This document shows positions 1-64,000 of a stretch of DNA of 64,000 nucleotides, one piece after another; positions within the stretch are counted from its first letter, which is position 1, and every line of letters begins with the position of its first letter. Location: positions 62,001 through 126,000 of the forward strand of contig NJBH01000008.1 in NCBI GenBank assembly GCA_005223125.1. The letters run 5' to 3'. The translations under genes and the position numbers were made by a program. Source of the DNA: Promethearchaeota archaeon Loki_b32. GTDB taxonomy: Archaea; Asgardarchaeota; Lokiarchaeia; Sigyniarchaeales; SOKP01. The notes beneath the pieces are model-generated. The model saw only the letters and a list, made by a program, of their open reading frames with translations, did not search any database and was not told the DNA's origin.

Positions 1-503
1 GTAACCACTGCCATGGAATGAGTTTTTAGTTTTGGGATATTAATATATGTTATCGAATCTCTGTTTTCCATTATCTTTACCACCGTTTTGGGCAATCTGT
101 AAGTCATCAAATTATATCCCTTCGGATCTTCTTTAGCTGAAAGTTTACTTTTAAATTCAAAGGTTTCTGTATCTTCTTCGTCTAAGTATATAATTTTTGC
201 TCCAGTCTTTTCACATACATCTTTATAACCATTTAAAGTAAAAACCATCCGAGTAAAATTCGCTTGTGTAGAATTTTCCATAACACTTATATCCGCACCG
301 ATTGATTTGAGATATTTAATTACCGCTTCTAACACGATTGGAGATGTATATGTATGTTTCTTGAAATCGATGCCATTTACTTTTATATATACTTCATTAG
401 AACTTTTAAGAATTGGTAGTCCTGTTTTTTCAAGGTAATTAAAAAACTCTTTAACTGCTTTATCTATCGATTCTGTGGTATCTGTAATAAAAACTTTTGA
501 CAT
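1..503 (-). CDS. DUF362 domain protein (3' part outside window)
   Basis: Reading the minus strand from the ATG at 503 gives about 167 codons with no stop before the window edge, so the C-terminus is missing. A GGTGAT Shine-Dalgarno-like sequence lies just upstream of the ATG. The protein starts MSKVFITDTTESIDK and has the DUF362 pattern: a segment on combining gene product and season of a sequential acid target (VYIKVNG, TSPIVLEAVIKYLKSIGAD) followed by NIPKLKTHSMA, which matches the PKLKTH signature of the family. DUF362 proteins are of unknown function and are sometimes fused to ferredoxin domains. The family call rests on these motifs only; the ferredoxin part, if present, would be outside the window. 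It is divergent from the PadR gene. Confidence 0.7.
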   Translation of the reverse strand, partial: MSKVFITDTTESIDKAVKEFFNYLEKTGLPILKSSNEVYIKVNGIDFKKHTYTSPIVLEAVIKYLKSIGADISVMENSTQANFTRMVFTLNGYKDVCEKTGAKIIYLDEEDTETFEFKSKLSAKEDPKGYNLMTYRLPKTVVKIMENRDSITYINIPKLKTHSMAVV

Positions 504-597
504 AAAATATCACCAATTTTTATTAATAGTGAGAAGTAGAAAAAGATTATGAAACTTTCTTTTGGTCTTTATATTTTGAAATAAAAAGGTTTTTAAG

Positions 598-656
598 TCT
601 TGACATATATCAAATAAAATATATATCGAAGTATGAGATATTCCAAAAAATAAGGG
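598..656 (+). promoter_or_regulatory. Candidate promoter/operator and RBS of the PadR-ABC operon
   Basis: The stretch ahead of the PadR gene has an AT-only TATA-like run (AAAATATATAT, about 616-626) and an imperfect dyad (CATATAT at 604-610 against ATATATCG at 620-627). An AAGGG Shine-Dalgarno-like sequence lies about 8 bases before the ATG. PadR repressors commonly bind dyads in their own promoter, so this is a plausible autoregulatory site. That is inference: in DNA this AT-rich such dyads occur by chance. Confidence 0.3.
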
Positions 657-663
657 AATATAG

Positions 664-1227
664 ATGGCAGAAAAAATTGCTGAGAAATTTGAAAATGCTA
701 TGAAAGCAGGATTTATTAGTTCCCTTATATTAATTGTTCTTGAAAAAAATCCTTCTTACGGTTATAAAATTGGTAAAGAAATTGAAAAACGTACTTTAGG
801 GATATGGGATCCACCATCATCGACTATTTATACAGTACTAAAAGGTATGACGAAAAAGCAATTGATAACATTTAAAGAACAGCAAATTGAAGAAGGAAGG
901 AATAGGAAAATTTATGAAATTACTCAAAAAGGTAAAGCAACCTTGAAGTTAATGCTTGAAAAGCATAAAGTTATTGAAGAATCATTTGAAACACTAAAAA
1001 CTGCAATGTTAGGTGATGAAAAGGGAGTTTTACCAAAGGGGTATCATAAAATCAGTCCATTAAGACTTATATTAACTAGACTAGATGAAAAATCAGTTGA
1101 AGAACAATTAGAATTTCTCGAACTCCAAAAATTGATAATTTCTCGAGATAGGAAGAAATTAGGAGAGCAATTTCAAAGAATTGAAGAAAGAATAGACAAA
1201 TTAAAAGAAAAATTAAAAAGTAAATAA
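664..1227 (+). CDS. PadR family transcriptional regulator
   Basis: The 187-aa protein has the PadR winged-helix signature: ILIVLEKNPSYGYKIGKEIE, then PSSTIYTVLKGMTKKQLI (recognition helix) and EGRNRKIYEITQKGK (the wing), followed by a C-terminal coiled-coil dimerisation region of about 90 residues. It is the first gene of a run whose next member starts four bases after its stop, an ABC-2 type drug exporter. PadR/ABC pairs are typically repressor and inducible efflux pump, with the regulator responding to the exported compound. Family is certain from sequence; the ligand is unknown. Confidence 0.9.
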   Translation: MAEKIAEKFENAMKAGFISSLILIVLEKNPSYGYKIGKEIEKRTLGIWDPPSSTIYTVLKGMTKKQLITFKEQQIEEGRNRKIYEITQKGKATLKLMLEKHKVIEESFETLKTAMLGDEKGVLPKGYHKISPLRLILTRLDEKSVEEQLEFLELQKLIISRDRKKLGEQFQRIEERIDKLKEKLKSK

Positions 1228-1230
1228 AAA

Positions 1231-2556
1231 ATGAGCCATAATATAATTGAAGTACAAAATCTCACTAAAATTTATGAACAAGGGAATGTATTAGCCGTTG
1301 ATGATGTGAGTTTTAATATAAAGAAAGGTGAGATATTTGCTTTATTAGGTCCAAATGGTGCTGGCAAAACTACGACTATAAGTGTACTTGCTACATTATT
1401 ATCTTCTACAAAGGGTAAAGCATTTGTAAATGATTACGATGTTAATAAAGATCCTGATAAAGTTAGAAAAAGCATAGGTATTGTTTTTCAAGAACCCTCC
1501 TTAGATGGTGAGATGAAAGGATGGGAGAATTTAGAATTACATTCAATTCTTTATGGGATGCCTAAAAAAGAGAGACAAGCTAAAATACAAGAAGTATTAA
1601 AATTAGTTGATCTTGATGATAGGGCAAATACCTTTGTAAAGAATTTTTCAGGTGGGATGAAAAGGCGTTTAGAAATCGCTCGTGGATTAATCCATGAACC
1701 AAAAGTTCTATTTTTAGATGAGCCTACTTTGGGATTAGATCCTCAAACACGCAGAAAGATATGGGATAAGATTAAAGAATTGAATAAAGGAAACTCAAAA
1801 ATTACAATCTTAATTACTACACATTACATGGAGGAGGCAGATGAGCTCGCAGATAGAATTTGTATTATGGACCATGGCAAAATTATTGCTATGGATACAT
1901 CTGAAAATCTTAAAAAGCAATTATCTGGAGATGTTATTGATATTCTATTTGAAAATGTTGAGGAAAGGTTTAGAGTTCCAATAATTATTAACCAAATAAA
2001 AGAGATTCCTGGAGTTAAAAATGTATCCTTTGGAACTGGTGAGGGAGAACAGGATATGATGTCCAATTTTCAACCTCCCCCAGGGATGCCTAATATTGAT
2101 CCGGCGATGATCCAAGCACGAATGCGAGAAGTATTATCTGACCCTAAGAAATTAATCATGGCATGGAAGCGTATGCCAATGGCTGCTGGATTGTTTCTAA
2201 ATGCCCCCTTAGCAATGAAGAAACAAATTGCAAATATGTTTGATGATAAGCTCTTAGAAGAAGTTCCAGATACAATTAAAGAAGAGATAATTAAAATAAA
2301 GAAGGGGGAATTTAAAGAAGAGGAAGAACAATTGGAACCTTCTATATCGATCTCATGTGAGAGTGGGGGAAAACAATTGCCATTAATAATTCAAAAAATT
2401 AATGAAAATGACATTAAGATAAAAAACGTGAATATGCATCAACCTACTTTAGAAGATGTATTTTTACATTATGTTGGATCGGCAATTCGGGAAGAATCTT
2501 CAAATTTTTCTAAGGATGTAAAAAAAATAATTCAAATGAAACAATTAAGGAAGTGA
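1231..2556 (+). CDS. ABC-2 exporter ATP-binding protein with Met/Pro-rich insertion
   Basis: This 441-aa DrrA-like ATPase has Walker A GPNGAGKTT (residues 40-48), a Q-loop (FQEPS, about 86), signature NFSGGMKRR (about 138-146), Walker B LFLDEPTLGLD (about 161-170) and the switch His in ITTHYMEEAD. The usual DrrA C-terminal domain is split by an insertion of about 100 residues (roughly 272-372) that is rich in Met, Pro and charged residues, and ends in KIKKGEFKEEEEQ. The closing segment, PTLEDVFLHYVG, is the normal DrrA C-terminus. It is paired with the permease five bases downstream and preceded by PadR. It would power export of lipophilic compounds. The insertion is odd and resembles one in the exporter gene at 5274-7412. 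Confidence 0.92.
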   Translation: MSHNIIEVQNLTKIYEQGNVLAVDDVSFNIKKGEIFALLGPNGAGKTTTISVLATLLSSTKGKAFVNDYDVNKDPDKVRKSIGIVFQEPSLDGEMKGWENLELHSILYGMPKKERQAKIQEVLKLVDLDDRANTFVKNFSGGMKRRLEIARGLIHEPKVLFLDEPTLGLDPQTRRKIWDKIKELNKGNSKITILITTHYMEEADELADRICIMDHGKIIAMDTSENLKKQLSGDVIDILFENVEERFRVPIIINQIKEIPGVKNVSFGTGEGEQDMMSNFQPPPGMPNIDPAMIQARMREVLSDPKKLIMAWKRMPMAAGLFLNAPLAMKKQIANMFDDKLLEEVPDTIKEEIIKIKKGEFKEEEEQLEPSISISCESGGKQLPLIIQKINENDIKIKNVNMHQPTLEDVFLHYVGSAIREESSNFSKDVKKIIQMKQLRK

Positions 2557-2561
2557 GGTAG

Positions 2562-3347
2562 ATGTCTGATTTAAATATTGTAAAATCAAAAGTAAATTAT
2601 AACGCAGTGTGGATATTAGCGAAAAGAGAGTTAATGAGTTTCTGGAGAAACAAATCAAGAGTAATATCATCGATAGCCCAAGGTTTATTATTTCTCTTCG
2701 TATTTGGGGCAGGATTCTCTCGAATTGACATAGTTATTGATGGTAGTAATATTGACTCGAGAGCATTTACCGCTTCAGGAATCGCAGCAATGGTTATCTT
2801 ATTTACGGGCATTTTTGGTGGTATGTCAATTTTTCGAGATAAAATGTTTGGATTCATGAAAGAGTTAATGGTAGCACCAGTAAGTCGCAGAACCCTGATG
2901 TTAGGAAGAACTGTAGGTATTGCTTTACAAACTATGTTACAAGTCCTAATAATCATAGGATTAAGTGTTGCAATAGGATATTTTGGTTATGACCTTAGTT
3001 TAATATGGCGCGTAATGTTGATTTTGCCCGTAGCTTTTTTATCAAGTCTTGGAATCGTAGGGATAGGCTTAACAATAAGTACTCGCTTAAACGACATGCA
3101 ATCTTTTGGATTGATACAAACATTTATAGTAATGCCGATGATGTGGCTTTCGGGAGCCTTAATCCCACTTCCTATACAGATTACAATGTTTAATCCTTTC
3201 ACATATAGTGTGGATCTATTCCGGTTTGTTTTAGTAGGCGTATCGTATTTTCCATTTTGGATTGATATTCTAGTTGCAGCGATCTTTGGAGCAGTTTTAA
3301 TATTAATAGGAGCTCAATCATTTAATAAAATGGAAATAAGCCAATAA
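2562..3347 (+). CDS. ABC-2 type transporter permease
   Basis: The 261-aa integral membrane protein has about six hydrophobic segments and the ABC-2 permease layout: an N-terminal cytoplasmic stretch ending LAKRELMSFWRNKSRV, an amphipathic region (RDKMFGFMKELMVAPVSRRTLMLGR) that is the hallmark of DrrB/NodJ-type permeases, and a conserved late motif (MPMMWLSGALIPL, then NPFTYSVDLFR). An AGGTAG Shine-Dalgarno-like sequence just before the ATG overlaps the end of the ATPase gene, so the two are translated together. It forms the membrane channel of the exporter with the preceding ATPase. Confidence 0.92.
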   Translation: MSDLNIVKSKVNYNAVWILAKRELMSFWRNKSRVISSIAQGLLFLFVFGAGFSRIDIVIDGSNIDSRAFTASGIAAMVILFTGIFGGMSIFRDKMFGFMKELMVAPVSRRTLMLGRTVGIALQTMLQVLIIIGLSVAIGYFGYDLSLIWRVMLILPVAFLSSLGIVGIGLTISTRLNDMQSFGLIQTFIVMPMMWLSGALIPLPIQITMFNPFTYSVDLFRFVLVGVSYFPFWIDILVAAIFGAVLILIGAQSFNKMEISQ

Positions 3348-3409
3348 TTAATATTCTTTTTATTTAGGATTAGAAATTAATAGCAAAAGTAATAACGGTT
3401 AATTGTAAA

Positions 3410-5176
3410 ATGAATTCTGCTCGAATGATTTTCAAGTACTGGCTAAAATCTAGAAAAATTTTTATTTTAGAATTTATATTTTTATTATTTTCTACAACTT
3501 GCTATACCATCACACCAATCTTTATCGGGAGAATGGTTGGAGGATTAGATCCAAATCTTCCAACAAGTACAAATGTTATAGGGATTGTTTTTAATTTTGC
3601 AATGGTATTAGTATTCGCATCATTACGTTATTTTTTTAATAGGTTTGCTCGACTCAATGGAGCAGAAGTCTCATCAAGAGCAGTCTATTATTTACGTACT
3701 GATATTAGTAATGCAATTTATCGCCAATCTTTTTCTTATTTTGATAAAACTGAAACTGGGCAATTAATTTCCCGAGCTACAAGTGATATTGAAGAAACTC
3801 AACAAATATTTGGTATGGGATTGACCCTAGGTTTGCAATCCATTCTTCAGATTGGTGGAATCATCGTTGGATTTTTTATTTTTAGTATTGAATTATCCTT
3901 TCTTTTAGGAGTAGCTATTTTTCTATCTCTTTTGTTATCATACTATATTGCTAAGAAATTAAAACCAATCTTCTTGGAAACAAGAGAAAGTTTTGGTGAT
4001 TTAACTAACACAATAAGAGAAAATATTGTTGGTGCTCAAGTTGTACGAATTTTTAGTACTCAAAATAAAGAACTTCAAAAGTTTAAAAGAAATAATGAAA
4101 GGTTTTATCGAGCAAGTGTCGATTCTGTAAAATATAATTCATTTTATATGCCATATATTTATGTCATAATGGGTGTTATAACAATTTTTACTTTATTTAT
4201 AGGGGGTATTAGATTTATTAATGGAACAATGAATTTAGACACAATTATTACTTTACTTTCTTATGTTGCAGCTCTAGGATTTCCTTTAATGGCTTTAGGG
4301 CAAATTATGCTAGCTTACATTCAAGCAGATGCCGCTCTTACTCGTGTAAGAGAAGTATTGGAATCTAGTCCGGATATAGAAGATTTACCAGATGCAATGC
4401 AAATTTCAATTTTAAAAGGAGATATTGAATTTGAAAATGTTTCTTTTGGATATACCTCAGATCATAGAATATTAAAGAATATATCATTTTCTATTGCTGC
4501 AGGAAAAAAACTTGCGATTTTAGGTACAACAGGATCAGGTAAATCTACGATCATTAATTTAATCCCTCGTTTTTATGAATTAACTGAGGGAAGTATCAGA
4601 ATTGATCAACGAGATATAAAATATTATTTATTAAAGGACTTACGTAAAAATATTGGCATTGTCTCACAAGAGACCTTTCTTTTTAACAAAAGTATTGCTG
4701 ATAATATTGCCTATGGAAAAGAGGACGCAACAATAGATGAAATAATTAAAGTTGCCAAAATAGCTGATTTGCACGACTTTATTATTCAATTACCGAACGG
4801 ATATGATTCAACCGTAGGAGAAAGAGGGACGCGTTTATCGGGGGGACAAAAACAACGTTTATCTATAGCAAGAGCTCTTTTAATTAAACCTAAAATCTTG
4901 ATTCTTGATGATAGTACAAGTTCGGTTGATGTTGAAACCGAATATAATATACAACAAGCTTTAGCAAAAATAATGAAAGGGATAACAACTATTATTATTA
5001 CACAAAGAATTTCAACTATTAGAGGAGCAGATTGTATTTTAATTTTAGATAGGGGCCGCGTTGTAGGTTTTGGCACTCACAACGATTTAATTAACTCAAA
5101 TGTTTTATATAAACAAATGTATGAAACTTTATATCAAAAACAAATGTCGAAGGTTAAAAAAGGAGAGAGTGTATAA
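3410..5176 (+). CDS. ABC exporter half-transporter, degenerate-site subunit
   Basis: This 588-aa protein is a type IV ABC half-exporter with a six-helix membrane domain (residues 15-310) and a nucleotide-binding domain (335-588). Visible motifs are Walker A GTTGSGKST (372-380), signature LSGGQ (476-480), and Walker B followed by DDSTSSVD. The catalytic Glu after Walker B is Asp501 and the switch His is Gln532 (ITQRIST). This pattern marks the degenerate ATP site of heterodimeric exporters such as LmrCD, BmrCD and TM287/288. The partner with the catalytic Glu and His is the next gene. Together they should form one multidrug or lipid exporter under the upstream PadR regulator. Confidence 0.92.
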   Translation: MNSARMIFKYWLKSRKIFILEFIFLLFSTTCYTITPIFIGRMVGGLDPNLPTSTNVIGIVFNFAMVLVFASLRYFFNRFARLNGAEVSSRAVYYLRTDISNAIYRQSFSYFDKTETGQLISRATSDIEETQQIFGMGLTLGLQSILQIGGIIVGFFIFSIELSFLLGVAIFLSLLLSYYIAKKLKPIFLETRESFGDLTNTIRENIVGAQVVRIFSTQNKELQKFKRNNERFYRASVDSVKYNSFYMPYIYVIMGVITIFTLFIGGIRFINGTMNLDTIITLLSYVAALGFPLMALGQIMLAYIQADAALTRVREVLESSPDIEDLPDAMQISILKGDIEFENVSFGYTSDHRILKNISFSIAAGKKLAILGTTGSGKSTIINLIPRFYELTEGSIRIDQRDIKYYLLKDLRKNIGIVSQETFLFNKSIADNIAYGKEDATIDEIIKVAKIADLHDFIIQLPNGYDSTVGERGTRLSGGQKQRLSIARALLIKPKILILDDSTSSVDVETEYNIQQALAKIMKGITTIIITQRISTIRGADCILILDRGRVVGFGTHNDLINSNVLYKQMYETLYQKQMSKVKKGESV

Positions 5177-5273
5177 ATAGGAGCTGATAAAAATAAGTAA
5201 AGATGAACATAAAGGTAATGATGAAGAAGAAAAAGAGATTATAAAACCAAGTGCTAGTACACGTCATCGATTT

Positions 5274-7412
5274 TTGCTAGAAGGGGATAAATCGCCTTTA
5301 AATCATCCAAGAAAAGTATTATGGAGTTGGTTAATATCATATTTAAAGCCAATGAAATTGAAATTCTTGCTTTATTTTCTCTTTCTTTTAATAGGAACAA
5401 TTATCACAGCTCTAAGTCCTATTTTTTCAGCGAATATCATTGATAGAGGTATTGTCTTGAGGGATTTTTATTATATTAATATAATGAGTTCATTATATCT
5501 TTCATTAATCATTATTATGGCCATAACTAGTTATATTGCCCAGTATGGGATGGGAAAAATTTCTCAAAAAGTAACTTTACAAATTAGAAATGACCTTTTT
5601 TACAAATTACAGGATATGTCTTTAGGGTATTTTGATCAAAGATCTTCAGGAGAAATAATATCTATTATGACTAACGATGTTACATTACTAAATCAATTAG
5701 TAGGAGGTCAATTTGTGCAAATATTAACAAGTGCTGTTTCAATTGGATTAACCGTTGTTTTCATGTTTTTACTCAATCCTTTTTTAGCTTTAATCAGTTT
5801 AGTCATTTTTCCTTTTTTTTTCACAATTACTCACTTTTTCAAAAAAGTTGCCATTAGGTTATTTAAACAATCTAGAAAAACAATAGGAAAGGTAACTTCT
5901 TCAATCCAAGAGAATATTGAGGGTGCAAAAGTAGTTCAAGCATACGGTCAAGAAAAACGAGCATCAACTGAATTTGATCAAGCTAATACCGCAAATTATA
6001 ATATAATGGTTAAAATCCGAAAATATATGGCAACAATATTTCCTTTGATTACTCTCGTTACTACTATTCTTACCGCATGCATTTTATTAGCAGGAGGGTT
6101 TGTATCGTTAGGGAACGTCTCGATTTTTGGATTTACAGTAACTGTAGGTGTTCTTAGTGCCTTTATCACGATTTTGGGCCAGTTTTTTCGCCCTTTTATG
6201 TCAATAATGCAGATTCAGCAGATTATTGAGTCATCAATGGCAGCTAGTGATCGAATCTATACTTTATTAGAAGAAGAAGTTGAAATTCCAGATTCAGTTA
6301 ATCCAGAGATATTTAATCAAATAAACGGTGCGATAGAATTTAACAATATTAGTTTTGGATATTCATTCAATAACAATAATGGTAATAAAAAAGCAACTAA
6401 AGAAAAATCTTTATTTAAACATACGAAATTAAATAATGCTTTGCCACCAGAAACTATACTAAAAATGGTTAAAGTTTTGGAACGCTCTCTTCAGTCTAAG
6501 ACAGGTTTTCAACAGAGTACTGGAATGGGAGGTGGTGGAAATGGATTGATGGGTGGTGATATGAAGCAATCGTCACCTCAATCAATACTGCAAATGCTAG
6601 CAAATATATCTCTCCCTCCTGAGATTATGGATGTTATTCCAAAAATTGTAAAAGATGCTATTGACGAACAAAAAGTACTTATTCAACATAAAAAATCTAA
6701 GGGTTTTGTCTTAAAGGATCTTTATTTAAACGTATCTCCTGGTACCACTCTTGCAATTGTAGGAGAGACAGGAGCAGGAAAGACTACATTGATTAAATTA
6801 ATTGCCCATTTCTATGATATTAGTGAAGGAGAGATCCTTATTGATGGGATTGACATTGGAAAAGTTCGTAAAAAAGATTTGAGAGATAAAATAGGTATTG
6901 TCCCACAAGATGCATTTCTTTTTACAGGAACTATTCGTGAAAATCTTCTATATGCTTATGATAATTATACTCCAGAACTAGAGGAAAAGATGATTCAAGT
7001 CTCAAAATTTTTAGGATTACATAATTTTATTGATACTTTGCATAAGAAATATGATACAAAACTAAAAGAAAATGGCAGTAATATCTCAATCGGACAAAGA
7101 CAATTAATTGCCTTTGCTCGAGCTTTGATAACTGATCCAAAGATTCTAGTTCTAGATGAGGCAACATCTTCAGTGGATCCTTATACAGAAACATTGATTC
7201 AAGATGCGTTAAACAAGGCGCGTAAAGGCCGTACAACAATAATTATTGCTCATCGTCTTTCAACAATTAAAAACGCTGATCTTATAATTGTTTTAAATGC
7301 TGACGAGAAAGGAATAATAGAACAAGGGGACCATGAAAGTTTATTAGCTTTAAACGGTAAATATAAACGTCTTTTAGAAATGCAACGCCGAGATATTGAA
7401 ATTAGTGATTGA
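5274..7412 (+). CDS. ABC exporter half-transporter, catalytic subunit with long insertion
   Basis: This is the partner of the preceding exporter, 712 aa from the TTG at 5274. It has a membrane domain (about 25-330), Walker A GETGAGKTT (about 497-505), a non-standard signature SIGQRQ, Walker B with DEATSSVD and a switch His (IIIAHRLST). Between the first NBD strand (SFGYSF) and the next strand lies an insertion of about 110 residues (366-475) containing GMGGGGNGLMGGDM and Met-rich helices. The frame stays open upstream to 5181. An AGGAG at 5179-5183 precedes an in-frame ATA at 5193 that would begin ISKDEHKGNDEEE, so the true N-terminus is probably 27 residues longer with a non-standard or misread start. 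Confidence 0.9.
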   Translation: MLEGDKSPLNHPRKVLWSWLISYLKPMKLKFLLYFLFLLIGTIITALSPIFSANIIDRGIVLRDFYYINIMSSLYLSLIIIMAITSYIAQYGMGKISQKVTLQIRNDLFYKLQDMSLGYFDQRSSGEIISIMTNDVTLLNQLVGGQFVQILTSAVSIGLTVVFMFLLNPFLALISLVIFPFFFTITHFFKKVAIRLFKQSRKTIGKVTSSIQENIEGAKVVQAYGQEKRASTEFDQANTANYNIMVKIRKYMATIFPLITLVTTILTACILLAGGFVSLGNVSIFGFTVTVGVLSAFITILGQFFRPFMSIMQIQQIIESSMAASDRIYTLLEEEVEIPDSVNPEIFNQINGAIEFNNISFGYSFNNNNGNKKATKEKSLFKHTKLNNALPPETILKMVKVLERSLQSKTGFQQSTGMGGGGNGLMGGDMKQSSPQSILQMLANISLPPEIMDVIPKIVKDAIDEQKVLIQHKKSKGFVLKDLYLNVSPGTTLAIVGETGAGKTTLIKLIAHFYDISEGEILIDGIDIGKVRKKDLRDKIGIVPQDAFLFTGTIRENLLYAYDNYTPELEEKMIQVSKFLGLHNFIDTLHKKYDTKLKENGSNISIGQRQLIAFARALITDPKILVLDEATSSVDPYTETLIQDALNKARKGRTTIIIAHRLSTIKNADLIIVLNADEKGIIEQGDHESLLALNGKYKRLLEMQRRDIEISD

Positions 7413-7509
7413 ATGCTAATTTCTTAATATTTTATGTACTTTATCTTTAGAATTTTTAATAAATCTAAATTAGAATCTTTCTTTTAATCTATATCATAAA
7501 TTATTAAAT

Positions 7510-8313
7510 TTGGTGATTAAAATTCCATATTTCGAATATTCAGGAAAACAAATTTTTTACCAGATTAAAGATAATAATTCTCAAAACACGCTTGTTTTTA
7601 TACATGGGGCAGGAGAAAATTCAAATATTTGGGAGAATCAATTTTATTTAAATATAGAATATAATATTATTGCAATTGATTTACCTTCTCATAATAAATC
7701 TAACTCATTTCCAGAATTATCTTTGGATTTATATGTCGACGTTGTTAAGAAGCTCGTTGATTCACTGAAACCTAAAAATCTAATTTTAGGGGGACATTCT
7801 ATGGGAGGAGTTGTTATACAGGAATATTATTTTAGATATCCAAATGATGTCACTGCTTTAATTCTTTGCTCAACAGGAGGCAAAATGCGAGTAGGTCAAT
7901 TAATCTTTAATTCAATAAAACCTAATTACCAAGAGTATTTGAACTATTTAAAAGTAGGATTTTTCTATAAGAAAACTTCTAAAAAATTAATTGAAAACGT
8001 GATTTTGGAGACTTCTCAAATAGATCCAGATGTGACTTATAGGGATTTTAAAATTTGTGATGCTTTTGATACATTAGATAAAACAAGTTCCATTGAAATC
8101 CCATGCTTAATTATTTGCGGGAAGGCCGATCAACTCACACCTGTAAAATATTCACAATTTTTTCATGATAAAATCATTAACTCAAAACTATGTATTATTG
8201 AGAAAGCAGGTCATGGTGTTATGTTAGAAAAACCAAGGGAAGTAAATACTGCAATCGAGAGTTTTATTAATATAGAGAGTTTCATTGATAATTATTTAGA
8301 GAATAATGATTAG
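7510..8313 (+). CDS. Alpha/beta hydrolase
   Basis: The 267-aa protein has the alpha/beta-hydrolase fold signatures: oxyanion region HGAGENSN near residue 34, nucleophile elbow GGHSMGG (catalytic Ser about 98), acid in ICGKADQLTP and catalytic His in KAGHGVMLEKP. The length is normal for a small esterase or hydrolase. Start could be the TTG at 7510 or the adjacent GTG at 7513; no clear Shine-Dalgarno is seen. The triad is complete, so it should be active. The substrate cannot be read from the sequence. It stands alone downstream of the exporter genes. Confidence 0.85.
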   Translation: MVIKIPYFEYSGKQIFYQIKDNNSQNTLVFIHGAGENSNIWENQFYLNIEYNIIAIDLPSHNKSNSFPELSLDLYVDVVKKLVDSLKPKNLILGGHSMGGVVIQEYYFRYPNDVTALILCSTGGKMRVGQLIFNSIKPNYQEYLNYLKVGFFYKKTSKKLIENVILETSQIDPDVTYRDFKICDAFDTLDKTSSIEIPCLIICGKADQLTPVKYSQFFHDKIINSKLCIIEKAGHGVMLEKPREVNTAIESFINIESFIDNYLENND

Positions 8314-8332
8314 ATGCTAGGAAATTTAGTAT

Positions 8333-8533
8333 CTATTTCCTTCCAATTCCAAAAAGATGGCCTTTATGTAGAAATGCTTTGGTTATTTTCGCACCAGCAT
8401 CAAGTAATTCCTGCTTACATTCTTCCTCTGTATAAAACTCTATCTCCTTGTAAATATAGTTCACCCATTTAATAAATGGATTTAAAATTCCATGGTTAAT
8501 ATCTGGTATTGGTACAAATCCATGAATAATCAC
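8333..8533 (-). pseudogene. C-terminal remnant of a methyltransferase-like gene
   Basis: The minus strand encodes 66 residues ending EFYTEEECKQELLDAGAKI and LHKGHLFGIGRK. This looks like the last two strands and helix of a class I SAM-dependent methyltransferase, preceded by IVIIHGFVPIPD, which resembles its strand-5 region. The frame is closed just upstream by a TAA, and no SAM-binding motif exists in the 125 bases before it. I read it as a truncated leftover rather than a working gene. The family assignment is weak, and a short independent gene cannot be excluded. Confidence 0.4.
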
Positions 8534-8658
8534 AATTCCATTTATTTAATGGATGTGTGAAATAAAATAGAATCCTTATTAAGATATAATAGAAGCTTTT
8601 AATTTTATTATTTATATAAATTTTATTTAATAAGTAAAAATTCTATTTACTTTTAGGT

Positions 8659-9456
8659 ATGCGCGAATATACATATGGTCCATTTCAATCAAGGCGATTA
8701 GGACTTTCGCTTGGTGTAAATGTTTTAGCTAACTATAAGTTGTGTACATTCAATTGCGTATATTGTGAAATTGGTTTAACTGAAAAAAATAATTTAGTTT
8801 CTCCTAAGCATAGGATAAATTTGCCACCATCACCACATTTTAATAAAGAGTTAAAATCTATTTTAAGATATGTTCCACATTTAAACTCGATCACATTTGG
8901 CTATAACGGAGAACCTACTCTGAATGAAAATCTATTAGATTTCTTAAAAATTGCTACGATTGTGAGAAAAGAACTAGATTGGATAGGTGAAAAACCAATT
9001 CTTACATTATTTACAAATTCAAGTACATTATATTTCGATGAGATTAGAGAGAGAGTTAACAAATTTGAGTTAGTATTAGCAAAATTCGATGTTGCAAATG
9101 ATCAGGATTTTGAGAGAACAAATCGTCCACATTATGAAACACAAAGTATAGAATCTATAATTGAGTCTTTAATAAAATTGAAAAGAGAAATGCCTAAAGA
9201 ACATAAATTAGCGATTCAAAGTTTAATCTTTAATTCATATAAAAAAGATTTTATTTCAAATAATAATTCCAGAAATGTTCTCGATTTGGCGTATGCTTTA
9301 AAAAGGATAAAACCGGACATTGTGCAAATTTATTCTAATGCAAGAATTCCCGCTGAATATTTTGTTTTCGCTATTGACGACGAAAGGAAAAGAGAGATCG
9401 CATCGATCTTTAAAGAGATAATCGATAATGAAAAAACTGAAATATTAATTTATTAA
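8659..9456 (+). CDS. Radical SAM protein, COG0731-like
   Basis: The 265-aa protein begins with YGPFQSRRLGLSLGVNVL, the characteristic opening of COG0731 Fe-S oxidoreductases, followed by the CTFNCVYC cluster motif (CxxxCxxC, near residue 29) that binds the SAM-activating [4Fe-4S]. A later SITFGYNGEPTLNENL matches the GEP-type SAM-binding motif. It is a compact radical SAM core without an auxiliary cluster domain. COG0731 is annotated as wyosine-synthase-like, but members like this one lack the features of TYW1, so the reaction is unknown. The next gene, a ROK kinase, starts about 105 bases downstream. Confidence 0.85.
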   Translation: MREYTYGPFQSRRLGLSLGVNVLANYKLCTFNCVYCEIGLTEKNNLVSPKHRINLPPSPHFNKELKSILRYVPHLNSITFGYNGEPTLNENLLDFLKIATIVRKELDWIGEKPILTLFTNSSTLYFDEIRERVNKFELVLAKFDVANDQDFERTNRPHYETQSIESIIESLIKLKREMPKEHKLAIQSLIFNSYKKDFISNNNSRNVLDLAYALKRIKPDIVQIYSNARIPAEYFVFAIDDERKREIASIFKEIIDNEKTEILIY

Positions 9457-9561
9457 TTCATAGAAAGACTTTTATTTCTATAATAATATTTTGAAGTATT
9501 CGAAATCTTAATATTATTCAGAGGTTAAGGAAAACACAGAAAAATTGAATGTGAGATAATA

Positions 9562-10566
9562 GTGGATGAAAAATTTATTGCTGGAGTAGATATTGGAGGT
9601 ACTTGGGTTCGAGTTGCTATCTGTACAGCAGATTTAAATGAAAAAAATATTAAAAAAAGAATTACAGCAACATTAAAGGAAAATGAATATTCAATTAGTA
9701 ATTCAGTATGCCAAATTTTATCGGAGTTACTATCTGAAAACAATATTACAAAAGAACAGATTTTAGGAATAGGGATTGCTACCGCAGGTCCTTTAAACAT
9801 GGAAAAAGGAGAGGTTTTTAATAATGCTAATCTCGGATTTAGAGTAATTCCCCTAAAAGAACCAATTAAAGAGAAATTTCCTGAAAATCCTGTATATTTT
9901 ATTAATGATTGTAATGGGAGTGTTTTAGGTGTACATTTCTTTGAAGCCGAAGACTATGAGAAAGACAATTTAGTATATATAACTATGTCTACTGGTGTTG
10001 GAGGAGGCGTTATTTGTAATGGACATTTATTATTAGGAAAAGAAGGGAATGCAGCAGAAATAGGACACACATTAGTTGAACCAAAAAGTAAAGCTCAGTG
10101 CAATTGTGGTGCGCATGGGTGCTGGGAAGCTTTTAGTTCTGGAACAGGTGTTCGAAACAGAGCATTAGATGCATTACGAGAAGGAAAACTTAATGCAGGT
10201 ATATTGATGAGCATTGTAGAAAAAGATAAATCGAGGATAACAGCTAAAGAGATTTTTCAAGCTGCAAGAGAAGGCGATGAATTATCTAAAAAGATAGTTA
10301 ATTATTGTGTTTTCTATACCAAAGTAGGAGTTGGTATAGTAAATAATTATTATGATTGTACATCTATTTATTTTGGAGGAGCAATGATGAAAGATAAAGA
10401 ACAGATAATTCCTCAAATAATTAGACAATTTGAGAGAGATCCCATTAAATTTACAAGCAATCATCCCCCAAAAATAAAATTAACAAAATATAAGGATGAA
10501 ATTGGATTAAGAGGTGCTTTAGCTCTCGTTAAATACAAAATTGAAAACAATATAATAATTTCCTAA
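9562..10566 (+). CDS. ROK family sugar kinase
   Basis: This 334-aa ROK protein has the N-terminal phosphate loop AGVDIGGTWVRVAI (7-20), catalytic Asp in NDCN (about 116), the GVGGG loop (145-149), a zinc-binding His169 (EIGHT) and the CNCGAHGCWE cluster (Cys180, 182, 187). There is no N-terminal winged helix, so it is an enzyme and not a NagC-type repressor. The start is a GTG. The neighbouring phosphohexomutase begins 17 bases downstream, which suggests a hexose or amino-sugar phosphate route: hexose to hexose 6-phosphate to hexose 1-phosphate. Glucose is the commonest archaeal ROK substrate, but specificity is not resolved here. Confidence 0.9.
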   Translation: MDEKFIAGVDIGGTWVRVAICTADLNEKNIKKRITATLKENEYSISNSVCQILSELLSENNITKEQILGIGIATAGPLNMEKGEVFNNANLGFRVIPLKEPIKEKFPENPVYFINDCNGSVLGVHFFEAEDYEKDNLVYITMSTGVGGGVICNGHLLLGKEGNAAEIGHTLVEPKSKAQCNCGAHGCWEAFSSGTGVRNRALDALREGKLNAGILMSIVEKDKSRITAKEIFQAAREGDELSKKIVNYCVFYTKVGVGIVNNYYDCTSIYFGGAMMKDKEQIIPQIIRQFERDPIKFTSNHPPKIKLTKYKDEIGLRGALALVKYKIENNIIIS

Positions 10567-10582
10567 TTAAGACAGAAATAAG

Positions 10583-12013
10583 ATGGAAGTAAGGAACTTA
10601 ATCTTTACATTGAGTGGAATTAGAGGATTAGCCAATAAAGACCTTAATTTTAATACCGTTAAAAAAATCGCAATCGCCTATGGGGAATGGTTTAACAATA
10701 AAGATAGGAAAATTATCATAGGTCGAGATACTAGACCAAGCGGGACCCTTATTGAACGAGCAATAATTGAGGGCCTAATTATATCAGGTTTTAAAATAGT
10801 AAATCTGGGAATATGCCCTACACCAGTAATTATTCATACTAAAAACAAATTAAATTTGCACGGAGGCATCATTATAACTGGCTCTCATAACCCTCAAGAA
10901 TGGAATGGGTTAAAACTACTATCTACTAAAACATTTTTAGATAATAATGATTTAGAAATTATCTCCAACCATTTAAAAACTATTGATTTGAATTCTTATA
11001 AAACTGCACTATCAGATTCAGAAAACAGTGTAAAAAGTCTGAATCCTATTACAAATTATGTTCAAGATTTGCTTAATTATATTGATTACAGAGAAGTAAA
11101 GAGCCATAATAATCTCAAGATAGTTATTGATACAGGAGCAGGAGCCGGGAAATTAGTAACACCTAAAGTTTTAAGCGAATTGGGATGTGATATAAAACTT
11201 ATTAACGATGAGTTACTTGTAAATGAAGACTTTCCACGAGAAATTGAACCCATAAAGCGTAACCTCACAGATTTGATAATGGAAGTATGGCAAGGGAAGT
11301 ATGATATTGGATTTGCTCATGATACAGATGCAGATAGGTTAGCAATTATTGGAGAAAATGGAGTTTGTTACCCAGAAGATATTGGATTAGCGCTAATTAC
11401 AGAATATTATTTAAAAAACCAAGAAGATAGTAATAAAGAAATAAGTTTTGTAACTAATTTGGCATCTTCATTAAGGTTTGAAGCGATTGCTGAAAAATAT
11501 AATGCTAAGGTTATTAGAACCCCCATAGGAGAGAGATTTCTTACCCAAGAAATGGATAATTTATTATTGAAATCATCAAAGAACCAACTAGTTTTTGGTG
11601 GAGAGGGGTCATGTGGAGGTTTTATGTTTCCATATTTCAACAATACGAGAGATGGAATTTTTGCTGCAGCAAAAATAGTAGAAATTTTGGTGAAAACAGG
11701 AGAAAAAGTATCTAATTTAGTAGCAGAATTACCTAAATATTATTCACATCGAATAAAAATTAATATTAAAAATTTAGATCCCAATTTAATTATTAACAAA
11801 TTAAAAAATGAGTTGATTAATGAAGGGGAACATGTAGAGCAAATTAATAATGATCTTAGATTTGGTCAAGGAAAAGATTGGTTTGTTCTCATTCATCCCT
11901 CAAATACAGAGTCAGTAATTAGGATTATAAGTGAAGCAAAAAGGGAATCACTAGCAAGAGTTTATTGTGAAGCAACATCTGAACTTGTGAAACTAGTGAT
12001 CGATAGCATGTAA
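10583..12013 (+). CDS. Phosphomannomutase/phosphoglucosamine mutase family protein
   Basis: The 476-aa alpha-D-phosphohexomutase has all four family signatures: active-site phosphoserine loop TGSHNPQEWNG (Ser101), metal loop DTDADRLAI (about 246-254), sugar-binding loop GGEGSCGG and C-terminal phosphate-binding RIISEAK. It interconverts 6-phospho and 1-phospho sugars. Archaeal members serve as phosphoglucosamine, phosphomannose or phosphoglucose mutases, and the sequence alone does not settle which. It sits immediately after the ROK kinase, so the two probably supply activated sugars for glycans. Confidence 0.9.
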   Translation: MEVRNLIFTLSGIRGLANKDLNFNTVKKIAIAYGEWFNNKDRKIIIGRDTRPSGTLIERAIIEGLIISGFKIVNLGICPTPVIIHTKNKLNLHGGIIITGSHNPQEWNGLKLLSTKTFLDNNDLEIISNHLKTIDLNSYKTALSDSENSVKSLNPITNYVQDLLNYIDYREVKSHNNLKIVIDTGAGAGKLVTPKVLSELGCDIKLINDELLVNEDFPREIEPIKRNLTDLIMEVWQGKYDIGFAHDTDADRLAIIGENGVCYPEDIGLALITEYYLKNQEDSNKEISFVTNLASSLRFEAIAEKYNAKVIRTPIGERFLTQEMDNLLLKSSKNQLVFGGEGSCGGFMFPYFNNTRDGIFAAAKIVEILVKTGEKVSNLVAELPKYYSHRIKINIKNLDPNLIINKLKNELINEGEHVEQINNDLRFGQGKDWFVLIHPSNTESVIRIISEAKRESLARVYCEATSELVKLVIDSM

Positions 12014-12207
12014 TAGGGTTTTAGTTTTTTTTTAAACTTGGAATGTACTAAAACTTCTCCTTTTAATTTTAAATTTAGTTGATTATTTTAGAATATCATT
12101 TAGTAATAGACCAATAGGGTTAAAACTTTACAATGTTTTAAAAAGATTTAATAGACCTTGAAGCATAATAGTATACATTAAAAAAAAAAATTAGTAGGGA
12201 CGATATT

Positions 12208-13506
12208 ATGGTAAATCGTAAACTTTTAGGATTAGTTATAGCTATTACTGTTGGAGTGGCAGGTTTGAGCATTGGTATATATTATATAATGACTTTAGAT
12301 TCTAAGACTCCTAGTTTATTTCAAACTGAATGGTCTCAAACATGGGGAGGCTCTTCTAGTGAAAATGTCTACGCAATGTATTTGGATTCGATGGATGATG
12401 TTCATCTTATAGGAACCACAGATAATTCAACTAAGAGATGCTTTTTGAAATATAATAGTTCGGGTATATTACAAATGTATAATCTAAGCTCAGGATATAT
12501 AAGTTCCGTAGCACATGAGGGTTTGAATTCTTATATTACGGAAGAAGATGTTGTTTATACAGAATTAGGGCCCATATATTCAACGGATTTATATAAATAT
12601 AATAATTCCGGTGGAATAATATGGAGTATAACAGATTTAAAAGAAGGGAGAGCAATATCTGATGTATTTGGTAATGTTTATCTTTCAGTTCAAAGTAATC
12701 ATAAAGTAATTATGGTAAAATTTAATAGTTCAGGAGATCTGCAATGGAATATTACCTGGAATTTAGTTAATTTTATTCATTCTTCCCAAAAGATAACTGA
12801 TTCAATAGGAAATTTTTATTTGGCTGGAGAAATAGATGTTTTTACAGACCCTTTTAATATATATCTAACTAAATTTAATAGTGCAGGAGATATGCAATGG
12901 ATACGAGCTTGGGGGGGGGGGGAAGACAATGTGGATTATCTTTACCAGATTGGAATAGATTCATTAGATAATATTTATCTTTCAGGAATGACTTTTGGAG
13001 TAAATGAATTATATTTAGTGAAGTACAATAGTGAAGGCACCTGGCAGTGGGAATACATTTGGAGTGCAGCAGATGATAGTGATGAACTAACTGCTATTCA
13101 TTTTGATTCATCCAATAATATATATATTACAGGAAGGAGAGGTGCACCCTCATCATGCGATGTTTCACTTATTAAAGTGAATGATTCAGGTAGCCTTCAA
13201 TGGATTCAATCATGGGGCGGAAGTGAGCATGAGGACCCTAGTATATTAACATTCGATTCTGAAGATAATGTATACGTCGGTGGAAGAACGACAAGTTTTG
13301 GCTCTGGATTGTATGACATTTTCTTGCTTAAATATAATTCAGCTGGAGATTTTGAAGGTGATTATATATGGGGTGGAAATGATATGGAAACTCTTAGAGG
13401 AGTGGTGCTAGATACTTCAGATAATATTTATTTAACAGGCACAACATCAAGTTTTGGAGCAGGACTAACCGATATTTTCTTAATAAAACTTACTGAAGAT
13501 GCTTGA
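12208..13506 (+). CDS. Membrane-anchored beta-propeller (SBBP-repeat) surface protein
   Basis: The 432-aa protein has an N-terminal signal anchor (LLGLVIAITVGVAGLSIGIYYI) and then about seven repeats of roughly 50 residues. Each has a W..WGG, I..DS..N.Y..G and FL.KYNS.G pattern, as in SBBP beta-propeller repeats of archaeal and bacterial cell-surface proteins. It is likely displayed outside the membrane; no enzyme motif is present. A run of twelve G bases lies inside the coding sequence at 12911-12922. A diverged second copy follows at 13882-15198, also in the same direction. Function unknown; binding or adhesion is an inference from the fold. Confidence 0.85.
   Translation: MVNRKLLGLVIAITVGVAGLSIGIYYIMTLDSKTPSLFQTEWSQTWGGSSSENVYAMYLDSMDDVHLIGTTDNSTKRCFLKYNSSGILQMYNLSSGYISSVAHEGLNSYITEEDVVYTELGPIYSTDLYKYNNSGGIIWSITDLKEGRAISDVFGNVYLSVQSNHKVIMVKFNSSGDLQWNITWNLVNFIHSSQKITDSIGNFYLAGEIDVFTDPFNIYLTKFNSAGDMQWIRAWGGGEDNVDYLYQIGIDSLDNIYLSGMTFGVNELYLVKYNSEGTWQWEYIWSAADDSDELTAIHFDSSNNIYITGRRGAPSSCDVSLIKVNDSGSLQWIQSWGGSEHEDPSILTFDSEDNVYVGGRTTSFGSGLYDIFLLKYNSAGDFEGDYIWGGNDMETLRGVVLDTSDNIYLTGTTSSFGAGLTDIFLIKLTEDA
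12911..12922 (+). repeat. Twelve-base poly-G tract within the propeller gene
   Basis: Twelve consecutive G residues encode part of a W-G-G-G run. The duplicate gene has the non-repetitive TGGGGTGGAAGC at the same place. Slippage here would shift the reading frame of a surface protein. It could also be a sequencing error in a homopolymer, although the present length keeps the frame open. Confidence 0.8.
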
Positions 13507-13517
13507 GCCTAAGTAAT

Positions 13518-13587
13518 TTATTTTTTTATTTTTTTTATAATTTTTTCTGCTAACACTAACTCTGATAATTCTTTTTCAGTAAGATCT
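13518..13587 (-). pseudogene. Relic of the uvrC 3' end between the duplicated genes
   Basis: Read on the minus strand, this segment encodes KELSELVLAEKIIKKIK followed by a stop. It matches the last residues of the intact UvrC (KELSELVGKNLAEKIIKKIK) except for an in-frame loss of GKN. It is therefore the piece of uvrC carried along when the propeller gene was duplicated, and it shows that the duplicated unit crossed the gene boundary. Confidence 0.8.
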
Positions 13588-13710
13588 TAAAGATAAAGGT
13601 ACTAAAAATATAAGAATTTAAGTGTAACTTTCATAGCTCTTGGATGTATAATCGTAATATTTGCATTATTATCGAGGATAAAGAGTGAAAACTTATAATT
13701 AATTCTGCTT

Positions 13711-15335
13711 TTTTTTTAACTTGGAATGTTCTAAAACTTCTCTTTTTAATTTTAAATTTAATTAGAATATATTTAGTAATAGACTCAATAAGGTTAAAAC
13801 CTTACAATGTTTTACAAAGATTTAATAGACTTTGATGTATAATAGTATACATTAAAATAAAAAGTTAGTAGGGCCGAAATTATGGTAAATCGTAAACTTT
13901 TAGGATTAGTTATAGTCATTGCTGTTGGAGTGGCAGGTTTGAGCATTGGCATATATTATATAATGACTCTAGATTCTAAGGGTCCTGAAGATACTGAAGA
14001 ACCCCCTAGTTTATTTCAAACTAAATGGAATCAAACATGGGGAGGATCTTATAGTGAAAATGTCTATAGAATGTATCTAGATTCATTAGATGATATTTAT
14101 CTTATAGGAACCACAGATAGTTCGACTAAGAGATGCTTTTTGAAATATAATAGTTCGGGTATATTACAAAGTTATAATCTAAGCTCAGGAGATATAGATT
14201 CTATTGCACATGAGGGTTTGAATTCTTATATTACGGAAGAAGAAGCTGTTCTTACACCATTTGGACCAAAATATTCAACAGATTTATATAAATATAATAA
14301 TTCCGGTGGAATATTATGGAGTATAACAGATTTAAAAGAAGGGAGAGCAATATCTGATTCGTTCGGTAATGTGTATCTTTCAGTTCCAAGTAATTATAAA
14401 GTAATTATGGTAAAATTTAATAGTTCAGGAGATTTGCAATGGAATATTACCTGGAATTCAGTTGACTTTATTGTTTCTTCCCAAAAGATAACTGATTCAA
14501 TGGGAAATTTTTATTTGGCTGGAGAAATAGACGTTGGTTCCGGTTTTTTTAATATATATCTAACTAAATTTAATAGTTCAGGAGATCTGCAATGGGAACA
14601 AACTTGGGGTGGAAGCAATGTGGATTATCTTTATCAGATTGGAATAGATTAATTAGATAATATCTATCTTTCAGGGATAACTTTTGAAGTAAATAATTTA
14701 TATTTAGTGAAATACAATAGTGAAGGCACCTGGCAGTGGGAATACATTTGGAGTGCAGCAGATTATAATGATGAACTAACTGCAATCGCTTTTGATTCAT
14801 CTAATAATATATATCTAACGGGACTTAGAGGAACCGCCTCGTCATTCAATGTTTCACTTATTAAAGTTAATGATCAAGGTAGCTATCAATGGATTCAATC
14901 ATGGGGCGGAAGTGAGCGTGAGGAACCTAGTATATTAATATTCGATTCTGAAGATAATGTATACGTTGGTGGAACAACGACAAGTTTTGGTGCTGGAGGG
15001 CATGATATTTTCTTGATTAAGTATAATATAATGGGATATTTTCAGGGTGAATATATATGGGGGGGAAATGTTACAGAAATTCTCCGTATGATTGCATTAG
15101 ATTCTTTAGAAAATATATATCTAACTGGCATAACTAATAGCTTTGGAGCAGGAGAGTATGACATTTTCCTAATAAAACTTACTCAAAATGTATCCTAATC
15201 AATAGATTTTGCAATTTAAGTTTCAGAATAATCATTTTGATACTTAGTAAATAAATATCAATAAATTATCATTTTATTTTTTTTATAATTTTTTCTGCTA
15301 AGTTTTTTCCCACTAACTCTGATAATTCTTTTGAG
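13711..15335. repeat. Direct duplication, copy B (promoter + broken propeller gene + uvrC 3' end)
   Basis: Second copy of the unit described at 12031-13587. It retains the original uvrC 3' end at its right edge, so the ancestral gene order was probably propeller gene then uvrC (convergent), with copy A arising by tandem duplication to the left. The propeller gene in this copy has a premature stop. Confidence 0.85.
13882..15198 (+). pseudogene. Second beta-propeller surface gene with a nonsense codon
   Basis: This duplicate of the preceding propeller gene is open over 439 codons in one frame except for a single TAA at 14650-14652 (GGAATAGATTAATTAGAT); copy A reads TCA at this place. The first part gives 256 aa with the signal anchor and about half of the repeats. 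The second part reopens in the same frame and keeps the repeat pattern to the normal C-terminus (FGAGEYDIFLIKLTQ). It encodes a few extra residues after the anchor (GPEDTEEPP). The frame is otherwise clean, so loss is recent, or the stop is a sequencing error or is read through. Confidence 0.85.
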
Positions 15336-17092
15336 GAAGCTTTTTTTATATTAGCTACACTTCCAAAGTGATTCAATAATTTATTTCTAGTAACAGGCCC
15401 AACTCCTTCGATTTCATCCAATATTGACCCCGTAATTCGCTTTTTTCTTTGTTTTATCTGAAGCTTAACAGCAAAACGGTGTGCTTCATCTCTGACTCTT
15501 TGAAATAATTTTAAAATAGATGAGTTTGATGGTAAAATTAATGTCTCCTTCATATTAGGCATGTATATTTCTTCATATTTTTTAGCTAATCCAATAATGG
15601 GTATATTAAGGCTTAATTCTTCTAATATCGATAAACCCGCATTTAATTGCCCTCTTCCCCCGTCAACTAAGATTAGATCGGGTAATTCTAAGTTTCTATC
15701 TAAAAGCATGCTATATCGTCTTCCAATCACTTCTTTCATCATGGCAACATCATCAGGTGTTGATTTAGAACGAATTTTAAAATGCCTATAATTTTTATTA
15801 TACGGTTTTCCTTCAAGAAAATAGATCATTGATCCAGTTGCGTCTTTTCCCTCTATGTTTGAAATATCAAATCCTTCAATAACTCTCGGTAATTTTGGTA
15901 AATTCAAAACTTCTTTGATTTCTTCAAGCAATTTTTCTCTAAACTCTTTATCATTCATTTGAATTTCTTCCATCTGTACTAGTTGCTCAACCATTACCTT
16001 AGCATTTTTATTAGATATTCTTAGTAAACTTATTTCATTTTCACTACTTGGAGTTTTTATTTGTATTTCTTCATTAATATCTTTTAAAAAAGCGGCAAGT
16101 AGCCTAAATCTATTATTCATTTCTGGAATAATTACAATATCAGGTAATTGTGACTTAAAATTTTGATAATATTGTTCTAAAATTGAATTTAATATCTCAT
16201 TCTTCTGAATCAATTTCTCGCGTAAATCAAAAGTAAATGAGCTTTTATTTATAATCCTGCTTTCTCTGATATGGATGATAACCATAGCCATATATTTTTC
16301 ATTATTAAAAAAACCAACTATATCCTTGTTTTCCTCATGACTCATTAATACATGTTGTCGATCAGTAGCATGATCGATATCTTCTAATTTATCCCTCCAG
16401 AAAGACGCTGATTCAAAATCCTGGTTTTTAGATGCAAGGTACATTTTTTCTGATAATTGATTTTTCAACTCATCAGTTTCTCCTTTTAAAAATAATTCGA
16501 TTTTCTTAATATTTTCACGATATTCTTCTTTAGTAATTGTGGTAATACATGGACCAGGACAAAGTTTTAATTGATAATACAAACATGCTCTCTTTTTTTT
16601 TTTAACAGGCTTTTTACATGAACAATAAGGGAAGATTTTTCTTAGATCTCTAAGTATTCTAATTATTTCTTTTTTATCTGTATAAGGCCCTAAAAATATA
16701 TTATCTTTAGAATACTTTTCTGGATTTCTAAGTACACGGATCCTTGGAAAATCTTCAGAGTAAAAAAATGCCACCCAAGGATACGTCTTAGAATCCCTCA
16801 TGATTACATTAAAGCGAGGGAGATGTTTTTTAATTTGAATATTTTCTAAAATTAGAGCTTCTTTCTCATTTTCAGTTACAATAAATTCAATAGAATGTAT
16901 CAGTTTTACTAGTTCTTTAATTTTCACTTCATAATATGGATCTGTAAAACTTGTTTTTAAGAAATATTGATTGACTCTCTTCTTGAGACTTATAGCTTTT
17001 CCTATGTAAATAATTGAACCTTTTTTATCAGTAAATAAATAAACTCCTGATTCATTTGGTAAACTCTTTCGTTGTAAGTCTAAATCCTTCAT
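15269..17092 (-). CDS. uvrC: Excinuclease ABC subunit C
   Basis: The 607-aa protein matches full-length UvrC, the dual-incision nuclease of bacterial-type nucleotide excision repair. Visible parts in order: GIY-YIG endonuclease domain (GVYLFTDKKGSIIYIGKA, residues 16-33, to about 95), a Cys cluster (CSCKKPVKKKKRACLYY and CPGPC), the UvrB-interaction region near 200-240, the C-terminal RNase H-like nuclease domain (FDISNIEGKDATGSMIYFLEG, then LILVDGGRGQLN) and a helix-hairpin-helix end (DEIEGVGPVTRNKLL). The UVR system is patchy in archaea and usually acquired from bacteria; no uvrA or uvrB lies in the window. Its 3' end takes part in the neighbouring duplication. Confidence 0.97.
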   Translation of the reverse strand: MKDLDLQRKSLPNESGVYLFTDKKGSIIYIGKAISLKKRVNQYFLKTSFTDPYYEVKIKELVKLIHSIEFIVTENEKEALILENIQIKKHLPRFNVIMRDSKTYPWVAFFYSEDFPRIRVLRNPEKYSKDNIFLGPYTDKKEIIRILRDLRKIFPYCSCKKPVKKKKRACLYYQLKLCPGPCITTITKEEYRENIKKIELFLKGETDELKNQLSEKMYLASKNQDFESASFWRDKLEDIDHATDRQHVLMSHEENKDIVGFFNNEKYMAMVIIHIRESRIINKSSFTFDLREKLIQKNEILNSILEQYYQNFKSQLPDIVIIPEMNNRFRLLAAFLKDINEEIQIKTPSSENEISLLRISNKNAKVMVEQLVQMEEIQMNDKEFREKLLEEIKEVLNLPKLPRVIEGFDISNIEGKDATGSMIYFLEGKPYNKNYRHFKIRSKSTPDDVAMMKEVIGRRYSMLLDRNLELPDLILVDGGRGQLNAGLSILEELSLNIPIIGLAKKYEEIYMPNMKETLILPSNSSILKLFQRVRDEAHRFAVKLQIKQRKKRITGSILDEIEGVGPVTRNKLLNHFGSVANIKKASSKELSELVGKNLAEKIIKKIK

Positions 17093-17253
17093 AAATAAAA
17101 AATGTTAGTGAGAATTATGATATAATAGTTTGATGAATTTTTTATTTCAATTATTATAAGAATAAATCAAATATTAAAAATCAAAGAGAGTAAATGTTAT
17201 TTACGATTAATAAATATTAGAAAATAAATGAATTTCTAATATAAAAAAAATTT

Positions 17254-17451
17254 ATGTTAAATATGGTAAATATTAGAATTTGTCCAAAATGCAAAAAACC
17301 TACGCTAAGAACTGCCACGAATGTTAGTGGTGGGATAGCTCCAAATTTATACGAGTGTAGAGATGAAAAATGTGGTTATATTGGTGGTTTTTATGTTGAA
17401 GTTGATTCTGAAGATTATCAATTAGATCAAGATGAAAACTCTCTAGAATAA
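17254..17451 (+). CDS. Small zinc-ribbon protein
   Basis: The 65-aa protein has CPKCKKPTLRTATN then YECRDEKCGYIGGFYVEVD, a two-CxxC-type zinc ribbon followed by an acidic tail. Two candidate starts exist, ATG at 17254 and ATG at 17263; the second gives MVNIRICPKC. Asgard and other archaea carry many such single zinc ribbons, some in transcription or translation. Nothing in the sequence shows its partner. It sits upstream of the ribose-bisphosphate isomerase in the same direction. Confidence 0.7.
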   Translation: MLNMVNIRICPKCKKPTLRTATNVSGGIAPNLYECRDEKCGYIGGFYVEVDSEDYQLDQDENSLE

Positions 17452-17530
17452 TTAATTTTAGTATAATATTATATTTTAACAATAAATAATTCGATTATCT
17501 CTAAGAAATAATAGTAAATATGAATTTATA

Positions 17531-18463
17531 ATGAAAAAATTGTTAGAAGATGCCCAAAAGATTAAATCCTTAGAGATTCAAGGCGCCAGTAATGTTGCCA
17601 TGAGTGCTATTGAATTTCTAAGTAATTATGCTAAGAGATTAAATTGTGAGAATATCGAGAGATGTTTTGAGAATCTTTACAAAGCAAAAGATATTCTAAT
17701 TGATACAAGACCGACAGAACCAGCTATGAAAAATGGCTTGAAATTTATTATAAATAAATTAGAACAAGAAAAAGAAAGCATTATCCCAAACTATATTTCT
17801 GATATTATTGAAAAGTATAAGAATCTTTATAATGAATTGCTCCAAAATTCGAAGAAAAGAATTGCAGAAATAGGAGCTCGACGTTTTCCTTCTTCTGGTC
17901 AAAAATTTAATGTTATGACTCACTGTCACTCAAGTTTAGTTACTGGGATTCTTTTAGAAGCTAAGAGACAAGGTAAAGACTTTAAAGTGATTAATACTGA
18001 AACACAACCTCGATTACAAGGTAGGAAAACTGCAAAAAAATTATTAAATGCAAATATTGAAGTTATTCATGTGGTCGATAGTGCCATGAGATGGGCTGTA
18101 AGACATTATCAGGTTAACATGATTATAATAGGTGCTGATAGTATAACTTCTGAGGGAACAATTATCAATAAAATAGGATCACGACTACTCGCTTTAGTAG
18201 CCCATGAAGAGCATGTCCCATTTTATGTTGCATCTCCCTTATTAAAGTATAATCCGGAAACCAATCTTGGTTTATTAGAAACCATTGAAATGAGAGATCC
18301 TCGAGAAATATGGAATGATCCACCAGAAGGAATTGAAATTTTAAATCCGGCATTTGAAACTGTAAGTAGAAGGTATATAGATGGTTTAATCACAGAAGCA
18401 GGTATATTTGCTTCGAGTCATGTTCCAAACTATTTTGCTAAAACTTATCCAGAAATGGTTTAA
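17531..18463 (+). CDS. Ribose 1,5-bisphosphate isomerase (eIF2B-alpha family)
   Basis: This 310-aa member of the eIF2B/MtnA family would convert ribose 1,5-bisphosphate to ribulose 1,5-bisphosphate. The catalytic Cys and Asp of the family are visible as Cys132 (MTHCHSS) and Asp203 (IIGADSI), and the substrate loop RPTEPAM is at 60-66. The next gene, convergent and 12 bases away, is form III RuBisCO, which uses the product. The pair forms the last steps of the archaeal AMP/nucleoside degradation route; AMP phosphorylase is not in the window. The neighbour makes an isomerase more likely than a plain eIF2B subunit or methylthioribose-1-P isomerase. Confidence 0.85.
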   Translation: MKKLLEDAQKIKSLEIQGASNVAMSAIEFLSNYAKRLNCENIERCFENLYKAKDILIDTRPTEPAMKNGLKFIINKLEQEKESIIPNYISDIIEKYKNLYNELLQNSKKRIAEIGARRFPSSGQKFNVMTHCHSSLVTGILLEAKRQGKDFKVINTETQPRLQGRKTAKKLLNANIEVIHVVDSAMRWAVRHYQVNMIIIGADSITSEGTIINKIGSRLLALVAHEEHVPFYVASPLLKYNPETNLGLLETIEMRDPREIWNDPPEGIEILNPAFETVSRRYIDGLITEAGIFASSHVPNYFAKTYPEMV

Positions 18464-18475
18464 CTGAAATAAAAA

Positions 18476-19756
18476 TTATTGTATCTTCCATTTTCCAATA
18501 GCTTTCGCTAATTCGGGATTTTTTTTTGCATGTTCATCTAAGGATGACCCCATTAGAATAGCATCAATTGCTTGTCTAATAGCTTTCGCACCCGCTTCTG
18601 TTCCATCAGGATGTCCATGACAACCTCCACCAAACTGATAAACCATATCTTTTCCTAAAATTTGAATTAAATCAGGAATGTGAAGTGGGCTTAAACCTCC
18701 AGAAGCTACGGGTAACGTAGGTTTAATATCCCCCCAATCTTGATCAAGCATAGAGTCATTATTATCAGAAATCTTCTTTGCAGTCAGAACCTCATTGCAT
18801 TCTAATACTTCTCTTTTTCCACCCTCCATTTTCCCCACAACTGTTCCAGTATGAAGTTGATCCATGCCAATTAATCTCATTATTTTAGATAGGGCTAACA
18901 TCGTCATTCCATGCTTTTTATTTCGAGTTAATGCTGCATGCATTGCTCTATGAGCGTGAATAACTATGTTTTTATCATCTAAATAATCTCTAATTTCCTG
19001 TAAAGCCGAAAATCCGACTGTAAGAATATCTACCATTACATATTCTCCTCCATTTTCAATGACAAAATCTGCACGGTTTTTCATAATACTAAGAGGTGCT
19101 GTTATGTTGGGCATGTAAAACTTCCTTTCTCCCGTTTCATTTTCCATTTTATCCCGAGTTTTTAAAGTTTCCATGACTCTTTTCTCGAACTTGTTAAAAG
19201 TCATACTCGTTAAATTTTCATCATCCTTAACAATATCTAATCCACCAATCCATGCATCTCCACATATTTTTGCATGTTCAACTTCATTCAATCCTACTTT
19301 AGGTTTCACAATTGTACCAAGAAGTGGTCTATCCTTCACTTTAGTTAATTTTCTAATTCCTTCAATTCCATATTTAGGTCCCTTATATGTATTAACAATA
19401 TCTTTAGGAAAACAAATATCTAATAATCTTAACGATTTTAATACCTTCATTCCATAAATATTTCCCGCAATAGCGCTTAGAATCTGTGGTAAATTATTTG
19501 CTTCAAAAAGCTCTTTTGTGTAAGCAATCTTAATTATTTTTTTTTCTGGATTAATATAAAAAGTTGAAGGCTTAAGTCTTTTAGCTATATCAGCAGAAAG
19601 TGTTGCTATTTCTGTCCAAGTGCCAATTGAACTTTCTTTTGCTATTTCTTCTGAAGCATGTTGTATATTTTTACATTCTGGCGAAATTTCTACATAATAC
19701 ATTGCGATTAAATCATTTTCGTTTGGCTGGTAGGCCAAATTTACGTAATCCACCAA
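18476..19756 (-). CDS. rbcL: Form III ribulose-1,5-bisphosphate carboxylase large chain
   Basis: This 426-aa RuBisCO has all the catalytic residues: Lys151 (TIVKPKVGL), carbamylated Lys177 with Asp179/Glu180 (GGLDIVKDDEN), His269/Arg270 (HAHRAMHA), His302 (LHTGTVVG), Lys309 (GKMEGG), Ser352 (ASGGLSP) and the phosphate loop GGGCHGHPDG. It is therefore a true carboxylase and not a form IV RuBisCO-like protein. The shorter N-domain and overall length fit archaeal form III. It fixes CO2 on ribulose 1,5-bisphosphate to give two 3-phosphoglycerates, feeding nucleoside ribose into central metabolism. It is convergent with the isomerase that makes its substrate. Confidence 0.95.
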   Translation of the reverse strand: MVDYVNLAYQPNENDLIAMYYVEISPECKNIQHASEEIAKESSIGTWTEIATLSADIAKRLKPSTFYINPEKKIIKIAYTKELFEANNLPQILSAIAGNIYGMKVLKSLRLLDICFPKDIVNTYKGPKYGIEGIRKLTKVKDRPLLGTIVKPKVGLNEVEHAKICGDAWIGGLDIVKDDENLTSMTFNKFEKRVMETLKTRDKMENETGERKFYMPNITAPLSIMKNRADFVIENGGEYVMVDILTVGFSALQEIRDYLDDKNIVIHAHRAMHAALTRNKKHGMTMLALSKIMRLIGMDQLHTGTVVGKMEGGKREVLECNEVLTAKKISDNNDSMLDQDWGDIKPTLPVASGGLSPLHIPDLIQILGKDMVYQFGGGCHGHPDGTEAGAKAIRQAIDAILMGSSLDEHAKKNPELAKAIGKWKIQ

Positions 19757-19899
19757 ATTAAATCACTAATTATCCTACTAATTTAAAATTTATAAAACTA
19801 TACTGAAATTTCCTAAGAAGAAATTCAAATATTGAATTATTATATTAAAATCATAAAAAATTAATAATATTTTTAATTACTTTATAGTGTGATGAAACT

Positions 19900-20205
19900 A
19901 TGAGTGAAGTAAAATCTTTCACAATCAACGTAAAGGATTTAAGTTTTAAAAGTGAACAACATGTTCTCGATTTAATTAGATTCTTATCTGAAGCGTTACC
20001 TCAGATAACCCTTGACAGAAACGGAAATGATATTAATGTAGAAATGCCAAACAAATTATCTAAAAGAACATTGAAGCTCAGAATCAAAAAATTTTTACAT
20101 AAAAAAGGATTATATAATGACTACAGACCAATATCTTATAAAACCGCTGAAACTGAAGGATATATTGTGAAGGAAAAGAAATTAGTTGAGCTAAGCTATT
20201 ATTAA
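19900..20205 (+). CDS. Eukaryote-type ribosomal protein eL22-like
   Basis: This 101-aa basic protein aligns by eye with eukaryotic L22: SFTINVKDL at the start resembles KFTLDCTHP, and INVEMPNKLSKRTLKLRIKK followed by FLHKKGLYNDYRPIS resembles the [30 protein letters not shown] block of human L22. eL22 has been reported from Lokiarchaeota as a eukaryotic signature ribosomal protein. It lacks the acidic C-terminal tail of the eukaryotic form. It would bind the large ribosomal subunit. It stands alone between RuBisCO (divergent) and the CitG-like gene. Identification rests on this visual match. Confidence 0.75.
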   Translation: MSEVKSFTINVKDLSFKSEQHVLDLIRFLSEALPQITLDRNGNDINVEMPNKLSKRTLKLRIKKFLHKKGLYNDYRPISYKTAETEGYIVKEKKLVELSYY

Positions 20206-20256
20206 TTCTTATCCTTTTTCGAATATAATTATATAATTTAAAAAATATATTTAGAC

Positions 20257-21231
20257 GTGCCTTTAGAAGAAATTAGCTTTAATATTTCTATTAATTCTAT
20301 AGATGAATTAACATGTTGTCTAAGTCTAGCTAGTTTATTAGAAATATCTGGTTGGCCTAAACCGGGAAATGTTCACCGCACTGAGGATTTTGAAAATACA
20401 AGATTTGAACATTTTTTAGCAGGAATAGCAGCAATTCAGCCAATTTTTAGGGAATTTTGTCAGAGAATTTTTCAATTCTCATTCAGAAATAAGAAGGAAT
20501 ATAGTCAAATAGAATTAGGTTACTTTTACAAGAAAGCTACTAAAAGTATGATGAAGTGGCAAAAGGGAGGAAACGTTTTATTAGGGCATATATTAATTTT
20601 AGCACCACTGGCAGCTGCGTCAATAATTTGTTTAAAAACGGGTAAAATTAGGATTACTGACTTAAAATATTACCTCAATAAAGTTATTGAGAACTCTTCC
20701 ATAAGCGATACTGTAAATTTATATGAAGCTATTCGGTTATCTAATCCTGGAGGCTTAGGAAAAATTGAAAAATATGATATTAATGATGAAAATTCACTCA
20801 ACGAAATAATCAAAGATAACATAAATTTAAAAAAAATATTTGAACTTTCAAAAGAATATGATTTGATAAGCTTAGAATATTCAACAGGTTTCAATATTAT
20901 TATTAATGAAGGTTTGCCATATTTTTTTACAACATTCAGTCAATGCAATGATATCAATACTGCTACTGTCAATACTTATCTAAAACTATTGTCTGAATAT
21001 CCAGACACATTAGTTATAAGAAAATCTGGATTAGACGCGGCTACCCATATCTCAAAAATGGCATCAAATATCTTAGAAAATGGAGGTATTTCGTCCTATA
21101 AAGGGTTAAAATTGGCTTTAGATTTAGATACAGAACTCCAAGAGAAAAAGGGAAAATTAAATCCAGGTACTATAGCAGATCTCATTTCTGGTGTAATATT
21201 TTGCGCATTACTTTTTGGTTTAAGATTTTGA
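20257..21231 (+). CDS. CitG-like triphosphoribosyl-dephospho-CoA synthase family protein
   Basis: The 324-aa protein has the CitG/MdcB opening LASLLEISGWPKPGNVHR (family pattern SPKPGNV...), then FEHFLAGIAAI and GGNVLLGHILILAPLAAA, and near the end DLDTELQEKKGKLNPGTIADL, where family proteins have NPGTTADL. Bacterial CitG makes the prosthetic-group precursor of citrate lyase from ATP and dephospho-CoA. Many archaea have this family without citrate lyase, so the real substrate is unknown. The GTG start at 20257 has no evident Shine-Dalgarno. Confidence 0.8.
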   Translation: MPLEEISFNISINSIDELTCCLSLASLLEISGWPKPGNVHRTEDFENTRFEHFLAGIAAIQPIFREFCQRIFQFSFRNKKEYSQIELGYFYKKATKSMMKWQKGGNVLLGHILILAPLAAASIICLKTGKIRITDLKYYLNKVIENSSISDTVNLYEAIRLSNPGGLGKIEKYDINDENSLNEIIKDNINLKKIFELSKEYDLISLEYSTGFNIIINEGLPYFFTTFSQCNDINTATVNTYLKLLSEYPDTLVIRKSGLDAATHISKMASNILENGGISSYKGLKLALDLDTELQEKKGKLNPGTIADLISGVIFCALLFGLRF

Positions 21232-21313
21232 ATTCAAAAAAGTTATTTGGTAAATTTAATTTGTTATTCTTAAGAGGAGTTAATTTATAATTTCAGATTG
21301 GGTTTAATAGATT

Positions 21314-21664
21314 ATGGAATTCTGCGATGAATGTGGGGGAATGATGTTACCCTCAAATTTAGATGGACAAAAGGTATTTAAATGCAAGTGTGGAGCAACT
21401 AAACCATTTTCAGAAGAAAAATCTGTGGCGTATAAGGTGACTACTAAAATTGAACATCCCATTAGAAATGAAGTTACAAACCTAACTGAAGTTATAAACT
21501 GGAAAGAAAAGAATTTGAGAAGCACAATTAAAGATTTTAAATGTCCTCGATGTGGCTATACGAAAGCGCACCTAGAAACAAGGCAAACACGTAGTGCTGA
21601 TGAGGGAATGACTCATTTTATAATTTGTTTAAAATGCGGTAAAATGAAGAAAATTGGCAGCTAG
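21314..21664 (+). CDS. Transcription factor S (TFS/TFIIS-like)
   Basis: This 116-aa protein is archaeal TFS, which rescues backtracked RNA polymerase by stimulating transcript cleavage. The N-terminal zinc ribbon is FCDECGGMMLPS...FKCKCGA (residues 3-28). The C-terminal ribbon is CPRCGYTKAHLETRQTRSADEGMTHFIICLKCG, with the acidic Asp-Glu pair of the catalytic hairpin in QTRSADEG intact. The usual QTRSADEP is altered only at Pro to Gly. It ends two bases before the convergent DUF167 gene. Confidence 0.93.
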   Translation: MEFCDECGGMMLPSNLDGQKVFKCKCGATKPFSEEKSVAYKVTTKIEHPIRNEVTNLTEVINWKEKNLRSTIKDFKCPRCGYTKAHLETRQTRSADEGMTHFIICLKCGKMKKIGS

Positions 21665-21665
21665 C

Positions 21666-21962
21666 TTATAAAAATAGTTTATCAATTATTTCTTCTTCTT
21701 CAATATTCCTTAGAAAGGCGATTTTAATTAGCTTATCTTTACTTTTTAAACCAGAGATTATATGAATTTGATTTGATGAAATACTTAACTTTTTTCCTAT
21801 AAGGGCTATTAATTCTTTATTTGCTTTATTTTGGACAGGTTTAGATTTTAGATATATTGTTAAAACATCCCCATTGTTAATTATTTTCTGACTTCTAGAA
21901 TTTGCCTTAACATTCAGTCTTAATACAAAATTAGTATTTGAGCGCTGTTCCAAAAATTTCAT
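21666..21962 (-). CDS. DUF167 (YggU/UPF0235) family protein
   Basis: The 98-aa protein has the DUF167 core: LRLNVKANSRSQKI, a strand ending LTIYLKSKPVQNKANKEL (the KPVxGKANxxL family pattern), and IHIISGLKSKDKLIKI (SGxxSRxKxI pattern). Members are conserved in all domains, and their function is not established. It lies in the same direction as the DHH gene upstream of it, with 28 bases between them. Confidence 0.88.
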   Translation of the reverse strand: MKFLEQRSNTNFVLRLNVKANSRSQKIINNGDVLTIYLKSKPVQNKANKELIALIGKKLSISSNQIHIISGLKSKDKLIKIAFLRNIEEEEIIDKLFL

Positions 21963-21990
21963 TGTTTAAAATTATGTTATTCATTTTAAA

Positions 21991-23370
21991 TCATATAAAA
22001 TCATCTACTCTCATTTTTAAAAGATTATAGGATGGTTTTGATAATCTAATTCCTCCAGCTAACTTATGACCTCCCCCTACACCTCCTAATTCTTTTTTTA
22101 TAGTAGAAATAATCTTATTTACCCCAAATCCTTTATTGTTTTCTAAATATGTCCTTGAACAGCGAATACTTAATTTGATTGTACCGGATTTTTTCTCAGG
22201 ACCTCCAAGAAATAAGATTTTATTTGGGTCAAATAGTTCGTTAACCGCACTAAAACTAGCTGTATCTGACCAATTACTCGGTGGAATTTTTCCTTTTACT
22301 TCCAAGAAAAGTGCTTTTTCAGTTTCATAATGAGGAGATTCGATTGATAAAGTTCTTAAATTTTTAGAAAGATTCTCTATATATTCATAAAATATACTTT
22401 TAGCATAACGTGTTGTTGATTTTAATTGAATCATTGAAATCGCAGCACTAATATTCTTAAAACATAGAATATTCAATAAAAGCGCATGTTCAAAAGCAAA
22501 TTTCAATACTCCTAATTTTTGGGGTAATATTGCATAATGACCATAACTATCAATATTAGCGTTTCTTTGAATTTGTTGGATTTCTACACTTGTTAAATCA
22601 GCAACTTTAGTCTTAGGATTAATGTTTATCGAATTTAAAAATGAAGTGACCTCTTGATCCACTATTCCTCCAAATCGTCTAAGAAAGGGTAATATACTAT
22701 ATTTCAAACCATTCCTTATTGATTCATGCATACTTCCAAATAAAATTAAACCTTCTTTATCTTCAAGAAGTTCTTCACTAATTAATTCTTCATACACTTC
22801 CCGGTTAAATGATTTTAATTGATCCATTGGTTTTAGTGAATCTCCAGCAATTCCTAGTACTGTTAACCACCCTTGTTTCACTATAGAAGGTTTTACCTGC
22901 TTAGCAAACATATATGTTAGAGTTGCTCCAGCAATATGTTCTAAACCATCATAGCCATAAATAGTTGGATTAATAAAAAATAAATTTTCAGGAAATTCAT
23001 TGTTTTGGATGTCATCTTCTACTTCATGATGATCAAGAATGAAAAAGATTTCTTTTCTATTTTTAATAATCGGGATTAATTCTTTTAAATTTGAGCCTAC
23101 ATCTGTAAAGATGAATGCATTTTTATCTGTTTGTCTACTTGAAAGAATACCTTTTAGGTAATTATTCCAAGAAACAGATCGATTATAAATAAAATAATCA
23201 TAATCTAAATGCATTTTATATAATAAATTTTGGACCAGATGAAGACAGCTAATTCCATCAGCATCATTATGAGAAATGGTTACAACATGATTAAAGGAAC
23301 GATCGACAAATTGATCTATAGCATTGTTAAAATCTTCCAAGAATTTAGTTTTATTAGGTTTAGTGGTCAT
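21991..23370 (-). CDS. DHH family phosphoesterase (RecJ/GAN-like)
   Basis: The 459-aa protein has the DHH signatures ISHNDADGISC (about residue 33), DVG in IFTDVGSN, and the DHH motif itself in FILDHHEVEDD (about 115). It ends with the DHHA1 glycine-rich motif GVGGGHKLAGG. This is the layout of archaeal RecJ-like exonucleases such as GAN, which associate with the GINS/Cdc45 replication machinery. The protein could act on single-stranded DNA or short nucleotides. No GINS gene is nearby. Metal-binding residues are complete, so activity is expected. Confidence 0.88.
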   Translation of the reverse strand: MTTKPNKTKFLEDFNNAIDQFVDRSFNHVVTISHNDADGISCLHLVQNLLYKMHLDYDYFIYNRSVSWNNYLKGILSSRQTDKNAFIFTDVGSNLKELIPIIKNRKEIFFILDHHEVEDDIQNNEFPENLFFINPTIYGYDGLEHIAGATLTYMFAKQVKPSIVKQGWLTVLGIAGDSLKPMDQLKSFNREVYEELISEELLEDKEGLILFGSMHESIRNGLKYSILPFLRRFGGIVDQEVTSFLNSININPKTKVADLTSVEIQQIQRNANIDSYGHYAILPQKLGVLKFAFEHALLLNILCFKNISAAISMIQLKSTTRYAKSIFYEYIENLSKNLRTLSIESPHYETEKALFLEVKGKIPPSNWSDTASFSAVNELFDPNKILFLGGPEKKSGTIKLSIRCSRTYLENNKGFGVNKIISTIKKELGGVGGGHKLAGGIRLSKPSYNLLKMRVDDFI

Positions 23371-23651
23371 TTATATCATTACATTCTGCATATTTAGATA
23401 CTATTTTGTCGATAAATTGATTAAAAATTAATGTCCAATATAAAATTTAATAGAAAACAAAGGTTCAAAACGTTGTAATTAATCTTATCTTATTTTGAAA
23501 TCTAATAAATTCCAAATAAATTCTATAATTATAAATATTCCGATTTCATTTAGGAATTTTAAGGAAAATTAGTTAGTGCTTAAAACCTATAGAAAAATTA
23601 TTTAATTTAAATTAATTTTCTGTTCTAAATACTAATATTATCTCATTTATA

Positions 23652-25337
23652 ATGATAAATAAAAAACGGAATTATACTATTAAATTCTTACTAGTTTTAG
23701 TAGCAATTTTTTTCATCTCAATTCCGTTAATGTTAGGAGACTTAAAATCCGACTTCAATACCGTACTTTATGATCCTAACCCTAAAATAAGCGATTTCTC
23801 CAAGGATGATTTTAATGCATTACTTACTGAAGAAAAACAAGGACTTGGAAATATATCTATATATGATATTGATTTTAGTGATTTAGAGATGGGATTTATT
23901 ACTTATAATGAAATGTATCCTCTAATTGGGGAAGATATTTTTTCAAAAAATTTGAATATAACCCAGCTTAATATGCAATTCAATGAAACTATAGACCCTG
24001 CAATAGTAGATAATTTGAATGAAAATATAACAGATAGCAATAGTATAACAGTGAAATTAAATGAAAGTTTGTTTGTTGAATACAATGATCTAACGGAAGG
24101 TTATTTAATTTATCTTCCTCGTTTAGTTCCTTGCGATTTATTACAATTTTCTGTTAATAATGGTACTGATAACTTTGAATTAATTGAAGAAACTGATTAC
24201 ACAGTTGATAAAGATAATTTCATTGTATTTAGTTATGAATCCTATTTTAATATATCTGTGACTACAAATTTCACAATGTATCTTATCTGGGAATATACTT
24301 TAGAATTAACTGATTGGAGTTTAAGTCAGATAATTGGGGATGAAGAATTAATAATTGAGGATGAAGAACAAGATTTTACTACTGATTTTAATTATTATTT
24401 TATTTTAACAGGGAAAACATATAATGAATCTATTCCAATTCCTGGCGAACCTATTTTCGCAGATAATATAGATATTGCCTTAACTATTAATCATCCAGAT
24501 AAGGATTTATTTACTAACCATATTCTTGAATTAAATAACGAAACTGTGGATATTGCTGGTCACTTAAATCCAGATGATACAATTGATGTATACTTGGCAG
24601 ATCACTTTTCCGGAGAACTAAGTGAATTTTCTTTGAATTTTACAATTCCATTTACATTTAAATTTATCGAACCTGTTGGGGAAACATGGGCAATAGACAG
24701 ACTTGTAGAAATGAATAATATCCGCCAGCGTATTTATTTAGCATCAATAATAAATGGCCCTCAACATATTTATTTCAAAAATCTATCATTTTATGAGCCT
24801 ACAATTTATGCTGATCAAATTTTAAGCAACACTTCTTTATTTGAAAGAGATTTCACATATTTCTTTTTGAATACGACTCTGACAGGAAGATATGGAATAA
24901 AAGTTAGTGTTCCTTATCTGATTGTTGGAGAAACTTGCCCTTTTATAATTAAATATAAACCGACCCAAACTCTAAGAGTTGTTGTATTAGATAATATAAA
25001 AATGCCACTTGTAGGAGCAGATGTTAAAGTATACTATTTTGATCAAGAATATGGAACGTATGTATCTAAAGATAAAGTTCAACCAATCAGTCCAGGCAAG
25101 ACCAATGAAAATGGTGAAATTGTATTATTGCATGTTCCTGCTGGAAATTATACAATTAGAGTTTATCACAGCGGAAGATTCCTAAAAGAATCTACTTGCA
25201 GTACTTATAATTATAGAAATTATATCACTACAAATTATCCTCATTTTCCTTTATGGATAATAATATTTGGAATTACAAATGGAATCATTCTAATATTTGG
25301 ATTAATTTTTTATTCAAAATATAAGAAAATGCGATAA
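23652..25337 (+). CDS. Large extracellular protein with signal peptide and C-terminal anchor
   Basis: The 561-aa protein has an N-terminal signal (FLLVLVAIFFISIPLML), a long acidic, Asn- and Thr-rich extracellular part with many N-x-S/T glycosylation sequons, and a C-terminal transmembrane helix (LWIIIFGITNGIILIFGLIF) with a basic tail KYKKMR. Near residues 430-520 a carboxypeptidase-regulatory-like beta-sandwich can be seen (VVLDNIKMPLVGADVKVYYF...TNENGEIVLLHVPAGNYTI). No catalytic motif was recognised. The topology suits a cell-surface component exposed outside the membrane. Confidence 0.75.
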   Translation: MINKKRNYTIKFLLVLVAIFFISIPLMLGDLKSDFNTVLYDPNPKISDFSKDDFNALLTEEKQGLGNISIYDIDFSDLEMGFITYNEMYPLIGEDIFSKNLNITQLNMQFNETIDPAIVDNLNENITDSNSITVKLNESLFVEYNDLTEGYLIYLPRLVPCDLLQFSVNNGTDNFELIEETDYTVDKDNFIVFSYESYFNISVTTNFTMYLIWEYTLELTDWSLSQIIGDEELIIEDEEQDFTTDFNYYFILTGKTYNESIPIPGEPIFADNIDIALTINHPDKDLFTNHILELNNETVDIAGHLNPDDTIDVYLADHFSGELSEFSLNFTIPFTFKFIEPVGETWAIDRLVEMNNIRQRIYLASIINGPQHIYFKNLSFYEPTIYADQILSNTSLFERDFTYFFLNTTLTGRYGIKVSVPYLIVGETCPFIIKYKPTQTLRVVVLDNIKMPLVGADVKVYYFDQEYGTYVSKDKVQPISPGKTNENGEIVLLHVPAGNYTIRVYHSGRFLKESTCSTYNYRNYITTNYPHFPLWIIIFGITNGIILIFGLIFYSKYKKMR

Positions 25338-25751
25338 GGCTTTTGATTGTTATCTTTTGTGATAATATAGATGATCATTAATAAAAAACTTGCTGTCGTT
25401 AAATATACTATTATACATACAAACTTATTTTTGTAATACGAAATTAAACATAAAAAATAGGAATGGAAAAGAAAAAGTGGCAAGAGATTTAAACAGAAAG
25501 GTTCTTTTTACACTTTATTTTGGGATTTCTGGTGATACCTTACAATTTAGTTCAATAAGAGAAGCTTCAGGAGATGGAATGGCTCATGTTTACTCAATAC
25601 GATTAGAACTATCTCTTCTTTCAAACAAAATATGTCTATAGCTAAACAGCATAGTAATTATTGAACCAAATTTAACAAAAAGTCTAATCCAATTTTTATC
25701 ATAATCAAAATTAAATTTTGAGAAAAGAGATTAAAGTGTGAAATTGAAATA
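25338..25751. other. Gene-free region holding a repeated promoter-like segment
   Basis: These 414 bases contain no convincing gene. An 83-codon open stretch (25390-25641) is composition noise, since it overlaps the repeated DNA. From about 25605 to 25695 the sequence (TCTCTTCTTTCAAACAAAATAT, CATAGTAATTA) recurs at about 27332-27425 ahead of the rhodanese gene, so it is a duplicated upstream region, probably the promoter of the small secreted peptide that follows. Confidence 0.6.
25605..25695. repeat. Upstream repeat, copy 1
   Basis: Direct repeat of about 90 bases shared with 27332-27425. Both copies read ATCTCTTCTTTCAAACAAAA, then ATAGCTAAA, CATAGTAATTA and ACAAAAAGTC with small differences. 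Each precedes a gene for a secreted protein followed by a small membrane protein, so they look like duplicated promoters. Confidence 0.75.
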
Positions 25752-25898
25752 ATGAGAAAAGGATCTACGTTTGTATGGAAGTACTTCATCATATGTTTTG
25801 CAATATCCACATTTATACTGGTACCTATTGGAACTGTCTATGCGCAAGAGAGAACACTCTACTATATCGGGTATGATTATAAGGAGCTGATAATATGA
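25752..25898 (+). CDS. 48-aa peptide with signal sequence, overlapping the next gene
   Basis: The ATG at 25752 opens 48 codons: MRKGSTFVWKYF, a hydrophobic core IICFAISTFILVPIG, then TVYAQER, which resembles a signal-peptidase site (A-Q-E, the same AQE as in the rhodanese precursor at 27461), and ends YYIGYDYKELII. Its TGA overlaps the ATG of the next gene as ATGA, a sign of translational coupling. It could be a small secreted peptide or the stump of a longer precursor, since the rhodanese precursor stands in the same place relative to its own repeat and membrane gene. Function unknown. Confidence 0.55.
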   Translation: MRKGSTFVWKYFIICFAISTFILVPIGTVYAQERTLYYIGYDYKELII

Positions 25899-26389
25899 AT
25901 GAAAAGGAAAATAATGTGAAAGAAATGAATAAGGAAGAAAACCATAGGAGTTTTTGGAAAAAGTTTAATGAAAAATGGTTATGGGTTAATATCGGTAGTT
26001 ATATAGTTGGAACAATATTACCTTGGTGGTTATTTTTTATCGGTATTACAAACTTGATGACAGTAATCTTTTTAACAATATCAACCCTACTAATTATACC
26101 TTTGATGTATTACTTTTTCAATTACTTTAGAAAATCAAAGCACCAAACGATTATTATCAAAATAATGTTGGTTGGATGCGGCGGATTTAGTTTAGGTATT
26201 TTTATCTGGTTTTTTATTGGTTATACATTTATTATGGCTCCTTGGGCACCTTTAAATAATTTAACTGGTGTCCTAAGACAAAGAATTTTTCTTCTACTTC
26301 TGATATTTTCATGGGGACTTGCTGCATATATAATGTATAGAATAGGTAAAAAAAGAGATTGGAGACCACCCTCCCATTTAATAAATTAA
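25895..26389 (+). CDS. Small multi-pass membrane protein, paralogue 1
   Basis: The 164-aa protein has a charged N-terminus (MNEKENNVKEMNKEENHRSFWKKF), WLWVNIGSYIVGT, about four transmembrane helices, an IRKSK-like loop (FRKSKHQTII), a glycine-rich helix (LVGCGGFSLGIF), APWAPLNN and an end YRIGKKRDWRPP. Two paralogues with the same landmarks lie at 26734-27204 and 28923-29363. AAGGAG eight bases before the ATG sets the start. It is coupled to the secreted 48-aa peptide. A partner or immunity role is possible; no known family is recognised. Confidence 0.8.
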   Translation: MNEKENNVKEMNKEENHRSFWKKFNEKWLWVNIGSYIVGTILPWWLFFIGITNLMTVIFLTISTLLIIPLMYYFFNYFRKSKHQTIIIKIMLVGCGGFSLGIFIWFFIGYTFIMAPWAPLNNLTGVLRQRIFLLLLIFSWGLAAYIMYRIGKKRDWRPPSHLIN

Positions 26390-26733
26390 GTAATTTTCTT
26401 TTTTTAATTCAAAAATTTTAAGATAAATTTGTAATACAAAAATAAGAAAGTGTAGAAGAAGGCAAAAAAAATCATCAAGAAAATGACAAATACAGATAGA
26501 AAATATTTTGAGGAAATAGAAAAGTTTGTCGATATTTTTAAGGAAATAAATCCAACAGTGATTGTTATTGAAGATATTAGTAAGAAAAAAGAAAAAATAA
26601 CATTTCTTAAAAGAAAAAATGATTGAATTATTAAAAGAGAGGAAAGGAACAAAATTTTTAGGTGAAATTAAAAATATCAGAAGGCAAAACTTTTTGGTTG
26701 TTGTTAATGATATGATTATAAGGAGCGGATATT
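26390..26733 (+). other. Intergenic region with a decayed coding remnant
   Basis: These 344 bases contain no intact gene. On the plus strand a stretch of about 46 codons (MTNTDRKYFEEIEKFVDIF, then KEINPTVIVIEDISKKKEK) stops at TGA, and a shifted frame continues MIELLKERKGTKFLGEIKN up to an overlap with the next start codon. Read together they look like a frameshifted, helical remnant that once preceded the membrane gene. No family can be named. Confidence 0.35.
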
Positions 26734-27204
26734 ATGAATGAAAAGGAAATTAATGTGAAAGAGAGGAATAAGAAAGAAAACCAGAAGAGTTTCTGGAAAA
26801 ATTTTAAAGAGAATTGGTTATGGGTTACAATCGGGTTTTACATAGGTATAACATCAATGGGCTGGATTGAGTATTTCAGAGGATGTTTTTCTTTAATAGA
26901 AGTAGTTCTTCCCACTTTCATAGGTCCCATTTTTCTATTCGGTATCTTCTATATTAGAAAATCAAAGGATCAAAAAGTGATAATGCGATTGATAATAGTA
27001 ATTGGTGGTGGCTTAGCTTTAGGATTTCCGATATTCATGTCCGTCAATTATATTCTTTTTGTTACATCTTGGGCTCCTTTTCATGAGATTAACGCCATAT
27101 TACGAAGAATACTTACCATCTTGGTTATATTATTATCATATGGTGGAGCAGCATACATAATGGACAAATTAGGTAAGAAGCGAGACTATAGACCGTTTTT
27201 ATAA
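26734..27204 (+). CDS. Small multi-pass membrane protein, paralogue 2
   Basis: This 156-aa paralogue of the protein at 25895 has the same opening (MNEKEINVKERNKKENQKSFWKNF), WLWVTIGFYIG, an IRKSKDQKV loop, the Gly-rich helix VIGGGLALGFP, TSWAPFHE and the closing KLGKKRDYRPFL. It has about four transmembrane helices and no catalytic residues. AAGGAG lies eight bases before the ATG. Its last 30 bases and the 3' flank are nearly identical to those of the third paralogue, which shows recent duplication or gene conversion. Confidence 0.8.
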   Translation: MNEKEINVKERNKKENQKSFWKNFKENWLWVTIGFYIGITSMGWIEYFRGCFSLIEVVLPTFIGPIFLFGIFYIRKSKDQKVIMRLIIVIGGGLALGFPIFMSVNYILFVTSWAPFHEINAILRRILTILVILLSYGGAAYIMDKLGKKRDYRPFL

Positions 27205-27237
27205 TCTTAGAAATTATAAATAAACTTTTTTTTTTTT
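27171..27237. repeat. 3'-end repeat of membrane paralogues, copy 1
   Basis: The stretch from TTAGGTAAGAAGCGAGACTA through the stop codon to the T-run recurs at 29326-29393 with one substitution. It includes non-coding sequence (ATCTTAGAAATTATAAATAAAC before poly-T). Such identity outside the reading frame points to a recent copying event, and the poly-T may be the transcription end. Confidence 0.8.
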
Positions 27238-27331
27238 CAAAATATTTTAAACTAAATTTTTTTTTTTAATAAAATGAGAGACTCCTAGAAAAAGTCTTAA
27301 ACCTACCGCGACAGATGAAGATTAGGAATCA

Positions 27332-27425
27332 GGAATATCTCTTCTTTCAAACAAAATATTTATATAGCTAAATATCATAGTAATTACTGAAACAAACTTT
27401 ACAAAAAAGTCCAAAACAAAAATTA
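27332..27425. repeat. Upstream repeat, copy 2
   Basis: Second copy of the promoter-like repeat at 25605-25695, here about 35 bases ahead of the rhodanese precursor gene. Flanking T-runs at 27227-27238 and 27258-27269 suggest a terminator for the upstream gene. Confidence 0.7.
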
Positions 27426-27460
27426 AAAAAAGTAAATTAAAATAAAGAGGCGAAACTAGG

Positions 27461-28879
27461 ATGAAGAAGAAATTAAAGATTAAATTTATATCAGCGATTA
27501 TTATTGGAATTATTCTATTACCTACTTGTACATTCTTCATAATCCCAACTGCTCTTGCTCAAGAGAATTCCTTTCAAAACATCTCAGTTCAAGAAGCATA
27601 TACAATGATAAAAAAGGAGGAAAATACTGAAAATCTTGTTATTTTAGATGTTAGAGATACAACCGAATTTAACTTAGGTCATTTATACGATTCTATTCTA
27701 ATACCTCTCAATGACCTTGAAGCAAGAATCGGTGAACTTGAAGATTATAAGACTTCTGAGATAATAATTTACTGTAAATCTGGTTATCGAAGTCAACAAG
27801 CAAGTGAAATTTTAGGTGAATATGGTTTTACAAAAGTATATAATATGCTTGGTGGCATTTTAGCATGGATTGATGCTGATTATCCAATTTGGACAACTTC
27901 ACATCATATTACAGTAGATGAAATAACCGATAAAAAATTTGAATTATTAATAGAACCATTTCTTTTACATTATAAAGGTTGTTCAACATGCACTGAGAAT
28001 CAAGAATGTCCTATTGAGAGTGAATCAATAAGTATAACATCTGAAACATTAGAACAAGGAGAAGATCAAATAGTTATTCTCAAAAAATATGAATTTAATG
28101 GAACAGTCTATGAATTTATTCATACTCATACTATTTTATGGAGTTATGATAAATTTACTAGTAATTATAATAAATCTGCTTACTTCATTTCAACAGAAAT
28201 TACTTCAGAAAATTTCTATTTGCAATATTATCAATTAGAATACGTAATATACCATAAGAACTATAACTTAACGATTTATACTCACCTTGAACCTTTAAAT
28301 TCAGAGATTTATAATAGTTCATTTACATATATAAAATATACTCCTGCTAACGGAAAAGCTATAACTTCAATGGAGTTTGTGCAATTCAATATGTCTGTTA
28401 TATTATCCCAACAATACGACATTTTAGCGGATATCGCGGAAGAAATGGCAGAAATATATAAAAAATCAGAAGATTTAGACCTAATGGAACTATATTATGG
28501 TTATACCAATATGGGAGAAGGAATTGGATCTCTTTCTGAATTAGTAAAAGAATGGCTTGGAGAATATGATTATCAAATTCTTGAAAGTGATGCAGTGTTA
28601 TACGATTACAGAGTACCCCCCATTAATGGTGGTGACCCTCCACCTCCACCTCCACCTCCACCTCCACCTCCACCTCCGCCTCCACCACCACCACCACTAC
28701 CATCTTTGTTAACATGTATTATTTGTATTGCGGGTTGTGAGCTAGCGGTTTTAGCAGGATGCATTATTGCATGCATTATCTATATCCCATTTTGCCCTGT
28801 TTGCGTAGTGGTAGTGGAATTATGGGAATTATTTGACCTAGGTTGTGGTTATGTTTGTGAATATATTGGTGCTTGTTAA
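27461..28879 (+). CDS. Secreted rhodanese protein with poly-Pro linker and ten-Cys C-terminus
   Basis: The 472-aa protein has a signal peptide (ISAIIIGIILLPTCTFFIIPTALAQE), then a rhodanese domain (about 45-150) with active-site loop CKSGYRS, so the sulfur-accepting Cys is present. A middle region with an N-terminal CSTCTENQEC cluster and many N-glycosylation sequons follows. Then comes a Pro run of about 23 residues (coded by CCACCT repeats) and a last segment of about 60 hydrophobic residues with ten Cys (TCIICIAGCE ... CVVVV ... CEYIGAC). Cys-rich hydrophobic tails of this size with ten Cys resemble the mature halocin C8 peptide. This similarity is by pattern only. It is directly followed by a small membrane protein gene. 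Confidence 0.8.
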   Translation: MKKKLKIKFISAIIIGIILLPTCTFFIIPTALAQENSFQNISVQEAYTMIKKEENTENLVILDVRDTTEFNLGHLYDSILIPLNDLEARIGELEDYKTSEIIIYCKSGYRSQQASEILGEYGFTKVYNMLGGILAWIDADYPIWTTSHHITVDEITDKKFELLIEPFLLHYKGCSTCTENQECPIESESISITSETLEQGEDQIVILKKYEFNGTVYEFIHTHTILWSYDKFTSNYNKSAYFISTEITSENFYLQYYQLEYVIYHKNYNLTIYTHLEPLNSEIYNSSFTYIKYTPANGKAITSMEFVQFNMSVILSQQYDILADIAEEMAEIYKKSEDLDLMELYYGYTNMGEGIGSLSELVKEWLGEYDYQILESDAVLYDYRVPPINGGDPPPPPPPPPPPPPPPPPPPPLPSLLTCIICIAGCELAVLAGCIIACIIYIPFCPVCVVVVELWELFDLGCGYVCEYIGAC

Positions 28880-28922
28880 CGGATTGGTATTTGTTCTTAA
28901 TAAACTTTAAGGAGTGGTTATA

Positions 28923-29363
28923 TTGAAGCTGAAAGAAAAAATCAAGAACTTTTGGAATGAGTTTAAAAAGCATTGGTTATGGGTTAATATTGGTGCATAT
29001 ATGATGATAACGATGATAAATTGGACAGGATTTTTCCTTGGCTCTATAAAATTTGAGATAGCCCTCTTAATTACACTTATATACCCCTTAATAATTCTTA
29101 CTATCTTTTACATAAGAAAATCTAAATTTGAGACAACCATTTATAAGATAGTATGGATTGTATGTGGGGGTATAGCTCTAGGATTTCCAATATGGGGTAT
29201 AATTTTTTTCGTCCTTATTGGAGCTCCTTGGGCTCCTTTATATGAAGCACATAATATTTTAAGAGGAAGCATTTCAATCCTGATTCTGGTACCAGCATAT
29301 GGTGTGGCAGCGCATTTAATGTACAAATTAGGTAAGAAGCGAGACTATAGACCGTTTTTATGA
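28923..29363 (+). CDS. Small multi-pass membrane protein, paralogue 3
   Basis: This paralogue of 25895 and 26734 encodes about 146 aa from the TTG at 28923. That start is chosen because AAGGAG (28909-28914) lies eight bases before it, the same spacing as in both paralogues; the GTG at 28914 overlaps the Shine-Dalgarno itself. It has KHWLWVNIGAYMM, an IRKSKFETT loop, VCGGIALGFP, GAPWAPLYE and the end KLGKKRDYRPFL. It follows the rhodanese/ten-Cys precursor, so it is a candidate immunity, export or anchoring partner. This role is inference from position. Confidence 0.8.
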   Translation: MKLKEKIKNFWNEFKKHWLWVNIGAYMMITMINWTGFFLGSIKFEIALLITLIYPLIILTIFYIRKSKFETTIYKIVWIVCGGIALGFPIWGIIFFVLIGAPWAPLYEAHNILRGSISILILVPAYGVAAHLMYKLGKKRDYRPFL

Positions 29364-29393
29364 TCTTAGAAATTATAAATAAACTTTTTTTTT
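29326..29393. repeat. 3'-end repeat of membrane paralogues, copy 2
   Basis: Near-identical to 27171-27237 over the last codons and about 35 bases of 3' flank including the T-run. Directly after it CTCTATCTGGG occurs twice (29399 and 29421), a small direct repeat. Confidence 0.75.
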
Positions 29394-29435
29394 TCAAACT
29401 CTATCTGGGCAGTACTTCTATACTCTATCTGGGAA

Positions 29436-29714
29436 ATGGTGAAAAGATGCCTATTATTTTACGAAATTAAAGAAATTAAACACTCTGTTAATCTATCAAA
29501 TGTAATAAATTCGGAAATTGTGCTTCATTTTTTAGCGAAAATCTCTAATACTCTCATATTATATGAAACTAAACAAGAGATAACGCAGTCTAGTGGTTCA
29601 AATAGTCGTGAGGAAGTAATTCAGTCTTTACAAAATATTTTTATTCAAGTGGATCCTTCACTAAAACTTGTTAAAGGAAAGATAAGAGAAATTTTTTTGT
29701 CATATTCTTCTTAA
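29436..29714 (+). CDS. Hypothetical 92-aa protein
   Basis: The 92-aa protein begins MVKRCLLFYEIKEIKHSVNL and ends VKGKIREIFLSYSS. It is an alpha/beta-like mix without signal, membrane segment or cysteine motif. I do not recognise a family. It ends three bases before the stop of the convergent aIF2-gamma gene, and composition is like its neighbours, so it is plausible as a gene but not assured. Confidence 0.5.
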   Translation: MVKRCLLFYEIKEIKHSVNLSNVINSEIVLHFLAKISNTLILYETKQEITQSSGSNSREEVIQSLQNIFIQVDPSLKLVKGKIREIFLSYSS

Positions 29715-29717
29715 AGA

Positions 29718-31289
29718 TTAATTATTATCAACAGTTTCTCCATATCCAATTAACCGATAACGTCTATTTATTATTCTCGAAATTGCAAAGATAAAATCTT
29801 CTGCAGGACATATTGGAGGATTTAATTTAATGATAACACTGTCTTTTAAAATTTTAGTTACTGTTCCTCCTGTTTTTTCTGTACCAACGACTAATAATAA
29901 TTTTTCATTATGCTTAAGCGAATGTACTCTGAGCATCTGCTCGGAGCCAATCACCCTATCTAATAGGTTCACTTTAAATTCAATTTCATGAAGGATTTCA
30001 GGTAATGTATCTGGTTTTCCGACTAGGTTCCCTATTAAATGATCACCCTTAGTTAAAGCAGGATCTAAGTTAGTTCCTAAACCTATAAGCCCTCCAGGTT
30101 TTGCGTTATCTAGTAGGTTACTCCCTTGACTAATACTAACAACAGTAGATTTTAAAGGAATGTATTCATCTTTCACCCTTAAACCCGGTCGAATTTCTAT
30201 TTGATCTCCAATTTTAATCATTCCTTTTAACACTGAACCACCAATTACCCCACCCTTTAAATCACTTATTTCTTTCCCAGGTCTATTAATATCAAAAGAT
30301 CGTGCAATTAAAAATTGAAATTCGCCTTCAGGAAGTTTGGGGGATGGAATAATTTCTTCAAATGCTCTTATAATTAAATCTATATTTGCTCCAAATACAG
30401 CGGAAATTGGTATTATTGGAGCGTTTTCAGCAATAGTTCCCTTAATAAATTCTTTAATTTGTTGGTAATTTTCTAATGCTTGTTCTCGTGAAACCGCATC
30501 AATTTTATTTTGAATGATGATGATATTTTTTATTCCAGCAATGTGTAATGCTTCTAAATGTTCCCTCGTTTGTGGTTGAGGACATCGCTCATCAGCCGCA
30601 ATTAATAAGCAAGCTCCATCCATTAATGAGGCCCCACTTAACATTGTTGCCATAAGAATTTCATGACCAGGAGCATCAACAAATGAAATATTCCTTCTAA
30701 ATTCTAATTGTTCTTTACATTGTGGGCATAAGTAACGGGGTTGTCCTTTTTCCCTTGACTTCTCCGCTAGATAATATGTTATATATTCATCACAATTCGG
30801 ACAATATAAAATTGTGGCATTAGAATACCCTAATTTTATTGAAATTCCTCTTTCTTGCTCTTCAGAGTGTCTATCTGTCCAATCTCCTGTTAATGTTTTC
30901 ACTAATGTAGTTTTTCCGTGATCCACATGACCTACTAAACCTATATTACATTCAGCTTGTTTTTTTATTAATTCTTTAATATTTGAAGCTTTAGTTTTAG
31001 ATTTTGGTTTTGGTTTAGGTTTAGATTTTGGTTCTAGTTCTGGTTTTACTTTAGAAATAACTTTTACTTTAGATTTTGGCTCTTCTTGAGCACCAATTTC
31101 TTGATATAATTTCTTTGCATTAGTAATATATTTCTTTGCAGTAGCAGCACCCACACCTTTAATCTTTAACTTTATTAATTCATCAGGATTAACATTAGCT
31201 AATTTTGCAATGCTATCTATCCCTGCAGCTTTCATTTTATCTGCAGTAGCTTTTCCGATGCCAGCAATATCTGTTAAATCATATGACAT
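29718..31289 (-). CDS. Translation initiation factor aIF2-gamma with N-terminal HhH fusion
   Basis: Residues about 112-523 form a complete aIF2-gamma, the GTPase subunit that carries initiator tRNA: G1 GHVDHGKT (120-127), switch region ERGISIKLGY, a four-Cys zinc knuckle (CPNC ... CPQC), G3 DAPGHE, G4 NKID and the typical PQPQTREHLEAL. The first 65 residues are a double helix-hairpin-helix domain (LTDIAGIGKATADKM, KIKGVGAATAKKY), joined through a Lys/Pro linker (KPKPKPKSK). Standard archaeal aIF2-gamma is about 410 aa and lacks this domain. HhH domains bind nucleic acid, so the fusion may add an rRNA or tRNA contact. The usual switch Thr is Ser (GIS). Confidence 0.93.
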   Translation of the reverse strand: MSYDLTDIAGIGKATADKMKAAGIDSIAKLANVNPDELIKLKIKGVGAATAKKYITNAKKLYQEIGAQEEPKSKVKVISKVKPELEPKSKPKPKPKSKTKASNIKELIKKQAECNIGLVGHVDHGKTTLVKTLTGDWTDRHSEEQERGISIKLGYSNATILYCPNCDEYITYYLAEKSREKGQPRYLCPQCKEQLEFRRNISFVDAPGHEILMATMLSGASLMDGACLLIAADERCPQPQTREHLEALHIAGIKNIIIIQNKIDAVSREQALENYQQIKEFIKGTIAENAPIIPISAVFGANIDLIIRAFEEIIPSPKLPEGEFQFLIARSFDINRPGKEISDLKGGVIGGSVLKGMIKIGDQIEIRPGLRVKDEYIPLKSTVVSISQGSNLLDNAKPGGLIGLGTNLDPALTKGDHLIGNLVGKPDTLPEILHEIEFKVNLLDRVIGSEQMLRVHSLKHNEKLLLVVGTEKTGGTVTKILKDSVIIKLNPPICPAEDFIFAISRIINRRYRLIGYGETVDNN

Positions 31290-31403
31290 GATAGTTAAAT
31301 TTTAGGTGTTATGACAGCTGAATATATTATTCCTAAGAAAAATTAAGAATTGATTTTTTATTAAATTAATCAATATATTTCATATTTTAACCAAAAAAAT
31401 CCA

Positions 31404-31622
31404 TTATGATGTTTCAATTGTCTTGATTCCACCAGGTTTTTTATCACGTTCTTTATAAGAAACTCTCAAAAGGCTATCTACATAAAATGTGGATAGTTTC
31501 TTACAAGATTTACAAACAATATATACTGGAGCAGGGTATTGTCTAGAATCAATATCATCCATCTCAATTCTAAACGTTATTTTCTCATTACAGATTGGGC
31601 AAAAATTAAATCTCAGAGGCAT
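31404..31622 (-). CDS. Small zinc-ribbon protein
   Basis: The 72-aa protein has FCPICNEKITFRI near its start and IVCKSCKKLSTFYVD later, a two-CxxC zinc ribbon, then a basic tail (YKERDKKPGGIKTIETS). Family is not recognised; such ribbons are often nucleic-acid or ribosome-associated. It lies upstream of aIF2-gamma in the same direction with about 115 bases between them. Confidence 0.7.
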   Translation of the reverse strand: MPLRFNFCPICNEKITFRIEMDDIDSRQYPAPVYIVCKSCKKLSTFYVDSLLRVSYKERDKKPGGIKTIETS

Positions 31623-31729
31623 AATTTAAAAACCTGATAATTTTCTAATATAATGGTTAGATTCTTATTTTTAAATTATTATTTCTAATAATAAATATAG
31701 AATTAATAATTTGTAACTATTGATAATAT

Positions 31730-33892
31730 ATGGTTAGGTTTTCTACTAAAAAATTTATCTACTTTTCAATCATCATTTTAACTCTCATTCCACTTGTCAG
31801 TTCAAGTCTAAGTTTTAGCTTCTCGAATTTAGAAAAGAATAATGTTTCGGAGGAAATTAGAGTTTCAAATGGAAACTTAGATTTGGATTTATCATTTCTA
31901 CCAGATATTGATTATTCTTCGTTAAATAATCTCTGGTATAACCATAAAATCGAAATGTTGATAATAACTCCAGATGGTTCTGCATTTGTCAACGCAATTC
32001 AACCATTAGCAGATTGGAAAAATGAGAAAGGGGTAAAAACAGTCATATTAAGCAATTACTCTTCATATGAAGGTGTGGATGATGCTGATAAAATTCGTAA
32101 TATGATTAAATCGTATTATGAAAAAGAAAATGTTAGATGGGTCCTTTTAGCAGGTGATGCTGGAAACGGAAAGAATGAGCTCCCGATTAGATATGTTTAT
32201 AATCCCGATGTTAGAAGCGTGGACCCACCTGAAAGTGAATCCATAGGAGATAATTATTTTAAACCTACGGATTTTTATTATGCGGATCTTACAGGTACTT
32301 GGGATAGCGATGAAGATGAAGTATGGGGAGAGGCACCAGAGTATAATGATTTTGGTTTAGATGAGATTTCATGGATCCCTGAGGTTTATGTTGGAAGATT
32401 ACCCGCAGGTAATTCCGTTGAACTTGAGACTATGGTAAACAAAACATTAAAATATGAAACTGATCCAGACGTAGATGATTGGATGAATAATATGCTCCTC
32501 GCTGGAGGTATTTCTGATACATTTTTTCAAGAGCCTCCAGATGGAGAAGATGAATCAAAACTAACTACATATATTTGGCAGAATTATGTTTTGTCAGAGA
32601 TGAACTTTACCCATTTATGGAGATCGACATATTATATACCTCCTGATCCTAAAGAACCATTAAATTCAACAAGTTTCATAGATCAATTTAATTTAGGTTA
32701 TTCAACGGTAATTTTTGCGGGTCATGGAGAATATTCTAGATATTTAGATCAATCTGGTACAATATATACCAATAATGATGCTCAAAATGCATTAAATACT
32801 AATAAACCTTCATTAGTCTATGGAGATGCATGTACTACATCTAGCTATGATTATAACAATAATAGTATTGGAGAATATTTAATCAAAAAAAAAGATGCTG
32901 GAGCAATTGGATATATCGGAGGTTTAAGAGTAACATGGTACCACGTGAATGATGACAACCTAGAGAAATTGAATCGTGGAAACGCGAAGCTTTTTTGGAA
33001 AGAATTTTTTGAAGGAAAAAAGTTTCAACAAGGAAGAGCTCTATATGATTCTAAAGTTGCATATATAAATAGTGACTATTATAAAGGAGGAGAAGGAGCA
33101 ACATATAAGGAATGGGAACGTAAAAATCTATTAACATACTGTCTTTTGGGTGATCCAGAACTTGATATTTATACCAATAAACCAAAATTGGCATTAAATC
33201 CTTTTACTGAAAATATTTATGAAGGCCAATTAGTTTCTACATCGATAAAGGATATCAATGGTAAAAACATTCCTTACGCAAGAGTTCACTTAAAATCATC
33301 TGATGGTAAATATTATACAGCATATGCAGATGAACGTGGTTTAGTGAGATTCCGTCTTCCTGCTCAAGCAACTGAATTTTATAATGTAACTATTACAGGA
33401 CATAATTTAGTTCCAACACATTTCAATTTTACTACAATTCCAGATAATTACGACCCTCAATTACTCAGATTAGACGTAATTCCTGAGAAACCTTCATCAT
33501 CTAACAAAATAAATTTTAGTATTGAAACTTATGATAATATGTCTGGAATAGAAAGTGTATATTTAGTATTATCAAAAGACAACTTTACTACTTACTCATA
33601 TTATGAATCAACAAATAGCTATGAAGAAAATAATGATGTATTTACAATCACTACTGACAGATTAACTTCGGGTGAATATTCCTATTGTATTGTTTCAAGA
33701 GACTATGCAAACAATACAAATGTGTTTTATAATTCAGGATTCACTTTTTCTCTATTAAAACCTATGATAGATTATATATTTATTTCATTTAGTGTTATGA
33801 TTGTTGCAATCATAGGAATCTCTGTTTTCAGTCTCTTCAAAGGTTTACAAAGATATTCTCGTGTTGTCAAAGAGATTGAAAAATTAACGTAA
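31730..33892 (+). CDS. Gingipain-like (C25) cysteine protease, surface anchored
   Basis: The 720-aa protein has a signal peptide (IYFSIIILTLIPLVSSSL), then a caspase-fold C25 peptidase domain. The substrate-side opening LIITPDGSAFVNAIQPLADW and VRWVLLAGDAGNGKNELP is followed by the catalytic pair His (about 331, FAGHGEYSRY) and Cys (about 368, YGDACTTSSYD). A beta-sandwich region follows (about 490-560, YARVHLKSSDGKYYTAYADERG), then an Ig-like part and a transmembrane helix near 690 with a basic tail. It is expected to cleave proteins outside the cell, after Arg or Lys if it behaves like gingipains. Confidence 0.88.
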   Translation: MVRFSTKKFIYFSIIILTLIPLVSSSLSFSFSNLEKNNVSEEIRVSNGNLDLDLSFLPDIDYSSLNNLWYNHKIEMLIITPDGSAFVNAIQPLADWKNEKGVKTVILSNYSSYEGVDDADKIRNMIKSYYEKENVRWVLLAGDAGNGKNELPIRYVYNPDVRSVDPPESESIGDNYFKPTDFYYADLTGTWDSDEDEVWGEAPEYNDFGLDEISWIPEVYVGRLPAGNSVELETMVNKTLKYETDPDVDDWMNNMLLAGGISDTFFQEPPDGEDESKLTTYIWQNYVLSEMNFTHLWRSTYYIPPDPKEPLNSTSFIDQFNLGYSTVIFAGHGEYSRYLDQSGTIYTNNDAQNALNTNKPSLVYGDACTTSSYDYNNNSIGEYLIKKKDAGAIGYIGGLRVTWYHVNDDNLEKLNRGNAKLFWKEFFEGKKFQQGRALYDSKVAYINSDYYKGGEGATYKEWERKNLLTYCLLGDPELDIYTNKPKLALNPFTENIYEGQLVSTSIKDINGKNIPYARVHLKSSDGKYYTAYADERGLVRFRLPAQATEFYNVTITGHNLVPTHFNFTTIPDNYDPQLLRLDVIPEKPSSSNKINFSIETYDNMSGIESVYLVLSKDNFTTYSYYESTNSYEENNDVFTITTDRLTSGEYSYCIVSRDYANNTNVFYNSGFTFSLLKPMIDYIFISFSVMIVAIIGISVFSLFKGLQRYSRVVKEIEKLT

Positions 33893-33904
33893 ATAATAGG
33901 ATTC

Positions 33905-34462
33905 TCAACTTTTGTTAATTTTATCATGTTTCAAATCTAGTAGATATAAGATTGAACTTATGGTCCCAAATATACCTTGAATAATCAAAGCTAAAGCAAT
34001 TAAAAATATTGCTAAGAAATCTTTGAATACAAACAAAAAAACAATGATAAAGATTCCTACTATTGTAAATTTTAATACTGACGATAATTCGCTAAACACA
34101 ATTTTCCATTTTTTCGATTTTTCCAATCTTGATTTAATTTCTTTCTGATAACTTTCTTCTCCCACTTCCTTAATATACCAACTTCCTTCTATATTATTAG
34201 CAAATAAAAAGATACTCCACCATAATATGAAAAAGCTAAAGTAAAAATCCAGTGAACCTAATATAACAATTGGTATCTGCATTAGAATCATTCCACGCCA
34301 CCCTATCTTACGAGCCAATTTGTTAGTCTCAAGTTTTAATTCTTTAGTAACATATCTCGTACTTAATATGTCAAGCAATCTACCAATAATCGTTATAAAA
34401 GCATTTATTATAAATTGATACCATTCTACATTTTGGAGTATTAATTGAAATATCAATACCAT
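33905..34462 (-). CDS. Hypothetical membrane protein
   Basis: The 185-aa protein has four likely transmembrane helices in two pairs separated by a charged loop (KEVGEESYQKEIKSRLEKSKKW). A stretch GRLLDILSTRYVTKELKLET resembles the motif of small DUF5658-type membrane proteins, but the match is weak. It is convergent with the protease gene. No function can be given. Confidence 0.65.
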   Translation of the reverse strand: MVLIFQLILQNVEWYQFIINAFITIIGRLLDILSTRYVTKELKLETNKLARKIGWRGMILMQIPIVILGSLDFYFSFFILWWSIFLFANNIEGSWYIKEVGEESYQKEIKSRLEKSKKWKIVFSELSSVLKFTIVGIFIIVFLFVFKDFLAIFLIALALIIQGIFGTISSILYLLDLKHDKINKS

Positions 34463-34588
34463 CTACACCCCCTTGTTTATTCCTTTTAAATTTAACGTTT
34501 AAAAGCAAAAATTTTAATTATTAGCGTTTATTATTCCTATTTACTTGTAACCATATAAGTAGGTATTTTCTTATAAAATAACCGATAC

Positions 34589-34630
34589 TTATAAAATGGT
34601 TATATAATGGTGCTAATAACCATATAAATT
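34589..34630 (+). promoter_or_regulatory. Candidate promoter of the permuted 5S rRNA gene
   Basis: Several TATA-like boxes occur: TTATAAAA at 34571 and 34589, TATATAA at 34601-34607 and CATATAAAT at 34621. An archaeal start about 25 bases after the 34601 box would fall near 34630, just upstream of the predicted RNA. Which box is used cannot be decided by eye. Confidence 0.4.
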
Positions 34631-34638
34631 AAAAGCAA

Positions 34639-34786
34639 CTCGCTTAGTGCCGGAAGTTAAACTTGTATGCGTTGTAGATAGTACTGTAGTTGCGATCTAT
34701 GGGAAACTACAAACTGTAAATTTGTTTACGGTCATGGTTTACGAGGAAAATACCCGGTCCCATCCGAAAAACCAGCTAATTTCGAG
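34639..34786 (+). ncRNA. Circularly permuted 5S ribosomal RNA (candidate)
   Basis: All conserved 5S elements occur once but the 3' half comes first. The 3'-half elements are CCGGAAGTTAAAC (34650-34662), AGTACTG and GGGAAAC (34701-34707). Then come the 5'-half elements GGTCATGG (34730-34737), ACGAGGAAAATACCCGG and TCCCATCCGAA (34758-34768). Helix I (CTGTAAA 34714-34720 with TTTACGG 34725-34731) is closed by a TTTG loop where 5S normally has its free ends. Helix II pairs ACGAG with CTTGT; helix III is CCGG/CCGG; helix V is TTGTAG/CTACAA. The new ends lie in loop C, and flanking CTCG-TTAG (34639-34647) pairs with CTAA-CGAG (34776-34786). Exact ends are inferred. Permuted 5S is known in some stramenopile mitochondria. 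Confidence 0.8.
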
Positions 34787-34917
34787 ATGGTTCGGGAACC
34801 CGGAAATGCTATTTTATGTGGTTATAGTGTTTTCCATTTTTAGATTCCTCTAAAAATAAGTTTTTATATTATTAATTATATGCTTAATTAATACGGAATA
34901 ACTCTTGTAGTGATACC

Positions 34918-35460
34918 TTGCCAAAAAAGTGGAAAGTCGTTCTCAAAACAATTGGAAGAAAGTGGTTTCTAATTCTTTTAGTGATTATCATCATTGTTGT
35001 TATATACAGTCCAATAGCAGCAATTTGGATGACCGGTATCACCTTAATTTTATTTCTTTTATCCTATATTCCAAGATTGTTTTTCAAAAATAAACTCCAT
35101 AAATTTTTGAAGAAATACTATAAAATTGAAGATAATTTAATTGCAAGAAAGTTTAAAAAACCACTCGAGAAAATCCAAGATGAATTGTTTGAGTTATCAC
35201 AAAATCAGGAGAAGAAAAGCTGGTTAATTACTTTTTTAAATAAACAGTATGTTTTCTATCATCAAGAAACCATTGAAAAATTCAAGGAAGTATATAATAA
35301 AGGTTATACTGAGAAAGAAATTCTTGATAGTTTGAAAGACTTTAAGGTTAATACTAGAGCAGAAATTAAAATAATCAAGGAAACCCTTGTTAAGCTTGAA
35401 AGACTTAGTGAGAGAGAAATCTCTGTAAAAGAACACAAAGAGAAACAAAGATTTGCCTAA
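34918..35460 (+). CDS. Hypothetical membrane protein with coiled-coil tail
   Basis: The 180-aa protein (TTG start) has two adjacent transmembrane helices near the N-terminus (FLILLVIIIIVVIYSPI and IWMTGITLILFLLSYI) and then a long, highly charged helical part (LHKFLKKYYKIEDNLIARKF ... RLSEREISVKEHKEKQRF). It would sit in the membrane with a cytoplasmic coiled coil. No family is recognised. It begins about 130 bases after the 5S gene and points the same way. Confidence 0.65.
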   Translation: MPKKWKVVLKTIGRKWFLILLVIIIIVVIYSPIAAIWMTGITLILFLLSYIPRLFFKNKLHKFLKKYYKIEDNLIARKFKKPLEKIQDELFELSQNQEKKSWLITFLNKQYVFYHQETIEKFKEVYNKGYTEKEILDSLKDFKVNTRAEIKIIKETLVKLERLSEREISVKEHKEKQRFA

Positions 35461-35533
35461 TTGAAATATTCTGAAAACTAATTGTTTAGAATTAAAAAAA
35501 AAGTATAAAAAAGTAAAATAATAATAATATAAT

Positions 35534-35827
35534 TTAGTCTACTTCTCCAAAATCTAGATCAAAACTGAAATGCTTTCGAATTGGTTTCTTTACATTCCAA
35601 ACACATTTTAAACCTTTTTCAAACTGGACAAGATCTCCTTTCTTAAATTCAATTTTTTCTCCGGTATCCGAATCAATGACTTCCACTTCTCCATCTAAAA
35701 TATAGCAGGTTTCAGTATCACTATAGGACCAATCGAACTCACTGACTTCTTTACTCCATGTTCCCCAAGATTTAACTTTTAGATTCGTTAATTCTTCCTC
35801 AGTTGGAATTTTCTTCTTCATCTTCAT
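35534..35827 (-). CDS. Cupin domain protein (DUF861/EutQ-like)
   Basis: The 97-aa single-domain cupin contains VKSWGTWSKEVSEFDWSYSDTETCYILDGEVEVID and the second motif FKKGDLVQFEKGLKCVW, the pattern of the DUF861 subfamily found with EutQ and ureidoglycine aminohydrolase relatives. The usual metal His residues are reduced: motif 1 has Tyr/Asp/Glu, so metal binding is uncertain. Substrate is unknown. The gene stands alone. Confidence 0.8.
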   Translation of the reverse strand: MKMKKKIPTEEELTNLKVKSWGTWSKEVSEFDWSYSDTETCYILDGEVEVIDSDTGEKIEFKKGDLVQFEKGLKCVWNVKKPIRKHFSFDLDFGEVD

Positions 35828-36133
35828 TATAATTCACATTTATGTTTATCTATAAATTTATCAAAAAAAAGACTGGTAGAATTTATTATACCTCCATTAA
35901 TTAAATTTATTTTCAAAATCTTTTTTAATTATTTAAATTTGAAAAAAACAATAAAAAACAAAAATAAAAAATTATTATTCAATTCAATTAGTTTCAAAAT
36001 ATCGTTTCAAAAAAGAATATTAATTCGTTTTAAGATTATAATTATAACATAAAATTTAATAATCTCAGAAAAAAAGCTCTATGTAATTAAAACTTAAAAA
36101 CAATAGCCCATAAACGGGAAAGAGAATACCATA
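35828..36133. other. Gene-free AT-rich spacer before the GTPase gene
   Basis: About 306 bases, almost wholly A and T (runs such as AAAAAACAATAAAAAACAAAAATAAAAAATTATTATT), with no open frame of note and no repeat or hairpin that I can support. It must contain the promoters of the cupin gene (leftward) and the small GTPase gene (rightward). Confidence 0.7.
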
Positions 36134-36655
36134 ATGCCACAAAAGTTCATTCTTAAGATCCTTACGGCAGGGGAAGGAGGAGTGGGGAAAACAACACTAC
36201 TCCATAGGTATGTAGAGGGGAAATTTTCAGCTGAAACTAAAATGACAATTGGTGTAGAGTTTTTCTTGAAAGAGACGCAAATTGACTCGAATCACTGCAC
36301 TCTACAACTCTGGGATTTTGGTGGTCAAGAGCGGTTTAGATTTTTACTTGAAAGTTACGTATTAGGAGCAAAAGGAGCACTTCTCATGTTTGACCTCACA
36401 AGGTTAATGAGTCTTGAAAATTTGCAGCAATGGATTAACATTGTTCGGAAAGGTGATCCAAATCTTCCTGTTCTCTTTGTAGGTACAAAATTGGATTTAA
36501 CCGATGAGATCCAGATAGATGACGATTATGCTATGTCTTTTTTAAATGAATTTAACTTGATTGATTATATAAAAATCTCTTCAAAAACGGGCGAAAATGT
36601 TGGTACAGTTTTTGAAATGTTAACAAGAAATATATTAGAGCGCCAAGCCTATTGA
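36134..36655 (+). CDS. Ras/Rab-like small GTPase
   Basis: The 173-aa protein has all five G motifs in normal order: G1 GEGGVGKTT (about 12-20), G2 Thr in MTIGVEFF, G3 WDFGGQERF (about 60-68), G4 GTKLDL (about 117) and G5 ISSKTGE. It has the IGVEFFLKE switch and the WDFGGQE typical of Asgard Rab/Ras-like proteins. Unlike eukaryotic Rabs it lacks a C-terminal Cys for prenylation (ends RQAY), so membrane attachment needs a partner. Its stop overlaps the start of a PIN-domain gene by four bases (TTGA), implying co-translation. Its close paralogue is at 37215. Confidence 0.92.
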   Translation: MPQKFILKILTAGEGGVGKTTLLHRYVEGKFSAETKMTIGVEFFLKETQIDSNHCTLQLWDFGGQERFRFLLESYVLGAKGALLMFDLTRLMSLENLQQWINIVRKGDPNLPVLFVGTKLDLTDEIQIDDDYAMSFLNEFNLIDYIKISSKTGENVGTVFEMLTRNILERQAY

Positions 36656-37095
36656 AATCCAAGAATAGTGTAGTGGTTATCGATTCTAATTTTATATTAC
36701 TTCCTTTTCAGTTTAAAATAGATTATTTTAACGAAATAAGATTAAAGCTTGAAGGAAAATTGAAATTTATCATATATCAACAAATTTTAAACGAATTAGA
36801 TGCAAAAAAAAGAAGAGAATCCAAAGCTACTAAATTTGCATCGTTTCTTGAATCGGGTTTATTATACTTAGAAAGGAACAAAGAGAAATATGACATTGAA
36901 ATAATGGAAGATATCAAAAATGATAACGAGACTACTGATGATTTTATACTAAGATTGTCAGTAAAGCTTAAGAATGTAGGTCAAACTGTTTATTTAGCAA
37001 CTAATGATTCAGAATTGCGTAAAAAAGCAAAAAGAATAAGGATTGGAATAATTTTTTTAAGACAAAAGAAATATTTGTCTTTTGAAAGAGCTTAA
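36652..37095 (+). CDS. PIN domain protein (Fcf1/Utp24-like)
   Basis: The 147-aa PIN-domain ribonuclease has the family acid residues: VVIDSNFILLPFQF at the start (first Asp), an early ILNELDAKKR helix (Glu), NETTDDFILRLS (third acidic group) and YLATNDSELRKKAK (last Asp). This layout, with the DSNFLLLPFQ opening, matches archaeal relatives of eukaryotic Fcf1/Utp24, which cut pre-rRNA in ribosome assembly. No antitoxin gene is adjacent, so a VapC toxin role is unlikely. The TTG start overlaps the small GTPase stop, an unusual pairing. Confidence 0.82.
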   Translation: MKSKNSVVVIDSNFILLPFQFKIDYFNEIRLKLEGKLKFIIYQQILNELDAKKRRESKATKFASFLESGLLYLERNKEKYDIEIMEDIKNDNETTDDFILRLSVKLKNVGQTVYLATNDSELRKKAKRIRIGIIFLRQKKYLSFERA

Positions 37096-37214
37096 AAAAA
37101 ATATAAAATAATTAGTACATATTAAAGTTTTAACTAAAAATATTAATACATATTTAACCCTATATTAACCAATAATCGAGGTTTTATATTTATTTACTGA
37201 TTTGATGGAGAAGA

Positions 37215-37730
37215 ATGTCCAAAGCGATATTATTAAAGATTATCACGGCAGGAGATGGTGGTGTTGGCAAGACAACACTCCTTTATCGATATATAGAAGG
37301 GAGATTTCTAGCTAATACGCGTATGACTATTGGTGTGGAATTCTTTCTCAAAGAGCTTAATATAGAAGGAAAAAAAATATTACTCCAAGTTTGGGATTTT
37401 GGTGGACAGGATCATTTCAGACCTCTATTAAAGAATTATGCTGTGGGAGCAAGAGGAGCATTACTACTTTTTGATCTCACCAGACCATCAAGTTTAGAAC
37501 GAATTGAGCAATGGGTTGATATTTGCAGAGGGGGGACTCAAGAGATTCCTATCATTTTCTTAGGAACAAAATTAGATCTAGAAGATCAAATAACAATATT
37601 CGATAGTTTTGCTTTGAAATTTAAGGAACAATATGGTTTTTTTGATTATTTAAAGATTTCTTCGAAAACTGGAGAAAATGTTAATTTAGCATTTGAACTA
37701 TTGGCAAGAGAACTTGTAAAAGACTTATAA
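37215..37730 (+). CDS. Ras/Rab-like small GTPase
   Basis: This 171-aa paralogue of the GTPase at 36134 has G1 GDGGVGKTT, G2 Thr in MTIGVEFF, G3 WDFGGQDHF, G4 GTKLDL and G5 ISSKTGE, in normal order. The Glu after the G3 Gln is Asp here (GGQD), so catalytic geometry is probably kept by the Gln. No lipid-attachment Cys is seen at the end (ARELVKDL). The two genes flank the PIN gene, so the locus seems to have grown by tandem duplication. Partner proteins are unknown. Confidence 0.92.
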   Translation: MSKAILLKIITAGDGGVGKTTLLYRYIEGRFLANTRMTIGVEFFLKELNIEGKKILLQVWDFGGQDHFRPLLKNYAVGARGALLLFDLTRPSSLERIEQWVDICRGGTQEIPIIFLGTKLDLEDQITIFDSFALKFKEQYGFFDYLKISSKTGENVNLAFELLARELVKDL

Positions 37731-37761
37731 ATAATAGTACAATAAGCCAAAATTTTGATTT

Positions 37762-38949
37762 CTATAATCTATTTATAACAATATTTCTAATATATTCATT
37801 ACTTAAATTGACAGGATTATTTTTTAAACTAGTTTTTTCTACGATTTTCTCAATATCTTCATATGTAATCCCATATTTACCTAACCGATTAATTTTTAAT
37901 TTATCTGTCCATTTTTCAAGCGTTTCTATTAACATTGAGCAAAATTCATTTATTTTTCCTTCCTCTAAATGATATTTACCTTTCAATAAGGCTCCTATTT
38001 TAGCATATTTTTTTAATCCTTTTCTACCACCAGATTCTTGTTTTTGGAGCATTTCAATATTAATTTTAGTTGCTTCAGAGAGAAGAGTACCACACACTAC
38101 CCCATGAGGAATTTTGTACATTCCTCCGATTGGAGAAGCTAAACCATGGACAATTCCTAATCCTGCATTAGCAAGAGTAATTCCAGACAGTAATGAGCCA
38201 TAAGCCATTGCTGCTCTAATACTTACATCCGATGATCCAGTTGAGCACGCTAATAAAAGATTTTCACCTATATATTTCATACCATTATAAGCTAAAGTGT
38301 CTGTAATCGGGTTTCTTTTTGAAGAAACATATGCTTCAAGTAATTGTGTGAAAGCATCCATTCCACAAGCTGCGGAAATTGATGGTGGGCATGAAATCAT
38401 CAGTTGGGGATCTATAATTGCTACATCAGGAATTAGATTATCATGACGAAGTGATTTTTTAAATCCATCGGGACCTACTTCACTAATTACAGCGTTTTTT
38501 GTTGCTTCACTTCCAGTTCCGGATGTAGTGGGAATTGCTATATAGGGAACTTTTATCCCATCATGACTTTTTTCTCCAATACCTTCAAGATAATTTTTAA
38601 TAGAATTATTTTTAGGTAGCATAGCGGAAATTGCTTTTCCTGCGTCAATAACACTTCCCCCTCCAATCCCAACAACTAAATCAAAACGTTTATCTCTAAA
38701 TTTTGCTGTAGCTTCATCTACTAGTGATGGAGATGGTTCACTATAAATAGAAGTTGATGAGAAATTAATTGATTTGTTCTCTAATATTGAAGTAATATCA
38801 TCCCATTTACCTGATTTTTTAAGTGAATTCCCGCCAATTATAAATAGTACATTTTTTCCGAATTTTGGAATAATATTATAAAGTTCATTTAATTTACCAG
38901 CACCAAAAATAATGTATGGGATTCTAGCAAAACTGAAAGATGGAATCAT
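37762..38949 (-). CDS. Iron-containing alcohol dehydrogenase family protein
   Basis: The 395-aa group III dehydrogenase has the NAD-binding GIGGGSVIDAGKA (about 93-105), the Fe-ADH signature region with TSGTGSEATKNAVI, and metal ligands in AACGMDAFTQLLEAYVS and NAGLGIVHGLASPIGGMYKIPHG (His residues). It would interconvert an alcohol and aldehyde or ketone with NAD(P)H. Substrate cannot be read; butanol- and 1,3-propanediol-type enzymes share this pattern. It faces the GTPase gene convergently. Confidence 0.9.
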   Translation of the reverse strand: MIPSFSFARIPYIIFGAGKLNELYNIIPKFGKNVLFIIGGNSLKKSGKWDDITSILENKSINFSSTSIYSEPSPSLVDEATAKFRDKRFDLVVGIGGGSVIDAGKAISAMLPKNNSIKNYLEGIGEKSHDGIKVPYIAIPTTSGTGSEATKNAVISEVGPDGFKKSLRHDNLIPDVAIIDPQLMISCPPSISAACGMDAFTQLLEAYVSSKRNPITDTLAYNGMKYIGENLLLACSTGSSDVSIRAAMAYGSLLSGITLANAGLGIVHGLASPIGGMYKIPHGVVCGTLLSEATKINIEMLQKQESGGRKGLKKYAKIGALLKGKYHLEEGKINEFCSMLIETLEKWTDKLKINRLGKYGITYEDIEKIVEKTSLKNNPVNLSNEYIRNIVINRL

Positions 38950-39136
38950 AACATTTACCTTTTATCTTTTTGTTAATTCGTGAAAATCATATATTAAACT
39001 ATAAATCTCTTTATAATAGGTAAGATTTATAATTTACTCTAGATATTTTGTTTTATAACACAACTTCGACCTTTAGTGATCTACAATTAAAAAAGTACAT
39101 GAAAAAGATTTTGACTATAGAGGTGGAAATTCTGGA

Positions 39137-39427
39137 GTGAAATATTTAATGAGAGGCCCGCCAGCATCTATTGATTGGGGGATTATTTTACTCAAACCGG
39201 GCGAACTTATGGGAGATAAAGCACACGGTCATAATATTCTTGATGAAACATTTTACTTCGTAGAAGGTGATGGCGTTATGATAATTGATGATAAAGAATA
39301 CAAAGCAATGCAAGGAAGTGTGTTTTTGTGTGAACCAAAAGAAATGCACAACATTAGAAATGATTCAGACAAACCAATAAAAGTCGTATTTATTAAATCT
39401 ATATATGAACCAAATGATAAAATCTAA
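39137..39427 (+). CDS. Cupin domain protein
   Basis: The 96-aa single-domain cupin (GTG start) has metal-binding motif 1 LMGDKAHGHNILDETFYFVEGDG with His, His and Glu in place, and motif 2 GSVFLCEPKEMHNIRN with the last His, so it can bind a metal. Small cupins of this type are often isomerases or sugar-binding accessory proteins. The aIF1A gene follows after 22 bases in the same direction, possibly in one transcript. Confidence 0.85.
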   Translation: MKYLMRGPPASIDWGIILLKPGELMGDKAHGHNILDETFYFVEGDGVMIIDDKEYKAMQGSVFLCEPKEMHNIRNDSDKPIKVVFIKSIYEPNDKI

Positions 39428-39449
39428 AATAATAAAAGAGAAATAAAGT

Positions 39450-39839
39450 ATGGCAAAAAAAAAAGCAAAAAAAAAAGGAAAAGGAAAAAGGAGAACTGGT
39501 CCTTATGTCCCACCTGTAGTAACCCGCGTTAAATTCCCTAGCAAACGGTTAGGTGAAATGTTTGGACGAATAGTAGGGGTTCTTGGAAATGATCGTATGG
39601 AGGTTTTCTGCGAGGATGGAAAGCATCGAATGGGTAGAATCCGGGGAAAAATAAAGAAAAGGGTTTGGATAAGGGTTGCAGATCTTGTGATAGTGAATCC
39701 GTGGGACTGGGAGACAGAAATACCAGGCAAGATGGGGAAATGCGAGATATCTTGGAGATATATGAAGCATGAAATTTCTTGGCTTGAACGAAGAGGTAAA
39801 ATACCCGAGATTTTAAATATAAATAATATACCTTTTTAG
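39450..39839 (+). CDS. Translation initiation factor aIF1A
   Basis: The 129-aa protein has a basic N-terminal tail (MAKKKAKKKGKGKRRTG), then the S1/OB-fold of aIF1A: MFGRIVGVLGNDRMEVFCEDGKHRMGRIRGKIKKRVWIRVADLV, followed by NPWDWE and the helical subdomain. It binds the ribosomal A site region during start-codon selection, together with aIF2, whose gamma subunit is encoded at 29718-31289. Confidence 0.95.
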   Translation: MAKKKAKKKGKGKRRTGPYVPPVVTRVKFPSKRLGEMFGRIVGVLGNDRMEVFCEDGKHRMGRIRGKIKKRVWIRVADLVIVNPWDWETEIPGKMGKCEISWRYMKHEISWLERRGKIPEILNINNIPF

Positions 39840-40010
39840 TTAAAAGAATATTTTACAAAGCACAATCACAAATTCAATAAAAAAAGGATATAGAATTATT
39901 TCAGTAGAAAAAGTAAAATTTTTTAATTTTGTATACTATTTTTAATATATACTTATTTTCCAAAAAAAAATTTAAAAATACCCAAATTCAAATAGGATTC
40001 GTGAAATATA

Positions 40011-40766
40011 TTGGCAGATCAAGAAGAAGATCCAGATAGAAGCAAGAGTGAAGTTGTTGATATTACAGAGGTTACCGTTAAAGGGGAAGATAAAGAAGAC
40101 CATACTACCACTTTATTTGCTGTAAGGACAACGATAAATCAAGAAAGTAATATTTTAAAACAAATATTTTATAGATTTAAAATTCTTGATGTAATTCCTG
40201 ACATAAGAGCAATGCTCATAAGCCCCTTGTTGCCAGGATATGTATTTTTCGAAGCTCCTCAGAAACGTAGCGTACAGATAGCAGTTCAGGGAATTCCTCA
40301 TATTAAAGGACGAATCGTGCAAAATATCAAACTTATAGAACTTAAACATGTACTTTTACCAAGAAGTGTGACCGAGTATTTAGAAGAAGGTGATACCGTA
40401 GAAATAATCAGCGGGGTATTTGAAGGATCACGAGCACTCGTAATGCGTATGCCTCACGACACAAGCTCGAGTGAGGAAGTTGTCGTAAGGCTTTTGCAAG
40501 AAGAAACACCAATTACTATAAAAATTCATGGAGATTATTTAAAATTAGTTGAGAAGAAGAAGCCAATAGATGAGCCAATTCCAAAAGTAAAGGCATCAGT
40601 TGATACTACAACAGATATGGAAAAAGCAATAAGTTTCGAAGATGAACTTGAAGAATTCGAGGAAGAAATTTCTGAAAGTTATAAAAGCGATGAGATCGAA
40701 GAATATACTGATGATGAAGAAGAATTAGAGGAAGAAGATGAGTGGGCAAAATTCGATGGATTTTAA
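40011..40766 (+). CDS. spt5: Transcription elongation factor Spt5 with acidic tails
   Basis: The 251-aa protein (TTG start) has the NGN domain at about 38-120 (TLFAVRTTINQESNI, LPGYVFFEAP) and a KOW motif near 128-150 (EEGDTVEIISGVFEGSRALV). These are the two parts of archaeal Spt5, which binds the RNA polymerase clamp for processivity. Usual archaeal Spt5 is about 150 aa. Here an acidic N-terminal stretch and an acidic C-terminal tail of about 50 residues (DELEEFEEEISESYKSDEIE) are added. Acidic regions are known from the N-terminus of eukaryotic Spt5, so the tails are an interesting parallel. Confidence 0.9.
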   Translation: MADQEEDPDRSKSEVVDITEVTVKGEDKEDHTTTLFAVRTTINQESNILKQIFYRFKILDVIPDIRAMLISPLLPGYVFFEAPQKRSVQIAVQGIPHIKGRIVQNIKLIELKHVLLPRSVTEYLEEGDTVEIISGVFEGSRALVMRMPHDTSSSEEVVVRLLQEETPITIKIHGDYLKLVEKKKPIDEPIPKVKASVDTTTDMEKAISFEDELEEFEEEISESYKSDEIEEYTDDEEELEEEDEWAKFDGF

Positions 40767-40938
40767 ATTAATTTTACATATTTTTTGTGTCAATTAATTA
40801 CAGATTTAAGATATTTTTATCATATGTTTGTTGCGTCTTCCTTAAGAAACGGATTAATAAAAGAATTTTTATAGATAGACTTTTATTAACGTTATAAAAG
40901 CGTTATATAAACAATCTATTAAATATAATTTCAGTAAA

Positions 40939-41691
40939 ATGATAAAAAACATCTTCATAATGAAAGGGAACACTGGTGAATTAATCTTCTATAAAACTTA
41001 TGAAGATATTTTTAACGTTAAGCTAACGAGCAGTTTCCTAAGTGCAATTTTCTCATTTGTAAAGCAAACATTAAAAACTGAAGCTTTATCTGAAATTGAA
41101 GTTGGACTTTTCAGATTTATTTTTGAGATTGAAAAAATAGGAAAGGATGAATTACTATTTGCTCTCTTTAGTGATCGTACAGATAATCTTGTTGAACTTA
41201 GAAATCAGTTGAGAGAAATTAAGAATCAGTTTATTAATAAGTATGATCTTACCTTACTCACTGATAACTTTGATGGAGAAATTTCAAAATTCTTTGAATT
41301 TGAAAAGAATATAGATGCTATTATGGAAAATCATGGCCAGCTAGTCTCAAATGAAATTAAAAAAGACCTTTTAAGTGTTTTTAATGAATTGCATACATTT
41401 TCTTCTTTTGTAGTATCATCTGCTCTATTAACACAGACAGGTAGGGTGATTGTATCCTCTTTAGAACCAAATATTTTATCTGAAATTATTAGACTTCTAG
41501 AAGGCAGATTTATATCTGGAAATTTTAGAGTAAATGAACTTATTTCCTTAGAAAATTTTGGTGTGCTTTCTTTAGTGGGAATTGATGAGCACTTTATATC
41601 AGTAATTCAATTCAAAAGTAATTGTCCATTCGAGACAGGATTGGTAATCTCAAAAAGATTTTCAAATAGGATACATAAATTAATTTGTTAA
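40939..41691 (+). CDS. Longin/roadblock-type protein, eukaryotic signature candidate
   Basis: The 250-aa protein starts MIKNIFIMKGNTGELIFYK, the strand pattern of longin and adaptin-small-chain domains, followed by LFRFIFEIEKIGKDELLFALF. The second half has TFSSFVVSSALLTQTGRVIVSS, resembling the core of roadblock/LC7 or longin domains, and ends with a strand SVIQFKSNCPFETGLVIS. Longin and roadblock domains are abundant in Asgard archaea and partner small GTPases. The domain call is by strand pattern and could be wrong in detail. Confidence 0.6.
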   Translation: MIKNIFIMKGNTGELIFYKTYEDIFNVKLTSSFLSAIFSFVKQTLKTEALSEIEVGLFRFIFEIEKIGKDELLFALFSDRTDNLVELRNQLREIKNQFINKYDLTLLTDNFDGEISKFFEFEKNIDAIMENHGQLVSNEIKKDLLSVFNELHTFSSFVVSSALLTQTGRVIVSSLEPNILSEIIRLLEGRFISGNFRVNELISLENFGVLSLVGIDEHFISVIQFKSNCPFETGLVISKRFSNRIHKLIC

Positions 41692-41876
41692 ATTTAATGA
41701 TCCATTTTGGTCAGTAACTGATCATTATTATTCATTTCACAAAAAGATTTTTTAAAAAATGTAATATTTTGAATATCGTATATTCGTTTTCCAAAAATTA
41801 AAAAGCATATACACTTTTTCCCTAGTATAATTAATTATCTTATTAATATCAAATATTAAAAAGTGGGGTAAAATTT

Positions 41877-43160
41877 ATGCCAAAGTTTATGAATCAAGCT
41901 ATTAATGATGAAATACTCGATAAACTGAGCCTTAAAAATCGATATTCCTTTGTGAATAATAACTTAATGGCTTTACTTTCACCGGAGCAGTTCAATCACT
42001 TTAAAAAAGTTCAAAAATTCTGCATGAGGTTTGAGAAAAAGAATGAAATCACTCATGGTCCTGAAGAAGACGTATATGATTGGATTCCTACTTTCGGAGC
42101 TGAAGGTTATATCACAAGAGCGCATAACTTTGAGATGATCGATGTAGAATATGAAAATTATGGTGCTGTAGCGGATTTTCTTAGATATATTGCTATAGAT
42201 AATTTTGATCCTCAGTTTGCTATGGGTAGTGGAGCTACAGTTTTAGCTATAAATCCTATTTATGATCATCATGAAAACATTCCCGGTAGACTTGAAGCGC
42301 TAAAAGATTTGGTTACAGGTCAATCACCAGGATGTATTTGTATTACTGAGCCTGAAAGAGGCTCAGACGCCGTTCACCAATTAACCACCTGTGACGAACA
42401 GGAAGATGGAAGTTATATCTTAAATGGGGAGAAAATTTATAACACAAATGCTCCTAAATCCAAATGGGCTGTTGTATACGCCACCGCTGAAGCGAATAAT
42501 GGAAATTTAATGGCTCAATTTTTAGTTAATACCAATTGGGAAGGATGGAATTGCGAAAGAGTCGGAATACCTTACGTTGATAAGCTTTATCTTGGTCATG
42601 AATATTTAGAAAATTTAAGGGTACCAAAGGAATATATATTAGGACCTGTTGGTAAAGGGAGAGAACATCTTTTTGAAGGATTGGTTCCAGAAAGAATTGG
42701 GATTGCTTGCGGAGCTATATCACAATGCTGGGGTGCTGTATCTCATGCGGCTATTTATGCTAATATGAGAAGGCAATTTGATCAGGAAATATTGAAATTC
42801 CAAGGTGTTGGATTTCTTTTAACAGACCTCTGGGCAAAGACGACGAATTTAACCTTAGGTTTACTTAAATTTTGCGAAGAGTATGATAAGAAGATGGAAA
42901 AGTTCGAAGGTCATATCCCAGCTAACATTTCTAGAGCATTAGTTGCATCCGCAAGTCAATTTAAATATCATTGCACAAACCTTTCTAAAGAAATCTGTTA
43001 TGAAGCTGCCAATTTAATGGGTGGTGCAGGACTCTCTGATAACACATTAATGAACGATTATGTGAACATCTCTAGAATTCAAGAAATTGTCGGAGGTTCA
43101 AGACAAATTCAGCAATACATTATGTCAATGGCGTTAAGGCAGCTATTCAAAATGCTTTAG
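41877..43160 (+). CDS. Acyl-CoA dehydrogenase family protein, paralogue 1
   Basis: The 427-aa protein has the acyl-CoA dehydrogenase fold: an N-terminal helical domain, the middle strand domain with ITEPERGSDAVH and GEKIYNTNAPKSKW, and the C-terminal helical domain ending LMGGAGLSDNTLMNDYVNISRIQEIVGGSRQIQQYI. At the place of the medium-chain catalytic Glu (IYEGTxxIQ) it has VGGSRQIQ, so the base must lie elsewhere or the activity differs. Two close paralogues are at 43933-45231 (minus) and 45425-46711. Substrate unknown. Confidence 0.9.
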   Translation: MPKFMNQAINDEILDKLSLKNRYSFVNNNLMALLSPEQFNHFKKVQKFCMRFEKKNEITHGPEEDVYDWIPTFGAEGYITRAHNFEMIDVEYENYGAVADFLRYIAIDNFDPQFAMGSGATVLAINPIYDHHENIPGRLEALKDLVTGQSPGCICITEPERGSDAVHQLTTCDEQEDGSYILNGEKIYNTNAPKSKWAVVYATAEANNGNLMAQFLVNTNWEGWNCERVGIPYVDKLYLGHEYLENLRVPKEYILGPVGKGREHLFEGLVPERIGIACGAISQCWGAVSHAAIYANMRRQFDQEILKFQGVGFLLTDLWAKTTNLTLGLLKFCEEYDKKMEKFEGHIPANISRALVASASQFKYHCTNLSKEICYEAANLMGGAGLSDNTLMNDYVNISRIQEIVGGSRQIQQYIMSMALRQLFKML

Positions 43161-43325
43161 ATTTCGGTTGATTTTGCTAATTTTCAACACAAACTATTTT
43201 TTCTTTTTTTTTAATTTATAGAATTATTTTTTATTTTTCGATTTCAGGATAAAAATTTAGAATCTGTTTAATAATTATTCTATAAAACAAGAATTGTTTA
43301 TAATTAAAATTGGTTTTCTAATACT

Positions 43326-43790
43326 ATGAAAGAAAAAGATTCTCTAGTTATAAATTTTGGAGAGGCACATTCTGTTAACAGAGGTGTTCGTGTTTGTCTT
43401 AATGTAATAAAGCCTTGTTATAATCTTGGATGGTTTCCTTATAATAGCTTGACTTGGTCATTCTGTTATCGAGAGGAGATATCTAAATATATATGCGCTC
43501 TTTTCAATAGAGATTGTTCTGTATTTTATTTATCAGCTGAGTTGACAAAAAATTCTCCTTTAATCACAAAACCTCCAAAAGAATTAAAAGAAGATTTTCA
43601 GGATCCATTTTATAAAAAAACATTTTTTAGGAGAAGAAGGATTACTCCAAGAGGATACTCTAAACCATGTCATCAACTAGAGTTTTGCCCCTACAACTCT
43701 TTAACCGATGCTCTTTCACAGTCTAAAAAGATTACTGAATTTACTTGCAAGTTATTTAATAAAGAATGTCCTGTTAAATATCTTGGATAG
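43326..43790 (+). CDS. Two-repeat Cys protein of unknown function
   Basis: The 154-aa protein carries two copies of a Cys motif: KPCYNLGWFPYNSLTWSF ... LFNRDCSVFYL and KPCHQLEFCPYNSLTDALSQ ... LFNKECPVKYL. This resembles the small archaeal motif CxxLGxCPYGPLVE ... FGHDCPVF seen in many uncharacterised proteins, thought to bind metal. Repeat one lacks the third Cys (FPYN for CPYN). It lies between two acyl-CoA dehydrogenase paralogues. Function not known. Confidence 0.7.
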   Translation: MKEKDSLVINFGEAHSVNRGVRVCLNVIKPCYNLGWFPYNSLTWSFCYREEISKYICALFNRDCSVFYLSAELTKNSPLITKPPKELKEDFQDPFYKKTFFRRRRITPRGYSKPCHQLEFCPYNSLTDALSQSKKITEFTCKLFNKECPVKYLG

Positions 43791-43932
43791 GATGATTCTG
43801 AGAAGGAATACCTCGAGACAGGAATAACTCCAATTTATTAAAATTTTTTAATCTATTTTCATCTACTTGTTTTTTTTAAGAAAGGAAAAAAAATATCAAA
43901 AAAGAAAGAAAATTAAAAAGTATTCTATTATT

Positions 43933-45231
43933 CTATGAAACAGACATCTTGTACAATGTTCTCAATGAAAGAGACATGATATATTGCTGTATCTGTCTCG
44001 AACCTCCTAATATTTCCTGAATCCGAGAAATATTTAAATAATCCTGCATTAATGTATTGTCACATAAGCCTGCCCCTCCCATAAGGTTAGCAGTTTCATA
44101 GCAAACTTCTTTTGAAAGTGCTGTAGCTTGATATTTAAATTGGCTTGCAGAAGCAACCATTGCTTGAGAAATATTACGAGGTATATCTCCTTCAAATTTC
44201 TTGAATTTCTCATCAAAACCCTCACAAAATTTAAGCAAACCAAAGGTTAGATTTGTTGTTTTTGCCCATAAATCTGCAAGTAAAAACCCTACACCTTGGA
44301 ATTTCAATATTTCCTGATTAAATTGCTTTCTCAAGTTTGCATAAATTACCGCATGAGATACAGCACCCCAACATTGGGCAATCGCTCCACAAGCAATCGC
44401 AATTCTTTCCGGGACAAGCCCTTCAAAAAGATGTTCTCTACCTTTTCCAACGGGTCCTAATATATATTCCTTTGGTACTTTTAGATTATTAAACTTCTCT
44501 CTACCTATAAATATTTTAGGAGTCCAAGGTACTCCAACTCGTTCGCAACTCCATCCTTCCCAATTGGTATTTATTAAGAATTGAGCCATCATATTTCCAT
44601 TATTCGCTTCAGCGGTAGCATAAGCGACAACCCATTTGGATTTTGGAGCATTTGTATTAAATATTTTCTCTCCATTTAAGAGATAACTTCCATCTTCCTG
44701 TTCCTCGCACGTGGTTAACATATGAACCGCATCTGAGCCTCTTTCAGGTTCAGTAATAAGAATTGCGCTTGGTGATTGACCTGTAACCAAATCTTTTAGC
44801 GCTTCAAGTCTAACTGGTATGTGTTCATGGTGATCATAAATAGGATTTATAGCTAAAACTGTAGCTCCACTACCCATAGCAAACTGTGTATCAAAATTAT
44901 CTATAGCAATATATCTAAGAAAATCTGCAGCTAATCCCCACTCAGGATAATCTAAATCAATCATTTCAAAAGTATGTTGTCGAGTGATGTATCCCTCTGC
45001 TCCAAATGCAGGAATCCAGTCATATATGTCTTCTTCAGGACCGTGAGTGATTTCATTTTTTTTCTCAAATCTTAGACAAAAACGCTGAACTTTCCGAAAA
45101 AAATTAAATTGTTGTTGAGATAATATTGGAGTCAAATTATTATTAACGAAAGAATATCGATTTTTAAGGCTCAATTTCTCAAGAATCTCATCATTTATTA
45201 CTTGGGTCTTAAATTTTTGCTTTTCTGCCAT
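43933..45231 (-). CDS. Acyl-CoA dehydrogenase family protein, paralogue 2
   Basis: This 432-aa paralogue of 41877 is highly similar over the whole length (ITEPERGSDAVHMLTTCEEQ, GEKIFNTNAPKSKWVVAYA, GPVGKGREHLFEGLVPERI). It ends RIQEILGGSRQIQQYIMS, again with Gly in place of the medium-chain catalytic Glu. It is encoded on the opposite strand between the other two paralogues, so an inversion accompanied the duplication. FAD and acyl-CoA binding loops appear intact. Confidence 0.9.
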   Translation of the reverse strand: MAEKQKFKTQVINDEILEKLSLKNRYSFVNNNLTPILSQQQFNFFRKVQRFCLRFEKKNEITHGPEEDIYDWIPAFGAEGYITRQHTFEMIDLDYPEWGLAADFLRYIAIDNFDTQFAMGSGATVLAINPIYDHHEHIPVRLEALKDLVTGQSPSAILITEPERGSDAVHMLTTCEEQEDGSYLLNGEKIFNTNAPKSKWVVAYATAEANNGNMMAQFLINTNWEGWSCERVGVPWTPKIFIGREKFNNLKVPKEYILGPVGKGREHLFEGLVPERIAIACGAIAQCWGAVSHAVIYANLRKQFNQEILKFQGVGFLLADLWAKTTNLTFGLLKFCEGFDEKFKKFEGDIPRNISQAMVASASQFKYQATALSKEVCYETANLMGGAGLCDNTLMQDYLNISRIQEILGGSRQIQQYIMSLSLRTLYKMSVS

Positions 45232-45424
45232 ATTTATTCATCCCTTAATATATTTATTTTGATTTTAATTTTATAAAATAGAATTTCAAATTAATTATAA
45301 ATTTATAGTCCATAATAAGGTTCATCCAAATTCTTTAAATATTTTTATTTTCATTTGATTGAAAAATAAAATTAATATGAAATATATTATGAAAATACAA
45401 TAAAAACAAAGGAAGTATAAAAAA

Positions 45425-46711
45425 ATGGAAAAACGATTTGAAACTCAAGTTATAAATGATAAGATTTTAGAAAAATTAAATCTTGCCAACAGGTATAAAT
45501 ATCTCAATGAAAATCTATTTTCAATTCTTTCTGATGATCAATTTACCTTTTTAAAAGAAGTTCAAGGCTTTTGTTTAAAATTTGAAAAAGAGAATAGTAT
45601 AACACATGGACCAGATGAGGATATTTACGATTGGTATCCCTCCTTTGGGGATCAAGGATATATAACTCGTCAACATAATTTTGAATGCATTGATTTGAAT
45701 TATAAAGAATATGGAATGGCTATGGATTTTATGAGAATATTAGCAATGGATTTTTTTGATCCTCAATTTACTATGGGAAGTGGAGCTACTGTTATTTGCA
45801 TTAATCCTATCTATGAACATCATGAAAACATACCTATAAGATTAGAAGCTTTAGAGGAAATGGTGAGAGGAAAATCACCAGGATGTTTATTAATTACCGA
45901 ACCTGAGAGGGGTTCAGACACCGTTCACATGTTAACAACCTGTGAGGAGCAGGAAGATGGTAGTTTTATCTTAAATGGGGAGAAGATTTTTAATACCAAT
46001 GCGCCAAAGTCAAAATGGGCGGTCGCTTATGCTACAGCAGAAAAAAACAATGGCAATTTGATGGCTCACTTCTTAATAAATACCAATTGGGAAGGATGGA
46101 ATTGCAAACGAGTTGGAATACCATGGACTCCTAAATTATACCTGGGAAAAGAAAAATTAGAAAACTTGAAAGTTCCAAAGGAATATGTACTTGGTGGAAT
46201 AGGGAAAGGAAGGGAACACCTTTTTGAAGGCTTAGTACCTGAGAGAATTTCAATAGCAGTGAGAGGAGTAAGTGAGAGTTGGGGGGCATTAGCACATGCC
46301 ATTATCTATGCTAATTTGAGAAAACAATTTGATAAAGAAATCCTACTTTTCCAAGGAGTAGGGTTTACTTTGACAGATCTTTGGGCAAAAACCACAGCGC
46401 TTACTCATGGAATTTTAAAGTTCTGTGAAATCTATGATACCAAAATGGAAAAGTATGGAGGTAAGCTACCTGAAAACATATCACGTGCGATGGTTGCCTC
46501 AGGAAGTCAATATAAATATAATTGTGCTTTGTTATCTAAAAAAGTGTGTTATGAAGCAGCTAACCTCATGGGAGGAGCTGGTCTATGCGATAACACGTTG
46601 ATGCAAGACTATCTAAATATATCAAGAATTCAGGAAATTATTGGGGGATCTAGACAGATACAAAATTTCATTATGTCAAGAAACTTAAGAAATCAATTTA
46701 AGAATTTGTAA
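45425..46711 (+). CDS. Acyl-CoA dehydrogenase family protein, paralogue 3
   Basis: The 428-aa third paralogue (ITEPERGSDTVHMLTTCEEQ, GEKIFNTNAPKSKWAVAYA, GGIGKGREHLFEGLVPERI) ends RIQEIIGGSRQIQNFIMS. It shows the most divergence of the three, for example ECIDLNYKEYGMAMDFMR in the N-domain. The shared loss of the EGT motif across all three means the change predates the duplication. Three related genes may handle different acyl chains or serve as non-identical subunits. The start follows GGAAG about nine bases upstream. Confidence 0.9.
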   Translation: MEKRFETQVINDKILEKLNLANRYKYLNENLFSILSDDQFTFLKEVQGFCLKFEKENSITHGPDEDIYDWYPSFGDQGYITRQHNFECIDLNYKEYGMAMDFMRILAMDFFDPQFTMGSGATVICINPIYEHHENIPIRLEALEEMVRGKSPGCLLITEPERGSDTVHMLTTCEEQEDGSFILNGEKIFNTNAPKSKWAVAYATAEKNNGNLMAHFLINTNWEGWNCKRVGIPWTPKLYLGKEKLENLKVPKEYVLGGIGKGREHLFEGLVPERISIAVRGVSESWGALAHAIIYANLRKQFDKEILLFQGVGFTLTDLWAKTTALTHGILKFCEIYDTKMEKYGGKLPENISRAMVASGSQYKYNCALLSKKVCYEAANLMGGAGLCDNTLMQDYLNISRIQEIIGGSRQIQNFIMSRNLRNQFKNL

Positions 46712-46781
46712 GATTACATTAAAAAATTAGAAGAATTAAAAAGAATAAAACAAAATAAAAGATTTAAACTTGGATATAAGT

Positions 46782-46994
46782 TTATTCTTCTTCCTCTTCT
46801 GTTCCCATTAATTGTTCGACTTTATCCTCGAGGGCTTCAACTTTTTGTTCAAGTTCCTCGATTTTTTTTTTAGTCTCGCATGTTGCACATCCATCATCTT
46901 CGCCACATTGTGGGAGAGTATCACATACTTCTTGAAGTCCATCCATTTCTTCTAATAACTTATCAACTTCTTCTTGCAATTCATCAATACTCAA
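46782..46994 (-). CDS. Small acidic coiled-coil protein with a Cys cluster
   Basis: The 70-aa protein is almost wholly coiled coil (IDELQEEVDKLLEEMDGL and KIEELEQKVEALEDKVEQL) broken by VCDTLPQCGEDDGCATCETK, which holds four Cys. The Cys hairpin could bind a metal or form disulfides and bend the coil. No family known to me. It is a monocistronic gene with GGTGTG-like sequence before the start. Confidence 0.6.
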   Translation of the reverse strand: MSIDELQEEVDKLLEEMDGLQEVCDTLPQCGEDDGCATCETKKKIEELEQKVEALEDKVEQLMGTEEEEE

Positions 46995-47116
46995 ATTTCA
47001 CACCTTAATTTTTTTAAGAAAATAAGGACATTATTATTTAATTTTTTTTGGTTTAAAAACTTAAATTAATACGAGACTATTATTTTAAATAATTTTCAAA
47101 ATTATTATAAGAAAAA

Positions 47117-48112
47117 ATGGGAGAACAAAAGAAATTTGAAGAATTAATTCAAAATTTAACTGATAAAAGTACCTTAAATCGAGCAGAATCAATTTCAAAT
47201 AATCTTGTAAGGTTTTTAATGATAGATAAAGAAATTGGCTTAATAAAAGCGGAGGTACAAGGGAATTCATTAATTCCCTATAAACTTGATGTTAATATTT
47301 CTCAGAAAAACTTATATGATGTTATTTATCATGATTGTCCAGATTATCTAGCCCGTAAGAAACCAAATAATAAATTTTGTAAGCATATTGTGAAATTTTT
47401 TTATCTTTTAAACAATAAAGATTCAGAGTTTGCTATATATTTACTAAATAAATTCAATTCTAAAATCTCTGAGCAAGCTCAACAGAAAAAAATTGATTAT
47501 CAAGATCTTAACCATTTTGTAAATGAAGATCTTAAAAACCAATTAGAGTTTGACTATAAGGGGTTTGATTTCTTTTTCGATATTTCTGAACTTGAAGATT
47601 CAGCGAGAGAAATCTTGAAATTAATTTTAAGAGAAGCAAAGAAATTGCCCGCAGCATTGAGAGGATATCATGGGGGGTATGAAGGAGGTTTATTTGATCA
47701 TATTTTACTGGTAACAAATTATACATATAACTTAGGTAAATCTAAAGAATATAATGTTGATATTAAAAAAGCAATTTTAACTGCTATTTACCATGATTTT
47801 GGAAAAATATCATATTATTCTTATAAAAAAAAGAAAATTGAATCAAAGATCATGGTATCGCGAGATGAATTGGACATAATACATGAAGATATTGTTAGAA
47901 AGTTCAAATATGAAGGGAGAGATTATCATGTTGAAGAAGCATTAGCAGTTCTTAAAAGAAACATCCACGTTTTGTTTTTTGATGATGAGATGTATCAAGC
48001 GATAATATTCCATCACGGTCAATGGAGCAAATATTATCCAATAGATATGAATGAACTGGCAACTTTAGTACATAGAGCAGATATGATCGCAAGCCAGACT
48101 CATTTTGTATAG
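47117..48112 (+). CDS. HD-domain phosphohydrolase
   Basis: The 331-aa protein has the HD superfamily pattern in its second half: first His in YEGGLFDHILLV (about 191), the HD pair in TAIYHDFGKISYY (about 227) and a later HH in IIFHHGQWSKYYP with Asp in VHRADMIAS. The first half (about 1-165) is not recognised. The layout resembles YhaM-like 3'-5' exoribonucleases or nucleotidases, but without a clear OB domain. It lies convergent to the permuted GTPase gene. Confidence 0.75.
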   Translation: MGEQKKFEELIQNLTDKSTLNRAESISNNLVRFLMIDKEIGLIKAEVQGNSLIPYKLDVNISQKNLYDVIYHDCPDYLARKKPNNKFCKHIVKFFYLLNNKDSEFAIYLLNKFNSKISEQAQQKKIDYQDLNHFVNEDLKNQLEFDYKGFDFFFDISELEDSAREILKLILREAKKLPAALRGYHGGYEGGLFDHILLVTNYTYNLGKSKEYNVDIKKAILTAIYHDFGKISYYSYKKKKIESKIMVSRDELDIIHEDIVRKFKYEGRDYHVEEALAVLKRNIHVLFFDDEMYQAIIFHHGQWSKYYPIDMNELATLVHRADMIASQTHFV

Positions 48113-48152
48113 TCTTAACTCTTTAAAAAAGGAAGGAATAGTGAGAATCTAT

Positions 48153-48833
48153 TTAATGCTCTTGTGTTTCTTTTAGTGTCTCTAGAATTTCAGAAATTTC
48201 TTCTTTTTTGCGATATTTTTTGACTATTTTTTTATAACTTTTAACTGATTTTTTGATTAGTTCTAGAGTCTCTTTTGGTACATTTTCTTCAGGAATTTCA
48301 AGATCCTGTATCATAAAGTCTAAACCAACAGTTAATTTATAATTTTGTTCAAAACTTTTTTTTGTAAATGTTCTAATTAAGGATGATTTTCCTACAGCAG
48401 CAGCTCCAGCTAATAAAATCTTAAATCTGAAATGGTTAGAATCGACAATTTCTCCAAGCCGGGGTTTTAAATCTAACAATGCTGTAATAGCTAATCTATA
48501 AAAAAGTCTCTCTACGTTTTTATTTTCTAACGCAGATGTTTCTAAATATTCAAATAAGTAATATTGATTTACTTTTTGAATAATTTTTTTTCTTGGAATC
48601 GTCTCTCCTATGCTTTCTTTTAAATCAGTTTTATTTCCAACTAAAAAAATTGGTATATTACCAGATTGCTCTCGGAGTTCATTGAAATAATCATCAATTT
48701 CATCAAATGTATCAGGGCGACTTAAATCAAAAATCAGACCGACTGCAGCAATACCTTTAAAAAAATCGGTTTTAAAGAAGTTAAACCGTTCTTGTCCTCC
48801 AGTATCCCATAGTGATAAAGTAATTTTTAACAT
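48153..48833 (-). CDS. Circularly permuted Ras-like GTPase (G3-G4-G5-G1-G2)
   Basis: The 226-aa protein has every small-GTPase motif, once each, in rotated order: G3 WDTGGQERF (9-17), G4 GNKTDL (66-71), G5 ETSAL (98-102), linker, then G1 GAAAVGKSS (143-151) and G2 Thr168 in YKLTVGLDFMIQDLEI. The chain is cut between strands 2 and 3 and the old ends are joined through TALLDLKPRLGEIVDSNHFRF. After strand 2 comes a Lys/Glu-rich coiled coil (185-226). An in-frame TGA (48849-48851) five codons upstream of the ATG rules out a missing N-terminal G1. Bacterial permuted GTPases (YjeQ, YlqF) have a different order, G4-G5-G1-G2-G3. An alternative is two truncated fused GTPases, but motifs are complementary. 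Confidence 0.85.
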   Translation of the reverse strand: MLKITLSLWDTGGQERFNFFKTDFFKGIAAVGLIFDLSRPDTFDEIDDYFNELREQSGNIPIFLVGNKTDLKESIGETIPRKKIIQKVNQYYLFEYLETSALENKNVERLFYRLAITALLDLKPRLGEIVDSNHFRFKILLAGAAAVGKSSLIRTFTKKSFEQNYKLTVGLDFMIQDLEIPEENVPKETLELIKKSVKSYKKIVKKYRKKEEISEILETLKETQEH

Positions 48834-48859
48834 ATTTAGGTTCCTACCTCATTGATGTC

Positions 48860-49564
48860 TCATGATTCCCAAATAGCAATATATTCATCTAAAATTTTAT
48901 ATACATTATTAAATCCCATAACTTTATAAAATTCTTTAAGGCTTTTTTCATCAAGATTCCATTGTGATCTCATTTGAAAAGAATTAATACCATCGTTATC
49001 TAACAATAAAAAATCAATGATTTTCAATAAAGGTTTCGGCAAGTGTTTACCGAAAAATATAACAATTTTAAATAATTTATCACGAGCAGAGATTTCTTTT
49101 GGGTTTATTACATATGGCTCACATACAACAATTTTATTTGCAATCTTTTTAGCTATATTAATTAAATCAATATGTTTAGGGTAAATATGATGCAATATAT
49201 CACAAAGTACAATTACATCCTTCTTTTTCCCTTGATAATCTTGAAAATCAAAAATATTTTTATGACGCAAGATGATTTTGGTTAATTTTATATTTCTTTT
49301 TTTCAATTCTTTTTTTCTAATTCGTTTTAGAAAACGATGGTTAAGATCTGCTCCTTCATATTCTATTGCGGGATGCAAAAACCGCATTAGGTATCCTGTA
49401 CCGCATGGCAAATCTAAGACTTTCTTTGGCCCTTTACCTATAAAAGTTGCAATTGTGGAAAATTTTTTATCTTGATCATATAATCTACGAGTTACTGCGT
49501 TATAGAGCCACCCACTACGATACATTAAACTTCTAAAACCAGCAGTTTCTATTTTTAAAACCAT
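48860..49564 (-). CDS. Class I SAM-dependent methyltransferase
   Basis: The 234-aa protein has the SAM motif I VLDLPCGTGYLMRFL (about 50-64), acidic strand-2 end YEGADLN, motif with VIVLCDILHHIYP (post III) and strand-4/5 features of a Rossmann methyltransferase. The HHIYP segment suggests a small-molecule or lipid/quinone-type enzyme, but the substrate is open. It lies 26 bases upstream of the permuted GTPase gene on the same strand, so the two are probably co-transcribed. Confidence 0.85.
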   Translation of the reverse strand: MVLKIETAGFRSLMYRSGWLYNAVTRRLYDQDKKFSTIATFIGKGPKKVLDLPCGTGYLMRFLHPAIEYEGADLNHRFLKRIRKKELKKRNIKLTKIILRHKNIFDFQDYQGKKKDVIVLCDILHHIYPKHIDLINIAKKIANKIVVCEPYVINPKEISARDKLFKIVIFFGKHLPKPLLKIIDFLLLDNDGINSFQMRSQWNLDEKSLKEFYKVMGFNNVYKILDEYIAIWES

Positions 49565-49627
49565 CCTTAATATTACAATATTAACGTGAGATTTAAGTTT
49601 ATAATAAAAAAAAAGGAATTTTTAGAT

Positions 49628-51670
49628 TTAGGGTGGTGAAAGTAAATTCATTTTGTTTTCGACATCTGTGTTTAATTCTTTGATTTTTTTTTCTAATATT
49701 TTAAGTTCTTTTTTGATTTCTTCAAACCTGCTTTCTTGAGTGTTCAATTTTTTTATATATCTTTCTTTTAATGAAATGGATTGACTATCTTCCCCTAAAA
49801 CCGAGATATTTTCTCTAAGTCTTACTTGTTCATCAGTCATTATGTCCCTTTCTTCATTTAGTTTATCATCTTTAGCTCTTAAATCATTTAATGTTTGAAT
49901 TAATCCCGCAATTTCCTTTAATTTGGTTTCTAGATCTGGATCAATGAATTTTTGTTTTACATAAAAACCTACTCGTTTTAGAAGATCTTCTTTGTTAAAG
50001 TTCCATATATAATTACTTGAGTAATTTTCTCTTTGTTCTTTTAATTTAAAAACTACCGCATCCTTAGGTTTTAAGGTTAATTTGAATCGCCAGTAATTAG
50101 TAGTTTCTTCGGGTTCAACTGGTTTTTCTATAACTTTATATTCATATGTCTTAGGATGATCAAGATAAAGCTCCTTTTCTTGCTCAGTTTTATTTTTGAT
50201 CTTATAAGTGGTCGTCATGTTTGTGTAATAATATTCATAAGAGTAACCGCTGCCAAATGTAACTCTATGTACACTTAAGTTTTCAGATTCTTGTTCATGA
50301 GTGATAATTACTGCTTGTTCTATTGCATAGTTTAACAATCTCGTATCTCCTTTATTTAAGAAGGGAATAATTGCTTCTCCAGCAAGATTATCATCGTAAA
50401 TGATTGTAGCAGGTCCTGTTTCTAGTGTTAAATTAGTATTATTGGTAATTTCTAAACATGCATTAGGATTTTTATCGTGGTCGTTTTTATTGTATAAAAG
50501 AATTCTATTTGATTTAATCGACTCTGTAAGGATTGGAACTAAAGCAGATTGTTTTCTTTTGATTGTTACTGGATTTGAAATATTATATTCAAACAACTCT
50601 CCTAAATCTTTTGTTTGGGTTTTAACTTGAGATTTCACTTTATCGTAGATTTCTGTATCAGACATAACACTTTGCATGCGTCCAAATCCGCCACCTGCTG
50701 GAGCAGGAGGAGGGCGGGCACTTTTACTCATAGTTCTAGCTCTTTTTTTGGATGGTATTGCCTCCATTTCTGCCATTGCATAATCATCAAATTTATCCAT
50801 TTCTAAACCCTCTTCAATCTCTGTTGGTCTAGCACTTAAAATTTTTGGTGGTTGAATAACAGGGCGCTGAATGAATATCGGCCTATAAAAGGCGTAAATG
50901 AAGCTTACTGGAAGACCTGCAACTAGACTTAATTCAATATCTTCCCAATCCTGGTTAGTCGTATTTTCGATGAGACTCCAACCAGAAAGTAGACATTTTT
51001 GCTCTAATTCTTGTTGTTTACTCATAATCAATCGATAAGATGTTTTCCAGATTGGACTTTCACGAATATAAGATACAAAAATGTTTCTTTCAGCAGCATC
51101 ATCTCCACCAGACTCACAATTTATTATAATTTTTTTTGCATCCTTTTTTTTCCCAGCAATTACGGTGTCTAGGAAGAATTTCAAATCTTTTTTAATCTCT
51201 TCATTTAATATTTCAAGAGATTTAATTTCTGAGAAGTTATATTTGGCAATCAAATCATCTTCTTGTAATAAAATCAATAATTTCTCGGTAATTTTTTCGA
51301 CCTTACTCAATTTTTCTACAAATTCTATTCCCATTATCTTTCCTGAAACTTTTTTAGCACCACCTATGGTTAAATTTACATCAGCTCCTTTAATTTGTGT
51401 TATAAGAGAGGAAAAAGAATCCCTATCAGGAATATTTAGCATAATAGATTTTAACAATTGAGAAGTTTCTAAAGCAGCATCATAAGAAATCGATGAAACG
51501 TATCCCTTTTCGCTTGTATCTAGCACAAAAAGTGATTTTAATATATCATTCATTTCATCAATCTTAAATTCAAGTTCAAATTTCCCAGTACCTTTTAAGA
51601 TACCTTCAAGAATGTAATAGGATACGCCGTGTTTAAATATAATTACTCTTTTTACATTTATTTTTGACAT
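49628..51670 (-). CDS. DUF4139 domain protein
   Basis: The 680-aa protein begins INVKRVIIFKHGVSYYILEG, and its middle has ESPIWKTSYRLIMSK and LLSGWSLIENTTNQDWEDIELSLVAGLPVSF, the core DUF4139 pattern. A glycine/proline stretch (ARPPPAPAGGGFGRMQ) interrupts it near residue 320. The C-terminus (about 610-680) is a coiled coil. There is no signal or membrane segment. The family, also called the MuiA-type group, has no settled function. Confidence 0.85.
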   Translation of the reverse strand: MSKINVKRVIIFKHGVSYYILEGILKGTGKFELEFKIDEMNDILKSLFVLDTSEKGYVSSISYDAALETSQLLKSIMLNIPDRDSFSSLITQIKGADVNLTIGGAKKVSGKIMGIEFVEKLSKVEKITEKLLILLQEDDLIAKYNFSEIKSLEILNEEIKKDLKFFLDTVIAGKKKDAKKIIINCESGGDDAAERNIFVSYIRESPIWKTSYRLIMSKQQELEQKCLLSGWSLIENTTNQDWEDIELSLVAGLPVSFIYAFYRPIFIQRPVIQPPKILSARPTEIEEGLEMDKFDDYAMAEMEAIPSKKRARTMSKSARPPPAPAGGGFGRMQSVMSDTEIYDKVKSQVKTQTKDLGELFEYNISNPVTIKRKQSALVPILTESIKSNRILLYNKNDHDKNPNACLEITNNTNLTLETGPATIIYDDNLAGEAIIPFLNKGDTRLLNYAIEQAVIITHEQESENLSVHRVTFGSGYSYEYYYTNMTTTYKIKNKTEQEKELYLDHPKTYEYKVIEKPVEPEETTNYWRFKLTLKPKDAVVFKLKEQRENYSSNYIWNFNKEDLLKRVGFYVKQKFIDPDLETKLKEIAGLIQTLNDLRAKDDKLNEERDIMTDEQVRLRENISVLGEDSQSISLKERYIKKLNTQESRFEEIKKELKILEKKIKELNTDVENKMNLLSPP

Positions 51671-51766
51671 AAAATTATTATAACGTATTAAAAATTTAAA
51701 TCTTGATGATTATCCACAAAAAAAAAGGTATTAGAAAATCTGTTAAAAAGATAGACTTTGTTTTTC

Positions 51767-51915
51767 CTAAATACTTCTTTTTAAAATTTTCAATATGTCC
51801 CCTTCCAAAGTAGAAGAATACTCCGAGTTTTCCACTATAATACCTAAATATTCACCAGCATCATTAAAGAAATAAAAAGATGGAATTGCCTTCAAATCAA
51901 ACTTAAATAATTTTA
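51767..51915 (-). pseudogene. C-terminal fragment of a thioredoxin-like gene
   Basis: Minus-strand reading gives FDLKAIPSFYFFNDAGEYLG, then IIVENSEYSSTLEGDILKIL and a stop. The cis-Pro segment AIPSFYFF and following strand are those of a thioredoxin fold. No CxxC part is found upstream; in that direction lies the inverted-repeat boundary of the transport/catabolism island. The gene was probably cut off there or decayed. Confidence 0.55.
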
Positions 51916-52239
51916 GTTACCATGTAAATTCTAACGGATGATATGAAGTGTTTGTCGTTATTTCTATTCGATACAAGCATTTTACTATCCTTTAGTATGC
52001 CTTTTTTCCTTTATTCTTTCCCAAAATTAAATGAAAAGCACTTTGATTTATTCTTAATCAAATAATCTCGCTATTTTTTATCCCTTTTTTTACTATCTCA
52101 TCGTAATATCCATCATAATATCATAGACTTGTACTTGTACTAGAACTAGTAAAATTACATAGATGCTCGACTAAGGGATTTAAATTGATTGATTAGATGG
52201 ATGAGAAACAATTACGTGCATTTTAGCAGTTAATAAGGG
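51916..52239. other. Gene-free region before the island
   Basis: No supported gene. It holds short dyads such as ACTAGAACTAGT (52140s) and a segment GAGAAACAATTACG that loosely matches the far side of the right-hand inverted repeat, so the repeated ends may reach into it. Confidence 0.5.
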
Positions 52240-52297
52240 AAAAAATGACCGATTACTCGGTCAGCAGTTATTCAGCTCCCCTAGGAGCGAAATTAAG
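52240..52297. repeat. Left inverted repeat of the island
   Basis: It contains the palindrome GACCGA-TTAC-TCGGTC and ATTCAGCTCCCCTAGGAGCG followed by AAATTAAG. Its reverse complement is closely matched at 62841-62900. Both internal palindromes can fold as hairpins. On the minus strand they precede a T-run, so terminator function is an alternative. Confidence 0.75.
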
Positions 52298-52522
52298 ATT
52301 TCTTTGCGGGTTCATGTTTTTTTTCTTTTTTTTTTTCTTTTTTTAACATTATCGGAAAAGATTCTATTTTTTTAGGTAAATTTTATTTTTATAGAAAAAC
52401 TCACCTTAATTCAGATAAATTTTTCTGATAAATTAGACTAATTGATCGTAATGAAACATGACACAAAAATGACTAGAATAAAAACTGTTGTTTCGAGATT
52501 TTGTCCCAAAATTTTAAGGAAA

Positions 52523-54073
52523 ATGAGCGATTACAACAAAGATACTAAAATTAAGCAAATTGAACCAGGTGAATCAGTAGTAGAGATGCAGGGGATCACA
52601 AAGCGATTCCCGGGTGTGTTAGCTAATGATACTATTAATTTTGAGCTGAAAGCGTGTGAAGTTCATGCTTTGCTTGGAGAAAACGGTGCAGGCAAAACAA
52701 CCTTAATGAATATCTTATACGGACTCTATCGATTTGATTCAGGTGAAATTAAAATTCAAGGAGTCCCGGTTCACCTAAGATCGCCAAAGGACGCCATTGC
52801 AATTGGAATTGGAATGGTTCACCAGCACTTCACACTAATACCGACAATGACAGTTGCAGAGAATATTATTCTGGGGGTCAAGTCTTCCAAAGGACCTCTT
52901 TTGAATCTCGCTGAAGCCGAGAAGCAAATCATCGAGCTCTCAAAAACCTACAATCTAGAGGTTGACCCCAAAGCAAAGGTAGAACAGCTCCCAATGGGTA
53001 TTCGCCAACGAGTTGAGATAATAAAAACTCTATACCGTGGTGCACGGATACTTATTCTCGATGAACCGACCTCAGTTCTCACTCCTATGGAAATCGACGA
53101 TTTTTTTGACGCTCTGAAATCCATGGTAAAAGAAGGGTTGACTGTTGTCTTTATAACTCATAAGTTACCCGAAGTGTTTGCCATAAGTGACCGTGTCACA
53201 GTCCTCAGACGTGGACGTTTTGTTGAGACAGTTGAGACCAAACTAACTAACCCAATGGACCTTTCGATAAAAATGGTCGGAAGAGAGATCCATTCAGGGC
53301 AGGAGAGGGTTGATATCAAACCTGGTAAGGTTGTTCTTGATGTTCAGGGTCTTAAAACCATGAATGACAAAGGTCAAGAAGCCCTCAAGGGTATTTCTTT
53401 CTCAATTCACGAGGGTGAGATACTGGGAATTGCAGGGATCTCAGGAAATGGTCAGAAGGAGCTCGCAGATGTACTCTCTGGTATGAGACCATCTACAGAT
53501 GGCACGATTCGGTTTCTGAAGCAAGATGTAACCAATTACACCCCAAAGAAATTAATCGAAATAGGTATAGGGGACATCCCTGAGGATCGGGCAGGCACTG
53601 GTCTTCTGATGAACTTTTCCATCGCGGAAAACTTGATTCTAGAGTCCCATGCTAAGACTCCATTCTCACATCGATCGTTCTTGAATAAAGACGAAATCCG
53701 AAAGTATGCAGAAAAAATTATCCAAGAATATGACATTGACACACCAAGTCCTAATGTTCCACTAAGAAACCTGTCAGGTGGTAACCTCCAGAAGGTTCTC
53801 TTAGCAAAAGTTCTCTCTAGAGATCCAAAATTGCTTATTTTAGCTCAACCTACAGCTGGATTAGACGTTAGAGCAACAGAATTCATATCTAAAAAGATAT
53901 TGGAGGAGAGAGAAAGACAAGTGGCCATTTTACTCATCTCTGAGGACTTAGAAAGAATTATGACCCTGAGTGATCGCATCGCAGTCATCTATGAGGGTAA
54001 AATTGTAGGGATAGTTCCTACTGCTGATGCAAAGATCAGTGAAATTGGTCGGATGATGACTGGTGTTGTATAG
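52523..54073 (+). CDS. BMP-family ABC importer ATPase (YufO/RbsA-like)
   Basis: This double ATPase domain protein (516 aa from the ATG at 52523, MSDYNKD, preceded by AAGGA) has Walker A GENGAGKTT and Walker B ILDEPTS in the first half. The second half has GISGNGQKEL in place of a Walker A, a LSGGNLQKV signature and Walker B LILAQPTAGLD. The second Walker B lacks the catalytic Glu (AQPT). Two-domain ATPases of this type power import of nucleosides or sugars by BMP/RbsA systems. The partner permeases and binding protein are in the same island. A longer reading from a TTG at 52442 is possible. Confidence 0.93.
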   Translation: MSDYNKDTKIKQIEPGESVVEMQGITKRFPGVLANDTINFELKACEVHALLGENGAGKTTLMNILYGLYRFDSGEIKIQGVPVHLRSPKDAIAIGIGMVHQHFTLIPTMTVAENIILGVKSSKGPLLNLAEAEKQIIELSKTYNLEVDPKAKVEQLPMGIRQRVEIIKTLYRGARILILDEPTSVLTPMEIDDFFDALKSMVKEGLTVVFITHKLPEVFAISDRVTVLRRGRFVETVETKLTNPMDLSIKMVGREIHSGQERVDIKPGKVVLDVQGLKTMNDKGQEALKGISFSIHEGEILGIAGISGNGQKELADVLSGMRPSTDGTIRFLKQDVTNYTPKKLIEIGIGDIPEDRAGTGLLMNFSIAENLILESHAKTPFSHRSFLNKDEIRKYAEKIIQEYDIDTPSPNVPLRNLSGGNLQKVLLAKVLSRDPKLLILAQPTAGLDVRATEFISKKILEERERQVAILLISEDLERIMTLSDRIAVIYEGKIVGIVPTADAKISEIGRMMTGVV

Positions 54074-54163
54074 GGTAGGGTCCACTGATGATAATCTTGA
54101 TCATTGTATGGGGGAACCTTGTTAATATTTTTGAGGACTGAGATTAGATGAGGACAATCCACT

Positions 54164-55186
54164 ATGACTGATTCGGAGTCGCCCTATTATCGTTCAAGTC
54201 ATCATGCTAAATCTTTGTACTTGAATGCTCAATCAATAGGCCTGTCTGCTGATGACAGGATTCAAATACAAGGCAAAATTGGTCTGATACATAGTATATT
54301 CCAGCGCGTAATCAACATCACCGTGTTGGAGAACCGATTGATCAGTTTGGTTGGACAAGAGGTAGGACAAGGACCGTTGAATATACTTGTGAACATTCCT
54401 AATCATATCAATCTGTCAACAATCGGGATAAAGAGGGGTGATATCGTAACACGAGTCGGTGAGTCAATAGTTATAGGTGAGAATGTTATTGTGATATCAA
54501 CCCAGTGGACTGAACTATGGGAGCCAAAGAGAAAATTTCCAGCTAGTCTGCAACCCCTTAAGACAATTATGGCAAACATAGAGATTATGAGAGATATTGC
54601 CCTTGCTTCTGATCACCTCAGTGGTTTAGGTGAATTAATTCCTTTCACCCACATTAACGGTCTTAAAGATTCCAAAACTGAAAAATTAGGTTCTGTTTCT
54701 CATTTGGCGTTACCTCATATTTCATCAATGCTCAAGGCAATAAAATCTGGTCATTCCCACGACATAATACGAATTACCAAACATCTTGTAGGATTGGGTC
54801 CAGGACTAACTCCTGCTGCTGATGATATGCTTCTCGGGTTAATGATTAGTATGTTGTATATTTCAGAAAACTTTAATGAAACGAGTATTGATGTCAAGAA
54901 AATCAATAAGGATATTATATCCATCATTTCAAGGAGGACTACAATTATAAGCGAAGAGTTCTTAAGAGAAGCTTCAGTTGGAAAAGTAAATGAAGCTGTC
55001 GCCTCTCTTATGGAGAATTTGTTGACTTCAAGACAAAGAGAGTTAGAGAATTCTGTTAGAAACATCTTGGATTTAGGTGGTACGTCTGGCACAGATACTG
55101 TGTTTGGAGTCATCCTAGGGTCACATTTAATGCTGATCGACATATACTATAATAGTAATAAAAATGAGGGTATTTTTCGCTTGTAG
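54164..55186 (+). CDS. DUF2877 protein (AllH/YlbF-like subunit)
   Basis: The 340-aa DUF2877 protein has SLVGQEVGQGPLNILV in the first part and the family hallmark LVGLGPGLTPAADDMLLGLMIS (about 205-226), then RQRELENSVRNILDLGGTSGTDTVFG. In E. coli the corresponding ylbF (allH) lies beside fdrA and ylbE, and the trio has been described as oxamate carbamoyltransferase. Here the gene lies with the transporter ATPase on the plus strand while fdrA and DUF1116 are on the minus strand. It ends inside a short converging reading frame. Confidence 0.88.
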   Translation: MTDSESPYYRSSHHAKSLYLNAQSIGLSADDRIQIQGKIGLIHSIFQRVINITVLENRLISLVGQEVGQGPLNILVNIPNHINLSTIGIKRGDIVTRVGESIVIGENVIVISTQWTELWEPKRKFPASLQPLKTIMANIEIMRDIALASDHLSGLGELIPFTHINGLKDSKTEKLGSVSHLALPHISSMLKAIKSGHSHDIIRITKHLVGLGPGLTPAADDMLLGLMISMLYISENFNETSIDVKKINKDIISIISRRTTIISEEFLREASVGKVNEAVASLMENLLTSRQRELENSVRNILDLGGTSGTDTVFGVILGSHLMLIDIYYNSNKNEGIFRL

Positions 55187-55396
55187 TTTTCGTATCTTTT
55201 CCAAAGTCTCAATACAAACTTGAATCCCCTTTTGATCTGGATTTACAATCATCCCATGTGCATTTTTACTTTTTTTTAGTTGAATTATTTCAGCATCGGT
55301 ATATTCGTTCCAATTATTTATAGGAAATATATGTATGCGCTCGCGGTTGATTCTAGGACTTTTGAAGTATATTGATTTTTTTCTTTTTTCTTTCAC
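55127..55396 (-). CDS. Questionable 89-aa protein overlapping the DUF2877 gene
   Basis: The minus-strand frame gives 89 residues (INRERIHIFPINNWNEYTDA ... HGMIVNPDQKGIQVCIETLE) with no recognised family. It overlaps the last 60 bases of the DUF2877 gene on the other strand, and its C-terminus is A/T noise. It may be a fragment of an older host gene at this site. It is kept because the centre reads like protein. Confidence 0.3.
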   Translation of the reverse strand: MKEKRKKSIYFKSPRINRERIHIFPINNWNEYTDAEIIQLKKSKNAHGMIVNPDQKGIQVCIETLEKIRKLQAKNTLIFITIIVYVDQH

Positions 55397-55491
55397 GAGA
55401 AAATATTTCCAAAATTTAATCCATCAATCCCATAAGAAAGAGGTTGACATATGATATCACTGTTTCTTTTTAATTAATTAATTAGAAAAAA

Positions 55492-56397
55492 TTATTTTTT
55501 AAAATGTGTACCGGTCTTTCCAAGGAGGGCATCTTGGATATGATCAATCGAGGTAATGATCGCTTGAGCGCCGCCTTGTTCAATAAAATTGACACACGCT
55601 TGGACTTTCGGTCCCATGCTTCCTTTCGGAAATTGCCCTTCGTCCAAAAATTTTGTTGCTTCGGGGATGGTCAATGAATCGACAAATTTTTCATCCGGTT
55701 GCATGAAATTGATGGCAACTTTTTCTACATCTGTGGCTATCAAGAGGATATCGGCCCCGATCTGTTCCCCGAGTTTGGCGGTAGCTAAATCTTTATCAAT
55801 AACCGCTTCGACTCCGTGAAGACGTTCATCCTTTTTATACACAGGGATTCCTCCCCCGCCACATGCGATGATAATAAACCCTTCTTCCATTAAATGCTTA
55901 ATTTCTCGCCATTGGTAGATTTTAATGGGTTTCGGTGATGGTACCACTCGGCGCCACCCCCGTGACGTGTTGACAAATCCCGGACGGGGATCTGGATAAG
56001 CAGGTCCAACAGGTTTTGTGGGGTTCTCAAATGCCGGATCATCTTTTTTTACCGAGGTATAAGTAAGCACCGTGAGAAAAAGTTTGTCATCGGATATACC
56101 TAGGCGCATTAGCTCTTCGTCCAGGGTGGATTCAATCATATACCCCATTTGACCTTGTGTCTGCGCCCCGATGATGGATAACGGCATTTTTGGGACCTCA
56201 TCACATGCTTCTTGTTGTAATAGTAAAGCCCCCGATTGAGGTCCATTCCCGTGAGTTATCACGATGCTGAATCGTTTCGAGAGTTCGGCAATGGAAGCAA
56301 CAGGTTTTCGAATGTTGGCAAATTGCTCTTCTGCTGTGCCTGCTTGGCCTTTTTGGATGAAGGCGTTCCCACCCAATGCGATGATTAATTTTTGCAT
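55492..56397 (-). CDS. arcC: Carbamate kinase
   Basis: The 301-aa carbamate kinase has the amino-acid-kinase N-terminus LIIALGGNAF (residues 3-12), THGNGPQSGALLLQ, the substrate loop with RGWRRVVPSPKP, IACGGGGIPV and AVIDKDLATAKLGEQIGAD, then GSMGPKVQACVNF. It makes ATP from carbamoyl phosphate and ADP. GC content and codon choice (GCC, GGC, CCG-rich) are clearly above those of the surrounding genes. It follows the FdrA genes on the same strand. In ureide breakdown it would harvest carbamoyl phosphate released by the FdrA/DUF1116/DUF2877 enzyme. Confidence 0.96.
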   Translation of the reverse strand: MQKLIIALGGNAFIQKGQAGTAEEQFANIRKPVASIAELSKRFSIVITHGNGPQSGALLLQQEACDEVPKMPLSIIGAQTQGQMGYMIESTLDEELMRLGISDDKLFLTVLTYTSVKKDDPAFENPTKPVGPAYPDPRPGFVNTSRGWRRVVPSPKPIKIYQWREIKHLMEEGFIIIACGGGGIPVYKKDERLHGVEAVIDKDLATAKLGEQIGADILLIATDVEKVAINFMQPDEKFVDSLTIPEATKFLDEGQFPKGSMGPKVQACVNFIEQGGAQAIITSIDHIQDALLGKTGTHFKK

Positions 56398-56405
56398 TAT
56401 TTTCC

Positions 56406-56582
56406 TCAGCTTCCTTCCAATTTTTCTAGGAATTTGAGGATATCAAGGTCGCCTCCAGCAGGAGGTCGCCAATTTACATGGATTACATCCACATTCTGTT
56501 TCTCCAAATCATCAGCAAACATTTCGATTCCAATATTGATGACCTTGAGTTCCTTGCTAAAAAGTTTTTCTTTCTCAGTCAT
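56406..56582 (-). CDS. 58-aa FdrA-associated small protein
   Basis: A 59-codon frame with start ATG overlaps the fdrA stop as TAATG, a coupling arrangement. It encodes LKVINIGIEMFADDLEKQNV, then DVIHVNWRPPAGGDLDILKFL. The VINIGLE...VVHVDWRPPAGGD pattern is known as a short protein or domain beside or fused to FdrA/YlbE in bacterial clusters. Its conservation and coupling make it a real subunit. It is easily missed because of its size. Confidence 0.8.
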   Translation of the reverse strand: MTEKEKLFSKELKVINIGIEMFADDLEKQNVDVIHVNWRPPAGGDLDILKFLEKLEGS

Positions 56583-58156
56583 TAGAACACCTCCTCAAAA
56601 AGTTTATCTTGTATAGCACCTCTAGTCGCAATTAGTGCTGCCAATCTGGCTGCTTGTGCGTTACTGGGCATAATTATCACACCTACATCCTCCAGAAGCT
56701 TATATTGTTTATCAAATTCTTGATGATCAAGGGATGTACCCACGATGGAAGCCATGACAGACAAGTACCTCCCGTTACGTTCAGCATATGCTTTTACTTC
56801 TTGTATGGGTGATATGAGTTCGGCTGCGGGGTTATCATGAGACCCATACCCTAGAACGACATCCAAGAGAATAACAGCGGTCTCAGGGTCATTTCCTTCT
56901 TTGATTATTCTTTGATTACGGAGTGTGTAATCAATCATTGGGTGTGGTCTACCAATTACGAATTCTTCCGCACCCATGTCCACACAAGTATGGTTCTTGC
57001 TTAAAGTTGAATCTTCTAGCATCAAATGAGGTTTCAGGGGTGAATTGGAGAAAATTTCTCCGAGCAGAGGTGTTATAAGAATCAACGTTTCATAGGAGAG
57101 AGTTCCACCTGTATAAAGACCCCGTACGAAGTTCTGATTAGCAACCAATCTATCCCATTCAGATCGGGCGATAGAAAGAATTTCTTCTCTTGAAGCAGTA
57201 AATATATTTTTTATTACTTGTTTTCCTTGTACAAGAGCACAAGCTGTGGTGGCTGCATCTTCTAATGTTTTGGCGGCAGTATAACCTTGATTTTCAATAT
57301 CACCACCAAGAAAATTCACTATTACTGGCTTACTGGATTGACGTGCGATTTTTAGTACTTTTTCACTAATCTCTTGATTGGGTGGCTTAGAAATGAGAAC
57401 GATAACTTTGGTTTCATCATCTTGTTCTAGGCGTTTTATGCCTTCAATCATCATGATGCCTCCTACAGTTTTTGAGAGGTCATTTCCACCAATTCCAATT
57501 GCTTGGGATATACCAAAACCCTCATTATGTATCAGAGTGGAAACCTGTTGCAATCCTGTTCCAGCTGCTGCTACTATTCCAATATTCCCTTGATTAACGA
57601 CATTCCCAAAGCCCAAGACTATATTATTGATAATTGCAGTCCCACAGTCAGGACCCATGACCAAGAGACCTTTTTCCAGAGCTAATTGTTTGAGCTCTAA
57701 TTCATCTTCAAGAGATACATTACTGCTGAAGATAAAAACATTAAGTCCTTTTCTAAGTGCTTTCGACGCTTCTCTCTTGGCATATACCCCCGGTACTGAT
57801 ATAATTACTAGATTTGCGTCACGCATATTTCTAAGTGCGGAATCAAGTGTCTTGGGGACTATTTTATTCTTATCTTTTGAAACTCGATTTGTAAGGAGCC
57901 TGTCAACTTCAGAGAGCGCATGAGCCATGCTTTTTTCATCTTGAGTATCTAGAGCTATCACTAGGTCGTTTGGACTTGCCTTTCTGGCATCTTCGGTTAG
58001 AAGATTCAAGGCATTCAGAAAATTCTTGTTGGTAGGTGTGCCCATGACAACACCAGCTTGTAACACCCCATCGAGCTCAGTAACTTTGTTAGATAGTCTC
58101 ATTAGAATCACAGAGTCTCGATACGTGTCTTTACGAATAATTACAGTTACAGTCAT
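56582..58156 (-). CDS. fdrA: FdrA protein (acyl-CoA synthetase-like; AllF-type)
   Basis: The 524-aa protein has the FdrA pattern: MTVTVIIRKDTYRDSVILM, a CoA-binding-like Rossmann part (LLVMGPDCGTAIINNIVLGF, GNIGIVAAAGTGLQQVS, GIGGNDLSKTVGG) and succinyl-CoA-ligase-like late regions (GLYTGGTLSYE, GRPHPMIDYTLRN, ILLDVVLGYGSHDNPA). In the allantoin region of enterobacteria fdrA (allF) accompanies ylbE and ylbF. The enzyme is described as releasing carbamoyl phosphate from oxalurate to leave oxamate. Neighbours here agree. Confidence 0.93.
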   Translation of the reverse strand: MTVTVIIRKDTYRDSVILMRLSNKVTELDGVLQAGVVMGTPTNKNFLNALNLLTEDARKASPNDLVIALDTQDEKSMAHALSEVDRLLTNRVSKDKNKIVPKTLDSALRNMRDANLVIISVPGVYAKREASKALRKGLNVFIFSSNVSLEDELELKQLALEKGLLVMGPDCGTAIINNIVLGFGNVVNQGNIGIVAAAGTGLQQVSTLIHNEGFGISQAIGIGGNDLSKTVGGIMMIEGIKRLEQDDETKVIVLISKPPNQEISEKVLKIARQSSKPVIVNFLGGDIENQGYTAAKTLEDAATTACALVQGKQVIKNIFTASREEILSIARSEWDRLVANQNFVRGLYTGGTLSYETLILITPLLGEIFSNSPLKPHLMLEDSTLSKNHTCVDMGAEEFVIGRPHPMIDYTLRNQRIIKEGNDPETAVILLDVVLGYGSHDNPAAELISPIQEVKAYAERNGRYLSVMASIVGTSLDHQEFDKQYKLLEDVGVIIMPSNAQAARLAALIATRGAIQDKLFEEVF

Positions 58157-58168
58157 ATTATAATACCT

Positions 58169-59089
58169 TCATTTTCTCCAATACGGGACAGTTAGTGCAG
58201 ATGGAGCTTTTGTTGTCCCTCTAAATAGTACAATTACTACTAAGGCCACAAGATAGGGCATAATCAAGACTAAGTAGTTCCAATTGCTTGGGATATAACC
58301 CCCGCCTATTAGATTAGCCGCTACAGAATATCCTAAGCCAAATATCAGACTACCCAAAATGGCTCTGTAAGGACTCCAGCGTGAAAAAATTACAACAATT
58401 ATGGCGATCCAGCCACGTCCTCCTGCAATACCGCTATCATAAAGCCCTAGGTATCCCAATGATAGATATGCACCAGCCAAACCTGCCATTGCCCCGCTAA
58501 AAATGTCACAAAGATGTCTAATCAGGTTAACATTAATACCAGCCGCATCACACGCTTCAGGATTCTCTCCAACCGCTCTGATTTTGAGACCCAACGTAGT
58601 TTTGTATAGGATCAACCCGAAAACAATCGCTAGGAAGTAGGCGAGATAGACAAATGCATTATGTTGAAACAAAATCTCCCCAAGCACAGGAATATCGCTC
58701 AGAAAAGGGATATAGATAGAGGGTAGGGTAGTTACAATTGGAACTGTTTTTTTAAGGACAATATTATAAAGAAAGTTAGCTAAACCAGCAGCTAAGGACA
58801 GGATTAGTAATCCAGCTATCAATTGATTGACTCTCATTTTGACACAGGTAAGGCTATGAATCAATCCAACACCTGCACCCGAAACAATAGCTGCAAGTGT
58901 GCCTAAGATGTAATCCCCAGTTTCGAAAGTTACCCACAAACCGACGAAAGCCCCGAGCGTGATTATTGCCTCGAGCCCTAAGTTGATTACTCCTGCTCGC
59001 TCATTATAAACTTCGCCAATGGAAACAAAGAGAATCGTAACTGAAAGTAAAACACCTCCTGCAAGGATCGATGTAATAAATTCTATCAT
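58169..59089 (-). CDS. BMP-family ABC importer permease (YufQ-like)
   Basis: This integral membrane protein of about 306 aa starts at ATG 59089 (MIEFITSILAGGVLLSVTIL), since that codon overlaps the upstream permease stop as ATGA. A longer form from 59113 is less likely. It has the family segment VSIGEVYNERAGVINLGLEAIITLGAFVG and the EAA-like loop KIRAVGENPEACDAAGINV. About eight to nine transmembrane helices. It forms the channel with the 59086 permease for import of a nucleoside-like or ureide-like solute. Confidence 0.93.
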   Translation of the reverse strand: MIEFITSILAGGVLLSVTILFVSIGEVYNERAGVINLGLEAIITLGAFVGLWVTFETGDYILGTLAAIVSGAGVGLIHSLTCVKMRVNQLIAGLLILSLAAGLANFLYNIVLKKTVPIVTTLPSIYIPFLSDIPVLGEILFQHNAFVYLAYFLAIVFGLILYKTTLGLKIRAVGENPEACDAAGINVNLIRHLCDIFSGAMAGLAGAYLSLGYLGLYDSGIAGGRGWIAIIVVIFSRWSPYRAILGSLIFGLGYSVAANLIGGGYIPSNWNYLVLIMPYLVALVVIVLFRGTTKAPSALTVPYWRK

Positions 59090-60108
59090 GATGATTTCCT
59101 CGTAGTCATCCATTTTTGAACTATCAAGACAGTGAGCACTAGCACTGCCACCATAATGAAAATGATATCAACAGGGATTCCTGCCCCCCGCTGCATAGAT
59201 TCTCCTCCGATTTGTAGAACTGCAAAGAAGAAAGCAGCAAAAATTACACCAATGGGATGAAAGATTCCCAAAGCTGCTACTGCTATTCCTTGAAAGCCAA
59301 AACCAGGAGAAAAACCCCTAATCAAGTAATGATGTACACCAAATACTTCCAGTACCCCTGCTATTCCAGCTATTCCCCCACTTAGCAGTCCTGCAGTAAT
59401 CACAACCCTTGTTACGTTAACCCCTCCATGTTCGGAAGCCCTTGGATTTTGTCCAACAGCTCTAATTTTATATCCTATTGTTGTTTTATACATAATTATA
59501 TAGATAATCAAAGCTATAATGACCACTAGAAAGATACCTACATGAAGCCTGTATTTGGGATCTAACAAAGGCAACCAAGTTGACTCTGGAAGGAAAGGTG
59601 TTCTTGGATTGAACGTATTTGGATCCTTGAGCGGCCCAATAGTGAGCCAAGCGATTACAAACATCGCAATGAAGTTCATAACAACAGTTGGAAATATTTC
59701 GTTAATTCCCAGCTTGGTCTTCATGATAAGTGGGATTGCCAACCATAACACACCTCCCATGAAACCTGCAATAAATATCAATGGTAGTGCGATAAAGCTA
59801 GGTACTATTTCCATCCTAGCACCAATCAAATACGCTAGAAGCCCACCAATGTAGAGCTGCCCCTCGACACCTAAATTCATGAATCGAGCTTTGAGAGCAA
59901 TCAGGAAAGCCAATGCGGTCAGTAGTAGCGGAATAAAGCGGATTAGCGTTTCACTAATGCTATTGGGTCTACCAAAAGCACCGGTAGGTATTGATACTAA
60001 AGCGCTGATAGGATCGTAGCCCAACAATAGTAGGGTGACAGAGAAGACAAGTATGGCCAAAAACAATCCAATTGGATAAGATAAGTAATTTTGGTATTTC
60101 TTCACCAT
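59086..60108 (-). CDS. BMP-family ABC importer permease (YufP-like)
   Basis: The 340-aa membrane protein shows the YufP pattern: LIRFIPLLLTALAFLIALKARFMNLGVEGQLYIGG and the coupling loop GYKIRAVGQNPRASEHGGVNV. About eight to nine helices. It overlaps the next permease by four bases and follows the DUF1116 gene by 38 bases, so the minus-strand genes from DUF1116 to carbamate kinase are one operon. Confidence 0.93.
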   Translation of the reverse strand: MVKKYQNYLSYPIGLFLAILVFSVTLLLLGYDPISALVSIPTGAFGRPNSISETLIRFIPLLLTALAFLIALKARFMNLGVEGQLYIGGLLAYLIGARMEIVPSFIALPLIFIAGFMGGVLWLAIPLIMKTKLGINEIFPTVVMNFIAMFVIAWLTIGPLKDPNTFNPRTPFLPESTWLPLLDPKYRLHVGIFLVVIIALIIYIIMYKTTIGYKIRAVGQNPRASEHGGVNVTRVVITAGLLSGGIAGIAGVLEVFGVHHYLIRGFSPGFGFQGIAVAALGIFHPIGVIFAAFFFAVLQIGGESMQRGAGIPVDIIFIMVAVLVLTVLIVQKWMTTRKSS

Positions 60109-60146
60109 ATAAAATCAGCCATTCTGTGTTCACAATCGTTGTTTTA

Positions 60147-61397
60147 CTATGTATACTTCTCAGCAAAGGCGACTAAAGCTCCTTTAAAACATTCCATCGG
60201 AGCGTCAGCCCTACCCCCTCCGATCATGGGGTGGCCACCGTCCTTGTGAGCCATACCAGTATTTATGATAGGTAATATTCCTGTTTCAACGACCTTCCTT
60301 ATGTCAATCCCCACAGGAACACCAATGAAATCAAGGTAAGGGATCTGAAATAGCGAGTCCTCTGTTTGGGTGATTTCATACATCTGTTTAGTGCGCTCAA
60401 TAGCATCTTCGAAATCTCTTCCTATGAATCTTGCGTGACCAGGGGCTGCTGGTGCTGCTAATCCTCCAAAACCTCTCGTTTCTGAGATGGCACTATCTCC
60501 AAGGTCTAATGTAGAGTCTTCTTGTCGATATCCAGGGAAGGTATACCCAATTATCGTCCCCGCAGGCCCAGTAAACCATTCATTCCCAAGTCCGCTGACT
60601 TGAATACCAAAATCCACTCCATTTCTGGACATTGCACTTACTATTGTACTGTACTTGATGTTCTTGGCTGGATCCATCATTGCCTTGCAGGATGCCATCA
60701 TCAGGTTTCCTCCATACCAGCGTCCTTGGTGGGTGTTGAAGTACTCCCCAACTTGAGCAAGAGTATCTTTATCGAAATCTGTCTTCACAATATGTGGTAG
60801 AAGACCACTCACAAAGACACACCTAGTACCATCTAACTTGCCATGAAGCTCATCACCCATCTGTATGCCGGTTGCAAGTATTTCCTTAAGGTTAATCCCA
60901 CCCGCCTCCTTGATAGTTGCTTTCAATACTGGTGCAAGTGTATTTCGTACAAAATCAAGCTCGTCGATTGTCTCATACTTATTACCGAAAGCTGTCAAAC
61001 TTGTTTGTTGAAGGCAATAAGAAGTGTTACCATGCACCGGATTCTTAACTACAAGAACTGGAAGGGATGCCGATGTAGCTCCGCACATTCCGCTAACTGC
61101 ATCGTAGTTGTGGTTGGGTTCGATTGTAACTTCTCCAGTTTCAGCTAGTCTTGCAGCTTTTTCAGGTGTGTCAGCTAATCCTTCATACATTATCAGATTT
61201 GTAATTGCATATTTCTGTGTATGACACATCCTTTCCCACTCAATTGGTGGTCCTGCATGTGTAAATAAATCACTCTTAAAACCTGGGATAATTTTACCCG
61301 CAGATTCAATATCAACGAGGTTACATTCAGCGGATAGTATCCTCTTGACTGCCTCTTCATTCGCTTCTTCAATTTTGGAACTTATCGAATTTGTCAT
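60147..61397 (-). CDS. DUF1116 protein (YlbE/AllG-like)
   Basis: The 416-aa DUF1116 protein starts MTNSISSKIEEANEEAVKRI and has GPPIEWERMCHTQKYAITN, VLVVKNPVHGNTSYC, HQGRWYGGNLMMASCKAMMDP and SRNGVDFGIQVSGLGNEWFTGPA, which are the strongly conserved blocks of YlbE. In E. coli ylbE (allG) is a subunit of the oxamate carbamoyltransferase with FdrA and YlbF. It is first in the minus-strand operon and shares a 206-base divergent promoter region with the binding protein gene. Confidence 0.92.
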   Translation of the reverse strand: MTNSISSKIEEANEEAVKRILSAECNLVDIESAGKIIPGFKSDLFTHAGPPIEWERMCHTQKYAITNLIMYEGLADTPEKAARLAETGEVTIEPNHNYDAVSGMCGATSASLPVLVVKNPVHGNTSYCLQQTSLTAFGNKYETIDELDFVRNTLAPVLKATIKEAGGINLKEILATGIQMGDELHGKLDGTRCVFVSGLLPHIVKTDFDKDTLAQVGEYFNTHQGRWYGGNLMMASCKAMMDPAKNIKYSTIVSAMSRNGVDFGIQVSGLGNEWFTGPAGTIIGYTFPGYRQEDSTLDLGDSAISETRGFGGLAAPAAPGHARFIGRDFEDAIERTKQMYEITQTEDSLFQIPYLDFIGVPVGIDIRKVVETGILPIINTGMAHKDGGHPMIGGGRADAPMECFKGALVAFAEKYT

Positions 61398-61485
61398 TTC
61401 AAATCATTACTCTTATAATTGTGATTTTATCAATCAACTATTTTATAATATTTATATTTTTTTAGTCGATTCCAAGGTTAATAGA

Positions 61486-61592
61486 AATGATCGATGATTA
61501 ATAAATATCATGATTAATAAATGATCGTTGACTAATAGATATGATCAATGATTAATAAATGATCAATAGAAAAGATTAATAGAAATAATAGG
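61486..61592. repeat. Tandem ATGATCNATGATTAATAA repeats in the divergent promoter
   Basis: About five imperfect copies of an 18-20 base unit, ATGATCGATGATTAATAAAT and variants, lie between the divergent DUF1116 and binding-protein genes. ATGATC..GATTAAT forms small dyads in each unit. Serial copies in a divergent promoter are typical of a repressor or activator binding array, but plain tandem-repeat expansion is also possible. Confidence 0.7.
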
Positions 61593-61603
61593 ATAGATAA
61601 AAA

Positions 61604-62845
61604 ATGAAATTAAAAATAAATATGAAGTGGAGATTCCCCATAATCGTCATGACGGTAATACTTGTGCTTTCAATGGTGGTCCCAAATACAACAGTGATCA
61701 CAAATGACGAAGTACAAACTGAGACACCTTTCACTCCGAGGCCCAGTATAGGACCACCATATAAGGCTGCTCTCATGGTAGGTGGAGATGAAACCGACCT
61801 GGGATTCTCTTGGGTGGCAATACAAGGTATGTACGCACTGGAGTCCATTTATGGTTGGAATATAAGCATATCACGCCAAGTAGCATTTAACGATCAGTAT
61901 GGTGTAGCTAGTTTTTACGGTGCTGAAGGATATGATGTGGTTTTCATGGTGGGAGGTCAATTCATATCAACTTCCTACTTCTCGGGGGTTGCTGAACTAT
62001 ACAATGAAACCTTATTTGTTCAGATACCCGGTCTTAACCCATACGCACCTGTACCAGATAATGTTGTGGGTCTTCATCCCGCTTTCCAGACAGAAGGTCA
62101 CTACCTAGCTGGAGTACTTGCAGGGTTGATGACAGAAACCAATAATCTGGGAGTAGTTTTTGGAGAATGGTATGAATACCTGTCAATGGAATTCTATGCT
62201 TTTAAAGCTGGCGTTGAGAGTATTAACGATGTCGCTTGCGTGTTTGCTAGAGTTGCTTATGATTGGGGTGATGCTGCGCTTGGTAAACAGATCACGGAAG
62301 CGCTAATAGAACAAAAAAATGTTGATATTGTTGTCCAGGTAGCTGATACAACCGGAAGAGGAGTTATCGCTGCTTGCATAGAGACTGATATTGCAGTAAT
62401 CGGAACGGTTGCTGATCAATATAGCTTAGCACCTTTAAACACAATGACTAGTATTGGGATGGATACACAACGCTTGATGGAGATAGTCGTGCAGAGAATC
62501 GAGAATGGAACAGCCATGTCAGTTCTGGGTAATACATCTTGGGAATTAAATATTGGTAACTACCTATATCCTTACCATCATTATAATGATACAATCCCTC
62601 AGTCAGTGAAAGATCAAGTTGATGAAGCCAAAGCCGGTATTGCTAATGGTACAATCATAGTCCCCCAAATATGGGTAGAGGGATCAGACCCCCCAGTAGA
62701 TCCTACAGACTGCCCCACAGCTGGCGACGATGTGATACCTGGATTCCCCCCTTTTTACTTAGCGTTAGCGTTTGCAACAACGCTTGGTGTGATGCTGCTA
62801 TTGGTAAACAAATCACGGAGAATCGTTAATAAACGCAAATCTTAA
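61604..62845 (+). CDS. BMP-family substrate-binding protein, membrane anchored
   Basis: The 413-aa protein has an N-terminal signal (IVMTVILVLSMVVPNTTVI), the periplasmic-binding domain of the BMP (PnrA/Med) family (KAALMVGGDETDLGFSWVAIQGM, GYDVVFMVGGQFIS, VVGLHPAFQTEGHYLAGVLAG, GVVFGEWYEYL, GTVADQYSLAP) and a C-terminal transmembrane helix (FYLALAFATTLGVMLLLV) with a basic tail. C-terminal anchoring fits an archaeal cell surface. It delivers the solute to the two permeases and ATPase of the island. Nucleosides are the usual BMP ligands; here a ureide is suggested by the catabolic neighbours. Confidence 0.92.
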   Translation: MKLKINMKWRFPIIVMTVILVLSMVVPNTTVITNDEVQTETPFTPRPSIGPPYKAALMVGGDETDLGFSWVAIQGMYALESIYGWNISISRQVAFNDQYGVASFYGAEGYDVVFMVGGQFISTSYFSGVAELYNETLFVQIPGLNPYAPVPDNVVGLHPAFQTEGHYLAGVLAGLMTETNNLGVVFGEWYEYLSMEFYAFKAGVESINDVACVFARVAYDWGDAALGKQITEALIEQKNVDIVVQVADTTGRGVIAACIETDIAVIGTVADQYSLAPLNTMTSIGMDTQRLMEIVVQRIENGTAMSVLGNTSWELNIGNYLYPYHHYNDTIPQSVKDQVDEAKAGIANGTIIVPQIWVEGSDPPVDPTDCPTAGDDVIPGFPPFYLALAFATTLGVMLLLVNKSRRIVNKRKS

Positions 62846-62900
62846 TTCCGCTCCTACGGAGCTGAATGCCTAATTTGACTGATTAAATCGGTTTTTTTTT
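62841..62900. repeat. Right inverted repeat of the island
   Basis: Reverse complement matches 52240-52297: CTTAATTCCGCTCCTACGGA then GCTGAAT, and ACTGATTAAATCGGT before a run of eleven T. The first bases overlap the stop of the binding-protein gene. Each half can form a hairpin, and on the plus strand the T-run makes it a plausible terminator for the binding-protein gene as well. Confidence 0.75.
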
Positions 62901-63056
62901 TTACTTTTTTGTTAACTCGCTATTTGATTTCTAGTTATCCTTGAGCAATGAACTCATTCAATTGCTATCTCAAAGTTAAATACTAATTGCTCCGTAATCG
63001 TTTCTTAAGACTTGGACTAAGACTAGTATATATCGTGATTGCCCAACGTCTCTACT

Positions 63057-63365
63057 ATGGGAGTTAAATCACCATTTAATCTTGTAGGAAAAACTACATT
63101 GCAAATATGTATAAAAGATTTGATGAATGTAAACTCAAGGAAAATTGCTATCATTCGATCAATTATTGGCACAAATGGGGCAGGAAAAACTACCCAACTT
63201 GATACATAAGTTAAAAAATTAACTCAAAAAATCTTAACTGAAAAATGTGTGTATCTGTTTTTTGATTTCAAATATATTTCCAATTCAGAAGAAGAATTTT
63301 GACCAATTTTCTTTCAAAGTTTTTATGAAAAAATCCATAAAAAAAATCTTTTGTATAATTTATGA
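63057..63365 (+). pseudogene. Relic of a P-loop ATPase gene
   Basis: One frame from ATG 63057 reads MGVKSPFNLVGKTTLQICIK ... IIRSIIGTNGAGKTTQLDT, TAA (63207), then KKLTQKI ... VYLFFDFKYISNSEEEF, TGA (63300), and on to a TGA at 63363. GTNGAGKTT is a clear Walker A and VYLFFDFKYI looks like a strand. Two internal stops and the lack of any later ATPase motif make it a decayed fragment. It is too short to assign a family. Confidence 0.6.
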
Positions 63366-63554
63366 TCTTTAATTCCAAGGAAAAAATTACTTGATTAATG
63401 CATAGTCATAGTCATCATAAAAAAACATAAAAAAATCATTTGAGTAAATATTTACCTTTTGTCCTAATAAAATCAAAAAGAATAAAAGTGTCAATTATTT
63501 TATTATATAAGAAATATCACATTGATAAAAAATTGGTTTCATAAGAGTGATGCA
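63366..63554. other. AT-rich spacer
   Basis: No gene or convincing structure; likely contains the promoter of the HAD-family gene. Confidence 0.5.
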
Positions 63555-64000
63555 ATGCGCTTAATAGAACAGAAAAGAAAAGACAGTATATACCTTTATT
63601 TTTTAGCTAAAGGGCAAAGAAAATATTTAGGAAAACCTGATAAGATAAATCAAGAAAAAGCAAAAGAAGCATTAATTCTTCTTGATACTCAAATTACGGA
63701 GTATAAATCTTTTCGAAACAAAATTGAAAAATATCTCTATGGAAAACACGAAATTGAAATCAAAGATTCTGAATATAAAATGATCTTTTTTGACATGGAT
63801 GGAGTTTTGTTTGAGAAACCATGGCAAGAAAGTAAAAGTAGAAAGGTTGCTATTAGTTCATGGGATCTCCTTTTCAAAAAATTAGGACAATACGATATAT
63901 ATGAGGCGCTTAAGAAAAATTTTGAAAATGGTCTTTATGGTGACGATGTTGACAGCTATGTAAAATGGAAAGAAGCTACTTGTAAAACCTTGAAAATCAT
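63555..64000 (+). CDS. HAD-family hydrolase (5' part)
   Basis: From ATG 63555 the frame runs 148 codons to the window edge without a stop. The first 75 residues (MRLIEQKRKDSIYLYFLAKG ... IEKYLYGKH) are a charged helical region not usual for simple HAD enzymes. HAD motif I follows (MIFFDMDGVLFEKPW), with both catalytic Asp present, then a cap-domain start (WDLLFKKLGQYDIYEALKKN). Later motifs are outside. It may be a phosphoserine-phosphatase-like or related enzyme; the substrate cannot be assigned. Confidence 0.75.
   Translation, partial: MRLIEQKRKDSIYLYFLAKGQRKYLGKPDKINQEKAKEALILLDTQITEYKSFRNKIEKYLYGKHEIEIKDSEYKMIFFDMDGVLFEKPWQESKSRKVAISSWDLLFKKLGQYDIYEALKKNFENGLYGDDVDSYVKWKEATCKTLKI

Follow-up and report, generated by a model that had tools for sequence, protein, structure and literature searches.

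The Lokiarchaeote Loki_b32 carries its 5S rRNA gene as a circular permutation at positions 34656-34805 of the window, that is, of the whole 64,000-nucleotide stretch analysed here (all features given below lie on its forward strand). The permuted gene is not peculiar to this genome and is spread over most of the Asgard phylum. We consider it about 80% probable that the gene is functional and that its transcript is cut at a bulge-helix-bulge (BHB) motif by the tRNA-splicing endonuclease EndA and ligated by RtcB into a covalently circular 5S rRNA. Few RNAs are as strongly conserved as 5S rRNA, and permuted genes mended by tRNA splicing have been described for SRP RNA and tRNAs.

Architecture of the locus

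Reading of the sequence reveals every conserved 5S block as a single copy within the gene, with the natural 3' half leading, the natural 5' half trailing and helix I between them closed by a TTTG loop. A first-pass annotation had proposed a permuted 5S rRNA gene with an intact helix I and a short closing loop in an Asgard (Lokiarchaeote) genome. The single-copy blocks, the swapped halves and the conservation and covariation across Asgard genomes, helix I included, bear this out, whereas its boundaries, 34639-34786, have to give way to those stated above. The 148-base sequence between these earlier boundaries occurs only once in the assembly. The Rfam 5S model (RF00001) recognises only a fragment at 18.1 bits, below its gathering cut-off of 38 bits, as is expected of a permuted gene, and a covariance model of the permuted order (R1) matches positions 34656-34754 with 109 bits. 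Five helices and the conserved loops, the structural hallmarks of RF00001, can all be recognised, since helices I, II, IV and V covary and helix III and loop C are regained on religation; the natural linear order and a score above the cut-off are missing. The mitochondrial permuted model mtPerm-5S is not among the Rfam matches listed for the locus at E<=1, where clan competition may mask such a match. A 68-amino acid open reading frame (34647-34853) overlaps the gene and is regarded as spurious.

Upstream of the gene lies a probable archaeal TATA box, TTATAAAA (34589-34596), which suggests an independent transcription unit, and a CTTATAAAATGG-like element is found at a comparable upstream distance in relatives. 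A scan for sigma-70 promoters at the locus returned nothing, as expected in an archaeon. Judged from the sequence, transcription would start about 25 nt downstream of the TATA-like box, and a flanking stem of the precursor begins at this expected start. Its arms, ATAACCATATAAATTA (34616-34631) and TATTTTATGTGGTTAT (34810-34825), form a 16-nt inverted repeat with 88% complementarity; the counterpart in relatives reads AACCACATAAAT / ATTTATGTGGTT. The 5' strands of the BHB outer helix (TAGTG, 34645-34649) and of its central 4-bp helix (CCGG, 34650-34653) follow, and then the 3-nt 5' bulge AA^G (34654-34656) of canonical BHB geometry, with a predicted cut at 34655^34656.

The predicted 150-nt body begins with the natural 3' strand of helix II (34662-34670) and the domain of natural helices IV/V and loop E (34672-34712, AGTACT ... 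GGGAAAC). Helix I is a closed hairpin, ACTGTAAA-TTTG-TTTACGGT (34713-34732), in whose loop (34721-34724) the natural 5S ends would fall, and is followed by the natural 5' strand of helix II (34737-34745); all four elements are supported by covariation. The natural 5' strand of helix III (CCCGG, 34753-34757) pairs with 34800-34803 in the religated product. Loop C holds an insertion of about 30 nt with its own hairpin AACCA/TGGTT (34768-34797, borders ambiguous), which is missing in most relatives, and the religated helix-III segment accordingly measures 51 nt in the window copy compared to 21-22 nt in relatives without it. From religation and the fit to the BHB, CCGG at 34800-34803 is the 3' strand of the central helix and, in the product, of helix III. 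The 3' bulge AA^A (34804-34806), with a predicted cut at 34805^34806, and the outer helix strand TGCTA (34807-34811), which pairs with 34645-34649, complete the motif; the outer helix varies between species with its pairing kept. Insertions of about 30 nt occur in permuted 5S genes at three sites, namely loop C as in the window, the helix IV/V domain and the helix I loop (loci L014, L029, L062; L031, L221, L229).

Two elements of the first-pass annotation take on another meaning in this map. The proposed end helix, CTCG/CGAG plus TTAG/CTAA, relies on bases of the loop C insertion, which most relatives lack, and is not conserved, so that of the covariation expected in helix I and in this helix only the former was found. 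The stretch GAACCCGGAA at 34795-34804, taken for a leftover of a second 3' half, lies inside the gene, where it supplies one half of the BHB as well as the second strand of helix III, the 3' one.

Covariation, distribution and normal-order copies

Thirty permuted modules from Lokiarchaeia, extending from the 3' strand of helix II through closed helix I to the 5' strand of helix II, were aligned without fitting to a model. RNAalifold recovered the 5S fold exactly, helix I forming a hairpin; 95.3% of the helix cells are paired and 20 of the 27 pairs show compensatory changes, a degree of pairing unmatched by any of 500 shuffles and dropping to 34-45% when partners are slid. Among 101 Asgard matches (89 distinct), compensated pairs rise to 25 of 27 with a covariation score of 0.82 compared to 0.20 after shuffling; the 94.3% of paired cells in this set is biased upward by the fitting of the alignment to the covariance model. 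By thermodynamic folding, the A+T-rich window copy does no better than shuffled sequences (z = -0.5 for 34639-34786 alone, a check that the first-pass annotation had proposed for this region), while GC-richer relatives reach z = -3 to -5. Folding energy by itself is uninformative for A+T-rich copies.

Covariance models of the permuted order, R1 and R2, were searched against 228 Asgard genomes. R2 matches 140 of them; in G028 and G030 the match is weak and falls on normal genes, so that about 138 genomes with the permuted form remain, in approximately 22 families; all 99 loci inspected directly are permuted. Within the family of the Lokiarchaeote, R1/R2 match 57 of 65 members, and among 24 same-family relatives a DNA search found the gene in 21, to which a pattern search added G024. 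Seven genomes with the permuted form consist of a single contig (G004, G009, G046, G088, G089, G090 and G174), among them G174 with 1,418,269 and G046 with 3,326,783 bases. Normal-order 5S genes occur in families f2, f18, f26, f27 and f28, and R2 had no match in f18, f26, f27 and f28. A scan of a genome collection with a Loki-specific pattern of the permuted order yielded 64 loci, about 45 of them assigned to Candidatus Lokiarchaeota or Lokiarchaeia, including the complete genomes CP070831 and CP070805. Pattern matches outside the Lokiarchaeotes (Bacteroidetes, Peregrinibacteria and others) were discarded as chance hits, the other 5S blocks being missing.

The first-pass annotation had named a second, normally ordered 5S gene as the observation that would speak against it. 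The Rfam model indeed detects one normal copy in the assembly (contig G000:C68, L001). Since a bacterial 23S rRNA containing a group I intron lies at this locus (LSU_rRNA_bacteria, 740 bits), the copy is attributed to contamination. No normal 5S was found in 24 same-family genomes, two of them single-contig, out of 39 near relatives; in the wider family it appears only on contaminant contigs, and complete genomes with the permuted form show no normal copy. Two further normal-order genes in Asgard metagenome-assembled genomes, at G141:C263 (L212) and G080:C310 (L299), were set aside since their sequence looks bacterial.

A pseudogene, a chimera or an artefact of assembly, a concern also raised in the first-pass annotation, could be suspected from a normal 5S in the same assembly and from the chimeras that metagenome-assembled genomes contain. 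Independent assemblies of about 138 genomes, including seven single-contig ones, share the swapped order; together with the covariation and the bacterial character of the normal copy, this leaves such an explanation a negligible probability.

A splice site at helix III

In a BHB motif, a 4-bp helix separates two 3-nt bulges, one on each strand (PMC7714728). The arrangement TAGTG-CCGG-AAG // CCGG-AAA-TGCTA in the window has exactly this geometry, as does its counterpart in most relatives, and a BHB search unconstrained in position recovers the site in most loci. Cutting after the second bulge base and joining restores ordinary 5S sequence in the window copy, ...GAACCCGGAA/GTTAAAC... (the slash marks the junction). 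The predicted window junction (34805/34656) reads ...GGGAACCCGGAA/GTTAAACTTG... and the predicted Odin-type junction ...CGATCACGGA/AGTTAAGC.... Three junction positions are found among the loci, each religating to a canonical helix-III segment of 21-22 nt as in normal 5S rRNA. Products of the first are ...CCGGAA/GTTAAAC and ...CACGGA/AGTTAAG; at the second (G002, G004, G010, G013 and G015), CTGG-AA^C // CCGG-TC^A gives CCCGGTC/CCATCCG; and at the third (G026), CCGA-AA^A // TCGG-AA^A gives ATCGGAA/ACACCCG.

The pairs of the central helix vary jointly, as CCGG/CCGG, CTGG/CCAG, CTGG/TCAG, CGTG/CACG (in G174), CCGA/TCGG and CCGC/GCGG. CTGG is not a copy of its partner CCAG, so that this form of the helix is more than a remnant of a duplicated gene. 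The outer helix reaches 10 bp in G174 (GGTAGTATCG/CGATACTACC) and 16 bp in G112. It was tested at 79 distinct loci whose sites had been picked by the central helix and the canonical product length only, blind to the outer helix. Own partners form 5.37 contiguous bp on average, compared to 0.83 +- 0.16 when the 3' arms are swapped between loci, and none of 5000 shuffles was as good (maximum 1.61); related sequences are not independent here, and swapping among relatives biases against the result rather than toward it. The order of the product was assessed with an HMM of normal Asgard 5S rRNA. Circles opened in the helix I loop score 22-75 bits compared to 11-36 bits in genomic order, with 39-75 bits and a mostly end-to-end match in 24 of 25 loci; shuffled sequences gave no match. 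The lowest score, 22 bits and the only one not above 38, belongs to the window copy, which carries the loop C insertion.

In L030, L072, L108, L123 and several loci of families f15 and f23 the BHB is imperfect, either because of a single mismatch or because the outer helix is short. In family f12 (L213, L237-L258), processing at a strict BHB, TCAG-AAA // CTGA-AAT, would keep an additional hairpin of 32 nt ahead of GTTAAG, which raises the question of a second splice or a retained expansion. The outer helix measures 11 bp in the two checked f12 loci having the strict BHB, and a second copy in G046 (L239), also of this family, religates canonically.

In the proposed maturation, the transcript would fold with its natural halves paired in the usual 5S manner and helix I closed by its tetraloop, and the flanks of the gene would pair into the BHB at helix III. 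EndA would cut both 3-nt bulges at the predicted positions and RtcB would join the ends of the body. The product would be a covalent circle in canonical order with an endless helix I, 150 nt long here and about 120 nt where relatives lack the loop C insertion. Two endA-type splicing endonuclease genes and one rtcB are present in the genome, and by analogy with the SRP RNA of Thermoproteus their products would be expected to make the circular 5S rRNA. Expression, cleavage, ligation and the presence of the circle rather than of a reopened linear form in the ribosome are predicted from sequence.

Such reopening is the main rival: the circle would be made by BHB splicing and then opened in the helix I loop to give an ordinary linear 5S rRNA with its ancestral ends regained. 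Circularly permuted tRNA genes take this route, being processed via a circle that is reopened into ordinary tRNAs according to a statement in a review (PMC10085705). The helix I loop, however, is short in nearly all loci (3-8 nt, with no leader or trailer), UNCG accounts for 37 of 56 distinct tetraloops (24 of them UUCG), as if the loop were kept for stability, and in one clade (L031, L229, L221) a 30-nt hairpin replaces the loop. The frequency of UNCG is hard to explain if the loop is excised, which favours a circular mature 5S rRNA and makes reopening unlikely.

It is also conceivable, with far lower probability, that the mature molecule is a linear permuted RNA with ends in or near loop C or helix III, like the mitochondrial 5S rRNA of some stramenopiles, and that the BHB-like helix only holds or defines these ends. 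This would accord with an engineered cp5S-23S ribosome in Escherichia coli, in which the native 5S ends are joined by a 4-nt connector, the molecule is opened in loop C or D and fused to 23S rRNA, and the cells live (PMC7283268). A nicked RNA would need neither the 4-bp central helix, the two 3-nt bulges and the covarying outer helix that the flanks retain nor three junction positions that rejoin to the exact canonical sequence. The E. coli construct, artificial and fused to 23S rRNA, at the same time shows that cells can live with a closed helix I, as the covalent circle would require.

Related systems, origin and significance

The literature searched contained no permuted 5S rRNA outside mitochondria or engineering and no cellular 5S rRNA that is both permuted and repaired by tRNA splicing; subscription papers and bioRxiv lay mostly outside its scope, so that a report elsewhere is possible. 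Permuted mitochondrial 5S rRNAs (mtPerm-5S) were reportedly described in some stramenopiles by Valach and colleagues in 2014 (cited in PMC10085705). They share the swapped gene halves and, unlike the Asgard gene, are organellar and eukaryotic; to our knowledge, they lack a BHB and have not been reported as circular.

The closest parallel is the SRP RNA of Thermoproteus tenax, whose permuted gene gives rise to a BHB cut by the tRNA-splicing endonuclease and to an RNA that is circular in vivo by RNA-seq (Plagens et al., 2015, PMC4731332). In both cases, an essential non-coding RNA was missed by annotation, the halves are swapped, a BHB marks the functional loop in which the ends meet (by prediction in the 5S) and a TATA box, a probable one here, is present, there about 26 nt ahead of the start. 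Swapped halves whose predicted religation is canonical, the mark of the SRP case, are found at all three junction positions of the 5S genes. The Asgard molecule differs in being an rRNA, the SRP case is known from a few Thermoproteus species, and the circle is proven there and predicted here. BHB motifs, EndA and ligation also act on archaeal rRNA, as in circular 16S/23S pre-rRNA and the permuted 23S rRNA of Pyrococcus furiosus, and circular 23S rRNA has been reported in ribosomes, Asgard transcripts included (PMC7758197, PMC12918454). In these cases, the 16S and 23S genes have the normal order and permutation results from processing, whereas the Asgard 5S is permuted in the gene itself; 5S was not known among the circularised archaeal rRNAs (PMC12918454). 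Circular 5S isoforms of Halobacterium and Sulfolobus, covalent with variable ends and read as degradation products (PMC12558985), derive from normally ordered genes, unlike the Asgard RNA.

The first-pass annotation had suggested an origin from a tandem 5S pair, which is plausible though unproven. G030, a single-contig genome of the same order, harbours three tandem normal-order 5S genes at 374-base spacing (C1:1399892-1400758; L004, L010, L011), and contig G093:C510 (L214) two tandem permuted copies, each with its own flanking helix. A normal-order archaeal 5S on G051:C117 (L218 / L306) is interrupted by a short BHB intron (CACG-GA^A ... CGTG-AA^A) at the G174-type junction position. Tandem duplication of an intron-bearing 5S gene would produce a permuted gene with the BHB already present. 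The contig G051:C117 carries archaeal RNA polymerase genes; its taxon is uncertain and possibly not Asgard. Another normal-order 5S (L291, G212:C15) has an insertion of about 30 nt close to loop B that may be a further intron.

In the paper on the closed genomes of Heimdallarchaeum, the 5S genes are said to be ones that 'could not be predicted' (PMC8813620). The permutation would explain why annotators failed to find Asgard 5S genes, and automatic annotation has overlooked this essential gene in considerably more than a hundred genomes. It is rather likely that most Asgard archaea, among them lineages of the Loki, Odin and Heimdall type (the names beyond Lokiarchaeota are presumptive), make an endless circular 5S rRNA from a permuted gene by means of tRNA-splicing enzymes, that the trait is old in the phylum and that the junction has moved at least twice. 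The 5S would then be the last rRNA to be added to those archaeal rRNAs that meet the splicing endonuclease, and the genes described here offer a testable model for how gene permutation arises. The ribosomes of the closest archaeal relatives of eukaryotes probably contain a circular 5S RNA, as predicted from these genes.
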